DNA from: Caenimonas sedimenti
GTDB taxonomy: Bacteria; Pseudomonadota; Gammaproteobacteria; Burkholderiales; Burkholderiaceae_C
DNA length: 64,000 nt
Direction of reading: 5' to 3'
NCBI RefSeq assembly: GCF_007833165.1
Contig: NZ_VOBQ01000016.1
Coordinates: forward strand, 62,001 to 126,000
Position 1 is the stretch's first letter, and every line of letters starts with the position of its first letter. Positions 1 to 64,000 of this stretch are shown here, one piece after another. The position numbers and the translations under genes were made by a program. The notes beneath the pieces are model-generated. The model did no database searches and was not told the origin of the DNA. It saw nothing but the letters and a program-made list of their open reading frames with translations.

Positions 1-289
1 CGCCGACGCCAAGACCCTGCGCGACACCATGGACAAGCTGAAGGACAAGTTGAAGACCGCGGCCATCGTGCTGGCGGCGGTGGACGGCGCCAAGGTGCAG
101 CTGGCCGCCGGCGTCACGGCGGACAGCATGGGCAAGGTGAAAGCCGGCGACCTGGTGAATTTCGTCGCGCAGCAGGTCGGCGGCAAGGGCGGCGGCAAGG
201 CCGACCTGGCCATGGCCGGCGGCACGGACGCCAGCAAGCTCGCGGGCGCATTGCAATCGGTGCAGGCATGGGTCGCGGAACGCGTTTGA
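1..289 (+). CDS. alaS: Alanyl-tRNA synthetase, C-terminal end (partial)
   Basis: The frame is open from base 2, with its 5' end outside the window, and stops with TGA at 287-289. About 95 residues are visible. They end in the Gly-rich [16 protein letters not shown] stretch followed by an amphipathic helix, which is the signature of the DHHA1 domain at the C terminus of AlaRS. The enzyme charges tRNA-Ala in the cytoplasm; this domain helps tRNA binding and editing. The next gene's ATG at 268 lies inside this frame. DHHA1 also occurs in DHH phosphoesterases, but the Gly-rich ending with a short tail is typical of AlaRS. Confidence 0.9.
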
Positions 290-840
290 CGGGGCATCTT
301 CCTCCCTCCCCCTCCGGGGGAGGGCGGGGGTGGGGGCTCGCGCGCCGCGACTTCCTCGCTTTGGCAGGGATTTCCTTGGCTTCGTCCGCCAGCGTCGCCT
401 CGCAGGTCGAACAGCTCAAACCCACCCAGTCCGCCGCCTTCCCCGCCTTCTCCGCCCTCGACCTCGAAGGCCGCAGCACGAAGGTGCCAGCGCCCGGCCG
501 TGCCGCCATCGTCAATTTCTGGGCGACCTGGTGCCCGCCCTGCCGCGCCGAAATGCCCCTCCTGCAGCAGCTCACCGAACTCTACGGCGACAAGTTCCAG
601 CTGCAGCTCGTGAACTTCAAGGAACGGCCGGCCACCATCCAGCGCTACATGCGCGATTCGGCCTGGAGCATGCCGGTGCTGCTCGATCCACTCGGCGAGG
701 GCGCCGCCGCCTGGGGTGTGAAGCGTTATCCGACGACCGTCGGATTCGATGCGCAGGGCAAGCCGCGCTGGCGCGTCGTCGGGGAACTGGACTGGAGCAC
801 CGCCGAAGCGGGCAAAGCCGTCGAAAGTCTCTGGCGATAG
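268..840 (+). CDS. TlpA/ResA-like thioredoxin-fold protein
   Basis: This is a 190-residue redoxin-type protein with the thioredoxin active site WCPPC (Trp88, Cys89, Cys92) and a downstream cis-Pro region (RYPTTVGF). Such proteins act as periplasmic disulfide reductases, often for cytochrome c maturation. Residues about 29-45 ([19 protein letters not shown]) look like a twin-arginine or Sec signal, so export is likely. The start is uncertain. ATG 268 overlaps alaS by 22 bases and would place a translated copy of a GC-rich intergenic repeat (308-336) in the N region of the signal. The only near in-frame alternative, TTG 361, would remove the twin arginines. Confidence 0.82.
308..336. repeat. 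GC-rich intergenic palindromic repeat, copy 1
   Basis: The element has a CCCCCT-CC-GGGGGAGG hairpin core followed by a CGGGGGTGGG tail. A related element with the same core and tail lies at 21304-21344. I infer a REP-like repeat family of the host. Here it sits at the alaS/redoxin junction and is read through by the redoxin frame. Confidence 0.55.
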
Positions 841-860
841 GCGTTGGATAATCGCGGGCT

Positions 861-1952
861 ATGTCCACCCGCCGCCAATTCGTCCAGACCGCCGCCGCCA
901 CGGCCGCCGTCTTCTCGCTCCCCGCTTTCGCCCAGGAACGCCGCTTCGCCCCCCAGCCCGGCGACTGGCGCACCTTCGAGGTCACGACCCGCGTCGACCT
1001 CCACATGCAACAAGGCGCCACCCAGCTCTGGCTGCCGATCCCCTCCATCGACTCGGAGTGGCAACGCTCGCTGGAAAGCAGTTTCACCAGCAACGGCAGC
1101 GCCAGCCGCGGCGCCGACCGCGCCACCGGCGCGCGCATGCTGCAAGTGGCGTTCGACGCCACCAACCCCAAGCCGTTCGTCGAACTCACCACGCGTGTGC
1201 AGACGCGCAACCGCGCCGCCGACTGGACGGCGCGCAACACTTCGCCGGAAGACGCCGCCACGCTCGCCTTCTGGCTGCAGCCCACGGCGCTGATCCCCAC
1301 CGGTGGCATCGTGCGCGAGACCGCGCGCCAGGCCGTGGGCGATGCCCGCACGGACGCCGACAAGGTGCGCCGCATCTACGACTGGATCGTCGGCAACGCC
1401 TGGCGCGAACCCAAGGTGCGCGGCTGCGGCGAGGGCGACATCAAGACCATGCTCGAGACGGGCGACCTGGGCGGCAAGTGCGCCGACATCAACGCGCTCT
1501 TCGTCGGCCTCTGCCGCTCCGCCGGCGTGCCGGCGCGCGACATCTACGGCCTGCGGCTGGCGCCCTCGGCTTTCGGGTACCGCGAGCTGGGTGGCAACTC
1601 CGCGAGCCTCAAGGGCGCGCAGCATTGCCGCGCCGAGGTCTACCTGCGCGCGCACGGCTGGGTCGCGATGGACCCCGCGGACGTCGCCAAGGTCATGCGC
1701 CAGGAAACGCCGGAGTGGATCAAGTCGGTGACGCACCCGCTGGTGGCCCCGGTGTACCGCGGGCTCTACGGCGGCTGGGAAGGCAACTGGGTCGGCTTCA
1801 ACACCGCGCACGACGTGGTGTTGCCGGGTTCGCGCCTGGGCAAGCTGGGCTTCCTGATGTACCCGGTGGCCGAGGACAAGCAGGGCCGCTTCGACTCGTA
1901 CGCGCCGGACGACTTCAAGTACCAGATCACCGCGCGCGAAATCCGCGCCTGA
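861..1952 (+). CDS. Exported transglutaminase-like cysteine protease-fold protein
   Basis: The protein has 363 residues. The N terminus MSTRRQFVQTAAATAAVF resembles a twin-arginine signal with a PAFAQ cleavage region near residue 25. The transglutaminase-core catalytic triad is visible: Cys207 in GGKCADIN, His255 in AQHCRAE and Asp271 in VAMDPAD. Bacterial members of this family act as peptidases or cross-linking-type enzymes; the substrate is unknown. It follows the redoxin gene by 20 bases and may be cotranscribed. The 3' end faces the binding-protein gene on the other strand. Confidence 0.85.
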   Translation: MSTRRQFVQTAAATAAVFSLPAFAQERRFAPQPGDWRTFEVTTRVDLHMQQGATQLWLPIPSIDSEWQRSLESSFTSNGSASRGADRATGARMLQVAFDATNPKPFVELTTRVQTRNRAADWTARNTSPEDAATLAFWLQPTALIPTGGIVRETARQAVGDARTDADKVRRIYDWIVGNAWREPKVRGCGEGDIKTMLETGDLGGKCADINALFVGLCRSAGVPARDIYGLRLAPSAFGYRELGGNSASLKGAQHCRAEVYLRAHGWVAMDPADVAKVMRQETPEWIKSVTHPLVAPVYRGLYGGWEGNWVGFNTAHDVVLPGSRLGKLGFLMYPVAEDKQGRFDSYAPDDFKYQITAREIRA

Positions 1953-1962
1953 CGCGCCGCGG

Positions 1963-3102
1963 CTAGCGCACCACTTTCCCATCCGGCGTGATCGTCACCA
2001 GATCGATCGCGCGGATGGAATCGCGCACGCCGGCGCGCAGGTTGATGCGGAAGCCGCCCACGTCGTAGTCGGTCATGGTGGCCATCGCCTTCTGCAGGCC
2101 GGCCTTGTCCCAGTTGCGGCCGGCGCGCCGCACCGCCTCCGACAGGGTCTTGGCCGCGATGAAGCCTTCCAGCCCTTCGTACGAAGGCGTCTGGTCCGAG
2201 GTTTCGATGGCGGCGAGGTATTCCTTGACGATGGGCGTGGCCGAACTGCGCGGCGACGGCACCACCTGCGACACCACGACGCCGCCGATTTCCTTGCCGA
2301 GCGCGCTGAACAACGGGTCGATGCCGACCACCGAGAAGTTCATGAAGCTGCCGACGAAGCCGGCCTTGCGCATCTTGCGGATGAAGTGGGCGGTGGAGTT
2401 GAACAGCGAAACCTGGATCACCGCGTGGGGCTGTGCCTTGAAAATGGTGGCGACGGCGGTGTCGACCTTGTCGCTGTTCACCGGGACGAAGGCGGAGGCG
2501 ACGAGGGGCGGCAGCTTCTGCTCGATCAGCGCCTGCTGCACGGCGGCCAGGCCGGCGCGGCCCATGGCGTCGTCTTCGGCCAGCACCGCGATGCGGTCCT
2601 GGCCCAGCGTGGCGCAATGCCGCACCATCTTGAAGGCTTCGTCGGAGAGGCTGGGCCGCACGTGGAAGATGTTGGTGAGACCCGTGCCGCGCAGGCGGTC
2701 GGAGGCGGCGAACGGCGCGAAGAACAGCGAACCGTCCTTGATGGCCACTTCGGCGCCGGCTTCGCTGGTCGCGGTGCCCACGAAGCCGAACAGCACGTCG
2801 GCCCCGTCCGCCAGCAGCTTGACGGCGTTGGCCGTGGCCTTGGCGGCCTGGTAGCCGTCGTCGAGCTGCTGCAGCTCGAACATCCAGCCCGGATTGTTCT
2901 TGCGCGCATTGAAGGCATCGAAATAGAGCTTGGAGCCGCCGGCGAAGGCCAGGCCGATCTGGTCGGCTGCACCGGTCAGGGGCACGGACTGCCCCACGAC
3001 CATCTTGCGGGGCTTGGCTTGCGCCGCCGCGCCGCCCACCCAGCTGGCCCCCAAGCCGGCGGCGAGGGCCGTCGCCAGCACCGTTCTGCGTGTCCCATTC
3101 AT
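1963..3102 (-). CDS. ABC transporter substrate-binding protein, LivK-like
   Basis: The protein has 379 residues, a signal peptide (hydrophobic segment around residues 8-27) and a type-1 periplasmic-binding fold beginning VVGQSVPLTGAADQIG, as in branched-chain amino acid binding proteins. AGGAG lies about 8 bases before the ATG. No ABC permease or ATPase gene is adjacent, so it is an orphan component that must work with a transporter elsewhere or act as a sensor. Ligand is unknown; amides, amino acids or aromatic acids are usual for the family. Confidence 0.85.
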   Translation of the reverse strand: MNGTRRTVLATALAAGLGASWVGGAAAQAKPRKMVVGQSVPLTGAADQIGLAFAGGSKLYFDAFNARKNNPGWMFELQQLDDGYQAAKATANAVKLLADGADVLFGFVGTATSEAGAEVAIKDGSLFFAPFAASDRLRGTGLTNIFHVRPSLSDEAFKMVRHCATLGQDRIAVLAEDDAMGRAGLAAVQQALIEQKLPPLVASAFVPVNSDKVDTAVATIFKAQPHAVIQVSLFNSTAHFIRKMRKAGFVGSFMNFSVVGIDPLFSALGKEIGGVVVSQVVPSPRSSATPIVKEYLAAIETSDQTPSYEGLEGFIAAKTLSEAVRRAGRNWDKAGLQKAMATMTDYDVGGFRINLRAGVRDSIRAIDLVTITPDGKVVR

Positions 3103-3228
3103 CGTGTGCTCCTAGCCATGCCCAACCTCAGCAATTCCGGTGCCATGGAAGATACTCCTTCGGTTACACCCCCACAACCGAAGAGGCTGCCGCATAGGGA
3201 TGAACCTATGCACGGCCGGCATACAGGC

Positions 3229-3924
3229 TCAAATCCGCCGGAAAACCACGTCCCAGACGCCGTGCCCGAGTTTCAGGCCGCGATTTTCGAATTTGGTCAG
3301 CGGCCGGTAGGCCGGACGTGGCGCAAAGCCTTCGGCGGTGTTCACCAGGCCAGGCTGCGCGCCCAGCACCTCCAGCATCTGCTGCGCGTACGGCTCCCAG
3401 TCCGTGGCGCAGTGGATGGTCGCCCCCGGCGCCAGGCGTGGCAGCAGCTTCGCGACAAAAGGCGGCTGCACCAGCCGGCGCTTGTTGTGGCGGGCCTTGT
3501 GCCACGGGTCCGGGAAGAAGATGTGCACGCCAGCCAGCGACGCGGGCGCGAGCATGTGGTCGATGACCTCCACCGCGTCGTGCGCGACGATGCGCACATT
3601 GGCGAGGCCGCGGTCCTCGAGGCGCATCAGGAGCGCGCCCACGCCCGGGGCATGCACTTCGCAGCAGAGGAAATTGCGCTCGGGCATCAGGGCCGCGATG
3701 TGCGCCGTGGCCTCGCCCATGCCGAAACCGATCTCCAGGATGGTCGGCGCCTCGCGGCCGAAGGTGCGCGCCAGGTCCAGGGGCTGCGGCTGGTAGGGCA
3801 GGACGAAGCGCGGGGCCAGTTCCTGCAGCGCGCGGGCCTGGCCGGTGGTGGTGCGGCCGGCTCGGCGGACGAAGCTGCGGATGGGGCGCGGCACGCTCTC
3901 AGGCGTGTTCTCGGGATCACTCAT
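3229..3924 (-). CDS. trmB: tRNA (guanine-N7-)-methyltransferase
   Basis: TrmB makes m7G46 in tRNA using S-adenosylmethionine. The 231-residue product has the SAM-binding motif [11 protein letters not shown] near residue 60, the family motif [15 protein letters not shown], and the C-terminal TKFENRG element. The reading frame continues upstream, but the Met at 3924 gives the standard length; the upstream extension only overlaps gluQ in another frame. gluQ lies 20 bases upstream on the same strand, so the two tRNA-modification genes probably share a transcript. Confidence 0.95.
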
Positions 3925-3944
3925 GCCCGTATTGTCCGCGAGGC

Positions 3945-4823
3945 TCAGGTGGGGCCCCAGCGGGCACGCCATGCGTGCACGGCGGCGTGCAGCCAATCGG
4001 CGACGGAATCGGCCGGCGCGGCGAGTTGCAAGGTCTCGCCCGCCTGCGTGAGGGCCTGCAATGGATCGCCCAGCGCGAGCGGCGCCGCGCCGTTCTGCTT
4101 GGACAGCTTTTCGCCGTTCGCGCCCAGCACCAGCGGCGTGTGGAGGTAGGACGGCGTGTTGAGGCCCAGGGCGCGCTGCAAGAGGATCTGCCGTGCCGTG
4201 TTGTCCGCCAGGTCCGCGCCGCGGACCACATGCGTGATCCCCTGGTTGGCATCGTCCACGACGACGGCGAGCTGGTAGGCATGCAGGCCGTCGGCGCGGC
4301 GCAGCACGAAGTCCCCGACTTCGCGCGCCACGTCCTGCGATTGCGGCCCGAGGCGCCGGTCGGCCCAAAAGACTTCGCCGGGAGGCGCCTGGAATCGCCA
4401 GGCACGCGCCGGCCGGCCTCGCAGTCCGCCGCGGCAGGTTCCGGGATACACCAGTTCGTCGTTGCGCGCGCGTGCCATTCCCTGGGCGGCCAGTGCGGCT
4501 TCGACGTCCTTGCGCGAGCAGGCGCAAGGATAGGCCAGGCCAGCCGCCAGCAGGCGATCGAGCGCCTGCTGGTACAACGCGGTGCGCCGCGACTGCCAGG
4601 CGGGTGCTTCGTCCGGCACCAGGCCGCAGGCGGCCAGCTGGCGCAGGATTTCCTCGCCGGCGCCAGGCACGCAGCGCGGGAGGTCGACGTCTTCGATGCG
4701 CACCAGCCACGCGCCGCCGTGGGCGCGTGCGTCCAGCCAGCTCGCCAGGGCAGCGACGAGCGAGCCCGCATGCAGCGGCCCGGTGGGGGAGGGCGCGAAG
4801 CGCCCGCGGTAACCCGTGATCAT
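3945..4823 (-). CDS. gluQ: Glutamyl-Q tRNA(Asp) synthetase
   Basis: This GluRS paralogue lacks the anticodon-binding domain and attaches glutamate to queuosine in tRNA-Asp. The 292-residue protein has the HIGH-like motif [14 protein letters not shown] near residues 9-22, zinc-ligand cysteines in CACSRKD, and the KMSKS-like GEKLSKQNG. The ATG at 4823 overlaps the stop of the LysR gene as ATGA (4823-4820), implying translational coupling. An in-frame extension to 4889 exists but would lie inside the LysR gene. Confidence 0.94.
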
Positions 4824-5761
4824 GATTCCCGGTGCCGCTCCAGCAAGGCGGCGCGCGTCGCCTGGCTTTCCAGCTGCCCCAGCCACCACTGCTGCGCGCG
4901 GCCCGGCTGGGCATTACCGACCGTGCGCCACGCATAGTTGAGCCGGATGGTGCGGCTCGGGCGCTGCACCTGCCGCGCCACCAGGCGGCCGCTTTCGAGA
5001 TAGGGCCGCGCCAGCGGCTCGGGGAGGAAGCCGCCGCCCAGCCCGCGCAACTGCGCATGCAGCTTGGCCCGCATGGTCGGCAAGGTCAGCACGTCCTGCC
5101 CGGAGAGCAGCCCGAGCGTGACCGCCGCGCCGCGCTGGACCGTGTCGGCGACGGACACCGCGCGGTGCTTGATCAGCACCTCGTCGGTCAGCGGCTCGGG
5201 CAGGCTGGCCAGGGGGTGGTGGGGTGCGACGGCATAGACGAAAGCCAGGTCGCCGAGCACTTGGCTGTGGATGCCGACCGTCGTGCCCGGCTCGATGGCG
5301 ACGCCGATCGCCAGGTCGGCGCGGCCGGAAACCAGCGCGTCCAGGGTGCCCGACACCGCTTCCTCCCGCACGCGCAGCCGGGTGGTGGGGGCCAGGGCGT
5401 AGAAGGACTCGGCCAGCTCCAGCACGGTGGAGCTGGAAACGACGCAGTCCACCGCGAGCGTGAACTCGGATTCCCAGCCGGTCGCCACGCGCTTCACCCG
5501 GTTCGCCACCGCGTCGATGTCCTGCAGCAATTGCTGGCTGGCGCACAGCAGCTCGTTGCCGGCGGCCGTGAGCTTGGCCTGCCGGGAGCTGCGGTCGAAC
5601 AGCAGCACGTCCAGGGCGTCCTCGATCTGCCGGATGCGGTAAGTGACGGCGCTGGGCACCAGCCCGAGTGCGCGCGCGGCGGCGGCAAAGCTGCCAGCCT
5701 CCGCCACCGCCTGCAGCAGGCTCAGGGCATCGGGCGTCAGGACGTCGCGGGGACTGGGCAT
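4820..5761 (-). CDS. LysR-family transcriptional regulator
   Basis: The 313-residue protein has a typical N-terminal winged helix-turn-helix (residues about 8-65, [21 protein letters not shown]) and a LysR substrate-binding domain after residue 90. It is transcribed divergently from the pirin operon across a 102-base gap containing two inverted-repeat elements, so I infer it controls that operon and itself. Its stop overlaps the gluQ start as ATGA, which is unusual since gluQ has an unrelated housekeeping role. The effector is unknown; neighbours suggest redox, quinone or electrophile stress. Confidence 0.93.
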
Positions 5762-5781
5762 GGGAATGGTTGAGTTCGGAT

Positions 5782-5853
5782 TTTTTGAATGATGCCATCA
5801 AAAACCAGCACCTGCTTGAGATGAGGGCGGGCCCTAAAGTGCAACCATTCAAA
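5782..5853. promoter_or_regulatory. Candidate LysR operator region in divergent promoter
   Basis: Two kinds of dyad are visible between the LysR gene and the pirin gene. TTTTTGA (5782-5788) and TCAAAAA (5798-5804) form a perfect 7-bp inverted repeat with a 9-base spacer. TTTGAATG (5784-5791) is repeated exactly in inverted orientation as CATTCAAA (5846-5853), just before the pirin ribosome-binding site (AAAGGA, 5851-5856). LysR proteins typically bind paired interrupted dyads in such positions. Assignment to this regulator is inference. Confidence 0.55.
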
Positions 5854-5863
5854 GGAATTCATC

Positions 5864-6568
5864 ATGATCACCTTGCGCAAATCCCAGGACCGCGGCTTCG
5901 CCGACCATGGCTGGCTCAAGTCCTTCCACAGCTTCTCGTTCGCCGGCTACTACGACGCCCAGCACATGGGCTTCGGCAACCTGCGGGTGATCAACGAGGA
6001 CCGCATTGCGCCGGGCACGGGTTTCGGCACGCATGGCCATCGCGACATGGAGATCATCAGCTACGTGCTTTCCGGCGAGCTGGCCCACAAGGACACGCTG
6101 GGCAACATCAAGGGCATCCCGCCCGGCGACGTGCAGCGCATGAGCGCGGGCCGGGGCGTGCAGCACAGCGAGTTCAACCACGCCCAGGACCAGACCACGC
6201 ACTTCCTGCAGATCTGGATCGAGCCCAATGTCACAGGCATCGAGCCTTCGTACGAGCAGAAGACCTTCGCCGAAGCCGAGAAGCGCGGCCAGCTGCGCCT
6301 GGTGGCCTCGCCGGACGCCGCACAGGCCTCCGTGAAGATCCACGCCGACGCGCGCATGTATGCCGGGCTCTTCGACGGCGCCGAGCGTGCCACGCTCACG
6401 CTGGACCCGGCCCGCGCCACCTACGTGCACCTGGTCCGCGGCGCACTCAGCGCCAACGGCAAGGCCTTGGCCGCCGGTGACGCCGCCATGCTGAAGGGGG
6501 AAGCGCAGCTGACCCTGGAGCACGGGCAGGACGCCGAAGTGCTGGTGTTCGACCTCGCAGCCGACTGA
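5864..6568 (+). CDS. Pirin family protein (YhaK-like)
   Basis: This is a 234-residue bicupin of the pirin family. The metal ligands are visible as His57 and His59 in FGTHGHRDME and His101/Glu103 in GVQHSEFN. Members bind Fe and several have quercetin dioxygenase activity or respond to oxidative stress. It is the first gene of an operon with DoxX, a flavodoxin-like protein and a second pirin. Start at ATG 5864 with AAAGGA 8 bases upstream. Confidence 0.9.
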   Translation: MITLRKSQDRGFADHGWLKSFHSFSFAGYYDAQHMGFGNLRVINEDRIAPGTGFGTHGHRDMEIISYVLSGELAHKDTLGNIKGIPPGDVQRMSAGRGVQHSEFNHAQDQTTHFLQIWIEPNVTGIEPSYEQKTFAEAEKRGQLRLVASPDAAQASVKIHADARMYAGLFDGAERATLTLDPARATYVHLVRGALSANGKALAAGDAAMLKGEAQLTLEHGQDAEVLVFDLAAD

Positions 6569-6608
6569 CCGAGTTTTTCATCCGCCAATCAACAACAAGG
6601 AGCCTTTC

Positions 6609-7022
6609 ATGCCAACACTCAACCCGGCCCAGAACCTGTTCGCCCTCATCGGCCGCGCCCTCATCGCGCTGCTGTTCATCCCCGGGGGCTTCACCAAGAT
6701 CACCGGGTTCGCCGGCGTGGTCGGCTACATCGCTTCCAAGGGGGTCCCGCTGCCCGAAGTCTGCGCCGCGATCGCGATCGCGGCGGAACTCGGGCTGGGC
6801 CTGCTGATGCTCGTCGGCTGGCAGACGCGCTGGGCGGCGTTGGGCCTCGCGATCTTCACCGCGGTGATCACGCCCATCTTCCACAACTTCTGGGCCATGC
6901 CCGCGGCGCAGCAGATGATGCAGCAGCAGGCCTTCTTCAAGAACTTCGCCGTGGTCGGCGGGCTGCTGGTGATCGCGGCGTTCGGCGCCGGCGCCTTCAG
7001 CCTGGACGGCCGCCGCCGCTGA
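6609..7022 (+). CDS. DoxX family membrane protein
   Basis: The 137-residue protein has about four transmembrane segments (around 13-31, 52-72, 76-96, 108-127) and the DoxX pattern IGRALIALLFIPGGFTKI. DoxX proteins are linked to quinone-dependent redox or thiol stress responses. The gene has AAGGAG upstream and lies 40 bases after the first pirin gene and 42 before the flavodoxin-like gene, consistent with one operon controlled by the divergent LysR. Confidence 0.9.
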   Translation: MPTLNPAQNLFALIGRALIALLFIPGGFTKITGFAGVVGYIASKGVPLPEVCAAIAIAAELGLGLLMLVGWQTRWAALGLAIFTAVITPIFHNFWAMPAAQQMMQQQAFFKNFAVVGGLLVIAAFGAGAFSLDGRRR

Positions 7023-7064
7023 GCCCCGGATCTCCGTCAAAAACCTCAGGGAAATCGAGAAACC

Positions 7065-7619
7065 ATGTCCAACATCATCGTCGTCTACCACTCCGGCTAC
7101 GGCCACACGCAGCGCCTGGCCCAGTCCGTGGCCGAAGGCGCCGGCGCGCGCCTGCTTGCCATCGACGCCGACGGCAACCTGCCAGAAGGCGGCTGGGAGC
7201 AGCTGAAAGCCGCGGACGGCATCATCTTCGGCTCGCCCACGTACATGGGCAGCGTCAGCTGGCAGTTCAAGAAATTCGCCGACGCCTCGTCCAAACCCTG
7301 GTTCGCCCAGGAGTGGAAGGACAAGGTGGCCGCGGGCTTCACCAACAGCGCGGGCATGAACGGCGACAAGTTCAACGTGCTGACGACCCTGTTCACCCTG
7401 GCGATGCAGCACGGCATGATCTGGGTGAGCCAGGGCCTGATGCCGAGCAACGCCAAGGCCGCGAAGCGCGACGACGTCAATTACCTGGTGTCCTATAGCG
7501 GTGCCATCGCGCAATCGCCTTCGGACGCGGGCGCCGACGCCATGTCGGCGGGTGACCTGGAGACCGCTCGTCTGTTCGGCCAGCGGGTGGCAGAGGTCAC
7601 CGCGCGATTCAAGCGTTAA
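7065..7619 (+). CDS. Flavodoxin-fold NAD(P)H:quinone oxidoreductase-like protein
   Basis: The 184-residue protein has the FMN phosphate-binding loop YHSGYGHTQRLA near residues 8-19 and the second flavin contact FGSPTYMGSVSWQFK. This resembles the WrbA-like flavodoxin family, which reduces quinones with two electrons. With DoxX and two pirins it suggests a quinone or electrophile detoxification operon. Residue-level evidence for the exact substrate is absent. Confidence 0.87.
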   Translation: MSNIIVVYHSGYGHTQRLAQSVAEGAGARLLAIDADGNLPEGGWEQLKAADGIIFGSPTYMGSVSWQFKKFADASSKPWFAQEWKDKVAAGFTNSAGMNGDKFNVLTTLFTLAMQHGMIWVSQGLMPSNAKAAKRDDVNYLVSYSGAIAQSPSDAGADAMSAGDLETARLFGQRVAEVTARFKR

Positions 7620-7629
7620 GCTAGCGGGC

Positions 7630-8523
7630 ATGGCCCTGGCGCAAAAACTCGACGGACACGAGAAGGACCTTGGTGGCGGATTCCTGGTGCGCCGGCTGCT
7701 GCCGGCCGCCCGGCAGCGCAGCGTGGGTCCCTTCATCTTCTTCGACCACTTCGGGCCCGCCCACGAGGCGCCGGGGGCGGACCACGATGTGCGGCCCCAC
7801 CCGCACATCGGCCTGGCCACCGTCACCTACCTGTTCGAGGGCGCGATGATGCATCGCGACAGCCTGGGCACCGAGCAGCTGATCGAGCCGGGCGCCATCA
7901 ACTGGATGACGGCGGGCCGCGGCATCGTGCATTCCGAGCGCAAGCCGGTGCACCTGAAGGGCAAGAACTACGTCAATCACGGGTTGCAGCTGTGGACCGC
8001 GTTGCCCATGCAGCACGAAGAGGCCGACCCCGCATTCGCCCACACGCCTTCCGCGGCCATCCCCGAAGGCCGCGTCGACGATGCCATCGTCCGCGTGCTG
8101 GTCGGCGAGGCTTTCCGCATGGAATCGCCGGTCCGCACGCTGTCGCCGACCTTGTATCTCGACTTGCGCCTGCTGCCCGGCGGCATGATCGAGCTGCAGG
8201 AGCTCGCGCCCGAACTCGCCATCTATCCCATCGACCAGGACGTCGAGGTGGACGGTGTGGCGGTGCCGGCGCGCGTCATGGCCGTGCTGGACAGGCAGGA
8301 CACCGTCTTGCGCGCGCCCCGCGGCGCGCGCGTGATGCTGATCGGTGGCGCGCCGCTCGACGGGCCGCGGCACCTGTGGTGGAACTTCGTTTCCAGCCGC
8401 AAGGAACGCATCATCGCCGCCAGCGCCGCCTGGGAAGCGCAGCGCATGGGCCGCATCGCGGGCGACCTGTCGTTCATCCCGCTGCCGGCCACGCGGTTCA
8501 CGCCGGCGGAGCCGATGTCCTAG
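7630..8523 (+). CDS. Second pirin family protein
   Basis: The 297-residue product starts at ATG 7630, ten bases after the flavodoxin-like stop; an upstream in-frame extension only overlaps that gene. Ligand positions match the first pirin exactly: His57 and His59 (RPHPHIG) and His101/Glu103 (IVHSERK). It is longer, with a full second cupin. The 3' end is convergent with the spermidine synthase fusion gene, the two TAG stop codons sharing the palindrome CTAG at 8520-8523. Confidence 0.9.
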   Translation: MALAQKLDGHEKDLGGGFLVRRLLPAARQRSVGPFIFFDHFGPAHEAPGADHDVRPHPHIGLATVTYLFEGAMMHRDSLGTEQLIEPGAINWMTAGRGIVHSERKPVHLKGKNYVNHGLQLWTALPMQHEEADPAFAHTPSAAIPEGRVDDAIVRVLVGEAFRMESPVRTLSPTLYLDLRLLPGGMIELQELAPELAIYPIDQDVEVDGVAVPARVMAVLDRQDTVLRAPRGARVMLIGGAPLDGPRHLWWNFVSSRKERIIAASAAWEAQRMGRIAGDLSFIPLPATRFTPAEPMS

Positions 8524-11500
8524 GGCGAAGCCTTCGCCTTCTGCTTGGCCGTGAGCAGCATCATCAGGTAGCGCATCGGGCCCGTCTCCATCCGGGCGGG
8601 CGGCAGCTTCTGCCGCTGTTCGACGAAGATGCGCGCGGCTTCTTCCCGCCGGCCGGTCGCATAGCTGGCCGACACGGCTGCGAGGGTCGCATACGCACGG
8701 CTCTCGCCATCGAGGAGCTTGTCCTGGGCCAGGACTTGTCGCGCCGGGCCATGGATCGCTTCGGGATTGCGGCCGGCCACGGCCGCGAACAGCTCCAGCC
8801 AAACGGCCTGCGCGGGCTGCAGCTTCGCCCCGCAGCGGCGCAGGGCCCCTTGCCAGAAGCTCTGCGCGGCCTGAGCGGTCTGCCCGGGGATCATGTCGGA
8901 GGCGACGCGAACCAGCGAAACCCAGATGCCGCCGGTGTCCGCCGGGAACCGGCAGTCCGCCACCCAGCTGCGCACCAGCGCGTAGTCGGGCGCGTAGGAG
9001 CCGAAATAGGCCAGCTCTTCGGGCTTCAGCGCCTCCCCGCGGAGGTAGCGCAGGCCGTGCCAGCTGCTCGCCATGTTGCGCACGCTGGGGGGCATGTAGA
9101 CCGTCGCGGAGTGCACCTGGCCCGCGTAGCCGGGTGCGCCGGCGACGAAGTCCAGCAGCGGCACCGGCGAATCGCGCAGCGAGAACAGGATCTTGGCGCT
9201 GCGGCCGCGGAAGCGGTCCGAGGCGGCCCGGTGGTCCACATAGGGGAAGAAGTCGGAATTGGGCGGGGCGCCGAAGGAGTTGGCCAGCAGCCGGATCGCG
9301 TTCGAGCGGCCGCTTTCATGCGCGGCGAGCTGCGCCACGTTCACGATGCCCAGCTGCAGCAGCTCGCGCTGCAGGCCCGCCGCGCTGTCCAGGGCCTGGG
9401 GGCTCAGAGCAGGCAGCTTGCCGTCGTTGCGCGCGACCAGCACGATGTCGATGTCGTTGGCGGAGTACGCGCGGAACTCGGGAAACACCTCAGCGAACGC
9501 CCGGATGATCGAGGCGACGAGTTCAGGGCTCGCTTCGTACAGGTGCAGCCACTGGACGAAATGCCCGTCAGGCGCCAGGTGGGCGGAGACGTGACGGTAG
9601 AACTGCACGGTGAACAGGCCCGCGACACCGCTCACCCAGGGATTCGAGGGCTCGGACACGACGATGTCGTAGCTGGCGCGCGTCTTGGCGAAATGCGCCC
9701 GCGCGTCGTCGATGACGATGCGGCTGCGCGGATCGTCGAAGACCTTGGCGTTGCGGGGCCGGAAGAGTTGCGCCGCCTCCACCATCAAGGGCTCGATCTC
9801 GATCGTGTCCACCTGGGTGAGGCCTTTCGCTTCCAGCAGCACGGCGCTGCTGGTGCCGGTCCCCATCCCGATGACGGCGGCGGTGCGCGCCTGCGGGTGA
9901 TGGAGCGGGCCCAGTGCGCCCAGCAGCACCATGGTGTGGTCGTCCGGACCGGTGTCCTTGCGAGCGGGATGCGTCGCGCCGTCGGACTTGCCGTTGGTGA
10001 TCAGGCTGCGCACGCCGTTGGGCCGTTCGATGACCGTCACGGTGGCGGTGCGTCCGTCCTGGTGGAAGATGATCGGATGGCCGAAGTCGACCCGGGCCTG
10101 GCCATGCCGGAAGACGCCGGAGGCCATGCGCGTCGCGTCGATCGGGGCCAGCAGGGGCATGGCGACGAGTGCGGCAAGGGAAGCCACCGCGCCGCCGGCC
10201 AGCCACACGAACGCCGCGCGAGGCCGTGCGGCCGGGGCATGACGCAGCGCCAGCCCCCAGAGCACCAGGCCGAGCACCACGTCGATGGCGGCGGCGACGG
10301 CGAGAGACCACTTCAGCCCCAGCGCCGGGATCAGCAGGTGCACGGCGACCAGGACGCCGGCGATCGCGCCGAACGTGTTCACGCCGTACACCTGCCCGAC
10401 CTGGCGTTCCCCGTGTCCCCGGCGCAGCAGGAGGGCGGTGATGAGCGGCAGCGTCATGCCGGCGCAGATCGTGGCGGGGAGCATCACCGCGGCCGCGATC
10501 GCGACGCTCACCAGGTTGAACAGCAGGTAGCCTTCCTCGGTGCGCGCCACGGTGCGCAGCGTCGCCGCCATGATGTCGTAGCAGGCCACATAGAGCGGCA
10601 GGGTGGCCACGGCCAGCAGGCCCATCGCGATCTGGATGCCGGCCAGCAGCTTCAGCGGCGACTTCGCTGTCGCGATGCGGTCACGGATCCACCAGGCACC
10701 GATCGCCAGGCCGAAGATGAAAGGCGCGAGCATGAGCTCGAACGAATGCGTCGCGGCGCCCATCACGAGCGTGAGCATGCGGATCCACACGACCTCGTAG
10801 ATGAATGACGACAGGCCCGTGACGGCTGCTGCGCAGAGCAGGGGGACCAGCGGGGCGGCGATGGCGTCCGCTGGCGCGGCGGGTCCCGCCGATGGCACTG
10901 CGGGCGCGGCCGGCTTGCGCCCCACGGAATCCGTGATGTACGCCGCGAGTGCGACGAGCACGTTGAATGCGCCGGCAAGCAGGATCGTGCCAGGCAGCCC
11001 CAGGGCGGGCAGCAGGAAGAAGCCCGACCCCAGCACCCCGAGCGCGGCCCCCAGGCTGTTCAGGAAGTAGAGCAGGCTCAAGCCACGGCCAGGCGCCACC
11101 CCCAGGCGCATCACACCGGCGCTCATCAGCGGAAAGGTGGATCCGAGCAGGATGGACGCGGGCAGGATCAAGGCGGCTGCCAGCAGCCAGACGGCGGAAC
11201 AGGCGCCGGGGGCCCCGCACATCGCCGGCAGGAATTCGCTGGCGGCCCAGGCGGAAACGTTCTCGAAGATGCCGTGGAACGAGAAGGCGAGCGCCGCGAC
11301 GGCAGCCTCGATGATGGCGTAGGCGAGGATGGGGCGGCGGATCCGCTCCGAGAATCGGCCCGTCAGCCAGGCCCCGAGTGCCAGCCCCCCGACAAACACC
11401 ACCAGCACGACGGCCTGCGCGTACGACGCGTGGCCCAGCAGCAGCTTGAGGTAGTGCGACCAGATCGATTCGTAGATCAGGCCGCAGAAGCCGGAGAGGA

Positions 11501-11570
11501 AGAAGATCGCGTAGAGAACGGCGACGCGGCGCTGCGTCGGGGCCGCGGCAGCGGCATCGGTGGATGTCAT
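8520..11570 (-). CDS. Polytopic membrane / spermidine synthase-like fusion protein
   Basis: This 1016-residue protein begins with about 12-14 transmembrane segments (residues about 15-460) and continues with a spermidine-synthase-type methyltransferase fold. That fold has the nucleotide-binding motif VIGMGTGTSS near residues 565-574, followed by DTIEIEP and VSEPSNPW. About 280 further residues form a helical, TPR-like tail. Such fusions are widespread but functionally uncharacterised; the aminopropyl-transfer assignment is by fold only. The stop codon overlaps the convergent pirin gene. Confidence 0.85.
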   Translation of the reverse strand: MTSTDAAAAAPTQRRVAVLYAIFFLSGFCGLIYESIWSHYLKLLLGHASYAQAVVLVVFVGGLALGAWLTGRFSERIRRPILAYAIIEAAVAALAFSFHGIFENVSAWAASEFLPAMCGAPGACSAVWLLAAALILPASILLGSTFPLMSAGVMRLGVAPGRGLSLLYFLNSLGAALGVLGSGFFLLPALGLPGTILLAGAFNVLVALAAYITDSVGRKPAAPAVPSAGPAAPADAIAAPLVPLLCAAAVTGLSSFIYEVVWIRMLTLVMGAATHSFELMLAPFIFGLAIGAWWIRDRIATAKSPLKLLAGIQIAMGLLAVATLPLYVACYDIMAATLRTVARTEEGYLLFNLVSVAIAAAVMLPATICAGMTLPLITALLLRRGHGERQVGQVYGVNTFGAIAGVLVAVHLLIPALGLKWSLAVAAAIDVVLGLVLWGLALRHAPAARPRAAFVWLAGGAVASLAALVAMPLLAPIDATRMASGVFRHGQARVDFGHPIIFHQDGRTATVTVIERPNGVRSLITNGKSDGATHPARKDTGPDDHTMVLLGALGPLHHPQARTAAVIGMGTGTSSAVLLEAKGLTQVDTIEIEPLMVEAAQLFRPRNAKVFDDPRSRIVIDDARAHFAKTRASYDIVVSEPSNPWVSGVAGLFTVQFYRHVSAHLAPDGHFVQWLHLYEASPELVASIIRAFAEVFPEFRAYSANDIDIVLVARNDGKLPALSPQALDSAAGLQRELLQLGIVNVAQLAAHESGRSNAIRLLANSFGAPPNSDFFPYVDHRAASDRFRGRSAKILFSLRDSPVPLLDFVAGAPGYAGQVHSATVYMPPSVRNMASSWHGLRYLRGEALKPEELAYFGSYAPDYALVRSWVADCRFPADTGGIWVSLVRVASDMIPGQTAQAAQSFWQGALRRCGAKLQPAQAVWLELFAAVAGRNPEAIHGPARQVLAQDKLLDGESRAYATLAAVSASYATGRREEAARIFVEQRQKLPPARMETGPMRYLMMLLTAKQKAKASP

Positions 11571-11579
11571 CGGCGGATT

Positions 11580-12326
11580 CTAGGATCGTGGCTCATCCGT
11601 GGGACGCAGGTCGGCGGCCAGGGCCTGCCGTTCGTCGAAGACGAAACACTCGCCGTGAAAATGTGCACTGCCCGCCTGCTCGAAGTACTGGAGGATGCCG
11701 CCTTCGAGCTGCCAGACGTCCTGCAGGCCGGCCTCGCGCATGACGAGCGCCGCCTTCTCGCAGCGGATGCCGCCCGTGCAGAAGCTGACCACGCACCTGC
11801 CTTCCAGTTCCGCACGGTGGTCCTGCAACGCTTGCGGGAAGTCGCTGAATTTGCCCAGGCGCCAGTCGATGGCGTTGTCGAAGGTGCCGTGGTCCACCTC
11901 GAAGGCGTTGCGCGTGTCGAGCAGCACGACCGGTTTTCCCACGTCGTCGTGTCCCTCATCAAGCCAGCGTTTGAGCGTGGTCGCATCCACCGCCGGTGCC
12001 CGCCCCTGGGCGGGCTGGATGGCCGGGTGGTTCATCCGGATGATCTCGTTCTTGCGCTTGACGCGCAGGTGGCGGAAGGGAACGGTATCGGACCAGCTTT
12101 CCTTGGGGCGCAGGTCGGCGAAGCGTGGGTCTTCGCGGAGTTCGTCGAGGAAGAAGCGGATGGAAGACTCTGTTCCCGCCAGGAACAGGTTGATGCCTTC
12201 TTCGGCGAGGAGGATGGTTCCCTTCAGGGCCACTTGCGTTGCGCTTTCCAGCAGTTGAGTACGCAGTTGCGCGGCGTCCGGCAATGCGACGAACTTGTAG
12301 GCGGAGATGTTGAGGACTTCCGGCAC
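11580..12326 (-). CDS. trhO: tRNA uridine-34 hydroxylase, rhodanese-like
   Basis: The 248-residue protein matches the TrhO/YceA family: an N-terminal ferredoxin-like domain (LKGTILLAEEGINLFLAG) and a rhodanese domain with the active-site loop CTGGIRCEKA (near residue 182). TrhO carries out oxygen-dependent formation of ho5U34 in tRNA. The start is GTG 12326; no ATG gives the family N terminus. It is divergent from dnaE across 73 bases. Confidence 0.92.
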   Translation of the reverse strand: MPEVLNISAYKFVALPDAAQLRTQLLESATQVALKGTILLAEEGINLFLAGTESSIRFFLDELREDPRFADLRPKESWSDTVPFRHLRVKRKNEIIRMNHPAIQPAQGRAPAVDATTLKRWLDEGHDDVGKPVVLLDTRNAFEVDHGTFDNAIDWRLGKFSDFPQALQDHRAELEGRCVVSFCTGGIRCEKAALVMREAGLQDVWQLEGGILQYFEQAGSAHFHGECFVFDERQALAADLRPTDEPRS

Positions 12327-12399
12327 CTTGGCATTCTAGAAAGGCCAGAAGTTACTTTCCCCCGCCTGTCAAGACCCGCGCGTTTTCTACAATCATCAG

Positions 12400-15300
12400 A
12401 TGTTCGTTCACCTGCGCCTGCACACCGAGTTCTCCGTCGTCGACGGCACCAACCGCATCGACGAGATCGTGGCGGCCGCCGCGGCCGACGCCCAGCCTGC
12501 GCTGGCCATTTCGGATCTCAACAACCTTTACGGCGCGATCAAGTTCTACAAGGCGGCGCGGGGCGCCGGGGTCAAGCCGCTCATCGGCTGCGAGGTCATG
12601 CTGCAAGGCGTGGGCCCGGATGCCAATGCCATCTCGCGGGTCGTGCTGCTGGTGCAGAGCCGCCAGGGCTACCTCAACCTTTGCGAACTGCTGGCCCGCG
12701 CCTGGACGCGCAACGTCGTGCGCGCGCAAGCCGTGTGCCGGCTCGAATGGCTGCAGGAGCTTGGCGCGGGACTGATCCTGCTGGCCGGCGCGCAGGCCGG
12801 GCCCGTCGGGCAGGCGCTGATGCACGGCGACGAGCCGCGCGCGACCGAGGCCGCGCTGCAGCTCGCGGCGGTGTTTCCGCATCGCTTCTACATCGAGCTG
12901 CAACGGGCCGGGCGCTCCGACGACGAAGCGCATGTCGCGGCGGCGGTGCAACTGGCGGCGCACCTGCACCTGCCGGTGGTCGCCACGCATCCCGTGCAAT
13001 TCACGGGCGCCGACGACTACGAGGCGCACGAGGCGCGGGTCTGCATCTCCGAGGGCGAGATCCTCGGCAACCAGCGCCGTGTGCGCAAGTTCACGCGCGA
13101 GCAGTATTTCAAGAGCTCCGCGCAGATGGAAGCGCTGTTCGCCGACCTGCCGTCGGCCATCGCGAACACGCAGGAGATCGCACGGCGCTGCAACCTCGTG
13201 CTGGAACTCGGCAAGCCGCACCTGCCGAACTTCCCCACGCCCAACGGCATGGCGGCCGACGAGTACTTCCGCTTCGCCTCGCATGAGGGCCTGAAGGAAC
13301 GGCTGGTCCAGCTCTATCCGGATGCGGCCGAGCGCGAACGCCAGCGTCCGACGTACGAGGAGCGCCTCGAGTTCGAGATCGGCACCATCCTGAAGATGGG
13401 CTTCCCCGGCTACTTCCTGATCGTCGGCGACTTCATCAACTGGGCCAAGAGCAACGGCTGCCCGGTGGGCCCGGGCCGCGGCTCCGGCGCCGGCTCGCTG
13501 GTGGCGTACGCGCTGAAGATCACCGACCTCGACCCGCTGCAGTACAAGCTGCTGTTCGAGCGCTTCCTGAATCCGGAGCGGGTGTCCATGCCCGACTTCG
13601 ACATCGACTTCTGCCAGGGCAACCGCGACCGTGTCATCGAGTACGTGAAGGAGAAGTACGGGCGCGAGGCGGTCAGCCAGATCGCCACCTTCGGCACCAT
13701 GGCCGCGCGCGCGGCCGTGCGCGACGTGGGGCGGGTGCTCGACATGAGCTACACCTTCTGCGACGGCATCAGCAAGCTCATCCCGAACAAGCCCGGCACG
13801 CACATCACGATCGCGGAGGCCCTGAAGCAGGAGCCGATGCTGGCCGAGCGCTACCAGAAGGAGGACGAGGTCCGCACGCTGCTCGACCTCGCGCAGAAGC
13901 TCGAAGGTCTCACGCGCAACGTCGGCATGCATGCCGGCGGCGTGTTGATCGCGCCCGGCAAGCTGACCGACTTCACGCCGCTCTACCAGCAACCCGGCAG
14001 CGATTCCGCGGTGAGCCAGTACGACAAGGATGACGTGGAGGCCGCGGGCCTGGTGAAGTTCGACTTCCTGGGCCTGGCCACGCTCACCATCCTGGAGTTG
14101 GCACGCGACTTCATCGTGGAGCGCCATCCGGGCCAGGAGGGCTTCACTTTCGACAACGTCCCGCTGGGCGACGCCGCCACGTACAAGCTGTTCGCCGATG
14201 GCAAGACCGAGGCGGTGTTCCAGTTCGAATCGCGCGGCATGCAGGGCATGCTGCGTGACGCGAAGCCAACCCGGCTGGAAGACCTGATCGCGCTGAACGC
14301 GCTGTACCGCCCGGGCCCGATGGACCTGATCCCCAGCTTCGTCGCGCGCAAGCACGGGCGCGAGCCGGTGGAGTATCCGCATCCGCTGGTGGCGGACATG
14401 CTGTCCGAGACCTACGGGATCATGGTCTACCAGGAGCAGGTGATGCAGACGGCCCAGATCCTGGGCGGCTACTCGCTCGGCGGCGCCGACCTGCTGCGCC
14501 GCGCCATGGGCAAGAAGAAGCTGGAGGAGATGGTCCAGCACCGCGAGATCTTCCGCGCCGGCGCCGCGAAGAACGGCATCGCGCAGGAGAAGGCCGACGA
14601 GATCTTCGACCTGATGGAGAAGTTCGCGGGCTATGGCTTCAACAAGTCGCACGCCGCCGCCTATTCGCTGCTGGCGTATCACACCGGCTGGCTGAAGGTG
14701 CATTACACGGCCGAGTTCTTCTGCGCGAACATGACCGTGGAAATGGACAACACCGACAAGCTGAAGGTGCTGTTCGAGGATGCGCGCAAGAACTTCGGGA
14801 TCACGTTCGAGGCGCCGGACGTGAACCGGGGCAACTACCGGTTCGAGCCGATCTCCGACAAGGTGGTGCGCTATGGCCTGGGTGCCGTGAAGGGCACGGG
14901 GCAATCCGCCATTGAAGCCATCGTCGCGGCCCGGCAAGAGGGCGGGCCGTTCAAGAGCCTGTACGACTTCTGCTGCCGCGTCGAGCGCACGCGGATCAAC
15001 AAGCGCGCGGTCGAGGCGCTGATCAAGGCCGGCGCCTTCGACTCGCTGCAGCTCAATCGAGCGTCCCTCGTCGCCTCGATCGACCGTGCATTCGATTTTG
15101 CCAATGCCGCCGAGGCCAATGCGAATCAGGGCGGCCTGTTCGACATGGGCGACACGCACGGCGCCAGCACGCAGGAGCCGGACCTGGTCGAGGCCATGCC
15201 CTGGGGCGTGAAGGAGCGGCTGGGCTTCGAGAAGACGGCGCTGGGCTTCTACCTGTCCGGGCACCTCTTCGACGAGGTCGAACTCGAGGTCCGCCGCTTC

Positions 15301-15861
15301 GCCAAGCGCCGTCTCGAGGAACTGGTGGACACGCGCGAGCCGCTCCTGCTGGCCGGGATCGTCGGTGACTGGCGCGTCATCAACGGCCAGCGCGGCAAGC
15401 TGGCCCTGTTCAAGCTCGACGACAAGACCGACGTGATGGACGCGACGGCGGACGAGGGTGTGTTCTCGCCGCATCGCCACTGGCTGAAGGACGACGAGCT
15501 GGTGGTCGTCATGGCCAAGCTGCAGCCCGACCGGTTCTCCGGCGGCTTCCGCCTGAACGTCAACCAGATCTGGGACCTGGCGACGGCCCGTTGCCGCTTC
15601 GGAAAATACCTGAAGGTGGCCGTCAACGGCCAGGCGCCCGACATCCAGCGGCTGGTACGCGAATTCCCGCCCAAGCGCGAGCTGTCCGACCAGGGCGAGC
15701 TGGTGCGCGGCCTGAGCGTGCGGCTGCTGGTGAAGCGCGAGCAGGCCATCGCCGAACTGCAGCTGGGCGAGCAGTCGAAGTTCTACCCGAGCGATGCGGC
15801 CCTCGCGAGCTGGATGGCGCAAGCCGAACAAGGGCTCGCGCAGATCGTGTACGAAGGGTAG
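12400..15861 (+). CDS. dnaE: DNA polymerase III subunit alpha
   Basis: This is the replicative polymerase catalytic subunit, 1153 residues. It has the N-terminal PHP domain (VHLRLHTEFSVVDG), and the palm motif PDFDIDF places catalytic Asp401 and Asp403 at the same numbers as in E. coli. Finger and tau-binding regions follow, with helix-hairpin-helix and OB-fold segments after about residue 850. Length is normal. It has a short upstream region shared with trhO and is probably monocistronic. Confidence 0.97.
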   Translation: MFVHLRLHTEFSVVDGTNRIDEIVAAAAADAQPALAISDLNNLYGAIKFYKAARGAGVKPLIGCEVMLQGVGPDANAISRVVLLVQSRQGYLNLCELLARAWTRNVVRAQAVCRLEWLQELGAGLILLAGAQAGPVGQALMHGDEPRATEAALQLAAVFPHRFYIELQRAGRSDDEAHVAAAVQLAAHLHLPVVATHPVQFTGADDYEAHEARVCISEGEILGNQRRVRKFTREQYFKSSAQMEALFADLPSAIANTQEIARRCNLVLELGKPHLPNFPTPNGMAADEYFRFASHEGLKERLVQLYPDAAERERQRPTYEERLEFEIGTILKMGFPGYFLIVGDFINWAKSNGCPVGPGRGSGAGSLVAYALKITDLDPLQYKLLFERFLNPERVSMPDFDIDFCQGNRDRVIEYVKEKYGREAVSQIATFGTMAARAAVRDVGRVLDMSYTFCDGISKLIPNKPGTHITIAEALKQEPMLAERYQKEDEVRTLLDLAQKLEGLTRNVGMHAGGVLIAPGKLTDFTPLYQQPGSDSAVSQYDKDDVEAAGLVKFDFLGLATLTILELARDFIVERHPGQEGFTFDNVPLGDAATYKLFADGKTEAVFQFESRGMQGMLRDAKPTRLEDLIALNALYRPGPMDLIPSFVARKHGREPVEYPHPLVADMLSETYGIMVYQEQVMQTAQILGGYSLGGADLLRRAMGKKKLEEMVQHREIFRAGAAKNGIAQEKADEIFDLMEKFAGYGFNKSHAAAYSLLAYHTGWLKVHYTAEFFCANMTVEMDNTDKLKVLFEDARKNFGITFEAPDVNRGNYRFEPISDKVVRYGLGAVKGTGQSAIEAIVAARQEGGPFKSLYDFCCRVERTRINKRAVEALIKAGAFDSLQLNRASLVASIDRAFDFANAAEANANQGGLFDMGDTHGASTQEPDLVEAMPWGVKERLGFEKTALGFYLSGHLFDEVELEVRRFAKRRLEELVDTREPLLLAGIVGDWRVINGQRGKLALFKLDDKTDVMDATADEGVFSPHRHWLKDDELVVVMAKLQPDRFSGGFRLNVNQIWDLATARCRFGKYLKVAVNGQAPDIQRLVREFPPKRELSDQGELVRGLSVRLLVKREQAIAELQLGEQSKFYPSDAALASWMAQAEQGLAQIVYEG

Positions 15862-15918
15862 TCGTCCCAGCGCCGCAGCGCCCAGCGGCAGCTGCGGCCG
15901 CGTTGCTCCGCACCGGAT

Positions 15919-15946
15919 GCATCCAAGGCGCCTCGGCGGCCGTATT
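15919..15946 (+). promoter_or_regulatory. Candidate ECF sigma promoter upstream of the sigma gene
   Basis: GCATCC (15919-15924) and CGTATT (15941-15946) are separated by 16 bases, about 100 bases before the sigma factor start. The spacing and CGT-containing -10 fit an ECF-type, autoregulated promoter better than a sigma-70 promoter. Pattern match only; no second copy in the window supports it. Confidence 0.3.
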
Positions 15947-16048
15947 CACCGCATGTCCGCCGCCGCTTCGGCTCCCGCCGTGTTCGTGCTAGCCTTTCAT
16001 GGTCCAGCATCGTCCCGCGTCCGCGCGCGGGCCAAAGCGGCTCCCGCC

Positions 16049-16672
16049 ATGCATCCGACCTCCACCGACGATCCATCGCCCAGGCAGGCGCGGGACGAGC
16101 AGTTGGCGGGCCTGCTGCGGCTCGCAGCGGCCGGCGACGCTCGCGCCTTCGAGCTGTTCTACAGCGGCACGGTGCGCTGCGCGATGGCGCTGGTGCGCCG
16201 CATCGTGGGTGATGCCCATGCCGAGGACGTCCTTTCCGACAGCTATTTCCAGGCCTGGCGCAGCGCTGGCCAATTCGATCCGGCCCGTGGCAGCGCGGTG
16301 ACCTGGCTGCTGATGCTGGCGCGCAGCCGTGCGCTCGACCGCCTGCGGCAGGAAACCTTGCGCCACGGCGGGCTGGCCGGCGCGCCCGCGTTCGAGGCCG
16401 ATGCCCAGGCGGCGCAGGATGCCGGCCCGGAGCAACTGCTGGAAGGCGTGCAGGCGCGCAGCCGGCTGCACGCGGCGCTGGCCCAGCTCTCCCCGGCGGA
16501 GCGCTGGGTATTGGGCCTGGCCTACTACCGCGACCTCACCCAGACCGAAATCGCCCATGCCACCGGCTTGCCGCTGGGCACCGTGAAGTCGCTCGCGACC
16601 CGGGCGCAGCAGAAGCTGCGCGAAGCACTGCAGAACCCGAACGCGCCTGCCGCGGCCGCCCAACATGGCTGA
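16049..16672 (+). CDS. ECF sigma factor (RpoE/ChrR-partner type)
   Basis: The 207-residue protein has sigma region 2 (FYSGTVRCAMALVRRIVGD, then DSYFQAWR) and region 4 (YYRDLTQTEIAHATGLPLGT) with a standard helix-turn-helix. The start at ATG 16049 gives a normal ECF length; in-frame codons upstream run back into dnaE. The gene overlaps the following cupin gene by 8 bases, the usual layout of a sigma/anti-sigma pair. In relatives such pairs respond to singlet oxygen or other oxidants. Confidence 0.9.
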   Translation: MHPTSTDDPSPRQARDEQLAGLLRLAAAGDARAFELFYSGTVRCAMALVRRIVGDAHAEDVLSDSYFQAWRSAGQFDPARGSAVTWLLMLARSRALDRLRQETLRHGGLAGAPAFEADAQAAQDAGPEQLLEGVQARSRLHAALAQLSPAERWVLGLAYYRDLTQTEIAHATGLPLGTVKSLATRAQQKLREALQNPNAPAAAAQHG

Positions 16673-17129
16673 TCACGATCCACTTCTGGCCGCCGACATC
16701 GCGCGCGCGCTGACCGAGGCACAGCACGCCGGGGACGAACCTGACGCGGCCGCGGTGGCCCGCGTGCGCACGCGGGTGATGCGCCGCATCGCCGACGACT
16801 CGATCGGCCGCCACACGGCCATCCCGGCGGACAGCGACGGCTGGCACGGCTTCCTGCCGGGCATCCGGCGCAAGGTGCTGCACGAGGCCAACGGCATCAT
16901 GTCGTACCTGCTGCGCTTCGAACCGGGCGCGGTGCTGCCCGCGCACCGCCACCCGGTGGACGAGGAATGCGTCGTGATCGAAGGGGTGCTGCGCATCGGG
17001 CCGCTGGTGCTGGGGCCGGGCGGGTTTCACCGGGTGCCGCAGGGGGTCCCGGATGTCGACAGCGTCAGCGATGAAGGCTGCCTGATCTACCTGCGCGGGG
17101 CGACGCCGAAGGCCGAACAGCTCGTCTGA
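16665..17129 (+). CDS. Cupin-domain ChrR-like anti-sigma partner
   Basis: This is a 154-residue protein whose C-terminal half is a single cupin with metal ligands visible as His-x-His and Glu in PAHRHPVDEE, and a later His in GGFHRVP. The N-terminal ~60 residues should be the sigma-binding part. Unlike classical ChrR, they show no His/Cys-x-x-Cys zinc ligands, so the sensing metal would be only in the cupin. The ATG at 16665 overlaps the sigma gene. Anti-sigma function is inferred from gene order. Confidence 0.78.
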   Translation: MADHDPLLAADIARALTEAQHAGDEPDAAAVARVRTRVMRRIADDSIGRHTAIPADSDGWHGFLPGIRRKVLHEANGIMSYLLRFEPGAVLPAHRHPVDEECVVIEGVLRIGPLVLGPGGFHRVPQGVPDVDSVSDEGCLIYLRGATPKAEQLV

Positions 17130-17139
17130 ACGCGGAGCG

Positions 17140-18009
17140 CTAGCCCTTCGGGCGGAAGCCGATCACCACCGAGGTCGGCACCCGCCCGTCGACGTCGCGT
17201 GGCAGCGTTTCGGTCTTGTCCAGGGCGCGCAGCACAGCCTCGTCCCAGGCCTTCACGCCGCTCGATTTGACGAGCGTTTTGCCAACGATGGTGCCATCGG
17301 GCGCCAGGCGGACCTCGACATCGGCCTTTGGATTGCCCGAGACGTCGTCCGTGAACACGATGTTGGGCCGGACCCGGGCCTGGACCCGGCCGCCCCAGCT
17401 GGCTGAAGGACCGGAAGACTGCGCAGCGCTGCCGGTGGCGGCGGTCGATCCGGTGCCGGCCATGCCCTGCATCCGGCGCAGGTTCTCCTCGCGCTGCTGC
17501 GCGAGCTTCTTCGAGTCCTGCTCCTGCTTGCGGGCCAGCTCCTCTTCCTTCTTGCGCTTCTCGGCGGCCAGTCTGGCCTGTTGCTCCTTCTTGCGTTCCA
17601 GGGCCTCCTGCTTCTCTTCCTGCTTCTTCTGGGCTTCGAGCTTGCGGCGCTTGTCGCGTTCGCGCTCCAACTCTTCCTCGCGGCGCTCCGCGGCTTCGCG
17701 CTGCTTCTTCTCTCGTTCCACGGCGATCTGGGCGTCACGCTGAACCGGCGGCTCCGGCTGCGGCGGCGCGCGTACGATGGGCGGTTGCGGAGCCGGCGGC
17801 GGCTGCGGGACTTCCTTGGGTGCGGCCTCCTGCGGAACGGCGGACCAGAGTTCGGCCTCGGCCGAGACCGGCTGCACGTCGCGGTTCCAGCGCAGGCCAT
17901 AGGTGAGGGCGACGACCAGCAGCACGTGCGCCAGCAGTGCCAGGCCCATGCCGCGCAGGAAGCCCGGCGGTGGCGGCGGCGTGAAATCGAGGCGGTCGGC
18001 CGTGGCCAT
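17140..18009 (-). CDS. tolA: Cell envelope integrity protein TolA
   Basis: The 289-residue protein has an N-terminal transmembrane helix (about 20-40), a proline-rich linker, a long Lys/Glu/Ala/Arg-rich helical domain (about 95-195), and a C-terminal TolA/TonB-like domain ending near VVIGFRPKG. It spans the periplasm to couple TolQR force to Pal/TolB during division. It starts 2 bases after the tolR stop, last in the ybgC-tolQ-tolR-tolA order; no tolB or pal is seen downstream, where the strand changes. Confidence 0.93.
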   Translation of the reverse strand: MATADRLDFTPPPPPGFLRGMGLALLAHVLLVVALTYGLRWNRDVQPVSAEAELWSAVPQEAAPKEVPQPPPAPQPPIVRAPPQPEPPVQRDAQIAVEREKKQREAAERREEELERERDKRRKLEAQKKQEEKQEALERKKEQQARLAAEKRKKEEELARKQEQDSKKLAQQREENLRRMQGMAGTGSTAATGSAAQSSGPSASWGGRVQARVRPNIVFTDDVSGNPKADVEVRLAPDGTIVGKTLVKSSGVKAWDEAVLRALDKTETLPRDVDGRVPTSVVIGFRPKG

Positions 18010-18011
18010 GG

Positions 18012-18443
18012 CTACTTGGCGAGCTGCACCGAAAGGCCGACCCGCTGCACGCCGGCGCGCTGCAGGGCATCCATGACCTTCACCACCGATTCGTACTTCA
18101 CGTTGCGGTCGGCGCTGATGACGACGGCCGTGGTGCCGGCGGGCTTGCCGGCCTGGGCACGCAGCACGGCGGGGGCGATCTCCTTCAGAGGCATCGACTG
18201 CGGCCGCTCGCCCACCTTCAGTTGCAGGGATTCATCCTTGTTCACCACGACCTGGATGATCTGGTCCGGTTGCTTCGCGGCCTTGCCGACGCTGGGCAGG
18301 TCGATCAGGCTGGGCGTGATGAGCGGCGCCGTCACCATGAAGATGATCAGCAGCACCAGCATCACGTCGATGAACGGGACCATGTTGATCTCGTTCATCG
18401 TGCGGCGGCCGCGGCCGCCTCCACGATGCGCGACGGAAGGCAC
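18012..18443 (-). CDS. tolR: Tol-Pal system proton-channel subunit TolR (ExbD family)
   Basis: The 143-residue protein has a single transmembrane helix with the conserved channel Asp in NMVPFIDVMLVLLIIFMV, then a periplasmic domain. The start is GTG 18443, 2 bases after the tolQ stop. It gives the usual basic, Gly/Arg-rich N terminus; a longer in-frame start would lie inside tolQ. Confidence 0.93.
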   Translation of the reverse strand: MPSVAHRGGGRGRRTMNEINMVPFIDVMLVLLIIFMVTAPLITPSLIDLPSVGKAAKQPDQIIQVVVNKDESLQLKVGERPQSMPLKEIAPAVLRAQAGKPAGTTAVVISADRNVKYESVVKVMDALQRAGVQRVGLSVQLAK

Positions 18444-18445
18444 GG

Positions 18446-19138
18446 CTAGTGGCCCGAGGCGCTGTGCGCCCCGAGGTTGCGCTGCAGGATGTTGGAGAAC
18501 TCCTCGATGAAGGTCTCCAGCTTGATCGCCACGCGGTCGATGTCGCGCGCGAAGTTGTTGTAGGCCACCACCGCCGGAATCGCCGCGAACAGCCCCAGCG
18601 CGGTGGCCACCAGCGCTTCGGCGATGCCTGGTGCCACAGTGGCCAAAGTCACCGACTGCAGGCTCGCCAGTCCGGTGAAGGCGTGCATGATGCCCCACAC
18701 CGTGCCGAACAGGCCCACATAGGGTGACACCGAGCCCACCGAGGCCAGGAAGGAGAGGTTGGTTTCCACCGTGTCCAGCTCGCGCTGGAAACTGGCGCGC
18801 ATGGCGCGCCGGGCGCCGTCGAGCAGGGTGCCGGCGTCGGTGATGCGGCGTTCGCGCAGCTTGGTGTATTCACGCATGCCCGAGGCGAAGATGCGTTCCA
18901 TCGGCCCGGCCATCTTGGCGTTCTGCGCGGCGGCGGAGAACAGGTCGTTCAGGCTGGTGCCCGACCAGAACTCGCGCTCGAATTCGTCGTTCAGCGAGCG
19001 CACGCGCTTCAGCGCGAAGAGCTTGCGGAAGATCGCCGCCCAGCTGGTGATGGAAACGATCAGCAGCAGCAGCATCACGAACTGCACCACCCAGCTCGCG
19101 CCCAGCACCAATTGCAGGATCGACAGGTCTTGGTTCAT
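18446..19138 (-). CDS. tolQ: Tol-Pal system motor subunit TolQ (MotA/ExbB family)
   Basis: The 230-residue protein has three transmembrane segments (about 10-35, 135-158, 168-195). The family signature GLFGTVWGIMHAFTGL lies near residues 140-155. With TolR it forms the proton-driven stator of the Tol system in the inner membrane. The ATG overlaps the ybgC stop as ATGA (19138-19135). Confidence 0.95.
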   Translation of the reverse strand: MNQDLSILQLVLGASWVVQFVMLLLLIVSITSWAAIFRKLFALKRVRSLNDEFEREFWSGTSLNDLFSAAAQNAKMAGPMERIFASGMREYTKLRERRITDAGTLLDGARRAMRASFQRELDTVETNLSFLASVGSVSPYVGLFGTVWGIMHAFTGLASLQSVTLATVAPGIAEALVATALGLFAAIPAVVAYNNFARDIDRVAIKLETFIEEFSNILQRNLGAHSASGH

Positions 19139-19551
19139 CGGTTCTTCAAGGTCTCCAGGACATTGGCGGGAATTCTGCCGGGCTTCAGGGTGGCCGCATC
19201 GACCCAGCCGATGCGGATCGTGCCTTCACACAACGCCTCGGCGCCCCGCCAGGCGGACTGCGCGATGATCATAGACGCGCGCCCTGCCGATTCGAGCCGG
19301 GCCGTCACGAGAAGTTCATCATCGAGCCGCGCCGGCCGCAGGTAACGCACCGAGGTTTCCCCCACGATGAACATGCCGCCCGTCGCCTCGCGCAGCGCGC
19401 CCTGGGCCACGCCCAGCGAGCGCAGCCACTCGGTGCGGGCCCGCTCGAAGAACTTCAGGTAGTTGGCGTAGAAGACGATGCCGCCCGCATCCGTGTCTTC
19501 CCAGTAAACGCGGACGGGCCAGGTAAAGACGCCCTGGGCCGCGCCAATCAT
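19135..19551 (-). CDS. ybgC: Tol-Pal associated acyl-CoA thioesterase YbgC
   Basis: The 138-residue hotdog-fold protein has the catalytic signature YWEDTDAGGIVFYANYLKFFERARTEW split across residues about 16-42 (Asp in DTDAGG). YbgC hydrolyses short or medium acyl-CoA/ACP thioesters and travels with the tol genes. Both ends overlap neighbours as ATGA: its start with the aminotransferase stop and its stop with the tolQ start. A much longer open frame extends upstream inside the aminotransferase gene and is not used. Confidence 0.92.
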   Translation of the reverse strand: MIGAAQGVFTWPVRVYWEDTDAGGIVFYANYLKFFERARTEWLRSLGVAQGALREATGGMFIVGETSVRYLRPARLDDELLVTARLESAGRASMIIAQSAWRGAEALCEGTIRIGWVDAATLKPGRIPANVLETLKNR

Positions 19552-20732
19552 GCGAGGAGGGCTTTCAGGCGCGCCGCCGATTCCTGCAACTGCGCCATCG
19601 AATTGGCGGTGGAGAAGCGCACGAAGCGGCTGGTTTCCACCGTGCCGAAATCGCGCCCCGGCGTCACGGCCACGTGCGCCAGCCGCATGACTTCGAAGGC
19701 GAAGTCCCAGCTGCCCGGCGTGCCCAGTTTTTCGGCCGCCGCGGTGCAATCGGCCCAGGCGTAGAAGGCGCCGTCGGGCATCACCGGCACGTTCAGGCCC
19801 ATGGCGTTCAGCGCGGGGATGAAGAAATCGCGGCGCGCCTTGAACTCGGCCCGCCGCCGCTCGTATTCCGCAATGCTCTCCGGCTCGAAGCAGGCCAGGG
19901 CGGCGTGCTGCGCCACGGTGCTGGGGCAGATGAACAGGTTCTGCGCGAGCCGTTCCATCACCGGAACCAGCGCGTCGGGGACCACCACCCAGCCCAGGCG
20001 CCAGCCCGTCATGTTGAAGTACTTGGAGAAGCTGTTGACGCTGATCACCTGGTCGTCGATCGCGAGGCCGCTCTGTCCGAAGGCCGCGTCGTGGCTCAGG
20101 CCCAGGTAGATCTCGTCCAGCAGCGTGATGCCGCCCCGGCTTTGCACGAACTCGTGGATGCGCCGCAGTTCCTGCGGGTGGATCGACGTGCCGGTGGGGT
20201 TGGAAGGCGAGGCCAGCAGCACGCCGCGCGTCTTGGCGTTCCAGTGTTCGCGCACCTTGTCGGCACTGAGTTGGTACCGTTCCGCGGCCGTCGTCGGCAC
20301 CAGCACCGCCGTGCCTTCCGCCGCGCTCACGAAGTGCCGGTTGCACGGATAGCTGGGGTCGGGCATCAGCATCTCGTCGCCGGCCTCGATGAGGGCCAGG
20401 CAGGCGAGCTGCAAGGCGGCCGACGCGCCGGCGGTGACGACGATACGGCGAGCGGGCACCTGGACGCCGAAGCGGTCGGCATACCACTGGCTGATGCGTT
20501 CGCGCAGGCTGTCGAGCCCGGTGGCCTGGGTGTACTGCGTGACGCCGTCGCGCACGGCACGCGCCGCGGCTTCCTGCACCAGCGGCGGCGCGGTGAAGTC
20601 CGGCTCGCCGATGTTCAGGAAGATCATGGGCCGGTCGGTGCCGGCGACTTCGCGCGCCAGCTGCGAGGCGGCCTTCGCCACCTCCATCACGTAGAACGGC
20701 TCGATGCGCTCGGCGCGGCGGGCGATCCGCAT
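19548..20732 (-). CDS. PLP-dependent aminotransferase (class I/II)
   Basis: The 394-residue enzyme has the fold-type I aminotransferase pattern: NIGEPDFTAPP near residue 50, an N-terminal TGLDSLRERI region, and the PLP-lysine in SVNSFSKYFNMTGWRLGW around residue 235. These aspartate/alanine/valine-pyruvate-type transaminases cannot be subdivided by eye. It lies between nusB and ybgC with overlaps typical of an operon. The Met at 20732 is chosen because upstream sequence is low-complexity Arg-rich shadow of nusB. Confidence 0.88.
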   Translation of the reverse strand: MRIARRAERIEPFYVMEVAKAASQLAREVAGTDRPMIFLNIGEPDFTAPPLVQEAAARAVRDGVTQYTQATGLDSLRERISQWYADRFGVQVPARRIVVTAGASAALQLACLALIEAGDEMLMPDPSYPCNRHFVSAAEGTAVLVPTTAAERYQLSADKVREHWNAKTRGVLLASPSNPTGTSIHPQELRRIHEFVQSRGGITLLDEIYLGLSHDAAFGQSGLAIDDQVISVNSFSKYFNMTGWRLGWVVVPDALVPVMERLAQNLFICPSTVAQHAALACFEPESIAEYERRRAEFKARRDFFIPALNAMGLNVPVMPDGAFYAWADCTAAAEKLGTPGSWDFAFEVMRLAHVAVTPGRDFGTVETSRFVRFSTANSMAQLQESAARLKALLA

Positions 20733-20740
20733 CGCCGGCC

Positions 20741-21229
20741 TCAGGCGCGGGCCTTGCCGCTGGCGCGGTCGGCTTCGACCTCGGCCGCGCGCAATTGCGG
20801 GGCGATGCCGTTGAGCACCGCGTTCACGTACTTGTGGCCGTCGGTGCCCCCGAAATCCTTGGCGAGCTCGATGCATTCGTTGAGCACCACGCGCCAGGGC
20901 ACTTCAGCCACGTGCCGCAATTCGTAGGCACCGATCCACATCACGGCGCGCTCGATCGGGGAGATCTCCTGCAGCTTGCGGTCGAGCAGCGGCACGATCA
21001 GCGCGTCGAGTTCGGCCGCCTCCTTGATGCAGCCATGCAGCAGCGCGTCGTAGTGCACCGAATCCGCCTTGTGGAAGCCGGAGAGGCCGCGCGTGAACTG
21101 GTCGATGGACTCCGGGTCCTGCCCGCCCACCAGGTGCTGGTAGAGGGCCTGCAGCGCGAATTCACGGGCGCGGCTGCGCGCCGGCTTGGCGGACGACTTG
21201 CGTGTGACGGGGGCCTTTTCGGCACTCAT
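20741..21229 (-). CDS. nusB: Transcription antitermination factor NusB
   Basis: The 162-residue, all-helical protein has the NusB signature ([14 protein letters not shown] at residues about 19-32, [15 protein letters not shown], and [12 protein letters not shown]). NusB binds NusE/S10 and boxA RNA to promote rRNA antitermination. Start ATG 21229 gives a short Lys/Ala-rich N-terminal extension common in Burkholderiales. It follows ribH, the classic ribH-nusB linkage. Confidence 0.94.
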
Positions 21230-21303
21230 TTCTGTTGTCCATGAGGCGCGAGCAGCCATTCCAGGGTACCCGCGGAACCGGCTTTGCCGGGCCGCTGGGT
21301 GCG

Positions 21304-21344
21304 CCCCCTTGAGGGGGAGGCGCCGAAGGCGCGTCGGGGGTGGG
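21304..21344. repeat. GC-rich intergenic palindromic repeat, copy 2
   Basis: CCCCCTTGAGGGGG hairpin core (21304-21317), an inner GGCGCCGAAGGCGC hairpin, and a CGGGGGTGGG tail ending at 21344. Core and tail match the element at 308-336. It occupies the 118-base ribH-nusB gap and may reduce read-through or stabilise upstream mRNA. Confidence 0.5.
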
Positions 21345-21347
21345 CTT

Positions 21348-21812
21348 TCATCCAAGTTCGTCCAGCAGGTTGGCCATCTCGACCGCCACCCGGGCGGCGT
21401 CGCGCCCCTTCTCGGTCTGGCGGGCGACGGCCTGTTCCATGTTTTCCGTGGTGATGATGGCGTTGGCGATGGGCAGCTGGTAGTCGAGCGACACGCGCGT
21501 CACGCCGGAGGCCGACTCGTTGGCGACCAGCTCGAAGTGGTAGGTCTCGCCGCGGATGATGCAGCCCAGGGCGATCAGGGCGTCGTAGCCGCCTTTTTCG
21601 GCCATGGCCTGCAGCGCCACGGGCACCTCCAGCGCGCCGGGGACCAGCACGTGGTCGATTTCCTTGGCGTCGACGCCCAGCGCCACCAGCTCCGCCTTGC
21701 ACGACTCGGCCAGGGTGTTGGTGATGCTTTCGTTGAAGCGCGCCTGGACGATGCCGATGACCAGCTCGCTGCCGTCCAGCCGATCGGCCTTGCCTTTTTC
21801 TGCTCCGAACAT
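21348..21812 (-). CDS. ribH: 6,7-dimethyl-8-ribityllumazine synthase
   Basis: The 154-residue protein has the lumazine synthase pattern: [11 protein letters not shown] (~residues 29-39), [12 protein letters not shown], and [13 protein letters not shown] with the conserved His. It condenses the RibBA and RibD products in the penultimate step of riboflavin synthesis. It starts 7 bases after the ribBA stop. The C-terminal tail ends in NLLDELG, normal for the family. Confidence 0.96.
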
Positions 21813-21819
21813 GGGTTCC

Positions 21820-22968
21820 TCAGGATGGGTGGGATTCGGTCTCGGCCCCGGGCCCGATGTGGCCCACGACCTCCAGGCCGTAGCCCGTCATGCTGGGCAT
21901 GCGCCGCGGCGTGCCCATGAGATTCATGCGCTGCACGCCGCAGTCGCGCAGGATCTGCGCGCCGATGCCGTAGGTGCGAAGGTCCATGCGGCCGCGCTCA
22001 GGCGCCTGGGCCGCGCGGGCCGTGCCTTCGAACTGCTCCAACAGCTGCTGCGCGCTTTCGCCGCAGTTCAGGAGCACCGCGACGCCGCGGCCGGCGGCGG
22101 CGATGTGCTTGAGGCTGGCATCGAGGCTCCACGAGTGCATGGGCCGCGCGAGCTCGAGGGCATCCAGCACCGAAAGCGGTTCGTGCACGCGCACCGGCAC
22201 GACCTCGTGTGGCTGCCACTGGCCCTTGACCAGCGCGAGATGCAGCCCCGCGCTCGGCTTGTCACGCCAGGCGTGCACCGCGAATTCGCCGTAGGCCGTG
22301 ACCAGGGGACGCTGGCCGAGTTTCTCGACCAGGCTCTCGTTGCGGCTGCGGTAGCCGATCAGGTCGGCGATGGTGCCGATCTTCAGGCCGTGTTCGGCGG
22401 CGAAGAGCTGGAGGTCGGGCAGGCGCGCCATGGTGCCGTCGTCCTTCATGATCTCGCAGATCACGGCGGCGGGCGTGCAGCCCGCCATGGCGGCGAGATC
22501 GCAGCCCGCTTCGGTATGGCCCGCGCGCATCAGCACGCCGCCGTCCACCGCCTGCAGCGGGAAGATGTGGCCGGGCTGCACCAGGTCCTGCGGGCGCGCG
22601 TCGCGCGCCACCGCCGCCTGCACCGTGCGTGCCCGGTCGGCCGCGGAGATGCCCGTGGTGACGCCTTCGGCGGCTTCGATGGACACCGTGAACGCCGTGC
22701 CCATCTTCGTGCCGTTGCGCGCCACCATGGGCGGCAGCTGCAGGCGCTCGCAACGCTCGCGCGTCAGGGTCAGGCAGATCAGGCCGCGGCCGAAGCGCGC
22801 CATGAAGTTGATGGCTTCCGGCGTCACATGCTCGGCCGCGAGCACCAGGTCGCCTTCATTCTCGCGGTCTTCCTCGTCCACCAGGATCACCATGCGGCCC
22901 GAGCGCATGTCGGCCACGATGTCCTGCACCGGAGACACGGCCACGGGTGTGGGCTGACGCGCGTTCAT
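21820..22968 (-). CDS. ribBA: Bifunctional DHBP synthase / GTP cyclohydrolase II-type protein
   Basis: The 382-residue protein has an N-terminal RibB domain (residues about 10-210, [11 protein letters not shown] and the [10 protein letters not shown] motif) and a C-terminal RibA-like domain. The RibA part lacks the usual zinc-binding three-cysteine motif (CxxxxxxxxCxC) and the catalytic RSxC-type segment at the expected place. It may therefore be inactive as GTP cyclohydrolase II, with a separate RibA elsewhere, a situation common in Burkholderiales. The start overlaps ribE as ATGA. Confidence 0.9.
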
Positions 22969-23612
22969 GCGGCGGCGGCCATCTGGGGGACCGCCACGCC
23001 GGCCGTGAGCATGCGCTCCACGTAGCGGGCGATCAGGTCGATCTCCAGGTTGACGCGGCTGCCGGCGGCGAGCGCGTGCAAGGCGGTGTTCTGCACGGTA
23101 TGGGGAATGAGGTTGATGCTGAGCTCCGCGCCTTCGGCGGTGTCGGTCACTCGGTTGACGGTGAGGCTCACGCCGTTGACGGTGACCGAGCCCTTGTAGG
23201 CCAGGTACCGGGCGAGTGACGCCGGCGCAAGGATCGCGAGTTCCCAGCTCTCGCCGACCGGGGCCAACCGGAGCACGCGGCCGACCCCGTCGACGTGGCC
23301 CGAAACCAGGTGGCCGCCCAGCCGGTCCTGCGGACGCAGCGCTTTCTCGAGGTTGACCGGGCCGGGCTCGGCCAGTCCGGCCGTCTTGTCCAGGGATTCG
23401 GCGGAAATGTCGATGGTGAACACGCCGGCCCCGCTGTCGGATGAGGTGACCGTCATGCAGGCTCCGTTGAGCGCGATGCTGTCGCCCAGGCCGACGTCGT
23501 CGAGGTAGCCGGCGGGCGCCTCGATGCGCAGGCGCTTGCCGTGCTGCGAGGAGCTGCCGAGGTCGTCGATGGCGGCGATGCGCCCCACGCCCGTGATGAT
23601 GCCGGTGAACAT
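22965..23612 (-). CDS. ribE: Riboflavin synthase, alpha subunit
   Basis: The 215-residue protein has two lumazine-binding barrels, the first starting MFTGIITGVGRI and the second near LGGHLVSGHVDG. It dismutates two lumazines to riboflavin. The Met at 23612 is the conserved family start. It is the first gene of the ribE-ribBA-ribH-nusB run, directly behind an intrinsic terminator. No FMN riboswitch is visible in the 73-base leader. Confidence 0.95.
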   Translation of the reverse strand: MFTGIITGVGRIAAIDDLGSSSQHGKRLRIEAPAGYLDDVGLGDSIALNGACMTVTSSDSGAGVFTIDISAESLDKTAGLAEPGPVNLEKALRPQDRLGGHLVSGHVDGVGRVLRLAPVGESWELAILAPASLARYLAYKGSVTVNGVSLTVNRVTDTAEGAELSINLIPHTVQNTALHALAAGSRVNLEIDLIARYVERMLTAGVAVPQMAAAA

Positions 23613-23635
23613 GCCGGCATTTTCGCAGGAAAGGG

Positions 23636-23661
23636 AAGAAGGGTCCCGCAGGACCCTTCTT
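23636..23661 (-). terminator. Intrinsic terminator after pilE
   Basis: A perfect 11-bp stem AAGAAGGGTCC/GGACCCTTCTT with a 4-base loop, followed on the minus strand by a pyrimidine tract. It lies 24 bases past the pilE stop and before ribE, separating the pilin transcript from the rib transcript. Confidence 0.75.
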
Positions 23662-23685
23662 GTCGTCAGCAAGCGCCGTGGCGCT

Positions 23686-24174
23686 TCACTTCCAGCAATC
23701 GTCGCGGCTCTTGGTGGCGTTTTCGACGCCTCGGATGCCGGCGGAGGTGATGGTGTAGGTGCCGCAGGGGTCGGTCGCCATCTTCCGGCCGGCGACCGGC
23801 ACCATCTTCAGCGTGTAGCCCGTCGCCGTGAAAAGCGTGGTGTCCTCGCTCAACTGGTAAAGCGCGGTGGTGTCGGGCGGCGACTGTTTCAGGTTGCTCG
23901 GGATGGCGCCGGCAACCGGGTTGCCGCCCCGGTCCGTCGCATAGTTGTCATTCGCCGAATAAAAACGTTGCATGAACTGCGCGACCTGCATCAGCTGCGT
24001 GCGGGCCTCGGCGCGATGGCCGCGCGCGACGTAGCTGGTGTAGGAGGGCAGGGCCACCGCGGCGAGCATCGCGACGATCGCAACCACGATCATCAGCTCG
24101 ATCAACGTGAAGCCCCCGGCGGCCGAGCGCGCGTGTCTGGTGTGAAGCATGGTGTTGGGCATTCTATGGAGCAT
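23686..24174 (-). CDS. pilE: Type IV minor pilin PilE-like
   Basis: The 162-residue prepilin has a 21-residue leader, the peptidase site GG^FTLIELMIVVAIVAML with Glu5, and a soluble C-terminal half with two cysteines (DPCGTYT, DDCWK) forming the D-region disulfide. It is the last gene of the minor-pilin operon, 11 bases after pilY1. ATG 24174 is preferred because AGGA lies about 11 bases upstream; two in-frame ATGs at 24162 and 24150 are alternatives. Confidence 0.88.
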   Translation of the reverse strand: MLHRMPNTMLHTRHARSAAGGFTLIELMIVVAIVAMLAAVALPSYTSYVARGHRAEARTQLMQVAQFMQRFYSANDNYATDRGGNPVAGAIPSNLKQSPPDTTALYQLSEDTTLFTATGYTLKMVPVAGRKMATDPCGTYTITSAGIRGVENATKSRDDCWK

Positions 24175-24185
24175 CGGAACGCATC

Positions 24186-27100
24186 CTAGCGGAGGAACAG
24201 CTGGCGCCACTGGCGGCGGACCGGGTTGGAGGGAGTGACGGTCGGCGGATCGCAGACGGCACCCCGGATGGCCCTGCAACGCACGTCCAGCTTCTCGTCG
24301 TCGGTGGTCGACTGGATGGAGACATCGACCCCGGCATTCTGGCCGCCGCCGCCGCCGACGATGCTGCTGTCGCCGCCATGGACCACGCCTTCGTCGCCAT
24401 AGGTCTTGCCGCCGGTCGCGCCCTCATTGCTGACGCTGCCGCCGCTGCCGCTGGCGTTGCTCAGCACCCGGGTGATGTTGCGGCCATCCGCCGATGTCTG
24501 CACCCCGCTCGCGAGCGAATCGGATGCGTCCACGGTGCCGTCCTGGTTGGTGTCCAGGACCGGGGCGGCCGGGCCGGCGCCATCGAGCGCGTCGATGAGG
24601 TAGGTATACCCCGTTCCGCCGGTGGCATTGGCGCACGGGTCCAGCGACACGTTGGCCGGTGAGATGGCGTCGGCAACCAGGAAGCGGCCCAGCAGGTTTT
24701 CCATCGGGTACACGACCCGTTGACCCGCCGTGTTCAGGTGGATCCGCCAGCCCCGCTTGGCGCTGGCGCCGCTGTAGGCGACCGGGTTGGTCGACAGCGT
24801 GAAGAACGTCTTGCCTCCCGATGTGGTGCTCGTGATCGTCTGGGTGACCAGCAGGCTGCTGTCGGTCAGGACCGAGCCGGCCGGAATCGTCGGGGCATTG
24901 AAGGGCAGCTTGTCCCAGACGCCGTAGATGTATTGCGCGTCCGTGTTGGTGATGTCGCTGACTTCGTAGAACTTGCCGGTGCCGAAAGTGACCATGTAGC
25001 CGGTCGAGGGCTCCGTCGAACCCAGCATGGGCAGCGCATACACCGAAGGCGGCGCGGTGATCGGCTGCGTGGCGCCGGCCTTGAACAGCGGCGCCCCACC
25101 CAGGTCAACGGCCCAGCCTGCACTGGTGGCCGTGCTGAGGTTGAACTTCCACATGTTGCCCAGCAGGTCGCCGGCGTAGACACCGATGATCTGGCGTTGG
25201 GCATTGCGGACAATGCGAACCCCGCCCAAGCCGTTGCGTTGCCCGGCCGCGCATGAAGCCTGCGATCCGCCGGCCTGGTTGGGGGGCGTGAGTTCCGCCA
25301 TCTTCGCGCCAGTCGCCAGGTTCACGATGAACAGGCTGGCGCGGCAGGACTTGCTCTCGTAGCCGTTGCCGAAGATGGCGACCCAGTCGCCGCTCACCGT
25401 GACGCCGGCGACGACGTCGTGCAGCATGTAACCCAGGTTCTCGAAGGCGGTGCCCTGGGTGGAACTGACCTCCCAGGCGACGCTGGAGGTGCCCAGGCTC
25501 GTGACGGACGAGTTGATCGTCGTCACGTCGATGGCGAAAACACTCGTGCGCGGGCTGGTGCCCACGCCCGGGGCGACACCGGGCACCGAAGCCGCGCCGG
25601 CGCCGGCGCCCGTGGAGCCCAGCACCAGGTTGCGCCAGCCTCCGCGACTGGGGAGGTACGCATCGGTTTCGGCGATCGGACCGTCCACGTAGTATTGGTG
25701 CACGTAGGTCTTGCTGGACAGGTTCATCAGCTTCGGCAGCACGGCGTAGGGCACGAACGCGAACACTTCCGCGCCGCCCGGCGTCAGCTGCGTACCGGCG
25801 GCGTTATAGGTGCCGTCCCGGAACGCGTGCAGCATGCCGTCGTTGGCACCGACGAACAGCACGCCCTCCGGGCGAGCCTTCTTGAGGGTGACGTGGGTGC
25901 GATAGCTGTCGTAGCCCGTCACCGTGGCGGGCAGCTTCTCGTAGTTGAGGTCCACAGCATCTTTCACCAGCACCGGCGTCGAGTTGATGATGTCGCCGAG
26001 CTTGGTATCGCGCGCCCTGTACAGCGCGTTCGCCGTGGGCGTCGTCGGCCGGTCTTCGTACGTGGCGTCGCCGCGCAGGTAATCGATCAGCTGAGGCGTC
26101 ACGTCGGCCGCAAGGCCGATCTGGTCGCGCAGGGTCGAGCCCATGGGCGTGTACTTGAATTCCACCGCCCGGGCGGCGCCGACGGTCGTGACGTTGTTGC
26201 CGACGGCGATGTTGCGGCTGCCATGCGCGGGAATCTTGGAGCTCCAGGTCTTGGTGCCTGCGTCGTACGTCTCCACTTGCCAGGCCGGCAAGCCGACCGT
26301 CGCGCCGAGGTTGTTCAGGCTGTGGGCGGTGATGTTGCCGGTCCACTTGCCGGTGTTGTATTCGGGCTCGTACTTCCGGGTGCCTTGCGAAATGGAGATG
26401 GACGAGATGGCCACGCCAGCCTGCGTGCCTTCCTGCCCACCGATCTCGGTCATGATCTGCGTGACGGCCCGCTCCAGTTCCTCCGTGGTCTTCGCATTCA
26501 GCAGCTTGCCCCGGCCGTTGACCGTGGCGTGCCACATGTCGTCGATGGACGTCACGGAGTTCATCGCCGGCGCGTTCGGCCAGACCAGCGGATCGCTGGC
26601 GGTCGACAGTTTCTGCAGGTTCGCATCAGTCACGGGGATCGTGCCTTCGACGCCGAGGCCGATGGCGAAGAAGTTCATGTGCTGCCAGTTCGCATCCGGA
26701 TCCGTCGTCGTGGCACGGACAGTGTTCGGCAGATCGTTCCGGAGGTCGGACAGCCAGTATTTCATGGCGACGTCGGCGAACGTGTTCGCGCGTGCCGCGC
26801 CGCTCTTGGTGTCCGCGTAGGGCGGAGCCGGTGTGTACGTGCGGGCGGGGCTTGAACCCGGGACCGGGTTGAGGGCGGTGGAATCCCAGTCGCCAATGCT
26901 GAGCGAGCTGTCCGCGTTGTAGTAGCCGTCCGTCATCAGGAAGGTGTACGCACGGCGGCAGGAGGCGTGACTGTTGGCCGCGCCGGTCGTGCTGTTCGTC
27001 GTGCCGGTCTGGGCCACCGACCTGGCGTTGGTGGTGGTGCCGGCGGGGGTGTTGCCCCAGGGACCGTCGTTGTCCTTCCGCTGGAAATACATGCCGGCCC

Positions 27101-28313
27101 GGTTGACGGCCAGCCGGTTTTGCGTGCCATTGTTCGAACCCGAGTTCACGCCATACAGCCAGGTGAAGAACTGTTCCTTGACCGAGCCGGTGCCGCTGGT
27201 GTACTTGCGCACGCCGGCGTCCAGGTCTCCGGCATCCAGCGTGTTGAGCTTGGCCCAGCCAAGCCGGAAGCTGTCGGTGAGGGGCTGGAAGGCCAGCCCG
27301 ATGCCGGTCCTGGCCAGCTTGATCCGGTTCGAGTGGTACAGCTGCCAGTTCGCGTAGTTCTGCCGCTCCTCTGTCCAGGTGCAGTGCTGCGTGGAGAGTA
27401 CGCAGTCCGTGCGGGCCGCGAACTTGGGGAATGTGCCTTGAACGGCCGGTGTGAGCGGATTGCTGACCGACGTGGCACTGGCCGTGTTGGGGTAGAGGAG
27501 GGCCAGGTTGGCGCCGGCGGCCAGGGCGGCTGGGTCCGGCCTGAAGCCAGGCTCGAAGTAGTCGGTCCTTTCCAGGGCCGTGAAGGTCTTGTCCCACCGG
27601 CCGTTGACGCGGCCGGCAGTGGTCGTGTAGCCGGTATTGGTCGTCGTACCGCACGTGGCCTGGACCCGGACCGAGCTGGGATAGTTGCTGCCGGGGTTGA
27701 CGACCGTGATCCGGACCCTGGATGTGTCGCCGGCAATCCGCGCGGCAGTGAACGTGGCGCCGGTACCGCCGCCCGCCGTGCCAGCCTGCACCGTGGCGGT
27801 GCAAGTGGAGCTTCCAGGAAACGTATTGGCGCTTCTGTCGAAAACACCGAAGATGCCGGTGGTTCCTGCCGTGAGCCTGGCCGTGTGGAAGTAGACCTTG
27901 AAGGACGTGTTGCTCGCATTCAACGCACCCGCGGCCTTCGGCGAGCCATCGGCGTTCACCTGGAGCGCGTATCTCACGCGGGGATCGTAGTACATCAGGT
28001 TGACGTCGGGGGACTGGCCCCAGAGCGTGGTCTGCGGCTGGGTCCAGACGCATCCGGCATCAGTCGGGTCGTTGCACTCCGCATCGTTGTTCGGGCCGCG
28101 CACGCCCTGGTAACCCACGGTGGTGCCGGAGCCATACTGGTACATCATCGTCGAGGCCATGGAGCCCGAATCGTCCAGGATGAACAGGATGTTGGGCTCC
28201 ACGGTGCCGGAACGGGACAGCAGCGGGTCCTGCGCCATCTGGGCGTGGAGACCGAAGGTCGCCCCGGTCATCGCCGCCACGGCGAGAGAGAGCTTGAGCT
28301 TGTGTTGCCACAT
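24186..28313 (-). CDS. pilY1: Type IV pilus tip adhesin/assembly protein PilY1
   Basis: The 1375-residue secreted protein has an N-terminal signal peptide, a von Willebrand-A-like segment with a MIDAS-type DDSGSMAS motif near residue 45, and a C-terminal beta-propeller (VLFVGANDGMLHAF near residue 820). An EF-hand/dockerin-like calcium loop, DTNQDGTVDASD, lies near residues 1253-1264. PilY1 primes pilus assembly at the tip and mediates adhesion and surface sensing. The Met at 28313 begins the signal peptide; upstream frame is a shadow of pilX. Confidence 0.92.
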   Translation of the reverse strand: MWQHKLKLSLAVAAMTGATFGLHAQMAQDPLLSRSGTVEPNILFILDDSGSMASTMMYQYGSGTTVGYQGVRGPNNDAECNDPTDAGCVWTQPQTTLWGQSPDVNLMYYDPRVRYALQVNADGSPKAAGALNASNTSFKVYFHTARLTAGTTGIFGVFDRSANTFPGSSTCTATVQAGTAGGGTGATFTAARIAGDTSRVRITVVNPGSNYPSSVRVQATCGTTTNTGYTTTAGRVNGRWDKTFTALERTDYFEPGFRPDPAALAAGANLALLYPNTASATSVSNPLTPAVQGTFPKFAARTDCVLSTQHCTWTEERQNYANWQLYHSNRIKLARTGIGLAFQPLTDSFRLGWAKLNTLDAGDLDAGVRKYTSGTGSVKEQFFTWLYGVNSGSNNGTQNRLAVNRAGMYFQRKDNDGPWGNTPAGTTTNARSVAQTGTTNSTTGAANSHASCRRAYTFLMTDGYYNADSSLSIGDWDSTALNPVPGSSPARTYTPAPPYADTKSGAARANTFADVAMKYWLSDLRNDLPNTVRATTTDPDANWQHMNFFAIGLGVEGTIPVTDANLQKLSTASDPLVWPNAPAMNSVTSIDDMWHATVNGRGKLLNAKTTEELERAVTQIMTEIGGQEGTQAGVAISSISISQGTRKYEPEYNTGKWTGNITAHSLNNLGATVGLPAWQVETYDAGTKTWSSKIPAHGSRNIAVGNNVTTVGAARAVEFKYTPMGSTLRDQIGLAADVTPQLIDYLRGDATYEDRPTTPTANALYRARDTKLGDIINSTPVLVKDAVDLNYEKLPATVTGYDSYRTHVTLKKARPEGVLFVGANDGMLHAFRDGTYNAAGTQLTPGGAEVFAFVPYAVLPKLMNLSSKTYVHQYYVDGPIAETDAYLPSRGGWRNLVLGSTGAGAGAASVPGVAPGVGTSPRTSVFAIDVTTINSSVTSLGTSSVAWEVSSTQGTAFENLGYMLHDVVAGVTVSGDWVAIFGNGYESKSCRASLFIVNLATGAKMAELTPPNQAGGSQASCAAGQRNGLGGVRIVRNAQRQIIGVYAGDLLGNMWKFNLSTATSAGWAVDLGGAPLFKAGATQPITAPPSVYALPMLGSTEPSTGYMVTFGTGKFYEVSDITNTDAQYIYGVWDKLPFNAPTIPAGSVLTDSSLLVTQTITSTTSGGKTFFTLSTNPVAYSGASAKRGWRIHLNTAGQRVVYPMENLLGRFLVADAISPANVSLDPCANATGGTGYTYLIDALDGAGPAAPVLDTNQDGTVDASDSLASGVQTSADGRNITRVLSNASGSGGSVSNEGATGGKTYGDEGVVHGGDSSIVGGGGGQNAGVDVSIQSTTDDEKLDVRCRAIRGAVCDPPTVTPSNPVRRQWRQLFLR

Positions 28314-28324
28314 GATAGGGTGCC

Positions 28325-28921
28325 TCAGTCGAGTTCGAGGATGGATTGGAGGAACACTTCGGTGCCGGAAGGCCGGCCCGGGGTGGCGCTGCGGACGTCG
28401 GGGCCGAAGCCGCGCGCGGTGATGATGTAGCTGCGGGTGGAGCTGACCGCGGTATTGGCCAGGTTGGTGACCTGCATGCGTTCGACGAGGCACTCCGGCC
28501 GCCGTTCGAACGTCTTCAGGGTCGCCGAAAAATTCACATCGGTCGAGTCCACCGGGTAGAGGGCGGCGTGTTTGGGACTGGCGTCCCAGACGACCGCCGT
28601 ATTCGTGTACAGCGGTGGGGTGCTCACCCCCTGGATCGTCATGGCCACGCCGTCCGCATTCGTCGGCAGCGGGGTCGCCGACTGCACATTGGCGAGGACC
28701 GCCTGCTCGCAGACGCGCAATGCGATTTCCGCCGACTGGTTGGCGAGTTCGGTGAAGCGGACGTTGCCCGTGACCTTCTCGCTGGACGTCGCGTTGCGCA
28801 CGCTCATCGCCGCGAGCAGCGAGATCACGACCAGCATGATCATCGCGACGATCAGGACAATCCCGCGCTGACGCGCGGGCGTGGGGCGTCGTGCCGGGGG
28901 GCGGGGTGGACTTTGGTTCAT
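28325..28921 (-). CDS. pilX: Type IV minor pilin PilX
   Basis: The 198-residue prepilin has the leader end RQRG^IVLIVAMIMLVVISLLA. Position 5 is not Glu (Val/Ile), which is characteristic of PilX, the tip minor pilin equivalent to GspK. It lies between pilW and pilY1 with 11-14 base gaps. Start ATG 28921; upstream codons overlap pilW. Confidence 0.88.
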   Translation of the reverse strand: MNQSPPRPPARRPTPARQRGIVLIVAMIMLVVISLLAAMSVRNATSSEKVTGNVRFTELANQSAEIALRVCEQAVLANVQSATPLPTNADGVAMTIQGVSTPPLYTNTAVVWDASPKHAALYPVDSTDVNFSATLKTFERRPECLVERMQVTNLANTAVSSTRSYIITARGFGPDVRSATPGRPSGTEVFLQSILELD

Positions 28922-28935
28922 GGTGGGGTCCGGCG

Positions 28936-29910
28936 TCAGCTGACGCGGTTGCGCAAGACCACGGTGGTGGAATACGCGCGCCGCAGGCGAAGATCGGTCT
29001 TGGTGGCGTTGGGGGTGCTGCTGCCGCTGCAGTCGTGGTAGCGCTGCGACGTGGTGTCGGAGACGATGGGCTCGGCGCTGCGCACGATGATGCAGATGCG
29101 CACCGTCACCACCTTGGCCCACTTCGTGGGACCGTCCGTCGCCGGGGTCGTCACGGGCATGCTCCAGTTGTTCAGCTCGGTCGCCGTCATGTACCCGCCC
29201 AGCCGCAGATCGGTCACGACGGCCGGGTCATTCAGCGTGCCGTAGCGGATGTGCATCTCCTCGACGTTCTCGACCAGCGCCTGGGCGGTCGAGCCGGTCG
29301 CGTTGCCCTTGCAGAAGAGGGAGGGGACGCCCGCGGAATCGGCGATGTAGAACTTGTTTTCGGCGACGCGGAACGCCGGCTGGGGGGCCGCGAGAACCAC
29401 GGACGCGCCGGTCCACATTTTCACGCCCACGGCGTTGGTCGTCGGCACCTCGTTGCCGAGGCAATCGGTCGGGTTGCCCCCGGTGCTCCTCACCGTGTTG
29501 AACGCATCGGCTTCGTACGCCACCGCCACTGCGTCCGAGCCGGTGCCCGAGCAGGCAAGCGCCGTCATCGCCACCGCGGGGTCGGTGAAGGTCGAGTCGC
29601 AGCCGCGAATCGCGTAGCCCGTCGGGGTGGCGGCTCCCACCGGCCCGAACACGGGGTTGCGCGGCGTGTCGGTCGCGTAGTTCGGCTGCCGGGGGTTGGC
29701 GCCGGCCATCCGCAGCTGCTGCGTCAGCATGTTCAGGGCGGCCTGGGCGTCCTCGTTCATCCGGCCCTGCGCTTCCGCCACCCGGCTTGCGCTGGACGCC
29801 CCGAGATAGGCCGACATCACCGCGACCATCAGCACCAGGCCGATGGTGAGGGACACCAGGAGTTCGATCAGCGAGAGGCCCCGCTGGCGCTTCATGAAGG
29901 AAGGTTGCAT
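28936..29910 (-). CDS. pilW: Type IV minor pilin PilW
   Basis: The 324-residue prepilin has leader end RQRG^LSLIELLVSLTIGLVL with Glu5 and a large soluble domain containing several cysteines. PilW is a minor pilin (GspJ-like) of the PilVWX-Y1-E priming complex. Two Met codons, 29910 and 29895, are possible; 29910 lies 8 bases after the pilV stop, and neither has a clear ribosome-binding site. Confidence 0.88.
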   Translation of the reverse strand: MQPSFMKRQRGLSLIELLVSLTIGLVLMVAVMSAYLGASSASRVAEAQGRMNEDAQAALNMLTQQLRMAGANPRQPNYATDTPRNPVFGPVGAATPTGYAIRGCDSTFTDPAVAMTALACSGTGSDAVAVAYEADAFNTVRSTGGNPTDCLGNEVPTTNAVGVKMWTGASVVLAAPQPAFRVAENKFYIADSAGVPSLFCKGNATGSTAQALVENVEEMHIRYGTLNDPAVVTDLRLGGYMTATELNNWSMPVTTPATDGPTKWAKVVTVRICIIVRSAEPIVSDTTSQRYHDCSGSSTPNATKTDLRLRRAYSTTVVLRNRVS

Positions 29911-29918
29911 GGGGCGGC

Positions 29919-30479
29919 TCACAGGCGGAACTTGATGTGGATGCACCGTGGCTGCACGACTGCACTGAGCCCGGTGGGACACTCATCGTTCGCGGCGCCA
30001 TCCAGCCCGGCGAACGTCGATGGTTCCTGCCAGAGCACCCAGAGATCACCCTCAGCGGCCGTGCATATCGTCGGCCCACCGGGGCAGGTCACCTGGAAGC
30101 CCGCGCTTTCCAGCGAATCGCTGCCCGCCAGGGTCCGCCGGAGTTCGGCGGTGGTCTGGTACTTGTCGTAATTGGCGAGGCCGGAGGCCGTGCAATTCGG
30201 GAAAGCGCATTCGGCGACGGGGGCCACGGTCGCCTCGTAGTTCTCCGCTTGCGAATAGTTGCCGGCCCGGAAGCCCGCCACATTGGCCCGCATGCGTTCG
30301 ACATGGCTCGCCGCGAGCATCATGGCCGTGGCCCGGTTGCCCGACATCTTGGGCAGCTGGATCGCGTACGCCATCATGCCGCCGAGCGCGAGCATGCCGA
30401 AGGACAGGATCAGGACGGTGACCAGCACCTCGAGCAGCGTGGCGCCGGACTGGCGGCGCGAAAGGAATGGTGTTTTCAT
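29919..30479 (-). CDS. pilV: Type IV minor pilin PilV
   Basis: The 186-residue prepilin has the cleavage site SG^ATLLEVLVTVLIL with Glu at +5 and the PilV feature MSGNRATAMMLAASHVERMRAN in its N-terminal helix (split here across the helix boundary). Cysteine pairs in the C-terminal half suggest disulfides. Its ATG overlaps the fimT stop as ATGA (30479-30476). Confidence 0.88.
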   Translation of the reverse strand: MKTPFLSRRQSGATLLEVLVTVLILSFGMLALGGMMAYAIQLPKMSGNRATAMMLAASHVERMRANVAGFRAGNYSQAENYEATVAPVAECAFPNCTASGLANYDKYQTTAELRRTLAGSDSLESAGFQVTCPGGPTICTAAEGDLWVLWQEPSTFAGLDGAANDECPTGLSAVVQPRCIHIKFRL

Positions 30480-31054
30480 TCGTTGTTCGTCCCACAGCTG
30501 GTGGTGCCGTCACCGGCGATCCTGGAGCGCCCACCGGCGCTCACGCAGATCACGCGCTTCAGCTTGTCGTCGTAATTGCTGCCGCCGAAATTCAGGCGCG
30601 CGTTGGCGCTTTCCATGAGGCGGCCGGTGGCCGCGAAGCGGAACATGGTGGAGTTGTTGGCGTCCGCGTTCTCGAGCACGGCGTCGACGCCGGAGAGCGG
30701 GGCCTGCACCCGCAGCACGGGGTCTCCCGCCGTCCAGGTGTTCGATGCGTCCCGGTCATGGAAGATCACCCATCCGGTCGCCCAACCCTTGCCGCCGCTG
30801 GTGCTGGCGTTGGCCGCGCAGGTGGGCGTGGCGTTCTCGGGGTCGTCGCTGCGGCACAAGATCACCCGCCCGCCCAGGCGGACCGCCTCGCTGCGGGCAT
30901 ACCGCATGTCCGAAGTGAAGGTGTTGACGCCGGTCGACATCGAGTTCGCCAGGATCATCCGCCGGAACGATGGCGCCGCCAGCGACAGGAGGATCGCGGC
31001 GATGGCCAGCGTCATGAGCAGTTCGACGAGAGTGATACCACGCTGTCTTTTCAT
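30476..31054 (-). CDS. fimT: FimT/GspH-type pseudopilin
   Basis: The 192-residue prepilin has cleavage site RQRG^ITLVELLMTLAIAAIL and a GspH-like domain with the ARSEAVRLGGRVILC signature near residues 68-82. In FimT proteins the C-terminal region can bind DNA during natural transformation; this copy has a Gly/Arg/Lys-containing C terminus (KLKRVICVSAGGRSR) compatible with that. It is first in the minor-pilin operon. ATG 31054 begins the standard leader. Confidence 0.87.
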   Translation of the reverse strand: MKRQRGITLVELLMTLAIAAILLSLAAPSFRRMILANSMSTGVNTFTSDMRYARSEAVRLGGRVILCRSDDPENATPTCAANASTSGGKGWATGWVIFHDRDASNTWTAGDPVLRVQAPLSGVDAVLENADANNSTMFRFAATGRLMESANARLNFGGSNYDDKLKRVICVSAGGRSRIAGDGTTSCGTNNE

Positions 31055-31135
31055 GGGCGGAGTATCTGTGCCCGGTCGGGGCCGGCCAATTCCCAACGGA
31101 CGGATGGCGGACTTCTGCCGACCGGCGGCGGGCCC

Positions 31136-32263
31136 TCAGGCGGGCGCCGGGCGCCGCCTGGCACGCAGCCGCAAGTCCGGGCCCACGCGCGTGGCCTCCT
31201 GGAAGTCGAAGGCCTGGGCTTGCCGCAGGTCGGCCAGCGGCGCCAGGTCCGCCAGCGGACGCCCGGGCCCCAGGAGCAGCGGCGCCACATACAGCAGCAT
31301 TTCGTCCACGAGTCCTTCCCGCAGCAGCGAGGCGTTCAGCTTGTGCCCGGCTTCCACATGCAGCTCGTTGATCTCCCTGGCGGCCAGGTCGCGCAGCAAT
31401 GCGGCCAGATCGACCTTGCCGTTGGGACCCGGCATCAGGACGACCTCGGCGCCCCGGTCGCGCAGCGGCCCGGCCCGCCCGGCGTCTTCATGCGCGCCGT
31501 ACACCAGCACCGCCCGGTCAGGCACGCGTAGCAGCGTCGCGGAGACCGGCAGCTGCAGGCGGCTGTCGACGACCACCAGCATCGGCTGCCTGGTGGCCGC
31601 GACTTCGCGCACGTCGAGGCGCGGATCGTCCTCCAGGACAGTCCCGATGCCGGTGAGGACGGCGCCCGCGCGGGCGCGCCAGGCATGGCCGTCGGCCCGG
31701 GCGGCCGGCGAGGTGATCCACTTGCTGGCGCCGTTCTCCAGCGCGGTGGTTCCGTCGAGGGAGGCGGCGACCTTCAATCGCACCCAGGGCCGCCCGCGCT
31801 GCATGCGGCTGAAGAAGCCGATGTTCAATTCTCGCGACTCCGCCGCGCCGGGGCCGGTGACGACTTCAATGCCGGCCGCGCGCAACCGGGCGAACCCGGC
31901 ACCCGCCACCAGCGGGTTCGGATCTTCCAGCGCCGCCACCACCCGGCCGATGCCGGCGGCGGCGAGCGCGTCGCAGCAGGGGCCGGTGCGGCCCTGGTGC
32001 GAGCACGGCTCCAGCGTCACGTACGCCGTGGCGCCGGCCACCGCCCGGCCGGCCGCCGCGGCGTCGCGCAGCGCCATCACTTCAGCATGGGGACCGCCAC
32101 GCACCTGCGTGTGGCCCTCCCCGAGGATCGTCACGCCGTCCGCCGCGACCAGCACGCAGCCCACGCGCGGGTTCGGCTCCGACAGGCCGACGGCCAAGCG
32201 CGCCAGGCCAAGCGCGCGGCCCATGAAAGCGTCGGTGGTGTTCTCGCTCACGTTGCGCTCCAT
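31136..32263 (-). CDS. ribD: Bifunctional pyrimidine deaminase/reductase RibD
   Basis: The 375-residue enzyme carries out the second and third steps of riboflavin synthesis. The N-terminal deaminase has the zinc motif GPHAEVMAL plus PCSHQGRTGPC; the C-terminal reductase begins near KVAASLDGTTAL. Start ATG 32263 has GAGAAAG upstream and gives the usual length. It is isolated from the other rib genes by the minor-pilin operon, although all are on the same strand. Confidence 0.95.
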   Translation of the reverse strand: MERNVSENTTDAFMGRALGLARLAVGLSEPNPRVGCVLVAADGVTILGEGHTQVRGGPHAEVMALRDAAAAGRAVAGATAYVTLEPCSHQGRTGPCCDALAAAGIGRVVAALEDPNPLVAGAGFARLRAAGIEVVTGPGAAESRELNIGFFSRMQRGRPWVRLKVAASLDGTTALENGASKWITSPAARADGHAWRARAGAVLTGIGTVLEDDPRLDVREVAATRQPMLVVVDSRLQLPVSATLLRVPDRAVLVYGAHEDAGRAGPLRDRGAEVVLMPGPNGKVDLAALLRDLAAREINELHVEAGHKLNASLLREGLVDEMLLYVAPLLLGPGRPLADLAPLADLRQAQAFDFQEATRVGPDLRLRARRRPAPA

Positions 32264-32334
32264 CACTTTCTCACCGGAACCGCCGGTTCTATTTGGCTCT
32301 TCAAGAGGCGTGCGCAGGACTAAATTTTCCACGC

Positions 32335-32901
32335 ATGAACACACCCAACCCCACCCCCCTGCGCCCCCGCGACCGCGGGCTCTCCCTGGTCGAACTGCTG
32401 GTGACGCTGGCCATCGCCGCATTGATGATGGGCATGGCCGCACCCTCCATGGCCGCCATCATGAACTCGTCGAAACTCGCGTCGACCTCCAACACCTTCC
32501 TGGCCGGCCTGCGCCTGGCGCGCAGCGAGGCGATCCGGCGCGGCGGGCGCGTGGCGATGTGCAAATCTTCCGACGGCGTCCACTGTGCCGACGCCGGCGG
32601 CTGGGAACAGGGCTGGATCATCTTCCACGATCCGAACGGCAACAGCGTGGTCGATCCGGAGGAACGCCTGATCCAGCGCATCGAGGCGCCGGACCCCGGC
32701 GTGGTCCTCACCGGGACGCCGAGCGTCGCGCGGGCCATCACCTTCATGGGCAACGGCCGCAACCGCACGATGGCGGGCGGCATGCAGGCCGGGACGCTGA
32801 CGCTGTGCAACAAGCGGGATGCCGGCGGGCCCGGCCGGCGGATCGTCATCTCGAGCGGTGGCCGCGCGCGGGTGCAGCCGCTCGCCAACTGCATCTCCTA
32901 G
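32335..32901 (+). CDS. Second FimT/GspH-type pseudopilin
   Basis: The 188-residue prepilin has leader end RDRG^[16 protein letters not shown] and the GspH-domain signature [16 protein letters not shown]. It is a paralogue of the fimT at 30476-31054 but lies alone on the opposite strand between nrdR and ribD. Its C terminus ([14 protein letters not shown]) carries the same Gly/Arg-rich pattern linked to DNA binding in FimT. The TAG stop shares CTAG (32898-32901) with the convergent nrdR stop. Confidence 0.85.
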
Positions 32902-33347
32902 CGCCGGATCTCGTCCACCACGGTCTTGAACTCGTCGACGTCCTCGAAGCTGCGGTAGACGCTGGCGAAGCGCACATAAGCGACCTTGTCCAGCTTCTTC
33001 AGCTCGCGCATGACGAGCTCCCCGATGCGCGAGCTGGGGAGTTCGCGCACGCCCAGCATCAGCAGCTTCTCCTCGATGCGTTCGACGGCGCCGTCGATCT
33101 GCTCGGTGCTCACCGGGCGCTTGCGCAGCGCCAGGTTCATCGAGGCCAGCAGCTTGGCGCGTTCGTACTCGATGCGCCGGCCATCCTTCTTGACGATGGT
33201 CGGGAAGTTGACGTCCGGGCGCTCGTAGGTGGTGAAGCGCTTCTCGCAGCCGCCGCACTGGCGGCGGCGGCGGATGAAGTCCCCGTCCTCCGCCACGCGT
33301 GTCTCGACCACCTGGGTCTCGGCGTGGCTGCAGAAGGGGCACCGCAT
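32898..33347 (-). CDS. nrdR: Transcriptional repressor NrdR
   Basis: The 149-residue repressor of ribonucleotide reductase genes has a zinc ribbon (MRCPFC ... [15 protein letters not shown], residues 3-42) followed by the ATP-cone domain that senses dATP/ATP. It begins 3 bases after the glyA stop, so the two are cotranscribed, a common glyA-nrdR arrangement in betaproteobacteria. Confidence 0.96.
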
Positions 33348-33350
33348 GGA

Positions 33351-34595
33351 TTACTTGTAGACCGGGAAGCGGCGGGTGAGGGCGTTGACCTGCTCGCGCA
33401 CCGCGGCGATGTTCGCCGCATCGCGCGGCTTGTCGAGCACGTCGGCCACCAGGTTCGCGGTCATGCGCGCTTCTTCTTCCTTGAAGCCGCGCGTGGTCAG
33501 GGCCGGCGTGCCGATGCGAACGCCGCTGGTGACCATCGGCTTCTCGGGGTCGTTCGGGATCGCGTTCTTGTTGATGGTCATGTGGGCGTCGCCCAGCACG
33601 GCCTCGGCTTCCTTGCCGGTGATGCCCTTGGCGCGCAGGTCGACCAGCATCACGTGGCTCTCGGTGCGGCCGCTCACGATGCGCAGGCCCCGCTGCACCA
33701 GCGTCTCGGCCACCACCTGGGCGTTCTTCACCACCTGCTGCTGGTAGATCTTGAACTCCGGCGCCAGGGCTTCCTTGAAGGCGACGGCCTTGGCGGCGAT
33801 CACGTGCATCAGCGGGCCGCCCTGCAGGCCGGGGAAGATGGCGCTGTTGATCGCCTTCTCGTGCTCGGGCTTCATCAGGATGAAGCCGCCGCGCGGGCCG
33901 CGCAGGCTCTTGTGGGTGGTGGATGTCACCACGTCGGCATGCGGCACCGGGTTGGGGTAGACGCCGGCGGCGATCAGCCCGGCGTAATGGGCCATGTCGA
34001 CCATGAAGATGGCGCCGACGTCCTTGGCGACCTTGGCGAAGCGCTCGAAGTCGATTCGCAGGGAATAGGCCGAGGCGCCGGCGATGATCAGCTTGGGCTT
34101 GTGCTCGTGGGCCTTGCGCTCCATGGCCTCGTAGTCGATGGCTTCGTCCTTGTCCAGGCCGTAGCTCACCACGTTGAACCACTTGCCGCTCATGTTCAGC
34201 GGCATGCCGTGGGTCAGGTGGCCGCCTTCGGCCAGGCTCATGCCCATGATGGTGTCGCCGGGCTTCAGGAAGGCCAGGAACACGGCTTCGTTGGCCTGCG
34301 CGCCCGAATGCGCCTGCACGTTGGCGGCTTCCGCGCCGAACAGCTTCTTGATGCGTTCCAGCGCCAGCGTTTCGGCGATGTCCACGAATTCGCAGCCGCC
34401 GTAATAGCGCTTGCCGGGGTAGCCCTCGGCATATTTGTTGGTGAGTTGGGTGCCCTGGGCGGCCATGACGGCCGGGGAGGCGTAGTTCTCGCTCGCGATC
34501 AGCTCGATGTGCTCTTCCTGGCGGCGGTTCTCCGACTGGATGGCGGCAAAGAGCTCGGGATCGGCTTGCTCGACGAGGATGTTGCGTTGGTACAT
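33351..34595 (-). CDS. glyA: Serine hydroxymethyltransferase
   Basis: The 414-residue PLP enzyme interconverts serine and glycine with tetrahydrofolate. Visible motifs are [21 protein letters not shown] and the PLP-lysine segment [16 protein letters not shown] near residue 230. Start ATG 34595 has AAAGGA 8 bases upstream, inside a small hairpin (34605-34618). A longer frame to 34649 would run into the riboswitch and is rejected. Expression is probably controlled by the upstream ZTP element. Confidence 0.97.
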
Positions 34596-34604
34596 GGCGG
34601 CAGT

Positions 34605-34811
34605 CCTTTGACGAAAGGTCCTTGCGAGAGGTTCCGGGGACGGTTCCACGCAAGGCTGCCCAGGCGAACGGCTGAACGCTGCGGCCCCCGGCTGGATGGC
34701 TGCGGCGGTACGCTTCCCAGTGGTTGGGCGGAAGCGCGCGGCTTCCGCTTTGGTTCCACGTCAGTGCCCGGGCCGCCAGGGGGCGGGAGACACCTATCGC
34801 CAGTCGCGTAC
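34605..34811 (-). promoter_or_regulatory. Probable ZMP/ZTP riboswitch (pfl motif) controlling glyA
   Basis: The ZTP-riboswitch core is present on the minus strand. The first conserved segment GACTGGCG (34805-34798) lies just inside an outer stem GTACGC (34811-34806)/GCGTAC (34713-34708), with CACTGGGAAGCG before the closing strand as in known examples. The second segment CGCCTGGGCA (34666-34657) pairs GGCG (34801-34798) with CGCC to form the pseudoknot. Downstream, CCTTGCG (34655-34649) pairs with CGCAAGG (34626-34620), and CCTTT/AAAGG (34618-34605) sequesters the Shine-Dalgarno. ZTP riboswitches are known upstream of glyA as a one-carbon alarm. Confidence 0.8.
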
Positions 34812-34826
34812 GAAGTGGAGTTTAGC

Positions 34827-35657
34827 TCAGGAAACGACAGCCACCGGCATCGGGGCCGCCTCTTCCGCCGGCAGGGCGGGGGCGGCGGGGGCCGGCGGCA
34901 CGACGGTGCGCAAAGGCGCCGGGGATGTGAGGGGCACGGCACGCCCGGCGGCCACGGCCTGCAGCCTGGCGTGTTCGGCCAGGACCTTGTCCGCATAGCC
35001 GCCGTCCTCCGGCAGGTTGGCGGCGCCCACGTACCAGCGGAGCCCGGCATTCACCGAGCCGGCGCGCTGGATGCATTCCTGCAGCACCTTCACGCCCACC
35101 CGGAGGTTGGTCACGGGGTCGAAGGCCGCGAGCTTGCCGCCGAAGTTCTCATACTTGTCGCTGTGGATGCCGGTCATGACCTGCATCAGGCCCTGGGCCC
35201 CGACCGGGCTCTGGGCGAACGGGTTGAAGCCGGACTCGACGGCCATCACCGCCAGGATCAGCGTGGGGTCGAGCTTGGTCTTGGCGCCGATCTCGTAGGC
35301 CTCCGCCACCAGCGCGCCCAGGGGTTCGGGCGCGACGCGGTACTTCTTGCTGAGCCAGTAAGCGACGGCGGCCTGCTGCTTGGGCAGGTCTTTCGGGTTC
35401 AGCGCGGTCGCGCGCTCGATGGCGTCGGGTTCCGGCACCAGACCGCCCAGGTTCTGCACGTGGCGCTCGCGCAGCCAGCCCATGAGCTGCGCCTCGCCGG
35501 CCTGGCGCAGGTCCGGGCGGGCGAAGAGGGTGAGCACGGCAAACACGGTGGCCAGCCCCACGAGGGCGAAGCCGTTGTGCGTGACTTCGAAGAATCCTTG
35601 GGCGACGTCGGAGACGAACGTCTGCACGCCCTTGGCCAATTGTCCTAGCGCTGTCAT
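34827..35657 (-). CDS. Membrane-anchored lytic transglycosylase (SLT domain)
   Basis: The 276-residue protein has one transmembrane helix (about 28-46) and an SLT lysozyme-like domain with catalytic Glu in AVMAVESGFNPFAQSPVGAQG near residues 135-155, then a Pro/Ala-rich tail. It cleaves peptidoglycan glycan strands with anhydro-muropeptide formation. ATG 35657 has AAAGGA upstream. The mRNA has an unusually long, structured leader (35658 to about 35846). Confidence 0.88.
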   Translation of the reverse strand: MTALGQLAKGVQTFVSDVAQGFFEVTHNGFALVGLATVFAVLTLFARPDLRQAGEAQLMGWLRERHVQNLGGLVPEPDAIERATALNPKDLPKQQAAVAYWLSKKYRVAPEPLGALVAEAYEIGAKTKLDPTLILAVMAVESGFNPFAQSPVGAQGLMQVMTGIHSDKYENFGGKLAAFDPVTNLRVGVKVLQECIQRAGSVNAGLRWYVGAANLPEDGGYADKVLAEHARLQAVAAGRAVPLTSPAPLRTVVPPAPAAPALPAEEAAPMPVAVVS

Positions 35658-35676
35658 AGCACTTCCTTTCTACGCG

Positions 35677-35882
35677 GGAGCCCGTTCATGCGTGCCGCGT
35701 TTGGCGGCATCGGCACTTCCGGGCTCCTCGTTTGGATTGGTACGCCATCGATCCGCATGGGTCCCTGCGGGGACCATCACCACGTTTCGACTTCGCCGGG
35801 TTCGGCAGCGGGTTCGGGTTGTCCCTAGTGCAATTGCCAGAGACGGGCGGATTCTAGGAGCCCGTCTCATACCAGGTCAAGA
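35677..35882 (-). promoter_or_regulatory. Promoter with flanking dyad and structured leader of the transglycosylase gene
   Basis: On the minus strand TTGACC (35882-35877) and TAGAAT (35858-35853) are a sigma-70 -35/-10 pair with an 18-base spacer. The -10 is bracketed by a perfect 9-bp inverted repeat GAGACGGGC (35842-35850)/GCCCGTCTC (35862-35870), which looks like an operator. The roughly 190-base leader ends in a nested hairpin, GGAGCCCG (35677-35684)/CGGGCTCC (35721-35728) around GTGCCG/CGGCAC, 8 bases from the ribosome-binding site. Confidence 0.5.
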
Positions 35883-35898
35883 ATAACAACCAGACCAA

Positions 35899-36192
35899 AT
35901 GAATCCAAAATTACATAAGGCGGAGATAATTTACGACGCCGGTGTGCGATTGGTCCGTCGGAATGGGCCTCTGCCGCTTGTAGTCAAAAGCCTGACAAGC
36001 GTTGCATCTGCTCTCATTGATGTAGCGTCGAAGCGAGAACAGCATTGGGCCAGATACGGAAAAAGGGGTCTGTCCAGCGCGGCAACAAGCGCCAGCGGAG
36101 TCGCGCCGGGCCGTCGCGCCTCTGCCGTTTGTCGGCTCGCCGGCCGGCCGATTGGACGAGCCTGCCTAACCGGAGGCGCCGTCAGGCTTTAG
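35899..36192 (+). CDS. Hypothetical 97-residue ORF, possibly a remnant
   Basis: The first ~57 codons are AT-richer than the surroundings and read like a natural protein (MNPKLHKAEIIYDAGVRLV). The last 40 are low-complexity Ala/Arg/Gly typical of random GC-rich frame. No ribosome-binding site is visible. The stop falls in a hairpin, GGAGGCGC (36172-36179)/GCGCCTCC (36192-36199). It could be a decayed foreign gene or chance. No family recognised. Confidence 0.2.
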   Translation: MNPKLHKAEIIYDAGVRLVRRNGPLPLVVKSLTSVASALIDVASKREQHWARYGKRGLSSAATSASGVAPGRRASAVCRLAGRPIGRACLTGGAVRL

Positions 36193-36296
36193 CGCCTCCT
36201 GGCGCCCTGTGTCAATGCAACCGCGCCAATCGCGTCAGCGCCAATCATTGAAAAGTCGGATTTGAAATGGGCGCCGGCCTCACCTAACTTCTCCAT

Positions 36297-36480
36297 GCCC
36301 GGAGTTTCCGGGCGCCAGCCGGTAGGGCCACTTCGGTGGTAGCCCCGGCCCCACTTGGAAGCAATCTTTGCTTCCGGCGCACCGCGGACATCGACCTCCG
36401 TGGTGCGAACCCAGACGGCAGCGACCACGGGGTCGGCCGTCAGCCCGGCAGGAGGCTTTGCCCCCTGTCCGGGCTTTCTC
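36297..36480 (+). ncRNA. Candidate structured RNA: five hairpins and an intrinsic terminator
   Basis: Five consecutive stem-loops pack into 145 bases. GCCCGGA/TCCGGGC (36297-36313). CCAC-TTCG-GTGG inside GCCGG/CCGGC (36318-36349). GGAAGCAA/TTGCTTCC (36357-36375). GCACCGCGG/CCGTGGTGC (36379-36406, one G-U). GACGGC/GCCGTC with inner GACC/GGTC (36414-36441). A terminator follows, AGCCCGG/CCGGGCT (36442-36475) with TTTCT. The order and the T-tract indicate + strand transcription. It is either an independent small RNA or an attenuated leader of the DUF349 gene. I do not recognise a known family. Confidence 0.5.
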
Positions 36481-36612
36481 ATTTGTGCCGCCCGCATCCC
36501 TGTTTCCACCCGCGCGACTTTTCGCGGCGAGAATATCGCCCTTGCCCCCGTCAGGGGGCTTTCCATTCCTCCCCGCCTGGGGGGCTTTCGTTCATCCGAA
36601 GAATTCCTGCCC

Positions 36613-39573
36613 GTGAGCACCGTGAAAACCCAAGATACCCAGTCGCTGGACACCCTGACCGGCGGCGCCTTTTCCGCGCCGACCTCCGGCGAGCGCGCCG
36701 CGCGCGTGCGTGACTGGCTGGCCACCGATCCGAGCCATGAACAGATGCTGGAGGTGTTCCGCGAACTGAGCACCCGCGACAAGGGCGCGGCGCGCGCCCT
36801 GCGCGAGAAGCTCGACGAGATCAAGCGGGCCAAGGGCCAGGAGGTGATTGCCGCCGAATGGGCCGAGAAGGCCGCGGCGCTGTTGGCGCAGCCGCGGGTG
36901 AACATCGCCGACGCGATGGCCTGGCAGCGTGACGCGGCCAAGGCCGGGGCGCCGCTGAGCCGGGAGCCCCTGGCCTCGGTGAAGGCGCAGCTGGCCGAAC
37001 GCATCAAGGGCATCGAAGACCTGCAGCACCGGGTGCAGGTCCAGCGCGAAGCCGCCGTGCTGCTCGCGCAGCGCATCGAGATCCTGTCCACCAAATCCTG
37101 GCGCGATGCGCAGGCGGCCGCCGAGTCGCTGGGCAACGACGTGCCGGAATGGCAGCGCCAGGCGCAGGAACTCCTGGGCGACCCCAATTGGGCGAGCGTG
37201 GACCCGAAATTCCCGCCGCTGCTGGAGGCTTCGCGCGCCCAGTTGCAGGCGGTTTGGGAGGCCTTCGGCAGCGCCCTGGCCCAAGCCGTGAGCGCCGCCG
37301 AAAATCCTGCGGCAGCCCTGCCGCCCGTTCCGGTGTGGGCCGAGGAACTGCGCCAGGCGCGTGGCGGGCCGGCCGATGCCGCACCTGCGCGGCCGCCCAA
37401 GCCCAAGGTCGATCCCGAGCTGCGTTCCCGCGCCAACGAAGCGGTGCGCGCCGCTCTCGCCCGGCTGGAGCAAGAGGTGGGCGAGGGCCACGGCAAGGCC
37501 AGCGCGGGCGCGGCCGCGGCCTTGCGCGGAGCGTTGAAGGACCACGGGCGCCTGGTGGACGACAAGCTGGAAGCCCAGGCCCATGCGGCGCTGGGCGCCG
37601 CCACCGAACTCGAAGGCTGGCAGCGCTGGCGCGCCGACCAGTTGCGCCAGGAGCTGGTCGCCCAGGCGGAGGCGCTGTTCGAGCAGCCTGCCGCGCCGAA
37701 GCCGCCGCGCCCTGCGCGCAAGCCGCGCGTCGCGCCCGGCACCGTGCCGGCGGCGGAAGCGACTGCCGCTGGGACAGCCGAGGTTGCCGCTCCGGACGGC
37801 GATGCGGCCTCGACGGCAACCACCGCCGGAACGGTCACGGCGGGAGACGCCGCCGCTCCGGCCCCAGTCGCCGAAGCCGCCGCGCCTGCGGCCGAAGAAG
37901 CGGGAATGGCCGCCACGCCGGAAGCATCCGCATCGGAATCGCCCGTGGCTGAAGCCCAGGCACCCGCCGCGCCGGCGGCCGCGGCCGGCCCGCGCAAACC
38001 CCGCTTCGGCGGCCGCAAGATGCAGGAGACCCTGCGCAACCTGCGCGAGCAGTGGAAGCAGGTCGACCAGGGTGGTCCGCCCAACCACGCCTTGTGGAAG
38101 CGCTTCGACGAAGCCTGCAACGAGGCCTACAAGGTGGTGCAGGAATGGCTGGACAAGGTCAAGAGCGAGGCCGCCGAGCACAAGGCGACGCGCCTGGCGC
38201 TGCTGGCCGAAGTGCGGGCCTGGGCCGAAGCGAATCCCGCGCCCCAGGGCGGCGACTGGAAGGGCTTCAGCCGCGCGCTGCACCAGTTCGGCGACCGCTG
38301 GCGCGAAGCGGGGCACCTGAGCGAGAAGGCCTTCGCCGAGATGCAGGCGCAGTGGAAAGAGGCCATCGGCCTCGCCGCCGCGCCGCTGGATGCCGCGCAG
38401 AAGCAGAGCGTCGAGCGCCGCCACGCCATGATCGAAGAGGCCCGCCTGCTGGGCGAGGCGCCCATGCTGCGCATCGATGCCGTGAAGAGCCTGCAGCAGC
38501 GCTGGCAGCACGAAGCGCAATCCGTACCGCTGGACCGCAAGTTCGAACAGAAGCTGTGGGACAGCTTCCGCAAGCCGATCGACGATGCGTTCAACCGCAA
38601 GACCGAGGAGCGCGAAAAGGCTGCGTCGGCGATGAGCGACCGCGACCGCACCGTGCTGGATGCCTCGCGCGCGCTGGATGAAGCCACGCGCAGCGGCGAC
38701 TCGGCCAAGATCCGGGCCGCGATGACGGCGCTGGACAAGGCGCTGCGCGACGACGGCAAGGCGGCGGCGGCCCCCGCCGCGTCCGCCGCGCCGGCCAAGG
38801 CGCCGGCGGCGGAAGGCGGCGCGCCCGCGGAAGCCGTTGCCGGTGCTGAAACAGCCGAAGCGGGTGAGCCGGCTGCGGCCGCCGATGCCGGCGAAGCCAG
38901 CCCGGCCCCCGCGCCGGCCGCACCGCCCAAGGCCCCACCGAAGCCCGTCGTGGCCATGCGCGCAGGCGACGACCGCCCGGGCGCGCGCCGGCCCGACGCG
39001 GCCGCGGCGGCCCGGCCCGGCAAGTTCGATCCGCGCCGCGGACCGCCTGGCCGGGGTGATGCCCGCGGCCGACCGGACGACCGCCGGCCGCCGCGTGACT
39101 TCGAGGACCGCGGCCCGCGCCTGGGTGACGCGGCTTTCCGGGCGCAGCGCGACGCGCTGGAGCACGCGCAACTGGCGCTGCGCAAGCTGGCCGCGCAGGC
39201 GCACGGCGAGGCGCTGACGCAATTGATGGCCGCCTGGGAGCACCGCAACGCCGAAGAAGTGCCTGGCGTGCAGGAACTGGGCCGGGCCGTGACGCCCGCC
39301 GTTCGCACGGGCTGGCTGCAGGCGCTGGCCAAGCCGCCGGCCGGCGACGCCGCGCAGACGCTGTTGCGGCTGGAAATCGCCGCCGACGTGCCGACGCCCG
39401 CCGAACACATCACCGCGCGTCGCGCATTGCAGCTCCAGCTGCTGACGCGCCGCAACGATCCGGCGCCGCACGAAACCTGGGGCGCGGATGTCGGCAAGGT
39501 CCTCGCGACGGCCTACGACGCCGGCGTGGCCCGCCGGCTGCAGAACGCGGTGAAGGCCCTGCTACGTCAATAG
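36613..39573 (+). CDS. DUF349 domain-containing protein
   Basis: The 986-residue protein contains repeated DUF349 helical modules (RWREAGHLSEKAFAEMQAQW near residue 565 and similar blocks of W-x7-F spacing). They are separated by long Ala/Pro/Glu-rich linkers (about residues 360-460 and 715-800) and an Arg/Asp/Gly/Pro-rich segment near 800-840. Function is unknown; DUF349 proteins in gammaproteobacteria are poorly characterised cytoplasmic proteins. Start is GTG 36613 (a second GTG at 36622 is possible). The stop lies 7 bases inside the convergent reverse transcriptase gene. Confidence 0.8.
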   Translation: MSTVKTQDTQSLDTLTGGAFSAPTSGERAARVRDWLATDPSHEQMLEVFRELSTRDKGAARALREKLDEIKRAKGQEVIAAEWAEKAAALLAQPRVNIADAMAWQRDAAKAGAPLSREPLASVKAQLAERIKGIEDLQHRVQVQREAAVLLAQRIEILSTKSWRDAQAAAESLGNDVPEWQRQAQELLGDPNWASVDPKFPPLLEASRAQLQAVWEAFGSALAQAVSAAENPAAALPPVPVWAEELRQARGGPADAAPARPPKPKVDPELRSRANEAVRAALARLEQEVGEGHGKASAGAAAALRGALKDHGRLVDDKLEAQAHAALGAATELEGWQRWRADQLRQELVAQAEALFEQPAAPKPPRPARKPRVAPGTVPAAEATAAGTAEVAAPDGDAASTATTAGTVTAGDAAAPAPVAEAAAPAAEEAGMAATPEASASESPVAEAQAPAAPAAAAGPRKPRFGGRKMQETLRNLREQWKQVDQGGPPNHALWKRFDEACNEAYKVVQEWLDKVKSEAAEHKATRLALLAEVRAWAEANPAPQGGDWKGFSRALHQFGDRWREAGHLSEKAFAEMQAQWKEAIGLAAAPLDAAQKQSVERRHAMIEEARLLGEAPMLRIDAVKSLQQRWQHEAQSVPLDRKFEQKLWDSFRKPIDDAFNRKTEEREKAASAMSDRDRTVLDASRALDEATRSGDSAKIRAAMTALDKALRDDGKAAAAPAASAAPAKAPAAEGGAPAEAVAGAETAEAGEPAAAADAGEASPAPAPAAPPKAPPKPVVAMRAGDDRPGARRPDAAAAARPGKFDPRRGPPGRGDARGRPDDRRPPRDFEDRGPRLGDAAFRAQRDALEHAQLALRKLAAQAHGEALTQLMAAWEHRNAEEVPGVQELGRAVTPAVRTGWLQALAKPPAGDAAQTLLRLEIAADVPTPAEHITARRALQLQLLTRRNDPAPHETWGADVGKVLATAYDAGVARRLQNAVKALLRQ

Positions 39574-41453
39574 CGATGGCGCCAGAAGCCCTGGATGACG
39601 ACGGACGCCAGGAACACGATCAGCATCCCCAGCAGGAACCGCGGCCAGCCCTGGCGCCGCTGCGCCAGCGACCAGCCGAACCACGCCGCGCCGCCCATGA
39701 AGACGAGGCTGCTGCGGGTGGCGGAGGCGAACCAGAGCACGAAGAACAGCTGGAAGCCGAAGCGCCACCAGGAGATCGGGATCTCCGGTGGTGTCGTGAA
39801 CGGGCCCGGCCCGGCGCCGGCGGCGCGTTCTCCGCGTGCCGGCTGCGCAGCGGCCCGCGCCTCGTCGCGCCGGCGTGCCCGGCGCTCGGCCCGTTCCGCC
39901 TTCTTCTGTTCCTGCGTCAGTTGCAACTGAGGCGCCGCCTTGGCGGCAGGCGACCACCAGGCCCGGTCGCCGGGGCGCATGGGCGCCTGGCCCGCCGCTG
40001 CCCTTTGGCGGAAAGCCGCGCCACTTCCGGCGGCAGCCAGCGTGTGGGGTGACCGTACCAGCATGCGTGCCTGCGCCACCAGGGGCGCGCCCTGCCGCGC
40101 GTTCACGCTGCGCACGAACTGCGCATGGCCCTGCAACTGGCCGGCATTGGCCGGCGCACCTTCCCAATGGGCCTGGGCCACCCCTGATTTCTGCGCACGG
40201 TGCAATGCCGCGCGCAACCTGCGCCGCGAGCTCCGCGCGACCGAGGGCTCCCGGTTCACCACCACGCCGGTCACCTCCTGCCGGGCGCCCGAGCGCATCA
40301 CCCGCTGCTTGTCCGGGTGGGGCGTGAAGCCCTCGTCGTGCAGGATGTGGTGCACCTGGCGCAGCAACCGCCCCACCGATGCCGAGCCCTCGGGGGGCGC
40401 CGAGAAGGTCAGGTCGTCCGCGTAGCGTGTGTAGGCGAAGCCGAAGCGCCCGGCCAATCCCTGCAGGCGGCGGTCCAGCTTGCGGCAAAGAACATTGGTC
40501 AGCATCGGGCTGGTCGGCGCGCCCTGCGGCAGTGTCCTGTCCCGGCCCTTGCGGCCGACGAAGAAGAGTTCGCCGTCCACCACCAGTTCGTCCGCGGGGT
40601 TCTCGCTGCACAGGAGGGCCAGCACGGTGGCGACGTCTTCGCCGTAACCCAGCCCGCGGAAGACGCCGCGGATGCGCGGGAACGCAACGCCGGGGAAGAA
40701 GTCCTTGAGGTCCAGGTTGATCACGACGGCCTGGCCGCAGTGCGGCGCCGCGTTGCTGGTGATGGAGCGGCCGGGCACGAAGCCGTGCGCCGCGGCATGG
40801 ACCGGCACGCGCGCCAGGATGTTGTCCAGCACCCAGTACTGCGCGCGCTTCAGGCGGGGCATCGGCGCGGAGATGGTCCGTTCGCCACCGGTCTTCTTGG
40901 GCAGGCGGAAGCGGCGGTAGTGGCTGGTGCGCGCGACTTCGCGATGGAAGCCGAGGAACTTCAGTTCGGCGAGCGGGACGCCCATGGCGGTGGCCAGCTG
41001 CAGCGGTGTCTCGAACAGCGGGAGCCCGTGGCGGGCGAGGCGTTCGGGCCGGACGGCGGCATGGCCCGGATAAAGCCCGGCGGACACCTGGTCGCCGAGG
41101 TACGCGATCTCCTGCCCCGAGCGCTCGTGCCAGCGCAGCGCGTTGTCGAGGCGGCGCTGCTCGCGCGCCTGCGCGTTCGCTTCGCGTCGCGCTCGGGCCT
41201 CGGCCATGCGCTCCTTGCGCATCTGCTTCAGCGCGCTTTCCGGGTCGGTGCGCGTGCCGAGCTGCGAGCGGACCTGCTCCAGTGCCTTCGCGAGTTCGAC
41301 TTCGCGCTGGATCATCGCCTCTTCGACCGTGGGGGCGCCGCTGCCCGCGGGCCAGAAGCCCAGGCGCTGCATCTCCTCGAGAATGACGGCGTCCTTGCTG
41401 GACTTGCGCAGGCGCTCGAGCAGTTCGGCGCGGGTGGGTTGCGGGGCGCTCAT
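39567..41453 (-). CDS. Retron reverse transcriptase with C-terminal membrane-type tail
   Basis: The 628-residue RT carries retron hallmarks: NAxxH (N234-H238 in SITSNAAPHCG), LPQGAPTSP, the catalytic YADD (344-347), and VTG (394-396), followed by the thumb LQGHAQFVRSVN. Residues 1-125 are a charged, coiled-coil-prone extension. After about residue 510 come a Lys/Glu/Arg-rich helix and then three hydrophobic stretches (about 564-578, 583-597, 606-621), which suggest membrane association. The frame remains open upstream to 41795, but that part is the retron RNA; ATG 41453 begins 36 bases after a2. It copies the msd RNA into multicopy single-stranded DNA. Confidence 0.93.
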   Translation of the reverse strand: MSAPQPTRAELLERLRKSSKDAVILEEMQRLGFWPAGSGAPTVEEAMIQREVELAKALEQVRSQLGTRTDPESALKQMRKERMAEARARREANAQAREQRRLDNALRWHERSGQEIAYLGDQVSAGLYPGHAAVRPERLARHGLPLFETPLQLATAMGVPLAELKFLGFHREVARTSHYRRFRLPKKTGGERTISAPMPRLKRAQYWVLDNILARVPVHAAAHGFVPGRSITSNAAPHCGQAVVINLDLKDFFPGVAFPRIRGVFRGLGYGEDVATVLALLCSENPADELVVDGELFFVGRKGRDRTLPQGAPTSPMLTNVLCRKLDRRLQGLAGRFGFAYTRYADDLTFSAPPEGSASVGRLLRQVHHILHDEGFTPHPDKQRVMRSGARQEVTGVVVNREPSVARSSRRRLRAALHRAQKSGVAQAHWEGAPANAGQLQGHAQFVRSVNARQGAPLVAQARMLVRSPHTLAAAGSGAAFRQRAAAGQAPMRPGDRAWWSPAAKAAPQLQLTQEQKKAERAERRARRRDEARAAAQPARGERAAGAGPGPFTTPPEIPISWWRFGFQLFFVLWFASATRSSLVFMGGAAWFGWSLAQRRQGWPRFLLGMLIVFLASVVIQGFWRHRY

Positions 41454-41489
41454 CGCGCGCCTCCCAGGCGGCGGTCGGGAGGGAAAGGT

Positions 41490-41717
41490 GAGTGCGGTGC
41501 GCTTCTCGTCGAAGAGCCCGCAGGGCTTGTGGCACGGGGGCTGTCCACTCGACGGCGCACGCTCTCCGGTGCGCCAATGTGCTTTTCGGAAGCCACACCG
41601 GCATTGCGCACCGGAGGGTGTGCGCCACAGTGAAGACGGCACCCGTGATGCATGGAAAGGCAAGCTGCATGGGCGACGAAACATCGCCCGGGTTGCAAGA
41701 GCCTGCGCACCGCACTC
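41490..41717 (-). ncRNA. Retron msr-msd non-coding RNA
   Basis: Perfect 13-bp a1/a2 inverted repeats, GAGTGCGGTGCGC (41717-41705) and GCGCACCGCACTC (41502-41490), delimit 228 bases directly upstream of the RT. The msr part has a hairpin GGGCGATG/CGTCGCCC with a UUU loop (41671-41689), typical of retrons. The msd part is a 115-base hairpin closed by CACGGG (41647-41642)/CCCGTG (41538-41533), then GTC/GAC, CACT/AGTG, GGCGCAC/GTGCGCC and an 11-bp CTCCGGTGCGC/GCGCACCGGAG (41616-41606/41574-41564). Branch guanosine should lie just after a1 (within AGGC, 41704-41701). Confidence 0.9.
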
Positions 41718-41754
41718 GCGCGCAGTGTACCCGCTGCGGATGAGCTTCGGACGA

Positions 41755-43452
41755 TCATGCCGCCTCCTGTGCAGGCGCCTGCAGGCGTTCGGCATCCAGC
41801 CGCGGCTGCGCGACCATGCGCAACGCCAGCATGTGGGCGCAGGGACCCAGGCGCAGCTTGTTCTGCTGGTAGAAGTTGCAGCCGCATTCGCCTTCGCGCA
41901 GTTGTTCGTCCGCGTCCAGCGCGAGGCGCGGCGCGTATTCGGCCTTCGCTTCGCGTACCGTGCCGGTGATCAGGATGCGGCCGTCCGCGCGCTCGAGGTT
42001 CCCGATGCGTGTGCCCTTGGCCTGGGCGAGCGGCAAGGCGCGCTCCTCCTCGGGGCTGGCGAAACGCAGTTGGGCCAGGGGCAAGGGCTCGCGCGCCAGT
42101 TCGCGCCAGGCGAAGCGCTGCGCCGGCAGGTCGAACACCGCGCGGCCCGCCTGCACCCACAGGCCGAGCGCGGCGCGCACGTCTGCGGGCGGCAGCCCGG
42201 TGCGCGCGGCCAGCTCCTGCGGCGTTGCCAGCCACTGCGCCTGCAGCGCGGTGGCGACGGCCTGCTTGACCGGGTCGCTCACCTCGTGGCGCGGCTGCAG
42301 CAGATGGAAGCGCCCGGCGCCCGACCAGTCGTTGGCCGTCCAGCCCGAAAGCCCCAGCGTGACGCTGATCTCGCCCATCTCCACCACCCAGAAGCTGGGC
42401 ATGCCGGAGCCGAGCAGGTGCACGCGCACCCGCGTGGCGAGCGCGATCAGCCGTTCCAGGGTGAGCAGGCGCCGCCGGCCCCACACCCGGACCGACAGCG
42501 GCTGCGTGAGCGGTTCGCCCTCGATGCGGCTGCGGCGCGCGTCAAGCACGATGTTCCAGGGCTCGAACACCAGCCGTGCCGGCTGACCCGGTATGAGATC
42601 GAAGCGCAGCGAGCGCGGGCCCGCGCGTTCGCGGTGCTGGCGCAGCGTGGCGCAGATGCCGTGCAGGTCCATGGGATGCAGTTCGACCACCGTGGCGGGC
42701 AGCGTCATGGCGCTGGACACCTGCAGGAAGCCACGCACCCAGCTGTCGGGCAGCTCGATCTTCTCTTCGTGGAACGCCGGGTCGTTACCGGTGGCGACGG
42801 TGAACCCCGCGGGATCCACGGTGAACCGCGTGGCCTTGTAGTCGCGGATCTTCTGGAATTCCTCGTGGAGGCTGGCGGAATAGTCGATGTTGGTCGTGCC
42901 GCAGGCCATCTCGCCGGTGCGCTCGAAAACCTCGTGGCCGACGCTCACCGCGCAATAGCTCGATTCGTCCTGGCTGAACGCCTCGAACAGCAGGCGCTGC
43001 GGGTGCACGGTGATCACCGGGTCCAGCACGAACCAGGCGTCGCGGTTGGCCATGTAGAGCCAGTCGAAGTACTTGCGCTGGGCCTTGTAGAAGGGCTGCA
43101 GCAGTTCGCTTTTCTTCGCGCGCAGCGCCTTCAGTTCGTCCGCCAGCTGCTGCGCCTGGGCCTTCAGCTTGCCGACGCCGGCCATGTAGGCGGCGAGCAG
43201 CGCGGATTCATTCGCCGCCAGCCAGGTCTTGTAGGCCTCGGGGTCGCGGCCGCGGTAGCGTGCATCGCTGACCACCACTTCGTGCAACGCGGAAAGCGCT
43301 TCGCGAAAGCGCAGGCTGGCGACGGTGTCGCTGCGCAAGGTGCCTTCGAAATAGGTCGGCGGACGCAGCGTGTCCGGCGCGAACCGGAAGGACTGGTCCC
43401 GCGCGCTGTCATCGACCGTGGTCGCGCCGTAGTACTTGTAGCGGAATTCCAT
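41755..43452 (-). CDS. Winged-helix/SWIM zinc-finger protein of the retron
   Basis: The 565-residue protein ends in a SWIM zinc finger with C523-x-C525-x12-C538-x-H540. A winged-helix-like segment precedes it (about 415-465, TPQELAARTGLPPADVRAALGLWVQ), and a coiled coil lies near 95-120. SWIM domains bind nucleic acids or proteins. It is 18 bases after the ARM/HEAT-like gene and ends 38 bases before the retron RNA, so all parts look cotranscribed. As I recall, this WH-SWIM/ARM pair defines retron type XIII; a role as effector or regulator of abortive infection is inference. Confidence 0.85.
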   Translation of the reverse strand: MEFRYKYYGATTVDDSARDQSFRFAPDTLRPPTYFEGTLRSDTVASLRFREALSALHEVVVSDARYRGRDPEAYKTWLAANESALLAAYMAGVGKLKAQAQQLADELKALRAKKSELLQPFYKAQRKYFDWLYMANRDAWFVLDPVITVHPQRLLFEAFSQDESSYCAVSVGHEVFERTGEMACGTTNIDYSASLHEEFQKIRDYKATRFTVDPAGFTVATGNDPAFHEEKIELPDSWVRGFLQVSSAMTLPATVVELHPMDLHGICATLRQHRERAGPRSLRFDLIPGQPARLVFEPWNIVLDARRSRIEGEPLTQPLSVRVWGRRRLLTLERLIALATRVRVHLLGSGMPSFWVVEMGEISVTLGLSGWTANDWSGAGRFHLLQPRHEVSDPVKQAVATALQAQWLATPQELAARTGLPPADVRAALGLWVQAGRAVFDLPAQRFAWRELAREPLPLAQLRFASPEEERALPLAQAKGTRIGNLERADGRILITGTVREAKAEYAPRLALDADEQLREGECGCNFYQQNKLRLGPCAHMLALRMVAQPRLDAERLQAPAQEAA

Positions 43453-43470
43453 GTCTGGCTCGTGTTCCGG

Positions 43471-46400
43471 TCAGCCCGCGGCGGCGGCCGCGCGCAGTTC
43501 CGGGACCTTCCACTCGACGAAGGGGAGGCTGATCTGCGGGTGCCGCGCCGCGATGTCGCGCAGGCCGGCGATGTACTGCGGCTTGTCCGTCAGGCTCGAG
43601 GTGACGACCTGGCGCGCGAAGATGTCGGCGACGACGGCGGCCGTCTCCGGCGCGCCGGTCTGCGACCGCAGGAAGTCGGTGATCCGGGTCTTGGCCGTGC
43701 GGCCGCGGTGCACCTGGCTCAGCACGGTCAGGAAATAGGGTTGCAGGACGCGCAGCCGTTCGGCGCGTGCGGCGGGCTCTTCCGCCGGCAATTCCAGCAG
43801 CCATTGCGTGACGAACAGCTGCACCTGGGTGCCGGGGTGCTGCGCGAGCCGCGTGAGGCACAGGCTGGCCTCGGGCGCATGCATGCGGCGCACGAGCCGC
43901 GTGCGGCCGATGGCCTGCACCCATTCGGCCGGGTGGTCGACCCAGGCGATCAACAGTTCCGGCGTCAGCGTCTCGTCGCGCAGCCGCTCGGCGAACCATA
44001 GCGTGGCGTAGTCCCGCGCGTCTTCGAAACGCGCGTCCGCCAGCGGCAGCAGTTGCTCCGCCTGTTCGGGCGTGACTCTCGCCGGATCCAGCTGCATGTC
44101 GATCGCGGCCATGCCCCATTCGCGCACCGACAGCTGCGGATGCCGCGCGAGATGGGCCAATTGCCGCAGGCTGAAATCGGCGGGCACATGCTTCGCGAGC
44201 GCCCAGGCGCCGAAGCGCTGGGCGGCTTTGCTTTGCGCCTGCAGCGCGCGCCAGGTCGCGGCCGCGTCGCCGCGGGGTGCGAAATCCGCCAGGTCCTGCG
44301 AGAGCCAGGCGAGGGCATCGTCATGCTGGCCTTCGCCGCTTTCGGTGGCGAACAGGCTCGCGTGCAGGCGCTGGGCCAACGCGTGGCCGAAGGCGGCGTC
44401 CCGTTGCGCGATGCGCCGCAAGGCCGGCGCCACGGCGGCGCGGATGGCCGCATGCGGATGCACCGCGAGGTCGGCCAGCAGCGCCTGCTGCTGCAGCAGG
44501 ACTTCGTCGGGCAAGGCGGCGAGCAGGCGGACGCCCGAGGCCCGCCGCTCGGGATCTTCGTCGCCCAGCAACCGCTGGAAATCGGCGGCGGGCACCAGCG
44601 CGAGGCCATGGGGATGCAGCAGCAGCCAGGTGACGGCGAGGCGCAGCACGGCCACCGACGGGTGGCCCAGCAGGTTCACCAGCGGTTCCACCGGGACGCT
44701 GCCCGCCGCTGTCGCCAGTGGCCCTTGCAGCTGCGCTTCGAGCTGGGCACAGGCCGCGGCCAGCCAGGGTGCCTCCGGATCCGCCGCGGCCAGCGCCGCT
44801 TGCAGTTCGGCGAGCAAGGGGGCGGGCGGCGCGAGCGGCAGCAGGCCCTGGCCCTGCAGCCGGGCCGGCGCGTGGGGCGAGAGAAGCAGCGCCACCACCA
44901 GTTCGGCATGCTGCGCGTGGCCCAGCGGATCGCTGGCGATCCGCTGGAAGGCGTAGTCCTGCGCGGGGCCGTGGACGCTGCCCCCGAGCAACACCAGCCA
45001 GGGAACGCGCCCCGCGAGATCGGCCGCCTGTTCCACCTGCGAGCGCGCCAATTGGTAGCCCACGGCGGCCGACGCGTCGTAGGGCGAGAGCAGCAGCGGT
45101 GTCCAGGCGGCCGGCTCCTGGCGTTCCAGGAAGGGCAGGTGATCCAGCAGCGCCCGGCCCAGCGTGGCGTGGACCAGCGCGCAGTGGCTGTGCAAGGCGA
45201 GTGTGAGCAGTGCCTCGGGGTGCGCGTCCCACATCGCCGGCAGGCCGTCGCAGCGGTTGGCCATGGCGTGCCTGGTGTCGAGTGGCGCGGTGGTCCACCA
45301 GCGGGCGGCGCGTTCGCTCTGGCCCAGGGCCGGGTGGCGCGCGAGCAGCAGCTTCGCGCCGATCCGCCAACCGGAGGCCGGCTGGTAGTGGCGCTGGACA
45401 GCCTGATGCCGGCCATCGACCATCTGCCAGCGCGTCTCCTGGTGGGCCGGCGGCAGGCGCGCATCGTCGAGCCCGAGCAGCAGCTGGGTGGCGAGACGCG
45501 CCGCGTACGGGTGCCCGGTCGCCGCATGCCGGCGCACGGTGCGCCAGGCGCGCAGGCGCAGGTAGTCGCGGGTGCGGCTGCCATAGGCGAGGCGGGGCGT
45601 GGGGCGGGCGAGTTCGTCCTTGACCGGCCTGCGCACCCATTTCTGCGTCACCGCATCCAGGAATCCGTGCGCGCCAGCGTCGCCGCTGTTGCAGAAATAA
45701 GGCGGGGTCGATTCGAAGCGCTCGTGAAGGACGCCCAGCAGTTCCGCGTCGCGCCGGATCTCGGCCGCCTTGTAGAGCGCCCGCACGGCCTGGAAATTGC
45801 CGGGGATCAGCGGCAAGGCGCGCGCGGTGGCCAGCAGCGCCGCGCGGCTGGCGGGGCTGTCGATGCTGACTGCGAGCCAATCCAGGAAGAAATCGGCGCA
45901 GGGAACAGCGCGCTCGCTGAGCAAGGCGTGGAGCTGGTCCAACGGCTGGCCGGGGAGGATCGCCACATCGAAATGGGAGGGCCAGCGCGCGCGGAGCACC
46001 GCGACGTGCGCGTCGCGCTCGGCCGCCGGCGCCAGCAGCAGCCAGGCCTGGCCTGCGGCCCGGCGCGTGGCGGCGGTGCGGCCGCGCGTTCCGAGCTCGC
46101 GCATCGCCTCCGCGGCCCCAGGGTCCCCGAGATGGCCCAGCGCGACGGCCAGGCAGTGATCGAGCAGGTCGTCGCCGGTGCCCAGCAGCTCCACCAGGCG
46201 CGGCGCCAGCCCACGCAGCAGCCGCTGCGTGGGCGACTGCGCCCCGGCGTCGGCATATTCGCCAACCCGCCAGGCGCTGCGGGCACGCCGCCCGGCATCC
46301 AGCAGGCGCCAGCGGGCGGCTTCGAAGCGCGCCACCAGTTGCAGGACCGCGGCGGGCACGGCGGCCGCCGCCGGCGGCGGCGGCGCCGCGGCCGCGGGCG

Positions 46401-46734
46401 TGCCGCCCTCGAAGGAGGCCAGGGCGGCGAAGCCTTCGCGTTGCGCCAGCCGCTCCCCGGCCGCGAGGCGCCGGCGCAGGAAGTCCAGGGCGCGGCGCTC
46501 CGCCTGTTCGAACGTGACGGGTGCGGCCGTGAGGGAAGACTCATGCCATCGTTCAGGCGGCGCTTCCTCGCCTGCGGCCGCCTTGGCGGCTGGCATGTTC
46601 TGCCGCACCGTGACGAGGAAGCGCGCCGGCGGCGGACCCTCGGCCGGCGGCGCATCCAGTTCCACCAGTTCGACCGTGCAGCGCCGTTCGGGCGTGCCGC
46701 TGCGCAGCGTGACCGCGATCGCGATTCGTTTCAA
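43471..46734 (-). CDS. ARM/HEAT-repeat-like protein of the retron
   Basis: This is a roughly 1087-residue protein of helical repeats, best seen after residue 600 (recurrent LLxHPHxALRxAVxxAL-like units). The N-terminal ~110 residues (RFLVTVRQ ... RWHESSLT ... RALDFLRRRLAAGERL) weakly resemble a WGR domain. It is first in the retron operon, 18 bases before the SWIM gene and 78 after mtfA. The start is TTG 46734 with GGGGGGA upstream; TTG 46770 in the same frame is an alternative. No catalytic motif is recognised; scaffold or target-sensing function is inference. Confidence 0.78.
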   Translation of the reverse strand: MKRIAIAVTLRSGTPERRCTVELVELDAPPAEGPPPARFLVTVRQNMPAAKAAAGEEAPPERWHESSLTAAPVTFEQAERRALDFLRRRLAAGERLAQREGFAALASFEGGTPAAAAPPPPAAAAVPAAVLQLVARFEAARWRLLDAGRRARSAWRVGEYADAGAQSPTQRLLRGLAPRLVELLGTGDDLLDHCLAVALGHLGDPGAAEAMRELGTRGRTAATRRAAGQAWLLLAPAAERDAHVAVLRARWPSHFDVAILPGQPLDQLHALLSERAVPCADFFLDWLAVSIDSPASRAALLATARALPLIPGNFQAVRALYKAAEIRRDAELLGVLHERFESTPPYFCNSGDAGAHGFLDAVTQKWVRRPVKDELARPTPRLAYGSRTRDYLRLRAWRTVRRHAATGHPYAARLATQLLLGLDDARLPPAHQETRWQMVDGRHQAVQRHYQPASGWRIGAKLLLARHPALGQSERAARWWTTAPLDTRHAMANRCDGLPAMWDAHPEALLTLALHSHCALVHATLGRALLDHLPFLERQEPAAWTPLLLSPYDASAAVGYQLARSQVEQAADLAGRVPWLVLLGGSVHGPAQDYAFQRIASDPLGHAQHAELVVALLLSPHAPARLQGQGLLPLAPPAPLLAELQAALAAADPEAPWLAAACAQLEAQLQGPLATAAGSVPVEPLVNLLGHPSVAVLRLAVTWLLLHPHGLALVPAADFQRLLGDEDPERRASGVRLLAALPDEVLLQQQALLADLAVHPHAAIRAAVAPALRRIAQRDAAFGHALAQRLHASLFATESGEGQHDDALAWLSQDLADFAPRGDAAATWRALQAQSKAAQRFGAWALAKHVPADFSLRQLAHLARHPQLSVREWGMAAIDMQLDPARVTPEQAEQLLPLADARFEDARDYATLWFAERLRDETLTPELLIAWVDHPAEWVQAIGRTRLVRRMHAPEASLCLTRLAQHPGTQVQLFVTQWLLELPAEEPAARAERLRVLQPYFLTVLSQVHRGRTAKTRITDFLRSQTGAPETAAVVADIFARQVVTSSLTDKPQYIAGLRDIAARHPQISLPFVEWKVPELRAAAAAG

Positions 46735-46812
46735 GACTTTGTCCCCCCTGCGCCAAGCCCCCTTGCGCAACCCTGCCGATTCTGCAGCAGAAAGTAGACG
46801 TTCCGGCTGGCC

Positions 46813-47571
46813 CTAGCGGCCCGGTGCGAAGAAACCGTCGAACAGCGGGACCAGCACAGCGAACTCCTTGCCGAAGCGTTCGCGATTGACGAAATACGCC
46901 TCGCACGCCACCGCGAAGAATTCGTCGATGGCCGTGGCGCCGTATGGATCGAGCCAGGGCGCCGGGCCGCTGAAGCGCTCGGCGATGATCACCTGCTCGC
47001 GAAACGCCTGGTACTGCGCCTCCATCGTCGCCAGCCAGGCGTCGCGCGCGGCGCGCGACGGCAGCGGCGGGCAGCCATCGGACGCGCCGTCGCGCATGTC
47101 GATCTTGTGCGCGAATTCGTGGATGACGACGTTGTAGCCGGCATCGGCGGAGGCCCCTGCCGCGGCGACGTCCTGCCAGCTCAGCATGATCGGGCCGTGG
47201 TGCATGGCTTCGCCGGCCAGCACCTCCTCGTAGTCGTGCACCACGCCGTCGTCGTCGGTGTCGGTGCGCCGCGCGACCACCTCCGCCGGGTGGACGACGA
47301 TGCCCACGAAATCGTCATACCAGTCCAGGCCCAGGTGCAGCACCGGCAGCACCGCCTGCGCCGCGATGGCGAGTGCGATGGCGTCGGTGATGACGAGGCC
47401 GTCGGCACCATGGAATTCCTTGTCCGCGAGGAAGCGCGCGGCCAGGCTGCGCAGTTCCTGCAGTTCGTGCGCCGGGCGCGCAGCCAGGAAAGGATAGGCC
47501 GCGAGCGTGCCCGCCCAGAGGGCACCGGGAATCTCGCGCGGCGGCCGGCGCGCCCGCAGCCAGCCGCGCAT
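46813..47571 (-). CDS. mtfA: Zinc metallopeptidase, MtfA/M90 family
   Basis: The 252-residue protein has the zinc-protease motif HEFAHKID near residues 150-157 and the family C-terminal DEFFAVACEAYFVNRERF. MtfA binds and relieves Mlc-type repressors in enterobacteria and has aminopeptidase activity. ATG 47571 overlaps the lpxH stop by one base (TGATG), so the genes are coupled. A long upstream frame lies inside lpxH and is a shadow. Confidence 0.88.
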   Translation of the reverse strand: MRGWLRARRPPREIPGALWAGTLAAYPFLAARPAHELQELRSLAARFLADKEFHGADGLVITDAIALAIAAQAVLPVLHLGLDWYDDFVGIVVHPAEVVARRTDTDDDGVVHDYEEVLAGEAMHHGPIMLSWQDVAAAGASADAGYNVVIHEFAHKIDMRDGASDGCPPLPSRAARDAWLATMEAQYQAFREQVIIAERFSGPAPWLDPYGATAIDEFFAVACEAYFVNRERFGKEFAVLVPLFDGFFAPGR

Positions 47572-48338
47572 CAGGCGAGTGCCACGCGCCGCACGGCGCC
47601 GTCGCTTTGCACGCGCAAGGCTTCCAGCCGTGGCGGACTCGCCTCGGCCTCCCAGTCGCTCAGGACGATGCGACGCCGGCTGGCGTCGAGCTGGTGCTCG
47701 CCAGGGCGATGCGTATGGCCGTGGACCATGGCGCTGGCGCCTGCCGCGTCCATCCATTCGAGCGCGGACGGGGCATCGACATCCGCATAGGCGGCGCCGG
47801 CCTTCTTGCGTTCCTCGCTGTGGCCCCGCATGCCGCGCGCGATGACGCGCCGCTCGCCCAGCGGCAGCGCGAGAAACGCACGTTGCCACGCAGGCTGCCG
47901 CACTTCGGCCCGAAAGCGCAGGTAGTCGACGTCGCCCAGGCACAGCGCGTCGCCATGCGTCAGCAGCCAGCGGCCGCCGGCGAATGCGAGCACCGCCGGG
48001 TCTTCCAGCACGGTGACGCCGGTGGCTTCCGCCCAGCCGGTGCCGACCAGGAAGTCCCGGTTGCCGTGCAGGAAATAAACCGGGATGCGCGCGGCCGTGG
48101 CGCGCAGCACGTCCGCGCAACCGGCCGCGAAGCCGGGCTCGAGCAATTCATCGTCGCCCACCCACACTTCGAACAGGTCGCCCAGGATGAACAGGGCATC
48201 GGCCGGCGTGGTGGCCATGAACCGGCACCACGCTTCGAAGGTCGAGGGTTCGCTCGCCTGCAGGTGCAGGTCGGAAATGAAGTCCACCTGGCGCCACCCC
48301 GGCGGCGCGCGCAATTCCTGCGCTTCGGGCGCCGCCAC
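47571..48338 (-). CDS. lpxH: UDP-2,3-diacylglucosamine diphosphatase
   Basis: LpxH makes lipid X in lipid A synthesis. The 255-residue calcineurin-fold enzyme shows the metal motifs SDLHL, GDLFEVWVGDD, GNRDF and HGHTHRP. The start is GTG 48338, 8 bases after the ppiB stop, with GAGG upstream. It lies in a ppi-ppiB-lpxH-mtfA run. Confidence 0.93.
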   Translation of the reverse strand: MAAPEAQELRAPPGWRQVDFISDLHLQASEPSTFEAWCRFMATTPADALFILGDLFEVWVGDDELLEPGFAAGCADVLRATAARIPVYFLHGNRDFLVGTGWAEATGVTVLEDPAVLAFAGGRWLLTHGDALCLGDVDYLRFRAEVRQPAWQRAFLALPLGERRVIARGMRGHSEERKKAGAAYADVDAPSALEWMDAAGASAMVHGHTHRPGEHQLDASRRRIVLSDWEAEASPPRLEALRVQSDGAVRRVALA

Positions 48339-48346
48339 GGGGAGCC

Positions 48347-48853
48347 TCAGACCACCACGGCCTTCTCGAGGATGACGTCTTCGGTCGGCACGTCGCCATG
48401 GCCGCCGCGGTTGCCGGTGCGCACGGCCTTGATGCGATCGACGACGTCGGTGCCGGCGACGACCTTGCCGAACACCGCGTAGCCCCAGCCCTGCGGCGTG
48501 GGCGACGTGTGGTTCAGGAAGCCGTTGTCCTTGACGTTGATGAAGAACTGCGCAGACGCGGAGTGCGGCGCGCTGGTCCGCGCCATGGCGACGGTGTACT
48601 TGTCGTTCTTCAGGCCGTTGTTGGCTTCGTTCTCGATCTGGGCATCGGTGGGCTTCTGGTTCATGCCGGGCTCGAAGCCGCCGCCCTGGACCATGAAGTC
48701 GGGGATGACGCGGTGGAAGATGGTGCGGTCGTAGTGGCCCTTCTTCACGTAGCTGAGGAAGTTGGCCACCGTCTTCGGCGCCTTCTCCTCGTCGAGTTCG
48801 AGGGTGATGACGCCGTAGTTGGCGATGTGCAGTTCGACTTTGGGGTTGGCCAT
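48347..48853 (-). CDS. ppiB: Cytoplasmic peptidyl-prolyl isomerase (cyclophilin)
   Basis: The 168-residue cyclophilin has the catalytic region [15 protein letters not shown] (Arg near residue 48) and [13 protein letters not shown]. No signal peptide, so cytoplasmic. It follows an exported paralogue by 20 bases, the common Burkholderiales tandem of two cyclophilins before lpxH. Confidence 0.94.
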
Positions 48854-48873
48854 GGAATGTTCTTTCGCGAGGG

Positions 48874-49452
48874 TTACTTCACCAGCGTGGCGGACGTGAT
48901 CACCACGGCCGTCTTCGGCACGTCGCTGGGGAAAGGGCCGCCCGCGCCGGTGGGCATGGCCTTGATCTTGTTGACGACGTCCATGCCGCCGACCACCTTG
49001 CCGAACACGGTGTAGCCATCCTGGCGCAGCGTGGGGTCGAGGAAGGCGTTGTCCTTCACGTTGATGAAGAACTGGGCGGTGGCCGAGTTGGGGTTGTTGG
49101 TGCGGGCCATGGCCAGCATGCCCGCTTCGTTCTTCAGGCCCTTGCCGAAAGCCGCGGCGCCTTCGTGCATCACGGGCGGGCGGGTCTTCTTCTCGTTGAA
49201 GTTCGGTTCATAGCCGCCGCCCTGGATCATGAAGTTGTCGATGACGCGGTGGAACACCGTGCCGTCGTAGTGCTTGTCCTTGACGTACTGCAGGAAGTTC
49301 TCGACCGTCTTGGGTGCCTTGTCGGGGTAGACCTCGACCACGATGTCGCCGGCGGTGGTGGTGAATTTGACCTTGGGGGCATCCTGGGCCAGTGCGGGGC
49401 CGGCCACCAGCGTGGCAGCCAGCGTCATCGTCATTGCCACGCGGCGCGTCAT
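48874..49452 (-). CDS. ppiA: Periplasmic peptidyl-prolyl isomerase (cyclophilin)
   Basis: The 192-residue cyclophilin has a Sec signal peptide (hydrophobic 5-20, cleavage near PALAQ). The catalytic [15 protein letters not shown] and [14 protein letters not shown] motifs match PPIase. ATG 49452 is preferred to an upstream TTG (49464). It follows the L,D-transpeptidase gene by 8 bases. Confidence 0.92.
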
Positions 49453-49460
49453 TGCATGAA

Positions 49461-50684
49461 TCAACCGATCACTCCTTCAAAAAAGATCTTCCATTGCGCG
49501 CCCTGGCGCACCCAGTACTGGCGCTTGATGGGGCCCGAGCGGGCGCCATTCGTGACCTCGCCAAAGGTTACCACCATGGTGTCCGTGCTGTCGGTCCAGC
49601 GCAGGTAGGAAACGTCCTTGAGTTCGATGTCGCGGCCCCGCGCGCGCGTCAGTTCGACCTGCAGCAGCGGCGTCCATTCGGCGAGGCTCTTGCCGTTGAC
49701 CGAGAAGTCCGGCGTGTAGAAGCCCAGCACGCGATTGATGTCGCCGCTGGCCTTGGCGGCCCGCCAGGCCTGCAGCACATCCGCGAACCGGCGGCTGTCG
49801 GGCGCCACGCTGTCCGGCGTGACCCAGCGCAGGGACGGCGCGATGACCACCGGCGTGGTCCGCACCTCGACCGTGCGGATGATGCGCTGCAGGTCAGGGT
49901 TGGCCAGCACCACGCAGCCGTCGGTGGCCTTGGGTGACCGGGCGAACTGGTTGGGCGGCGTGCCGTGCAGCCAGATGCCGCTGCCGGTGCGGCCGCGCCG
50001 AGCGTCGTAGGGGTTCGGGTAGTTGATGGGCAGCGCGCCCGCGCCATAGAAGTCGCGCAGCGATTTCGGGTCGAGGTTGCTGGTGACGAAATACACGCCC
50101 AGCGGCGTGCGCAGGTCGCCCTCGCTCGCCTTCTCGATGCCCGACTTGCCCACCGAGATGTAGTAGTCGGCCAGCAGCTTCAGCCCGTTCGGCCCGTTCT
50201 CGAACAGGTAAAGCCGGGCGCGGGACGTGTCGATGGCGATGGCATGGCGGTTTTTGGCGGAAAGCTGAACGAACTGCGCCGGGATGGCGCCTTCGGGCGG
50301 CCGCTCGCGCAGCGCGCGCATGCGCAGGAGCGATTCCTCGCGCAGCTCGCTCAGCAGCTGCGCGCTGCTGCGCGCGGCGGTATCCGGCACGTCGCCGAAG
50401 GTGCGCACCGGCCGCAGCTGGGCCGTGAGCAGGTCGCCATAGACCAGCTGGGCGAGCTGGAAGTTCGGGTGGTCGGCCACCAGCGCTTCGGCCTTGGCGA
50501 GCGCCTGCCGGGCCTGGGCCTGCCCGATGAGCTTGTAGATCTCGATCAGGCGCGCCTCGGCTTCCCCGTCGCGCGCCGGCTTCGGCGCGGCTTGCATCGG
50601 CTTGTGCTTGCGCGGTGCGGCCAGGGCCGGGCCGGCCGCCAGCACGGCGACGGCAAAGCCCAGGACGAGCACGGCCTTCAACAT
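49461..50684 (-). CDS. L,D-transpeptidase (YkuD family) with NTF2-like tail
   Basis: The 407-residue exported enzyme has a signal peptide, a helical segment, and a YkuD catalytic domain with IWLHGTPPNQF and TDGCVVL (nucleophile Cys257). The C-terminal ~110 residues look like an NTF2/Cif-type fold (LQAWRAAKASGDINRVLGFY). It cross-links peptidoglycan or attaches proteins. The same tail type occurs in the adjacent TPR protein, so the neighbours share a domain. Confidence 0.9.
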   Translation of the reverse strand: MLKAVLVLGFAVAVLAAGPALAAPRKHKPMQAAPKPARDGEAEARLIEIYKLIGQAQARQALAKAEALVADHPNFQLAQLVYGDLLTAQLRPVRTFGDVPDTAARSSAQLLSELREESLLRMRALRERPPEGAIPAQFVQLSAKNRHAIAIDTSRARLYLFENGPNGLKLLADYYISVGKSGIEKASEGDLRTPLGVYFVTSNLDPKSLRDFYGAGALPINYPNPYDARRGRTGSGIWLHGTPPNQFARSPKATDGCVVLANPDLQRIIRTVEVRTTPVVIAPSLRWVTPDSVAPDSRRFADVLQAWRAAKASGDINRVLGFYTPDFSVNGKSLAEWTPLLQVELTRARGRDIELKDVSYLRWTDSTDTMVVTFGEVTNGARSGPIKRQYWVRQGAQWKIFFEGVIG

Positions 50685-50742
50685 GGATACATTGCCTCGG
50701 TCAGGTTCAACTGCGGCCTGCCGCGCCCCCGCGGGGGCGCCC

Positions 50743-51804
50743 TCAGGCGCCGGTGCTCTCGCGCACGATCATCCAGCGCTCGCCCGACTTCACGAGTTCG
50801 AGCGTCTTGCGGCTGGAAACGTTCAGCGCGTCGGCGCTGTACGCCTGCTTGAAACGCGCGACCGCCCGGTTGCCGTTGACCGAGACCTGCAAGTCGCTCA
50901 CGCGAACGGCGATGCGGTTCTTGCCGACGATGCGGGCCCGGCGTTCTTCCTCCCAGTCGCGGCGGGACTGGGAGCCCGGGGGATCGAATTCCTTGCCGTA
51001 GGCACCCAGGTAGCCACCCATGTCCTTGGATGACCAGGCGGCGGCCCAGGCCAGGACGGCGGCTTCGACGTCTTTGGAGCCACCGCCGGCGGCAGTTGCC
51101 GCGGGTGCCGAAGGCGCAGCCGCCGCGGACGGCGTTGCGGCAGGCGCCGCCGACGGCGCCGCGGCAACGGCCGGCGCCGGCGCGGCGGTTGCGGGCGCAG
51201 TGGCCGGTGGCCTGGCTGCCGCGGGAGCGGCGGCAACCGCCGTGCCGGCGGGCCGGGCGGCCGCGACGCCGGACTTCGCCGTGGTCGAGAAGAGTTCGCG
51301 GATCAGTGCCAGCTTGGGCTGCACCGCCGTGTTGCCCGAGTCCAGTTGCAGCGCGCGGCTGTAGGCCTGGCTGGCCAGCTTGGCATAGACGTCGCCCAGG
51401 TTCTCGTGGGCGGTGGCGTAGCTCGGGTTGGTGCGGATGGCCATTTCGAGCGCGGCCCGCGCCTTGTCGAACTGGCCCGCCCCCGCGTGCAGCACGGCGA
51501 GGTTGTTGTAGGGCTCGGGCAGTTCGGGGTAGTCCTCGGTCAGCTTCGTGAACGTGGCGATGGCGTCCGGCGTGCGCCCGGACTCGGTCTGGATCACGCC
51601 CTTCAGGAAGCGCATCTGCGGATCCTTGGGCTTGCCGGCGAGGTACTGGTCGGCCTTCGCCAGCGCTTCCGGCAGCTTGCCCGATCGCAGCAGCTGGCTC
51701 ACGTCGCCATATTCGTCGGCGCGCACGAGCGGCGATGCGAGCAGGGCTGCGGCCAGCACGGCCAGGCCCAGGGTTTTCGGAAGTCGGTTCCGCGCTAGCG
51801 TCAT
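50743..51804 (-). CDS. Exported TPR protein with NTF2-like domain
   Basis: The 353-residue protein has a signal peptide (residues 1-28), about four TPR motifs (30-165, for example PEPYNNLAVLHAGAGQFDKA), an Ala/Pro-rich linker (about 175-235), and a C-terminal NTF2-like domain beginning AVLAWAAAWSSKDMGGYLG. It lies 58 bases upstream of the L,D-transpeptidase gene on the same strand and may scaffold cell-wall enzymes. Specific function unknown. Confidence 0.85.
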   Translation of the reverse strand: MTLARNRLPKTLGLAVLAAALLASPLVRADEYGDVSQLLRSGKLPEALAKADQYLAGKPKDPQMRFLKGVIQTESGRTPDAIATFTKLTEDYPELPEPYNNLAVLHAGAGQFDKARAALEMAIRTNPSYATAHENLGDVYAKLASQAYSRALQLDSGNTAVQPKLALIRELFSTTAKSGVAAARPAGTAVAAAPAAARPPATAPATAAPAPAVAAAPSAAPAATPSAAAAPSAPAATAAGGGSKDVEAAVLAWAAAWSSKDMGGYLGAYGKEFDPPGSQSRRDWEEERRARIVGKNRIAVRVSDLQVSVNGNRAVARFKQAYSADALNVSSRKTLELVKSGERWMIVRESTGA

Positions 51805-51831
51805 AAGGCCTCTGTCTCTGTTCGAACGCGT

Positions 51832-51861
51832 GTGACAAGCCCCGCGACGGGGCTATATACT
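51832..51861 (+). promoter_or_regulatory. Candidate sigma-70 promoter of cysS
   Basis: GTGACA (51832-51837) and TATACT (51856-51861) are separated by 18 bases. The spacer contains the perfect inverted repeat GCCCCG-CGA-CGGGGC (51839-51853). The site lies in the 179-base divergent gap between the TPR gene and cysS. Pattern match only. Confidence 0.45.
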
Positions 51862-51983
51862 GCGTGCCGATTGTAGCCGGGGGCCGCTGGGCGGCGGCGC
51901 CGGCAAGCGCACGATAGCGACAACTTCACGACAGTTTTCTTTGCCGCGGCGGCGAGTCCGCGCGGCCGCCTCCCGAAGATCCA

Positions 51984-53357
51984 ATGAGCCTGCGCATCTA
52001 CAACACGCTCACGCGTGCGACGGAGGAATTTTCGCCCCTCCAACCCGGCCACGCGCGGGTTTACATGTGCGGCGTCACCGTTTACGACTTGTGCCACATC
52101 GGTCACGCGCGCGCGTACGTCTCCTTCGACGTCGTGCAGCGCTGGCTCCAGGCGAACGGGCTCGCGGTGACCTTCGTGCGGAACATCACGGACATCGAGG
52201 ACAAGATCATCCGCCGCTCGGTCGAAAACGGCGAGACTGTGCGCTCCCTCACCGACCGCATGATCGCCGAGATGCACCGCGACTTCGATGCCCTGGGCAT
52301 CGAGCGACCCACGCACGAACCGCGCGCCACGGACTACGTGCCACAGATGCTGGACATCGTGCGCAAGCTCGAAGGCAAGGGGCTGGCCTACCGGGCGGGT
52401 GGGGACGTGAATTACGCCGTGCGGCGTTTCCCGGGGTACGGCAAGCTGTCCGGCAAGACGCTCGACGAACTGCATGCGGGCGAGCGCGTCGCCGTGCTCG
52501 AAGGCAAGGAGGACCCGCTCGACTTCGTCCTGTGGAAAGCGGCGAAGCCGGACGAGCCCGCCGACGCGCAATGGGACAGCGACTATGGGCGCGGGCGGCC
52601 CGGCTGGCACATCGAATGCTCGGCGATGGCCTGCTCGCTGCTTGGCGACACCTTCGACATCCACGGCGGTGGTGCCGACCTGCAGTTCCCGCATCACGAG
52701 AACGAGATCGCCCAGAGCGAAGGCGCCAACGGCGTGCCGCTCGCCAGGGTGTGGATGCACAACGGCTTCGTCAACATCGACAACGAGAAGATGTCGAAGT
52801 CGCTCGGCAACTTCTTCACCATCCGCGAGGTGCTGGAGCAGTTCGACGCCGAGACGATCCGCTTCTTCATCGTTCGCGCGCACTACCGCAGCCCCCTGAA
52901 CTACAGCGACGTGCATCTCGACGACGCGCGGGGGGCCTTGCGGCGGCTTTACACGGCGCTGGACCAGGTCGCGCCGGAGGCCGTCGCCATCGACTGGGCC
53001 GACCCGGCGGCAGCGCGCTTCCGCGCGGCCATGGACAACGATTTCGGAACACCCGAGGCCGTGGCGGTGCTGTTCGAGCTCGCGGCGGAAGTGAACCGCG
53101 GCAAGTCGCCGCAGCGCGCTGGCCTGCTGAAGGCGCTCGGCGGCGTGCTGGGCCTGCTGCAGGGCGACCCGAAGGGGTTCCTGCGCGCCGGGACGACACT
53201 CGACGAAGGCACCATCGAGCGACTGATCGGCGAGCGCGCCGCCGCCAAGCTCGCGAAGAACTTCAGTGAGGCCGACCGCATCCGCCGGGACCTGCTGGCG
53301 CAGGGCATCGCGCTGAAAGACTCCGCGGCCGGCACCACCTGGGAGGCGGCTTCTTGA
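51984..53357 (+). CDS. cysS: Cysteinyl-tRNA synthetase
   Basis: The 457-residue class I synthetase has zinc Cys and the HIGH motif in [18 protein letters not shown], the second zinc-ligand region [13 protein letters not shown], and KMSKS in [11 protein letters not shown] near residue 270. Length is normal. Its TGA overlaps the ATG of the glycosylase gene (TGATG at 53355-53359). Confidence 0.97.
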
Positions 53358-53986
53358 TGACGGACCAGGTGACGCCGGACTACTGGGACGAGGCTTGCAA
53401 GTACCTCACCCGGCGCGACCGCGTGATGAAGCGGCTGATCCCGCAGTTCGGCACGGCCTGCCTGCAGTCGCGCGGCGACGCCTTCACCACGCTCGCCCGC
53501 AGCATCATCGGCCAGCAGATCTCCGTGAAGGCGGCGCAGACGGTGTGGGACCGCTTCGCCGCGTTGCCGCGCCGCATGACGCCCGGCAACGTGCTGAAGC
53601 TGAAGGTCGACGACATGCAGGCGGCGGGCCTGTCCGCGCGCAAGATCGAGTACCTCGTCGACCTGTCGCTGCATTTCGACTCCGGCGCCATCCACGTGGA
53701 CTCCTGGCGCGGCATGCAGGACGAGGAGATCATTGCCGAGCTCATCGGCATCCGCGGGATCGGCCGCTGGACGGCCGAGATGTTCCTGATCTTCCACCTG
53801 CTGCGCCCGAATGTGCTGCCACTGGACGACGTCGGGCTCATCAGTGGCATCAGCCGCAACTACTTTTCCGGCGATCCGGTGAGCCGCAGCGAAGCGCGTG
53901 AAGTGGCGGCTGCCTGGAACCCGTATTGCAGCGTCGCGACTTGGTATATTTGGCGTTCGCTCGACCCATTGCCGGTGGCGTACTAG
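53357..53986 (+). CDS. DNA-3-methyladenine glycosylase (HhH-GPD, AlkA type)
   Basis: The 209-residue protein has the helix-hairpin-helix ([18 protein letters not shown] near residue 130-147) and catalytic Asp in VLPLDDVGL, placing it in the AlkA/MAG base-excision family. It removes alkylated purines. It is translationally coupled to cysS and followed by accA after 25 bases; the grouping cysS-alkA-accA-tilS is conserved in Comamonadaceae-like genomes as far as I recall. Confidence 0.9.
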
Positions 53987-54011
53987 CCGGCCAGAACAAA
54001 AGGAGCACGAG

Positions 54012-54989
54012 TTGGCGAAGAAGAACTTCCTGGACTTCGAGCAGCCGATCGCGGAGCTGGAGGGCAAGATCGAGGAACTGCGCTACGTGCAGACCGAGTC
54101 GGCCGTCGACATCTCCGAGGAGATCGACCAGCTCAGCAAGAAGAGCCAGCAGCTCACCAAGGACATCTACAGCCAGCTCTCGCCGTGGCAGATCACCAAG
54201 ATCGCCCGGCACCAGGAGCGGCCTTACACCATGGACTACATCAACGAGATCTTCACCGATTTCGTCGAGCTCCACGGTGACCGCCACTTCGCGGACGACC
54301 TGTCCATCGTGGGCGGCCTGGCGCGCTTCCAGGGCAATGCCTGCATGGTGCTGGGCCACCAGAAGGGCCGTGACACCAAGGAGCGGGCGCTGCGCAATTT
54401 CGGCATGAGCCGGCCCGAGGGCTACCGCAAGGCCCTGCGGCTGATGAAGACCGCCGAGAAGTTCAAGCTGCCGGTGTTCACCTTTGTCGACACGCCCGGC
54501 GCCTACCCCGGCATCGACGCCGAGGAGCGCGGCCAGTCCGAGGCCATCGGCCGCAACATCTTCGAGATGGCGCAGCTCGAGGTGCCCATCATCACGACCA
54601 TCATCGGGGAGGGCGGCTCCGGCGGCGCGCTGGCCATCTCGGTGGCTGACCAGGTGCTGATGCTGCAGTACTCGATCTACTCGGTGATCAGCCCCGAAGG
54701 CTGTGCATCGATTCTCTGGAAAACATCCGAGAAGGCGCAGGACGCCGCCGACGCCATGGGAATCACGGCGCATCGCCTGAAGGCCCTGGGTCTCGTGGAC
54801 AAGATCGTCAACGAACCAGTCGGTGGCGCGCACCGCGACCACAAGCAGATGGCTGCGTTCCTGAAGCGCGCCCTGGGCGATGCCTGGCGCCAGCTGGCCG
54901 ACCTGAAGGTGCGCGAGCTGCTCGACCGGCGCTATGAGCGGCTGCAAAGCTATGGCCGCTTCAGCGACACCAAAGCCGAATCCAGCTGA
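54012..54989 (+). CDS. accA: Acetyl-CoA carboxylase carboxyltransferase subunit alpha
   Basis: The 325-residue subunit forms the carboxyltransferase with AccD for malonyl-CoA synthesis. Visible: N-terminal [17 protein letters not shown], then [18 protein letters not shown], and [12 protein letters not shown]. The start is TTG 54012, decided by AAGGAG at 53999-54004 and the family N terminus; no ATG exists there. The 3' end overlaps tilS. Confidence 0.96.
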
Positions 54990-55944
54990 CCCTGCCGCCA
55001 ACCCGGCCGTGAATCCGGCGATCGTGGCGCTCGCCGGGCTGGATTTGCCCCTGCCGCTGGCCGTTGCCTACAGTGGCGGCGCCGATTCCACGGTGCTCCT
55101 GCTCGCTGCCGCACAACGATGGCCGGGCCAGGTCAAAGCCATTCATGTGCATCACGGGCTGCAGGCCGCGGCCGACGATTTCGAACTCCACTGCGTGCAG
55201 GCCTGCGCCGCCCTCGGCGTGCCGCTGCGCGTCATCCGCGTCGATGCGAAACACGCCAGTGGCGAGAGCCCGGAAGATGCCGCGCGCCGTGCGCGTTACA
55301 CGGCGCTGGCCGGCGCGGCGCTGGAGCAGGGCGCGAAGGCGGTGCTGCTGGGGCAGCATGCCGACGACCAGGTCGAGACGCTGCTGATTGCCCTGTCGCG
55401 CGGCGCCGGCCTGCCCGGCCTGGCCGGCATGGCGCCGGTGTTCGAGCGGCACGGCGTGCCGTTCGTGCGGCCGCTGCTGGCGATCGGCGCCGACAAGATC
55501 CGCGCCTGGGTGGCCGCGCAGGGCGTGCGCGTGGTGCACGACCCGACCAATGCCGATACAGGGCTCACGCGCAATCGCATCCGCCACCTCGTGCTGCCGG
55601 CGCTGGAGCGGGCGCTGCCCCAGTTCCGCGACACGTTCTCGCGCTCGGCGCGCCATGCGGCCCAGGCGCAATCCCTGTTGACGATCCTCGCCGCACAGGA
55701 CTTGCAGGCGATGGGCGGTGTTCCGCTCATCGAGCCGTTGCGCGCCTGGCCACGCGAACGCCAGGGCAACGTGTTGCGCCACTGGCTGCGGACGGGGCAC
55801 GGGGAGTCGGCCAGCGCGGCGCAGCTGGACGAACTGCTGGACCAGGTGGCGGCTTGCGCCACCCGCGGCCACAAGCTGCACCTGAAGGTGGCCCGCGGCT
55901 ACGTGGACCGGGAAGACACCCGGTTGATTTACACGCCCACTTGA
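54952..55944 (+). CDS. tilS: tRNA(Ile)-lysidine synthase
   Basis: The enzyme modifies C34 of tRNA-Ile(CAU) to lysidine. The PP-loop SGGADS lies near residues 41-46 and the HHGLQ and GHxxDDxxET-like [11 protein letters not shown] motifs follow. The roughly 330-residue length lacks most of the C-terminal domain of the E. coli enzyme. The start is uncertain: ATG 54952 or 54934, both inside accA (overlap 38-56 bases), or GTG 55009. Confidence 0.9.
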
Positions 55945-55979
55945 CGCAACAATCGCCGCCATTCCCAAGGAGACAAGCG

Positions 55980-56963
55980 ATGACGATGCGCCGGCGTGCA
56001 GCCCTGCGGGGCCTGGGTGGACTTTCCCTGGCGGCTTTGGCTGCACCGGCGCTGGGCCAGGCCGGGTGGCCCAACAAGCCGGTCCGCTACATCGTTCCCT
56101 TTGCACCCGGCGGCACCACGGACATCCTGGCTCGCATGGTCGGCGAGAAGCTCGGCACGGCGCTGGGGCAGACCATCGTCATCGAGAACAAGGCCGGGCA
56201 GGGCGGCTCGATCGGCGCCGCGGAACTCGCCCGGGCCGCACCGGACGGCTACACGATCGGCGGCGGCACGATCAGCTCGCACGCGATCAATGCCTCGCTG
56301 TACAGCAAGCTGAGCTACGACCCCATCACCAGCTTCGCACCGATCACGCTGTACGCGACGCAGCCGAACATCCTGCTGGTGCACCCCAGCGTGCCGGCCA
56401 ACACGATGGCGGAATTCGTCCGGCTCGCCAAGGCCAGCCCGAACAAGTATTCCTTCGGTTCCGCCGGCAACGGGACCTCGCAGCACATCTCGGGCGAGCT
56501 GTTCAAGACCATGGCGGGCATCTCCATGCAGCACGTCCCCTACAAGGGCAGCGGCCCCATGATGACCGACCTGCTGGGCGGCAACCTGCTGGTGGCGGTG
56601 GACAACATCGCGACCGCGATCCCGCACATGAAGGCCGGCAAGCTGCGCGGGCTGGCGGTGACGACGGCCGCTCGCTCGTCGGCCGCGCCCGAGGTGCCGA
56701 CCATGGCCGAGTCGGGGCTGGCCGGTTATGAACTGAGCTCCTGGCAGGCGGTGTTCGCGCCGGCCGGCACACCACAACCCATCGTGGACCGCCTGTACAC
56801 GGAGATCGCAAAGATCCTGAAGATGCCCGACATCCAGAAGCGCTTCAGCGAACTCGGGCTGGACGCGAGCGGCATGCCGCCGCAGGAGCTGGCGGCGCTG
56901 GTGAAGTCCGACGTGCCGCGGCTCGGCAAGGTCGTGAAGGACAGCGGGGCCAAGGCCGACTGA
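55980..56963 (+). CDS. Bug-family tripartite tricarboxylate-type solute-binding protein
   Basis: The 327-residue protein has a signal peptide (twin-arginine-like MTMRRRAALRGLGGL) and the Bug/TctC core WPNKPVRYIVPFAPGGTTD near residues 29-47. Bug proteins bind carboxylates and are hugely expanded in Burkholderiales, often without transporter genes alongside, as here. AAGGAG lies upstream. Ligand unknown. Confidence 0.9.
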   Translation: MTMRRRAALRGLGGLSLAALAAPALGQAGWPNKPVRYIVPFAPGGTTDILARMVGEKLGTALGQTIVIENKAGQGGSIGAAELARAAPDGYTIGGGTISSHAINASLYSKLSYDPITSFAPITLYATQPNILLVHPSVPANTMAEFVRLAKASPNKYSFGSAGNGTSQHISGELFKTMAGISMQHVPYKGSGPMMTDLLGGNLLVAVDNIATAIPHMKAGKLRGLAVTTAARSSAAPEVPTMAESGLAGYELSSWQAVFAPAGTPQPIVDRLYTEIAKILKMPDIQKRFSELGLDASGMPPQELAALVKSDVPRLGKVVKDSGAKAD

Positions 56964-57086
56964 TCCGGGCCCGGGCGGGGGCGCCGGGGCGCCACCCCTC
57001 GTCGTCTAGAATACGCGGTTGCCCGCGGCACTCCGCGCATTTCGCGCCGGAGGCATCGCCGAGCGGGCCTCCCCCACCGCACTCCG

Positions 57087-58355
57087 ATGGCATTGATCGT
57101 TCACAAATACGGCGGCACGTCGATGGGCTCCACCGAGCGCATCCGCAACGTCGCCAAACGCGTGGCCAAGTGGGCCCGCGCCGGCCACCAGATGGTGGTC
57201 GTTCCCAGCGCCATGAGCGGCGAGACCAACCGCCTGCTCGGCCTGGCGAAGGAACTCGCGCCGCAGAAGCAGGACGACGCCGTCACCCGCGAAATGGACA
57301 TGCTCGCCTCCACCGGCGAGCAGGTGTCCGTGGCCTTGCTGTCGCTGGCCCTGCAAGCCGAGGGCATGCAGGCCGTGAGCTACGCCGGCTGGCAGGTGCC
57401 CATCCGCACCAACAGCGCGTTCACCAAGGCCCGCATCGAATCCATCGACGACAAGCGGGTGCGCGCCGATCTCGCCGCCGGCAAGGTCGTGATCGTCACC
57501 GGCTTCCAGGGCGTGGACGACCACGGCAACATCACCACGCTCGGCCGCGGCGGCAGCGACACCTCGGCCGTGGCCGTGGCGGCCGCGATGAAGGCCGCCG
57601 AGTGCCTGATCTACACCGACGTCGACGGGGTCTACACGACCGACCCCCGTGTCGTGCCCGAGGCGCGCCGCCTCACCACCGTGAGCTTCGAGGAGATGCT
57701 GGAGATGGCATCCATGGGCTCCAAGGTGCTGCAGATCCGTTCGGTCGAGTTCGCCGGCAAGTACCAGGTCCGGCTGCGCGTGCTGTCGAGCTTCACCCCG
57801 TGGGACATACCCATCGAGGAAGAGTCCGCTTCCGGCACGCTGATCACTTTTGAGGAAGACGAGAAAATGGAACAGGCCGTCGTATCCGGCATCGCGTTCA
57901 ATCGCGACGAAGCGAAAATCTCCGTGCTGGGCGTGCCCGACCGTCCAGGCATCGCGTACCAGATCCTGGGGGCCGTGGCCGATGCCAACATCGAGGTCGA
58001 CGTCATCATCCAGAACGTTAGCCACGACGGCAAGACGGACTTCAGCTTCACGGTGCATCGCAACGACTACGCGCGCTGCCTGGACGTGCTGAAGACCAGG
58101 GTGGTGCCGACGCTCGGCACCGACCGCGTCGAAGGCGACACGAAGATCTGCAAGGTGTCGATCGTCGGCATCGGCATGCGCAGCCACGTGGGCATCGCCG
58201 CCAAGATGTTCCGCGCGCTGTCCGAAGAGGGCATCAACATCCAGATGATCTCCACCAGCGAGATCAAGACGTCGGTCGTGATCGACGAGAAGTACATGGA
58301 ACTGGCGGTGCGGGCGCTGCATCGCGCCTTTGACCTCGACCAGCCGGCCGGCTGA
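57087..58355 (+). CDS. lysC: Aspartate kinase
   Basis: The 422-residue enzyme has the N-terminal kinase motif KYGGTSMG (residues 6-13), GRGGSDTSAVA, and two C-terminal ACT domains (after about residue 265) for feedback regulation by lysine/threonine. It commits aspartate to lysine, threonine and methionine synthesis. A leader hairpin GCCCGC/GCGGGC spans about 57018-57066 just before the start. Confidence 0.96.
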   Translation: MALIVHKYGGTSMGSTERIRNVAKRVAKWARAGHQMVVVPSAMSGETNRLLGLAKELAPQKQDDAVTREMDMLASTGEQVSVALLSLALQAEGMQAVSYAGWQVPIRTNSAFTKARIESIDDKRVRADLAAGKVVIVTGFQGVDDHGNITTLGRGGSDTSAVAVAAAMKAAECLIYTDVDGVYTTDPRVVPEARRLTTVSFEEMLEMASMGSKVLQIRSVEFAGKYQVRLRVLSSFTPWDIPIEEESASGTLITFEEDEKMEQAVVSGIAFNRDEAKISVLGVPDRPGIAYQILGAVADANIEVDVIIQNVSHDGKTDFSFTVHRNDYARCLDVLKTRVVPTLGTDRVEGDTKICKVSIVGIGMRSHVGIAAKMFRALSEEGINIQMISTSEIKTSVVIDEKYMELAVRALHRAFDLDQPAG

Positions 58356-58403
58356 AGCGCCGAAGGCGCGACTGGCGTTCTTTCCGGCATAATCCAGGGT
58401 TCC

Positions 58404-58497
58404 GGAGCGGTGACCGAGTGGCCGAAGGTGCTCCCCTGCTAAGGGAGTATGCGGGCAAAAACCTGCATCCAGGGTTCGAATCCCTGTCGCTCCGCCA
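58404..58497 (+). tRNA. tRNA-Ser (anticodon GCT)
   Basis: Complete type-II tRNA: acceptor GGAGCGG (58404-58410)/TCGCTCC, long variable arm, anticodon GCT at 58438-58440, T-loop GGTTCGAATCC, discriminator G and encoded CCA (58495-58497). Reads AGC/AGT codons. Immediately downstream the base composition and gene types change, so it is a likely integration site of the following island. Confidence 0.97.
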
Positions 58498-58595
58498 TCA
58501 GTTCTGACGTAAGTCGTTGATTTAAAACGAAACGCGTCATCATAAAACTGATTCGACATACGCGCAACGTGTGTTCACCGCGCATCATGTAGCTC

Positions 58596-59219
58596 ATGCG
58601 CGAGTTTCCCCAGATCCTCTCTGACGCCACGGCAGCGTTGGGCCCCGAGTATTTCCAAGTCCCAATTGCCGGCCGACAGCGCCCAATCTATCGCGAGCGT
58701 GTCTATTGCTACGAGCTCTATCACCAACTCAGACGCCGGTGGCCCGAGCGAACGATCTACTCTTTGGCAGGTGAGATCGACAAGAAGGGGCATCCTCTGA
58801 TTCGAGGGAATAGATTGGACGACCTCAAGCCGGACCTGCTCGTTCACGATCCAGGCGACATGGGCGGGAACTTCGCCGTGATAGAGGTCAAGCCGGCCGA
58901 GGCGAGCACTCGTGGGTTTGAGAAGGACTTGCGCACACTCGGCGCCTTCTTGGCGCATGGCGAATACAAGTTGGGGATACTGCTTGTCTACGGGGACGAA
59001 AGCAGGGCGCCGAGGTTGGCTGCCCGTGTGGGGCAAGTCTTGACCGAACATCCCGACCAGAGCATCGAACTCTGGTGGCATCGAGCTGCAAAACGTTGCT
59101 GCTCAACCAATCCGTTTACGCTGATTTTTTGCTGCCTGGCAAAGTCATTTCTGTTTGATCCACTTGTCTCGATCCGGCACAATGAGGTGTCGAATGGGCC
59201 AATTCGCGCGCCGAACTGA
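58596..59219 (+). CDS. PD-(D/E)XK nuclease-like hypothetical protein
   Basis: No named family recognised. The 207-residue protein shows a restriction-endonuclease-like core: helix with Glu40 (YCYELYHQL), Asp80 in KPDLLVHD, and E97-x-K99 in AVIEVKPAEA, followed by an amphipathic helix and LGILLVYG strand. That is the PD-(D/E)XK pattern in the correct order. The last ~40 residues (after AAKRCC) are Cys/Phe-rich and may be abnormal read-through. It is the first gene after tRNA-Ser, AT-richer than the host genes. Confidence 0.6.
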   Translation: MREFPQILSDATAALGPEYFQVPIAGRQRPIYRERVYCYELYHQLRRRWPERTIYSLAGEIDKKGHPLIRGNRLDDLKPDLLVHDPGDMGGNFAVIEVKPAEASTRGFEKDLRTLGAFLAHGEYKLGILLVYGDESRAPRLAARVGQVLTEHPDQSIELWWHRAAKRCCSTNPFTLIFCCLAKSFLFDPLVSIRHNEVSNGPIRAPN

Positions 59220-59379
59220 CCTTTCGACCGGACGCACAGCAGTGCAGCTCTGACGCGAAGTTCGGTCCTCATCCCTTTCGCGGTTTGACTCTCTAGAAGC
59301 AATCCAGGCGAAGTGCCCAGCGCACCCAGCCAGGCCGCTGCATGCGCGTTTGACCACCGCAACCAACCTAGGAACTTTC

Positions 59380-59886
59380 ATGGCATCAGCAGCCGCAAGG
59401 AAATCCCTGCCCGAGGGCTTCACCGTCCCCTTCGCAGTCGTCCACCAATTGTCTAGACATGACTGCATCTTGGCAGCAATCGGCACCCTAACGGGCAAGA
59501 CGCTTGATGAGGTTTGGGCGGCAGCCTACAAGCTAGGCGTCCCTAAGATCGGCCAGTACTACATCAACGAACAGCATGCCGCTGCGCTCCTCATGCAACT
59601 TGGCGGCTTGGTCGCTTCACGGTGGAAGGACTTCGATTCGTTCGACGCGCTCCCCGACGTCGCGCTGATCTGGGTTGATGCAGATCCGAAAGACAGCGAA
59701 GGCATCACGGGGAGGACGATCATCTTCCATCACGTGCGCGAGGTACCTGGCAAGTACACCTCTTTCAGCTACTGCCTGGACATCTTCCAGAGCGATCCCG
59801 AGCGTCAGATCGTGGTGGACTACAAGCAGTTTGCACCAACGTCCTATATTGCGGTGACGGCCAAGCCCGCTGGAAAGGGGAAGTAG
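59380..59886 (+). CDS. Hypothetical protein, papain/C39-like fold suspected
   Basis: This 168-residue protein has no recognised family. The arrangement Cys29 in SRHDCILAAIGTLTGK, His117/His118 in RTIIFHHVREVPG, and Asp139 in QSDP recalls C39-like cysteine peptidases. ATG 59380 has AGGAA upstream; TTG 59350 is in frame. The 160-base gap before it has no gene. It is in the accessory region between a nuclease-like gene and an XRE regulator. Confidence 0.5.
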   Translation: MASAAARKSLPEGFTVPFAVVHQLSRHDCILAAIGTLTGKTLDEVWAAAYKLGVPKIGQYYINEQHAAALLMQLGGLVASRWKDFDSFDALPDVALIWVDADPKDSEGITGRTIIFHHVREVPGKYTSFSYCLDIFQSDPERQIVVDYKQFAPTSYIAVTAKPAGKGK

Positions 59887-59905
59887 CCAGCGAAGCGAAT
59901 CGGAA

Positions 59906-60205
59906 TCAGGCCTTGCGGCGTGGCAGTGTCGTGGGGTCGAGTGGGCGCATCAATTCTTCGCTGGGCACGTGGAGCCCCACGGCAAGACGCCACACATTGA
60001 ACAGCGAGAGATTGCGAACGCCGCGCTCAATGCCTCCGACATAGCTCGGGCTGAGGGACGAGCGGTAGGCGAGTTCCTCAATCGACAGCTCACGTTCGGT
60101 TCTCAGCGCCCGAACCCCAGCGCCAAAGGTTCGAAGAACCTGGTCGCGCTCCTTCTGCGCTTCCCGCGACAGTGCGTGGGAAGGATTCGACGCAGACCGA
60201 GGCAT
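59906..60205 (-). CDS. XRE-family HTH transcriptional regulator
   Basis: The 99-residue protein is mostly one XRE helix-turn-helix (residues about 35-85, LSIEELAYRSSLSPSYVGGIERG). Such single-domain regulators repress their own divergent promoter in mobile elements. The 107-base gap to the lipoprotein gene holds three copies of an 11-12 base element. ATG 60205 is chosen; GTG 60229 in frame would overlap the operator. Confidence 0.85.
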   Translation of the reverse strand: MPRSASNPSHALSREAQKERDQVLRTFGAGVRALRTERELSIEELAYRSSLSPSYVGGIERGVRNLSLFNVWRLAVGLHVPSEELMRPLDPTTLPRRKA

Positions 60206-60227
60206 CCGAGAAGTTTCCCCGCGATGC

Positions 60228-60292
60228 ACTATCAGTACCAGACACTATCAGTACTGTCTATGGCAAGATTCAAGCCGAGGAGTACTGATAGT
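60228..60292. promoter_or_regulatory. Triple operator for the XRE regulator
   Basis: ACTATCAGTAC occurs directly at 60228-60238 and 60244-60254 (the latter extended to ACTATCAGTACT, 60255) and inverted as AGTACTGATAGT at 60281-60292. Centred in the divergent gap, next to both gene starts. The core CAGTACTG (60249-60256) is itself palindromic. Classic layout for XRE autorepression and control of the lipoprotein gene. Confidence 0.7.
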
Positions 60293-60312
60293 CAACAAAC
60301 AGAGGGGTTTGA

Positions 60313-61134
60313 ATGAGCACAACTCGCATTCGTGGCGGTGCAACTCTGGGCGCCGCATTCCTGGCTTGCTCGCTGGTCGCTTGTGGCACCAAGCCGCCTG
60401 AGTGCAACGACCCGCAAGCTGTTGCGACAGCCAAGGAGATTGTGATCGCTGAAACACGCAGGGCACTGGAAGCGCGCTACGCGCGTTTCCCCGCCGACGT
60501 CAAGAGGAAGTTGGAGACTGATGTCGTCAGCTACATGAACACTTTGGACGTGAAGCTGGATGAGATCGTGAGCAACGGCTACAGCAGCGAATCCAAGAAG
60601 AACTCCTGCGGGGGCAAGTTGACCGTCGCCAGCAAGGAGGGCGCGGCCTATTCAGTTCGCACCGGCTACACCTTGCAGGCCATCGCTGAGGGGGGCGGGA
60701 AGTTCTACATGGAAATGGACAACGCCGCGACGCTTGTTGCGGCTGCGGCGCAGAACTTCGAGGTTCAACTCGTGGACAGGCAGATTCGCGAGGAGAACGT
60801 CCGAAAGCAAGCACCTGCTCCTCCTGCCGATCCTGCGTCACTCGATGCTGCCGGTGAGTTCAAGAGCGGTGAGGGCAGCGTGCGATTGGAGCGCCACAGC
60901 GACACGATCAACTTCGCCATCAATTCCGCCATCGACCACCACACGTGCGAACTGAAGGGGCAAGCCCGACTTTCAGGATTGGTGGCCCAGTCGGGGCCGA
61001 TCAGCAAGGACAACGCGTGTGAAGTCACCTTGAAGTTCGGGCCTCCCGGCACCGTCGAAATCGAAACGAAAGAGTGTTCCTACTACTGCGGTCAGATGGC
61101 GACTGGTTCGATGGACGCCACGTACAAGAAGTAG
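60313..61134 (+). CDS. Hypothetical lipoprotein
   Basis: The 273-residue protein has a lipobox LVAC (Cys24) after a hydrophobic signal, then a helical segment and a Cys-containing C-terminal half (HTCELKGQ, NACEVTLK, SYYCGQM). No family recognised. GAGGGG lies upstream. Its promoter region contains the XRE operator. Confidence 0.75.
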   Translation: MSTTRIRGGATLGAAFLACSLVACGTKPPECNDPQAVATAKEIVIAETRRALEARYARFPADVKRKLETDVVSYMNTLDVKLDEIVSNGYSSESKKNSCGGKLTVASKEGAAYSVRTGYTLQAIAEGGGKFYMEMDNAATLVAAAAQNFEVQLVDRQIREENVRKQAPAPPADPASLDAAGEFKSGEGSVRLERHSDTINFAINSAIDHHTCELKGQARLSGLVAQSGPISKDNACEVTLKFGPPGTVEIETKECSYYCGQMATGSMDATYKK

Positions 61135-61207
61135 CACTGCGCGCCGCGCATGCACTTTCCGGCGATGCCGGTGAGCCATACACAGATCAACAGGAGAGGA
61201 GATCAAA

Positions 61208-62464
61208 ATGAGAGAAGGATTGGTCCAATCTTCAGTCAGCATGTCCGTCGCCGACTTGGCCAAGCATGCCATACGTCCAATACTTCGGCACGCGCCGCGA
61301 GCCTTTGCCAGTGCGAGTCGCGCAACGGCGCGAATGAGCCTGATCGGCACGGTCATGTTCGCTGCCGCTGGAGCGTGCGCACAGATCCTGCCGAGTCAGG
61401 GAACGACGCCGTCCGCGCCGGACGAATGGCTTTTCGGGACCGGGCCGAACTGGTACTACCGTGCTTCCCCTTCGCCAGTCCCGCGCGAGATCGTCTTCCG
61501 TAAGCCGTCGGCCGATGAAGAAGAGGTCGTTAGAAAGGCGCAGGCGCTTCTAACCAACAGCTCGGGCAAGGCAATGGCCTTGATGAACGGCAACGAACTG
61601 GTCTGGTACGGCTTCAAGCCGCCAGCATCTCGGTCGCGGTTCTACCACGGGTTCTCCATGGGAAAGACCCTCACGGCGCTGGCCGTCGGCAAGGCGATTT
61701 GTAGCGGGAAGCTCACACTCGACACCGTGACCGGCGACGTGCTGCCAGAACTCAAAGCAGCCGACATCGGTGCGGCCACCGTTCGCGACCTGCTGCGAAT
61801 GTCCTCCGGCACGTGGGTGGGCAACAAGGACAGTACGGTCTGGAGCAAGGAGGAGAGGGAGGCCGTCGATTCTGGGCGCATGAACTGGCTGCAGTTTCTC
61901 GCGACATCCCCTGCTGGCATGGCCGAGAAGGGCGTGTTCGGCAAGCGCAAGCCGGGCTTAGACTTTCAGTACAACAGTACCTCCCCGTTGACCCTTGGGC
62001 TCATCCTTCAACGCACAACGGGCATGACCTATGCCAGATGGGTCGAGCAGGAAGTCCTGCACGCCGCCGGTACTTCGTCTCCCTCCATCGTGGGACAGGA
62101 TCGCAGCGAGCTGGGGCAGGCAGACGGAACGATCCGCATGACGTTCGACGATTGGCTCAGGATGGCCTCCTACATCTCGGAGAGTCAGAAGGCGACCGGC
62201 TGCTTCGGAGACTTTGTGCGCGAAGCGTTCACCACGCAGATCACGGACCGCCCGAAGACGGAGCGCATTGGCTTTCTGGGATACGGCTACTTGACGTGGA
62301 TTGGCACGCTGCCGACTCCGCGTTCAGCCTGGCTGGTCGGATACGGCGGGCAGCGCATCGCCACCAACCCCTCGAACTCTCGCATGCTTATCGTCTTCAG
62401 CAACGTCGAGAACTACATGCCGGAAGTTGCGAAGCTCTACGGGGACTGGGCCAAGCTGCCATAG
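61208..62464 (+). CDS. Serine hydrolase, class C beta-lactamase fold
   Basis: The 418-residue protein has the S-x-x-K motif at Ser150-Lys153 (FSMGKTLTAL), Y-x-N-like Tyr255-Asn256-Ser (FQYNSTSP), and a third Gly-rich motif YGGQRI near residue 380. A hydrophobic segment at 42-58 ends in AGAC, a possible lipobox. Family members are esterases, peptidases or beta-lactamases; resistance function is not implied. AGGAG precedes ATG 61208. Confidence 0.85.
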   Translation: MREGLVQSSVSMSVADLAKHAIRPILRHAPRAFASASRATARMSLIGTVMFAAAGACAQILPSQGTTPSAPDEWLFGTGPNWYYRASPSPVPREIVFRKPSADEEEVVRKAQALLTNSSGKAMALMNGNELVWYGFKPPASRSRFYHGFSMGKTLTALAVGKAICSGKLTLDTVTGDVLPELKAADIGAATVRDLLRMSSGTWVGNKDSTVWSKEEREAVDSGRMNWLQFLATSPAGMAEKGVFGKRKPGLDFQYNSTSPLTLGLILQRTTGMTYARWVEQEVLHAAGTSSPSIVGQDRSELGQADGTIRMTFDDWLRMASYISESQKATGCFGDFVREAFTTQITDRPKTERIGFLGYGYLTWIGTLPTPRSAWLVGYGGQRIATNPSNSRMLIVFSNVENYMPEVAKLYGDWAKLP

Positions 62465-62550
62465 CAAGCGACCAGATGCGTGAAGGCGGCGGGACACCCT
62501 GTACTTCCGCCGCATCCCATAGGCGCTAGAGCGCTTCCATAAACCACTCC

Positions 62551-62583
62551 GCGCGCCAAGCCACCAAAGGCTTGGCGCGCTTT
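62551..62583 (+). terminator. Intrinsic terminator after the serine hydrolase gene
   Basis: A perfect 12-bp stem GCGCGCCAAGCC/GGCTTGGCGCGC (62551-62580) with 6-base loop followed by TTT. Ends 18 bases before the next gene's start, so the following small genes are transcribed separately or by read-through. Confidence 0.8.
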
Positions 62584-62600
62584 GCCATGGAGATTCACCA

Positions 62601-62939
62601 ATGACAAAGCAAAAGCGCAAGCGTATCGCGATTGATCAGCCACCGCGGACAGCAGGAAAGGTCCTGTTCGGCTTGGGAGCGGTGTACTCCTCTCCGGGGG
62701 TCCTCAAACTTCTTGCGAAGCACGGCCGCATGACTGCCGAGCTTCTCGCGTTCCACCAAGGGGGAATGTGGGGCGAGGTGAGCGAGCAAGACGCACAGGC
62801 GAACGACCGTGCTGTCAAGCAAGGCGACCTCATCCGCTCGGTGATAGTGGTCGCAGGTGTGAAGATCTATGTGATCACTGAACGCGAGGGGGCGGACGGC
62901 GTGCGGCCTGCAACCACGCTGTTACTCGGAAGCGAGTAA
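62601..62939 (+). CDS. Small mobile-element-type protein, paralogue A
   Basis: The 112-residue protein shares with the product of 63509-63859 the pattern GExxxxDxxANDRAxxxGxxIxSxxxVxGxxxYxITE ... DGxRxATTLLxxSE. Short proteins of this look are common on integrative elements and plasmids, often near antirestriction genes; function unknown. Followed after 4 bases by a HAD gene. Confidence 0.7.
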   Translation: MTKQKRKRIAIDQPPRTAGKVLFGLGAVYSSPGVLKLLAKHGRMTAELLAFHQGGMWGEVSEQDAQANDRAVKQGDLIRSVIVVAGVKIYVITEREGADGVRPATTLLLGSE

Positions 62940-62943
62940 AGCA

Positions 62944-63399
62944 ATGGCAAACCAATGCGAGGAAAGGAGATGCCCACAGCCCGCGAGAGTGCTCATGTTG
63001 GACTTCGACGGCGTCCTGCATCCCGCTCAAGGTGCCAACGTTCCCGAGTTCCAGCGTACCGCCATGCTCGCGTCGGCCCTTGCCGGATCGGATTGCCGGA
63101 TTGTGATCTCCTCGACCTGGCGCGACCACTATCCGGTAGACGTGCTGGCTCGACGTCTTGGCGATTCGCTCGGTGCCAGGGTGATCGGCGTCCTTGGGCC
63201 AGATGGCCGAGGCCCCTACGTGCGCTACCAGAACATCTTGCGCTGGCTCGCCGCGAACCCATGGTGCACCGACTGGCGGGCGCTGGACGATGCGGCAAGC
63301 GAGTTCCCTACTGGCTTATCTGAACTGATTTTGTGCGACGGGCGCGTGGGGCTCGATCACCCACAGGTCACTGCGCTGCGCCGCTGGCTTCGCGGCTAA
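62944..63399 (+). CDS. HAD-superfamily protein (RNA-repair-associated HAD type)
   Basis: The 151-residue protein has HAD motif I DFDGVLHP (residues 19-26), motif II ISSTWRDHYP and an acidic ALDDAAS segment near 111-117. The closest pattern I know is the HAD domain of Swiss-army-knife RNA-repair proteins. It lies between two paralogous small genes, probably cotranscribed with the first. Confidence 0.7.
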   Translation: MANQCEERRCPQPARVLMLDFDGVLHPAQGANVPEFQRTAMLASALAGSDCRIVISSTWRDHYPVDVLARRLGDSLGARVIGVLGPDGRGPYVRYQNILRWLAANPWCTDWRALDDAASEFPTGLSELILCDGRVGLDHPQVTALRRWLRG

Positions 63400-63463
63400 C
63401 CGTAGCGATCCACCTTCACCTTGCATCTCGGCCCGGTGAAACCGGCGTCGGATGCCTTCCTGC

Positions 63464-63479
63464 GCGCACCGCGGTGCGC
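63464..63479. repeat. Perfect 16-bp palindrome between HAD and small paralogue B
   Basis: GCGCACCGCGGTGCGC is fully self-complementary, in the 109-base gap before the gene at 63509. It could be an operator or an mRNA hairpin. No second copy seen in the window. Confidence 0.4.
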
Positions 63480-63508
63480 CACGCCTTCAACTTCACGAGA
63501 GGAATCAC

Positions 63509-63859
63509 ATGCCAGACTTGGACGGCGGCTCGCCCCTGGACGCCGCAGAGATCTCCCGCCTGCGCGCAGCCGGCAAACCACTCTTCGCCATGGGTAGTCA
63601 CTACGCCACGCCGGCGGTACTGCAGTTCCTCGTGGCGCGCGGGATCAGTCCCGCCAGTCTGGCCGAACGGCACTGTCGTGGCGACTATGGCGAGCTGGAC
63701 GCCGAGGACATCGCTGCCAACGACCGGGCCATCATGTGCGGGGGCCGAATTCTTAGCGCGTACCTCATCCAAGGCCGCCGTGTGTATTGCATAACCGAAG
63801 CGGTCACGGATGACGGTCTTCGCACCGCTACGACCTTGCTCTTCGCATCGGAGTACTGA
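63509..63859 (+). CDS. Small mobile-element-type protein, paralogue B
   Basis: The 116-residue paralogue of the protein encoded at 62601-62939 has GDYGELDAEDIAANDRAIM, then ILSAYLIQGRRVYCITEAV and ATTLLFASEY. GAGAGGAA precedes the ATG at 63509, which is preferred to upstream in-frame codons. It is followed 3 bases later by a GHKL ATPase gene. Confidence 0.7.
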   Translation: MPDLDGGSPLDAAEISRLRAAGKPLFAMGSHYATPAVLQFLVARGISPASLAERHCRGDYGELDAEDIAANDRAIMCGGRILSAYLIQGRRVYCITEAVTDDGLRTATTLLFASEY

Positions 63860-63862
63860 GCG

Positions 63863-64000
63863 ATGGCAAACCTCGAAACTCGGTCGGTACAGATGCCGAG
63901 CAGCTTCTTCAAGAGCTCGAAGCGCGAGTACAAGGACTGGCGGTTCGCCATGGTCCGTGAGTTCGTCCAGAACTCCTACGACGCAGGCGCTGCCACCATC
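63863..64000 (+). CDS. GHKL ATPase, N-terminal fragment (partial)
   Basis: Forty-six codons are visible before the window ends. The segment MVREFVQNSYDAGAATI carries the GHKL/Hsp90-type N-box (E-x-x-x-N-S-x-D-A-G), the ATP-binding helix of Bergerat-fold proteins. In accessory regions such proteins are frequent in defence systems; here only fold can be claimed. It begins 3 bases after paralogue B. Confidence 0.65.
   Translation, partial: MANLETRSVQMPSSFFKSSKREYKDWRFAMVREFVQNSYDAGAATI

Follow-up and report, generated by a model that had tools for sequence, protein, structure and literature searches.

The window analysed here, a stretch of 64,000 nucleotides of Caenimonas sedimenti DNA, carries three retron-like genes on its minus strand (46734-39567), and the question raised by this locus is to which type it belongs, whether it is intact, and how its proteins might act against phages. 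Each gene is matched by a PADLOC model of the type XIII retron, namely WGR_XIII (E-value 1.3e-252), SWIM_XIII (1.8e-212), and RT_XIII (2.1e-173), and RT_XIII is the best PADLOC model for the reverse transcriptase (RT), ahead by 235 bits. The preliminary description had proposed a complete retron, assigned to type XIII from the pairing of a WH-SWIM protein with an ARM-repeat protein; the PADLOC run that it suggested matched all three proteins as type XIII at 1e-173 or better, and these matches, together with a non-coding RNA (ncRNA) between the SWIM and RT genes, bear out both proposals. The locus combines the features of the type, an RT of the XIII clade with a WH-SWIM partner and a HEAT/ARM or WGR partner, with those of retrons in general, an RT with NAxxH, YADD, and VTG motifs and an adjoining structured ncRNA with inverted a1/a2 repeats. 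All three genes have open frames, the catalytic and zinc residues are present, and the a1/a2 pairing is perfect. The 18-base gap reported between the two partner genes on one strand was found at 43453-43470, from the stop of the HEAT gene to the start of the SWIM gene, and a sigma-70 consensus scan of 46650-46900 gave no promoter. Judged from the sequence, the locus is almost certainly a type XIII retron that is intact and belongs to the WGR subtype.

Type XIII, which is reportedly included in the retron classification of Mestre et al. 2020, is already known; the locus is a sporadic, intact further member of it, and only details set the locus apart. Known type XIII retrons and the window share their proteins, the gene order of most relatives, and the position of the ncRNA, whereas a degenerate WGR motif and about 100 RT residues beyond the PADLOC-matched part distinguish the window.

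The RT (628 aa; 39567..41453, minus strand) was taken to start at the ATG at 41453, and a longer mechanical open reading frame from 41795 was set aside. Its motifs, read by eye as NAAPH, YADD, and VTG, are the three that had been described. The RT_XIII model covers residues 3-527, and the residues beyond it include the C-terminal tail discussed below. In phmmer searches the RT core matched solved retron RTs such as Ec86, Ec67, Ec78, Eco8, and Kva2; these retrons share the RT core with the window while their effectors differ, and their solved RT chains are listed at 310-381 aa, except for Ec67 (596 aa). None of the solved chains matched in the sequence and PDB profile searches is named as type XIII.

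The msr-msd RNA extends from a1 to a2 (41490..41717, minus strand). The reported 13-bp perfect repeats were confirmed, with a1 at 41705..41717 pairing with a2 at 41490..41502; this is the best arm-to-arm stem of the window, and none of 60 shuffles equalled it. In an alignment of 10 sequences, 31 of 83 pairs show compensatory changes, a level reached by 0 of 500 shuffles, and the folding of the window RNA beats 200/200 dinucleotide shuffles (z -5.75). Within this alignment, helix 4 corresponds to the msr stem-loop (41671..41689), and helices 5 and 6 form a long hairpin (41534..41646) presumed to be the msd, the template of the predicted msDNA. Across the 73 loci tested, window included, 56 have an a1/a2 stem that no more than 3 of 60 shuffles equalled, and 17 gaps have no such stem beyond chance. 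Rfam at gathering thresholds gave no match at the ncRNA; a tRNA accounts for its sole match in the window.

The first gene encodes a large HEAT-repeat protein of 1087 aa (43471..46734, minus strand), whose TTG start at 46734 was chosen because relatives (L121-L123) begin with MKRI. It consists of an N-terminal beta domain of about 100 aa, WGR-like in alignment (46435..46734), followed by a HEAT solenoid; its AlphaFold2 model has a pLDDT of 89.5, and Foldseek matched it to HEAT proteins with low TM-scores. The partner had been called ARM/HEAT-like, which holds in that most of the protein is HEAT repeats but not for the model it belongs to, as WGR_XIII (1e-252) scores far above the HEAT-ARM_XIII models (4e-15). 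Pfam WGR is matched by 11 of 40 family members and has no match in the window protein, in which the W/Y-G-R motif (Y-G-R in relatives) is degenerate (VRQ...).

The SWIM protein (565 aa; 41755..43452, minus strand) has three recognisable parts. Its zinc-finger motif CxC...CxH (C523, C525, C538, and H540; 41833..41886) is invariant in 43 aligned proteins, and Pfam SWIM was found at E<=0.01 in 35 of 43 family members, the window protein not being among the matches listed. A winged-helix-like segment (about residues 390-450; 42103..42285) is seen in the helices and strands of the model, with a weak Pfam DprA_WH match below the cut-off (E 0.0098). For the first approximately 370 residues (42343..43452), an AlphaFold2 model of moderate confidence built from 43 sequences (pLDDT 78) predicts a fold resembling that of a PCNA sliding clamp, with a helical-hairpin insertion; the limits of this region were read from the model, since the Foldseek matches come without ranges. 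Compared with the PDB by Foldseek, the model gave 371 matches at E<=1e-3 (best 2.8e-8), and the best 50 of these are all from PCNA entries. Among viral models in BFVD it gave 47 such matches (best 4e-8), of which 27 are named clamps or processivity factors. The superpositions have a high rmsd of about 6-20 A. Homology to clamps at the sequence level was ruled out by a probability of 0.3% in an hhalign comparison with a DnaN alignment and by a PDB profile search that returned no clamp up to E 10; a single-sequence search gave no match at all. Because there is a fold match of the predicted model but no sequence-profile similarity, we call the protein clamp-like and do not file it in the PCNA/DnaN superfamily.

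The RT ends in a hydrophobic tail (about residues 565-628; 39570..39761), which is predicted from hydropathy to be a membrane anchor. Its maximum 19-residue hydropathy is 2.26, and a single segment satisfies the rule, with a further stretch recognised only by eye; the rule also fires within 12 of 80 RT cores. Of the 77 RTs that are not truncated, including that of the window, 60 carry a transmembrane-like (TM-like) C-terminal segment, followed in many by basic residues; 12 have a short WWK-type end (e.g., KKKWWKLF), and 5 have neither. Three RTs that reach a contig end (L028, L056, and L061) were left unclassified, and one (L081) was excluded from both the tail and the tree analyses, since its reading frame is broken 61 codons from the start of the match. 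A proposal that the tail occurs only in RTs with partners was rejected, as partners are present elsewhere in 3 of 4 genomes: two tail-less cyanobacterial RTs (L070 and L078) seemed to lack partners at the locus and have a HEAT-SWIM pair elsewhere in the genome, as does the L081 genome, while the draft genome of L076 has no SWIM. The preliminary description was silent on this tail and on the clamp-like fold.

How might such proteins work together? By analogy with other retrons, the msd hairpin would serve the RT as the template for msDNA, and the complex of the two, RT and msDNA, would hold the partners in an inactive state until an infecting phage disturbs the msDNA. The tail is proposed from predictions to hold this complex on the inner membrane, while the partners would be DNA-binding and scaffold proteins, one combining clamp-like, winged-helix, and SWIM parts and the other WGR-like and HEAT parts. 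At rest they may bind the msDNA, and once released they could engage DNA or the replication machinery so that the infected cell is stopped. Type XIII retrons would then be membrane-tethered complexes in which a PCNA-like clamp-SWIM protein and a WGR-HEAT scaffold act on DNA or the replisome, with no conventional toxin enzyme; we give this reading a probability of roughly 0.3. As parts of it, tethering of the RT by a C-terminal hairpin or aromatic-basic tail and the membrane-plus-clamp mechanism as a whole are offered as tentatively. If the partner is indeed clamp-like and the tail a membrane anchor, they would offer concrete, testable ideas on how this type senses and stops phages.

Several alternatives have to be weighed against this reading. 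The hydrophobic tail could itself be the toxic effector, a membrane-disrupting hairpin fused to the RT and released or oriented on activation. Type IV retrons have a separate two-TM effector, and both the frequency of TM-like tails and the result of domain and profile searches, in which no catalytic effector domain was recognised in the partner proteins, agree with this idea; relatives with the same partners and only the short aromatic-basic end, or neither, do not. As tails differ widely between clades and some relatives are tail-less, an anchor fits better than a pore, and a tail effector appears unlikely. The WWK-type ends might otherwise be peptides that bind the clamp-like SWIM protein or the host DnaN instead of membrane anchors. 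Clamp-binding motifs are short peptides that bind sliding clamps, and such aromatic ends stand beside a partner for which a clamp fold is predicted, but the hydrophobic segment of most RTs, including that of the window, often with basic residues behind it, is typical of a membrane anchor, and we regard the peptide explanation as improbable.

An enzymatic effector, a nuclease or other, could also be hidden in the SWIM or HEAT protein beyond the reach of profiles, with the clamp resemblance reflecting no more than a similar alpha/beta layout or a platform for such an enzyme. Of the two partners, the SWIM protein is the more strongly conserved (identity with the window protein is 43-74% in 42 relatives, against 22-57% for HEAT in 39) and has many invariant charged residues, and its clamp match comes without sequence support; the dominance of PCNA entries in the PDB and of clamps and processivity factors among viral models argues against this, leaving a hidden enzyme a possible, if doubtful, explanation. 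It is very improbable that this copy is decaying or does not function: the degenerate WGR motif and the confinement of the system to one of 60 genomes of the genus could point that way, whereas the three open frames, the catalytic and zinc residues, and the perfect a1/a2 repeats speak against it, and Sphaerotilaceae relatives share a similarly degenerate WGR motif.

Compared to other systems, one type XIII variant (L135 and L136), marked by a giant HEAT-ARM protein, shares SWIM and RT, with L136 matching PADLOC SWIM_XIII and RT_XIII, but the giant protein in its operon is WD40-like plus HEAT with 2117-2149 aa, and its RT of 430-432 aa lacks the tail. The type IX retron Kva2 (PMC13405049) resembles the window in its winged-helix partner, which is bound to msDNA, and its defence complex includes the RT and the msDNA; it has a HEPN RNase effector, of which none is recognised in the window. 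In other retrons msDNA acts as a latch, according to PMC13158370. The E. coli yeh operon encodes YehF (PF05406/WGR) and, nearby, YehQ (SWIM), the same domain names as in the window; a link was rejected, as the SWIM family did not match YehQ and the HEAT family reached only E 0.49 with YehF (Z set to 10000).

That type XIII is little studied, as had been stated, agrees with the open literature searched, in which the type looks nearly unstudied: it appears in a PADLOC mention in Variovorax, and there was no "Retron XIII", no retron together with WGR, and, by title or abstract start, no link between retrons and sliding clamps. The 10-sequence ncRNA alignment outlines an msDNA template for RT-DNA tools.

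The conservation of the partners beside homologous RTs, raised in the preliminary description, was upheld: 80 of the 255 RT relatives found were kept for comparison, and SWIM is at 75 and HEAT at 73 of these 80 loci (the window itself, L001, was dropped before relatives were counted). The order HEAT-SWIM-gap-RT is kept in Pseudomonadota, Bacteroidota, and Myxococcota. The suggested Comamonadaceae-like host is roughly right, but in the RT tree the five closest sequences all come from Sphaerotilaceae (Aquabacterium twice, Mitsuaria, Roseateles, and Rhizobacter), and those of Comamonadaceae (Variovorax) are more distant. The system occurs in 1 of 60 genomes of the genus, its own; among the 29 congener loci examined, 24 show a closed insertion site, and the genes flanking the window locus are at none of the 80 related loci within the flanks examined. 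The system lies between mtfA and a DUF349 gene, and the lineage probably acquired it horizontally as a cassette. The SWIM family is found in 7 of 369 genomes of the class, all 7 with an RT like that of the window (the other 6 at E <= 1.8e-85). In one genome (G180), the HEAT-SWIM pair is intact and the RT is found on another contig; this unlinked RT has an aromatic tail.

The minus strand between 46734 and 39567 carries three open genes and one RNA, which we regard as an intact type XIII retron (probability about 0.95); the locus adds one more example to an already known retron type. A gene for a HEAT protein (43471-46734, 1087 aa) is followed after 18 bases by one for a SWIM protein (41755-43452, 565 aa) and, after a 301-base gap containing the RNA (41490-41717), by that for the RT (39567-41453, 628 aa). 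A retron with two partner genes on one strand, 18 bases apart and tentatively of type XIII, had been proposed in the preliminary description, and the spacing and each of these identities held. PADLOC matched the HEAT protein to WGR_XIII (1.3e-252), the SWIM protein to SWIM_XIII (1.8e-212), and the RT to RT_XIII (2.1e-173), which led the runner-up among RT models by 235 bits. In a Pfam scan of the three retron proteins, RVT_1 alone scored above its cut-off. The RT stop codon overlaps the end of a convergent gene, which we take to encode DUF349, and the genes upstream of the retron are presumably mtfA, lpxH and ppiB. The GC content of the retron is slightly higher than that of the remaining window (0.719 versus 0.676). 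Three further RVT_1 proteins with open frames of about 600 aa occur on contigs C49, C51 and C4 of this genome (L114-L116) and, judged by size, are perhaps group II intron RTs.

The RNA is closed by a1/a2 arms of 13 bp, which proved to be perfect, as first described, and its fold was better than all of 200 shuffles. When aligned with nine relatives picked from the kept RT-relative set, 98.8% of cells pair, and 31 of 83 pairs show changes on both sides, compared to a shuffled mean of 12.6 (0/500 shuffles reached 31); structures slid by 1-3 columns retained 0-5 such pairs. Among the 73 loci, the window included, in which 150-900 nt separate SWIM from the RT, the arm-to-arm stem was reached by at most 3 of 60 shuffles in 56, and 17 gaps were without a stem at this level.

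Conservation of the partners beside homologous RTs was confirmed: in the 80 RT relatives kept of 255 found, SWIM was present at 75 loci and the HEAT protein at 73. SWIM was not found at L005, a contig end, and at four cyanobacterial loci (L070, L076, L078 and L081); L049 and L069, two loci truncated by contig ends, additionally lack the HEAT protein. In three of these four cyanobacterial genomes the SWIM family occurs elsewhere, adjoining a HEAT gene. In 74/80 loci the RT gene is preceded by SWIM in the same orientation; gaps can be long, for example 2597 nt (L043) and 1524 nt (L067). A Thiothrix locus (L077:7995-14679) has the order RT-HEAT-SWIM, and its RT is without a tail. At E <= 1e-40, the SWIM family was found in 7 of 369 class genomes, this one included; the other six all carry an RT similar to the window's (E <= 1.8e-85), and the two scanned (L134, L136) are both RT_XIII. 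RT and HEAT-SWIM lie on separate contigs in G180, where the HEAT-SWIM pair is intact, and also in G222, but there the contigs are short. Split systems, with HEAT-SWIM apart from the RT in one genome, are seen at L121, L122 and L123 (with L070, L078 and L081) and at L131/L137. Two genomes (L136:2-11823 and L135) have a variant of the type XIII operon, which encodes a HEAT-family protein, a WD40-like and HEAT giant of 2117-2149 aa, SWIM, and a tail-less RT of 430-432 aa; the HEAT-family protein of L136 has a weak BRCT match, below cut-off.

The SWIM protein is predicted to be clamp-like by fold. A single AlphaFold2 model from 43 sequences (pLDDT 78, pTM 0.72) gave 371 Foldseek matches in the PDB at E <= 1e-3, and the best 50 of the 371 were all PCNA entries; the best among those listed reached 2.8e-8 with probability 1.00, and listed PCNA superpositions had target TM-scores of 0.20-0.70 and rmsd of about 6-20 A. 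Against viral models there were 47 matches at E <= 1e-3, 27 of them named PCNA, beta clamp/DnaN or processivity factor and the other 20 uncharacterised, unnamed or named otherwise. In the model, residues ~254-368 form a strand, a helix and three strands, then repeat this pattern, consistent with a clamp domain; a helical-hairpin insertion appears to be present in the first domain. None of the sequence searches with SWIM supports homology to clamps, and we therefore call the protein clamp-like. The HEAT protein model (pLDDT 89.5) has an N-terminal beta domain followed by a helical solenoid, and resembles, with low TM-scores, HEAT proteins such as CAND1, SF3B-type and PP2A-A. Pfam detected HEAT_2 in 23 of 40 family members and WGR in 11; the WGR motif is degenerate in the window, in its Sphaerotilaceae kin and in most other Burkholderiales rows.

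A C-terminal RT tail is common in type XIII as sampled here. The window's RT and 79 relatives were surveyed for any 19-residue stretch with hydropathy averaging >= 1.6 past the column of RT residue 470; three were cut by contig ends, leaving 77 classified. A hydrophobic segment was found in 60 of them, the window's included; applied to the RT cores as a control, the rule was satisfied in 12/80. Another 12 have a WWK/WWE-type C-terminal motif, and five (L036, L070, L076, L077 and L078) have neither, the end of L036 being amphipathic in appearance. In the window's RT one segment fits the rule, and by eye a second hydrophobic stretch lies immediately before it. On a quick RT core tree, with a long-branch warning that flagged L058 and L077 among others, 4 changes suffice for the three classes when contig-cut rows are excluded; counting those rows as a fourth class raises the number to 7, versus a shuffled mean of 19.2, and thus the classes cluster by lineage. 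Outside this set, by eye, the C-terminus is a hydrophobic segment in L138, L139 and L140, and SLWSRFWKKK in the unlinked RT L137.

In passages of a report on Eco8, the effector is kept inactive by msDNA until phage SSB frees it (PMC13158370), and passages on a type IX retron describe msDNA bound by a winged-helix protein (PMC13405049). By analogy, the SWIM protein, which combines a clamp-like region with a winged helix and a zinc domain, is probably bound to msDNA, and the RT tail would position the complex at the membrane; this combined membrane-plus-clamp reading is tentative and rather doubtful. Profile scans of the window proteins and family members recognised no catalytic domain in the partners. 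In the open literature, partly among the matches listed, no paper describing a type XIII clamp-like fold or RT tail was found, and XIII is absent from the main text of PMC12548924. The founding classification paper lies outside that scope, so either feature may already be described there.

Within the genus, SWIM occurs in 1/60 genomes, its own, and mtfA in 56/59. Of 30 mtfA loci compared, 29 are from other genomes; mtfA and the DUF349 gene lie within 200 bases of each other in 24, are separated by 435, 996 and 1026 bases in three, and the DUF349 end is unalignable in two. Absence of the retron from the other species of the genus may reflect loss there. The window's flanking genes were matched at 0/80 related loci within the flank lengths covered. 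Two congeners (L098 and L105) carry about 1 kb of other DNA at the mtfA-DUF349 junction, and the site may therefore accept inserts repeatedly.
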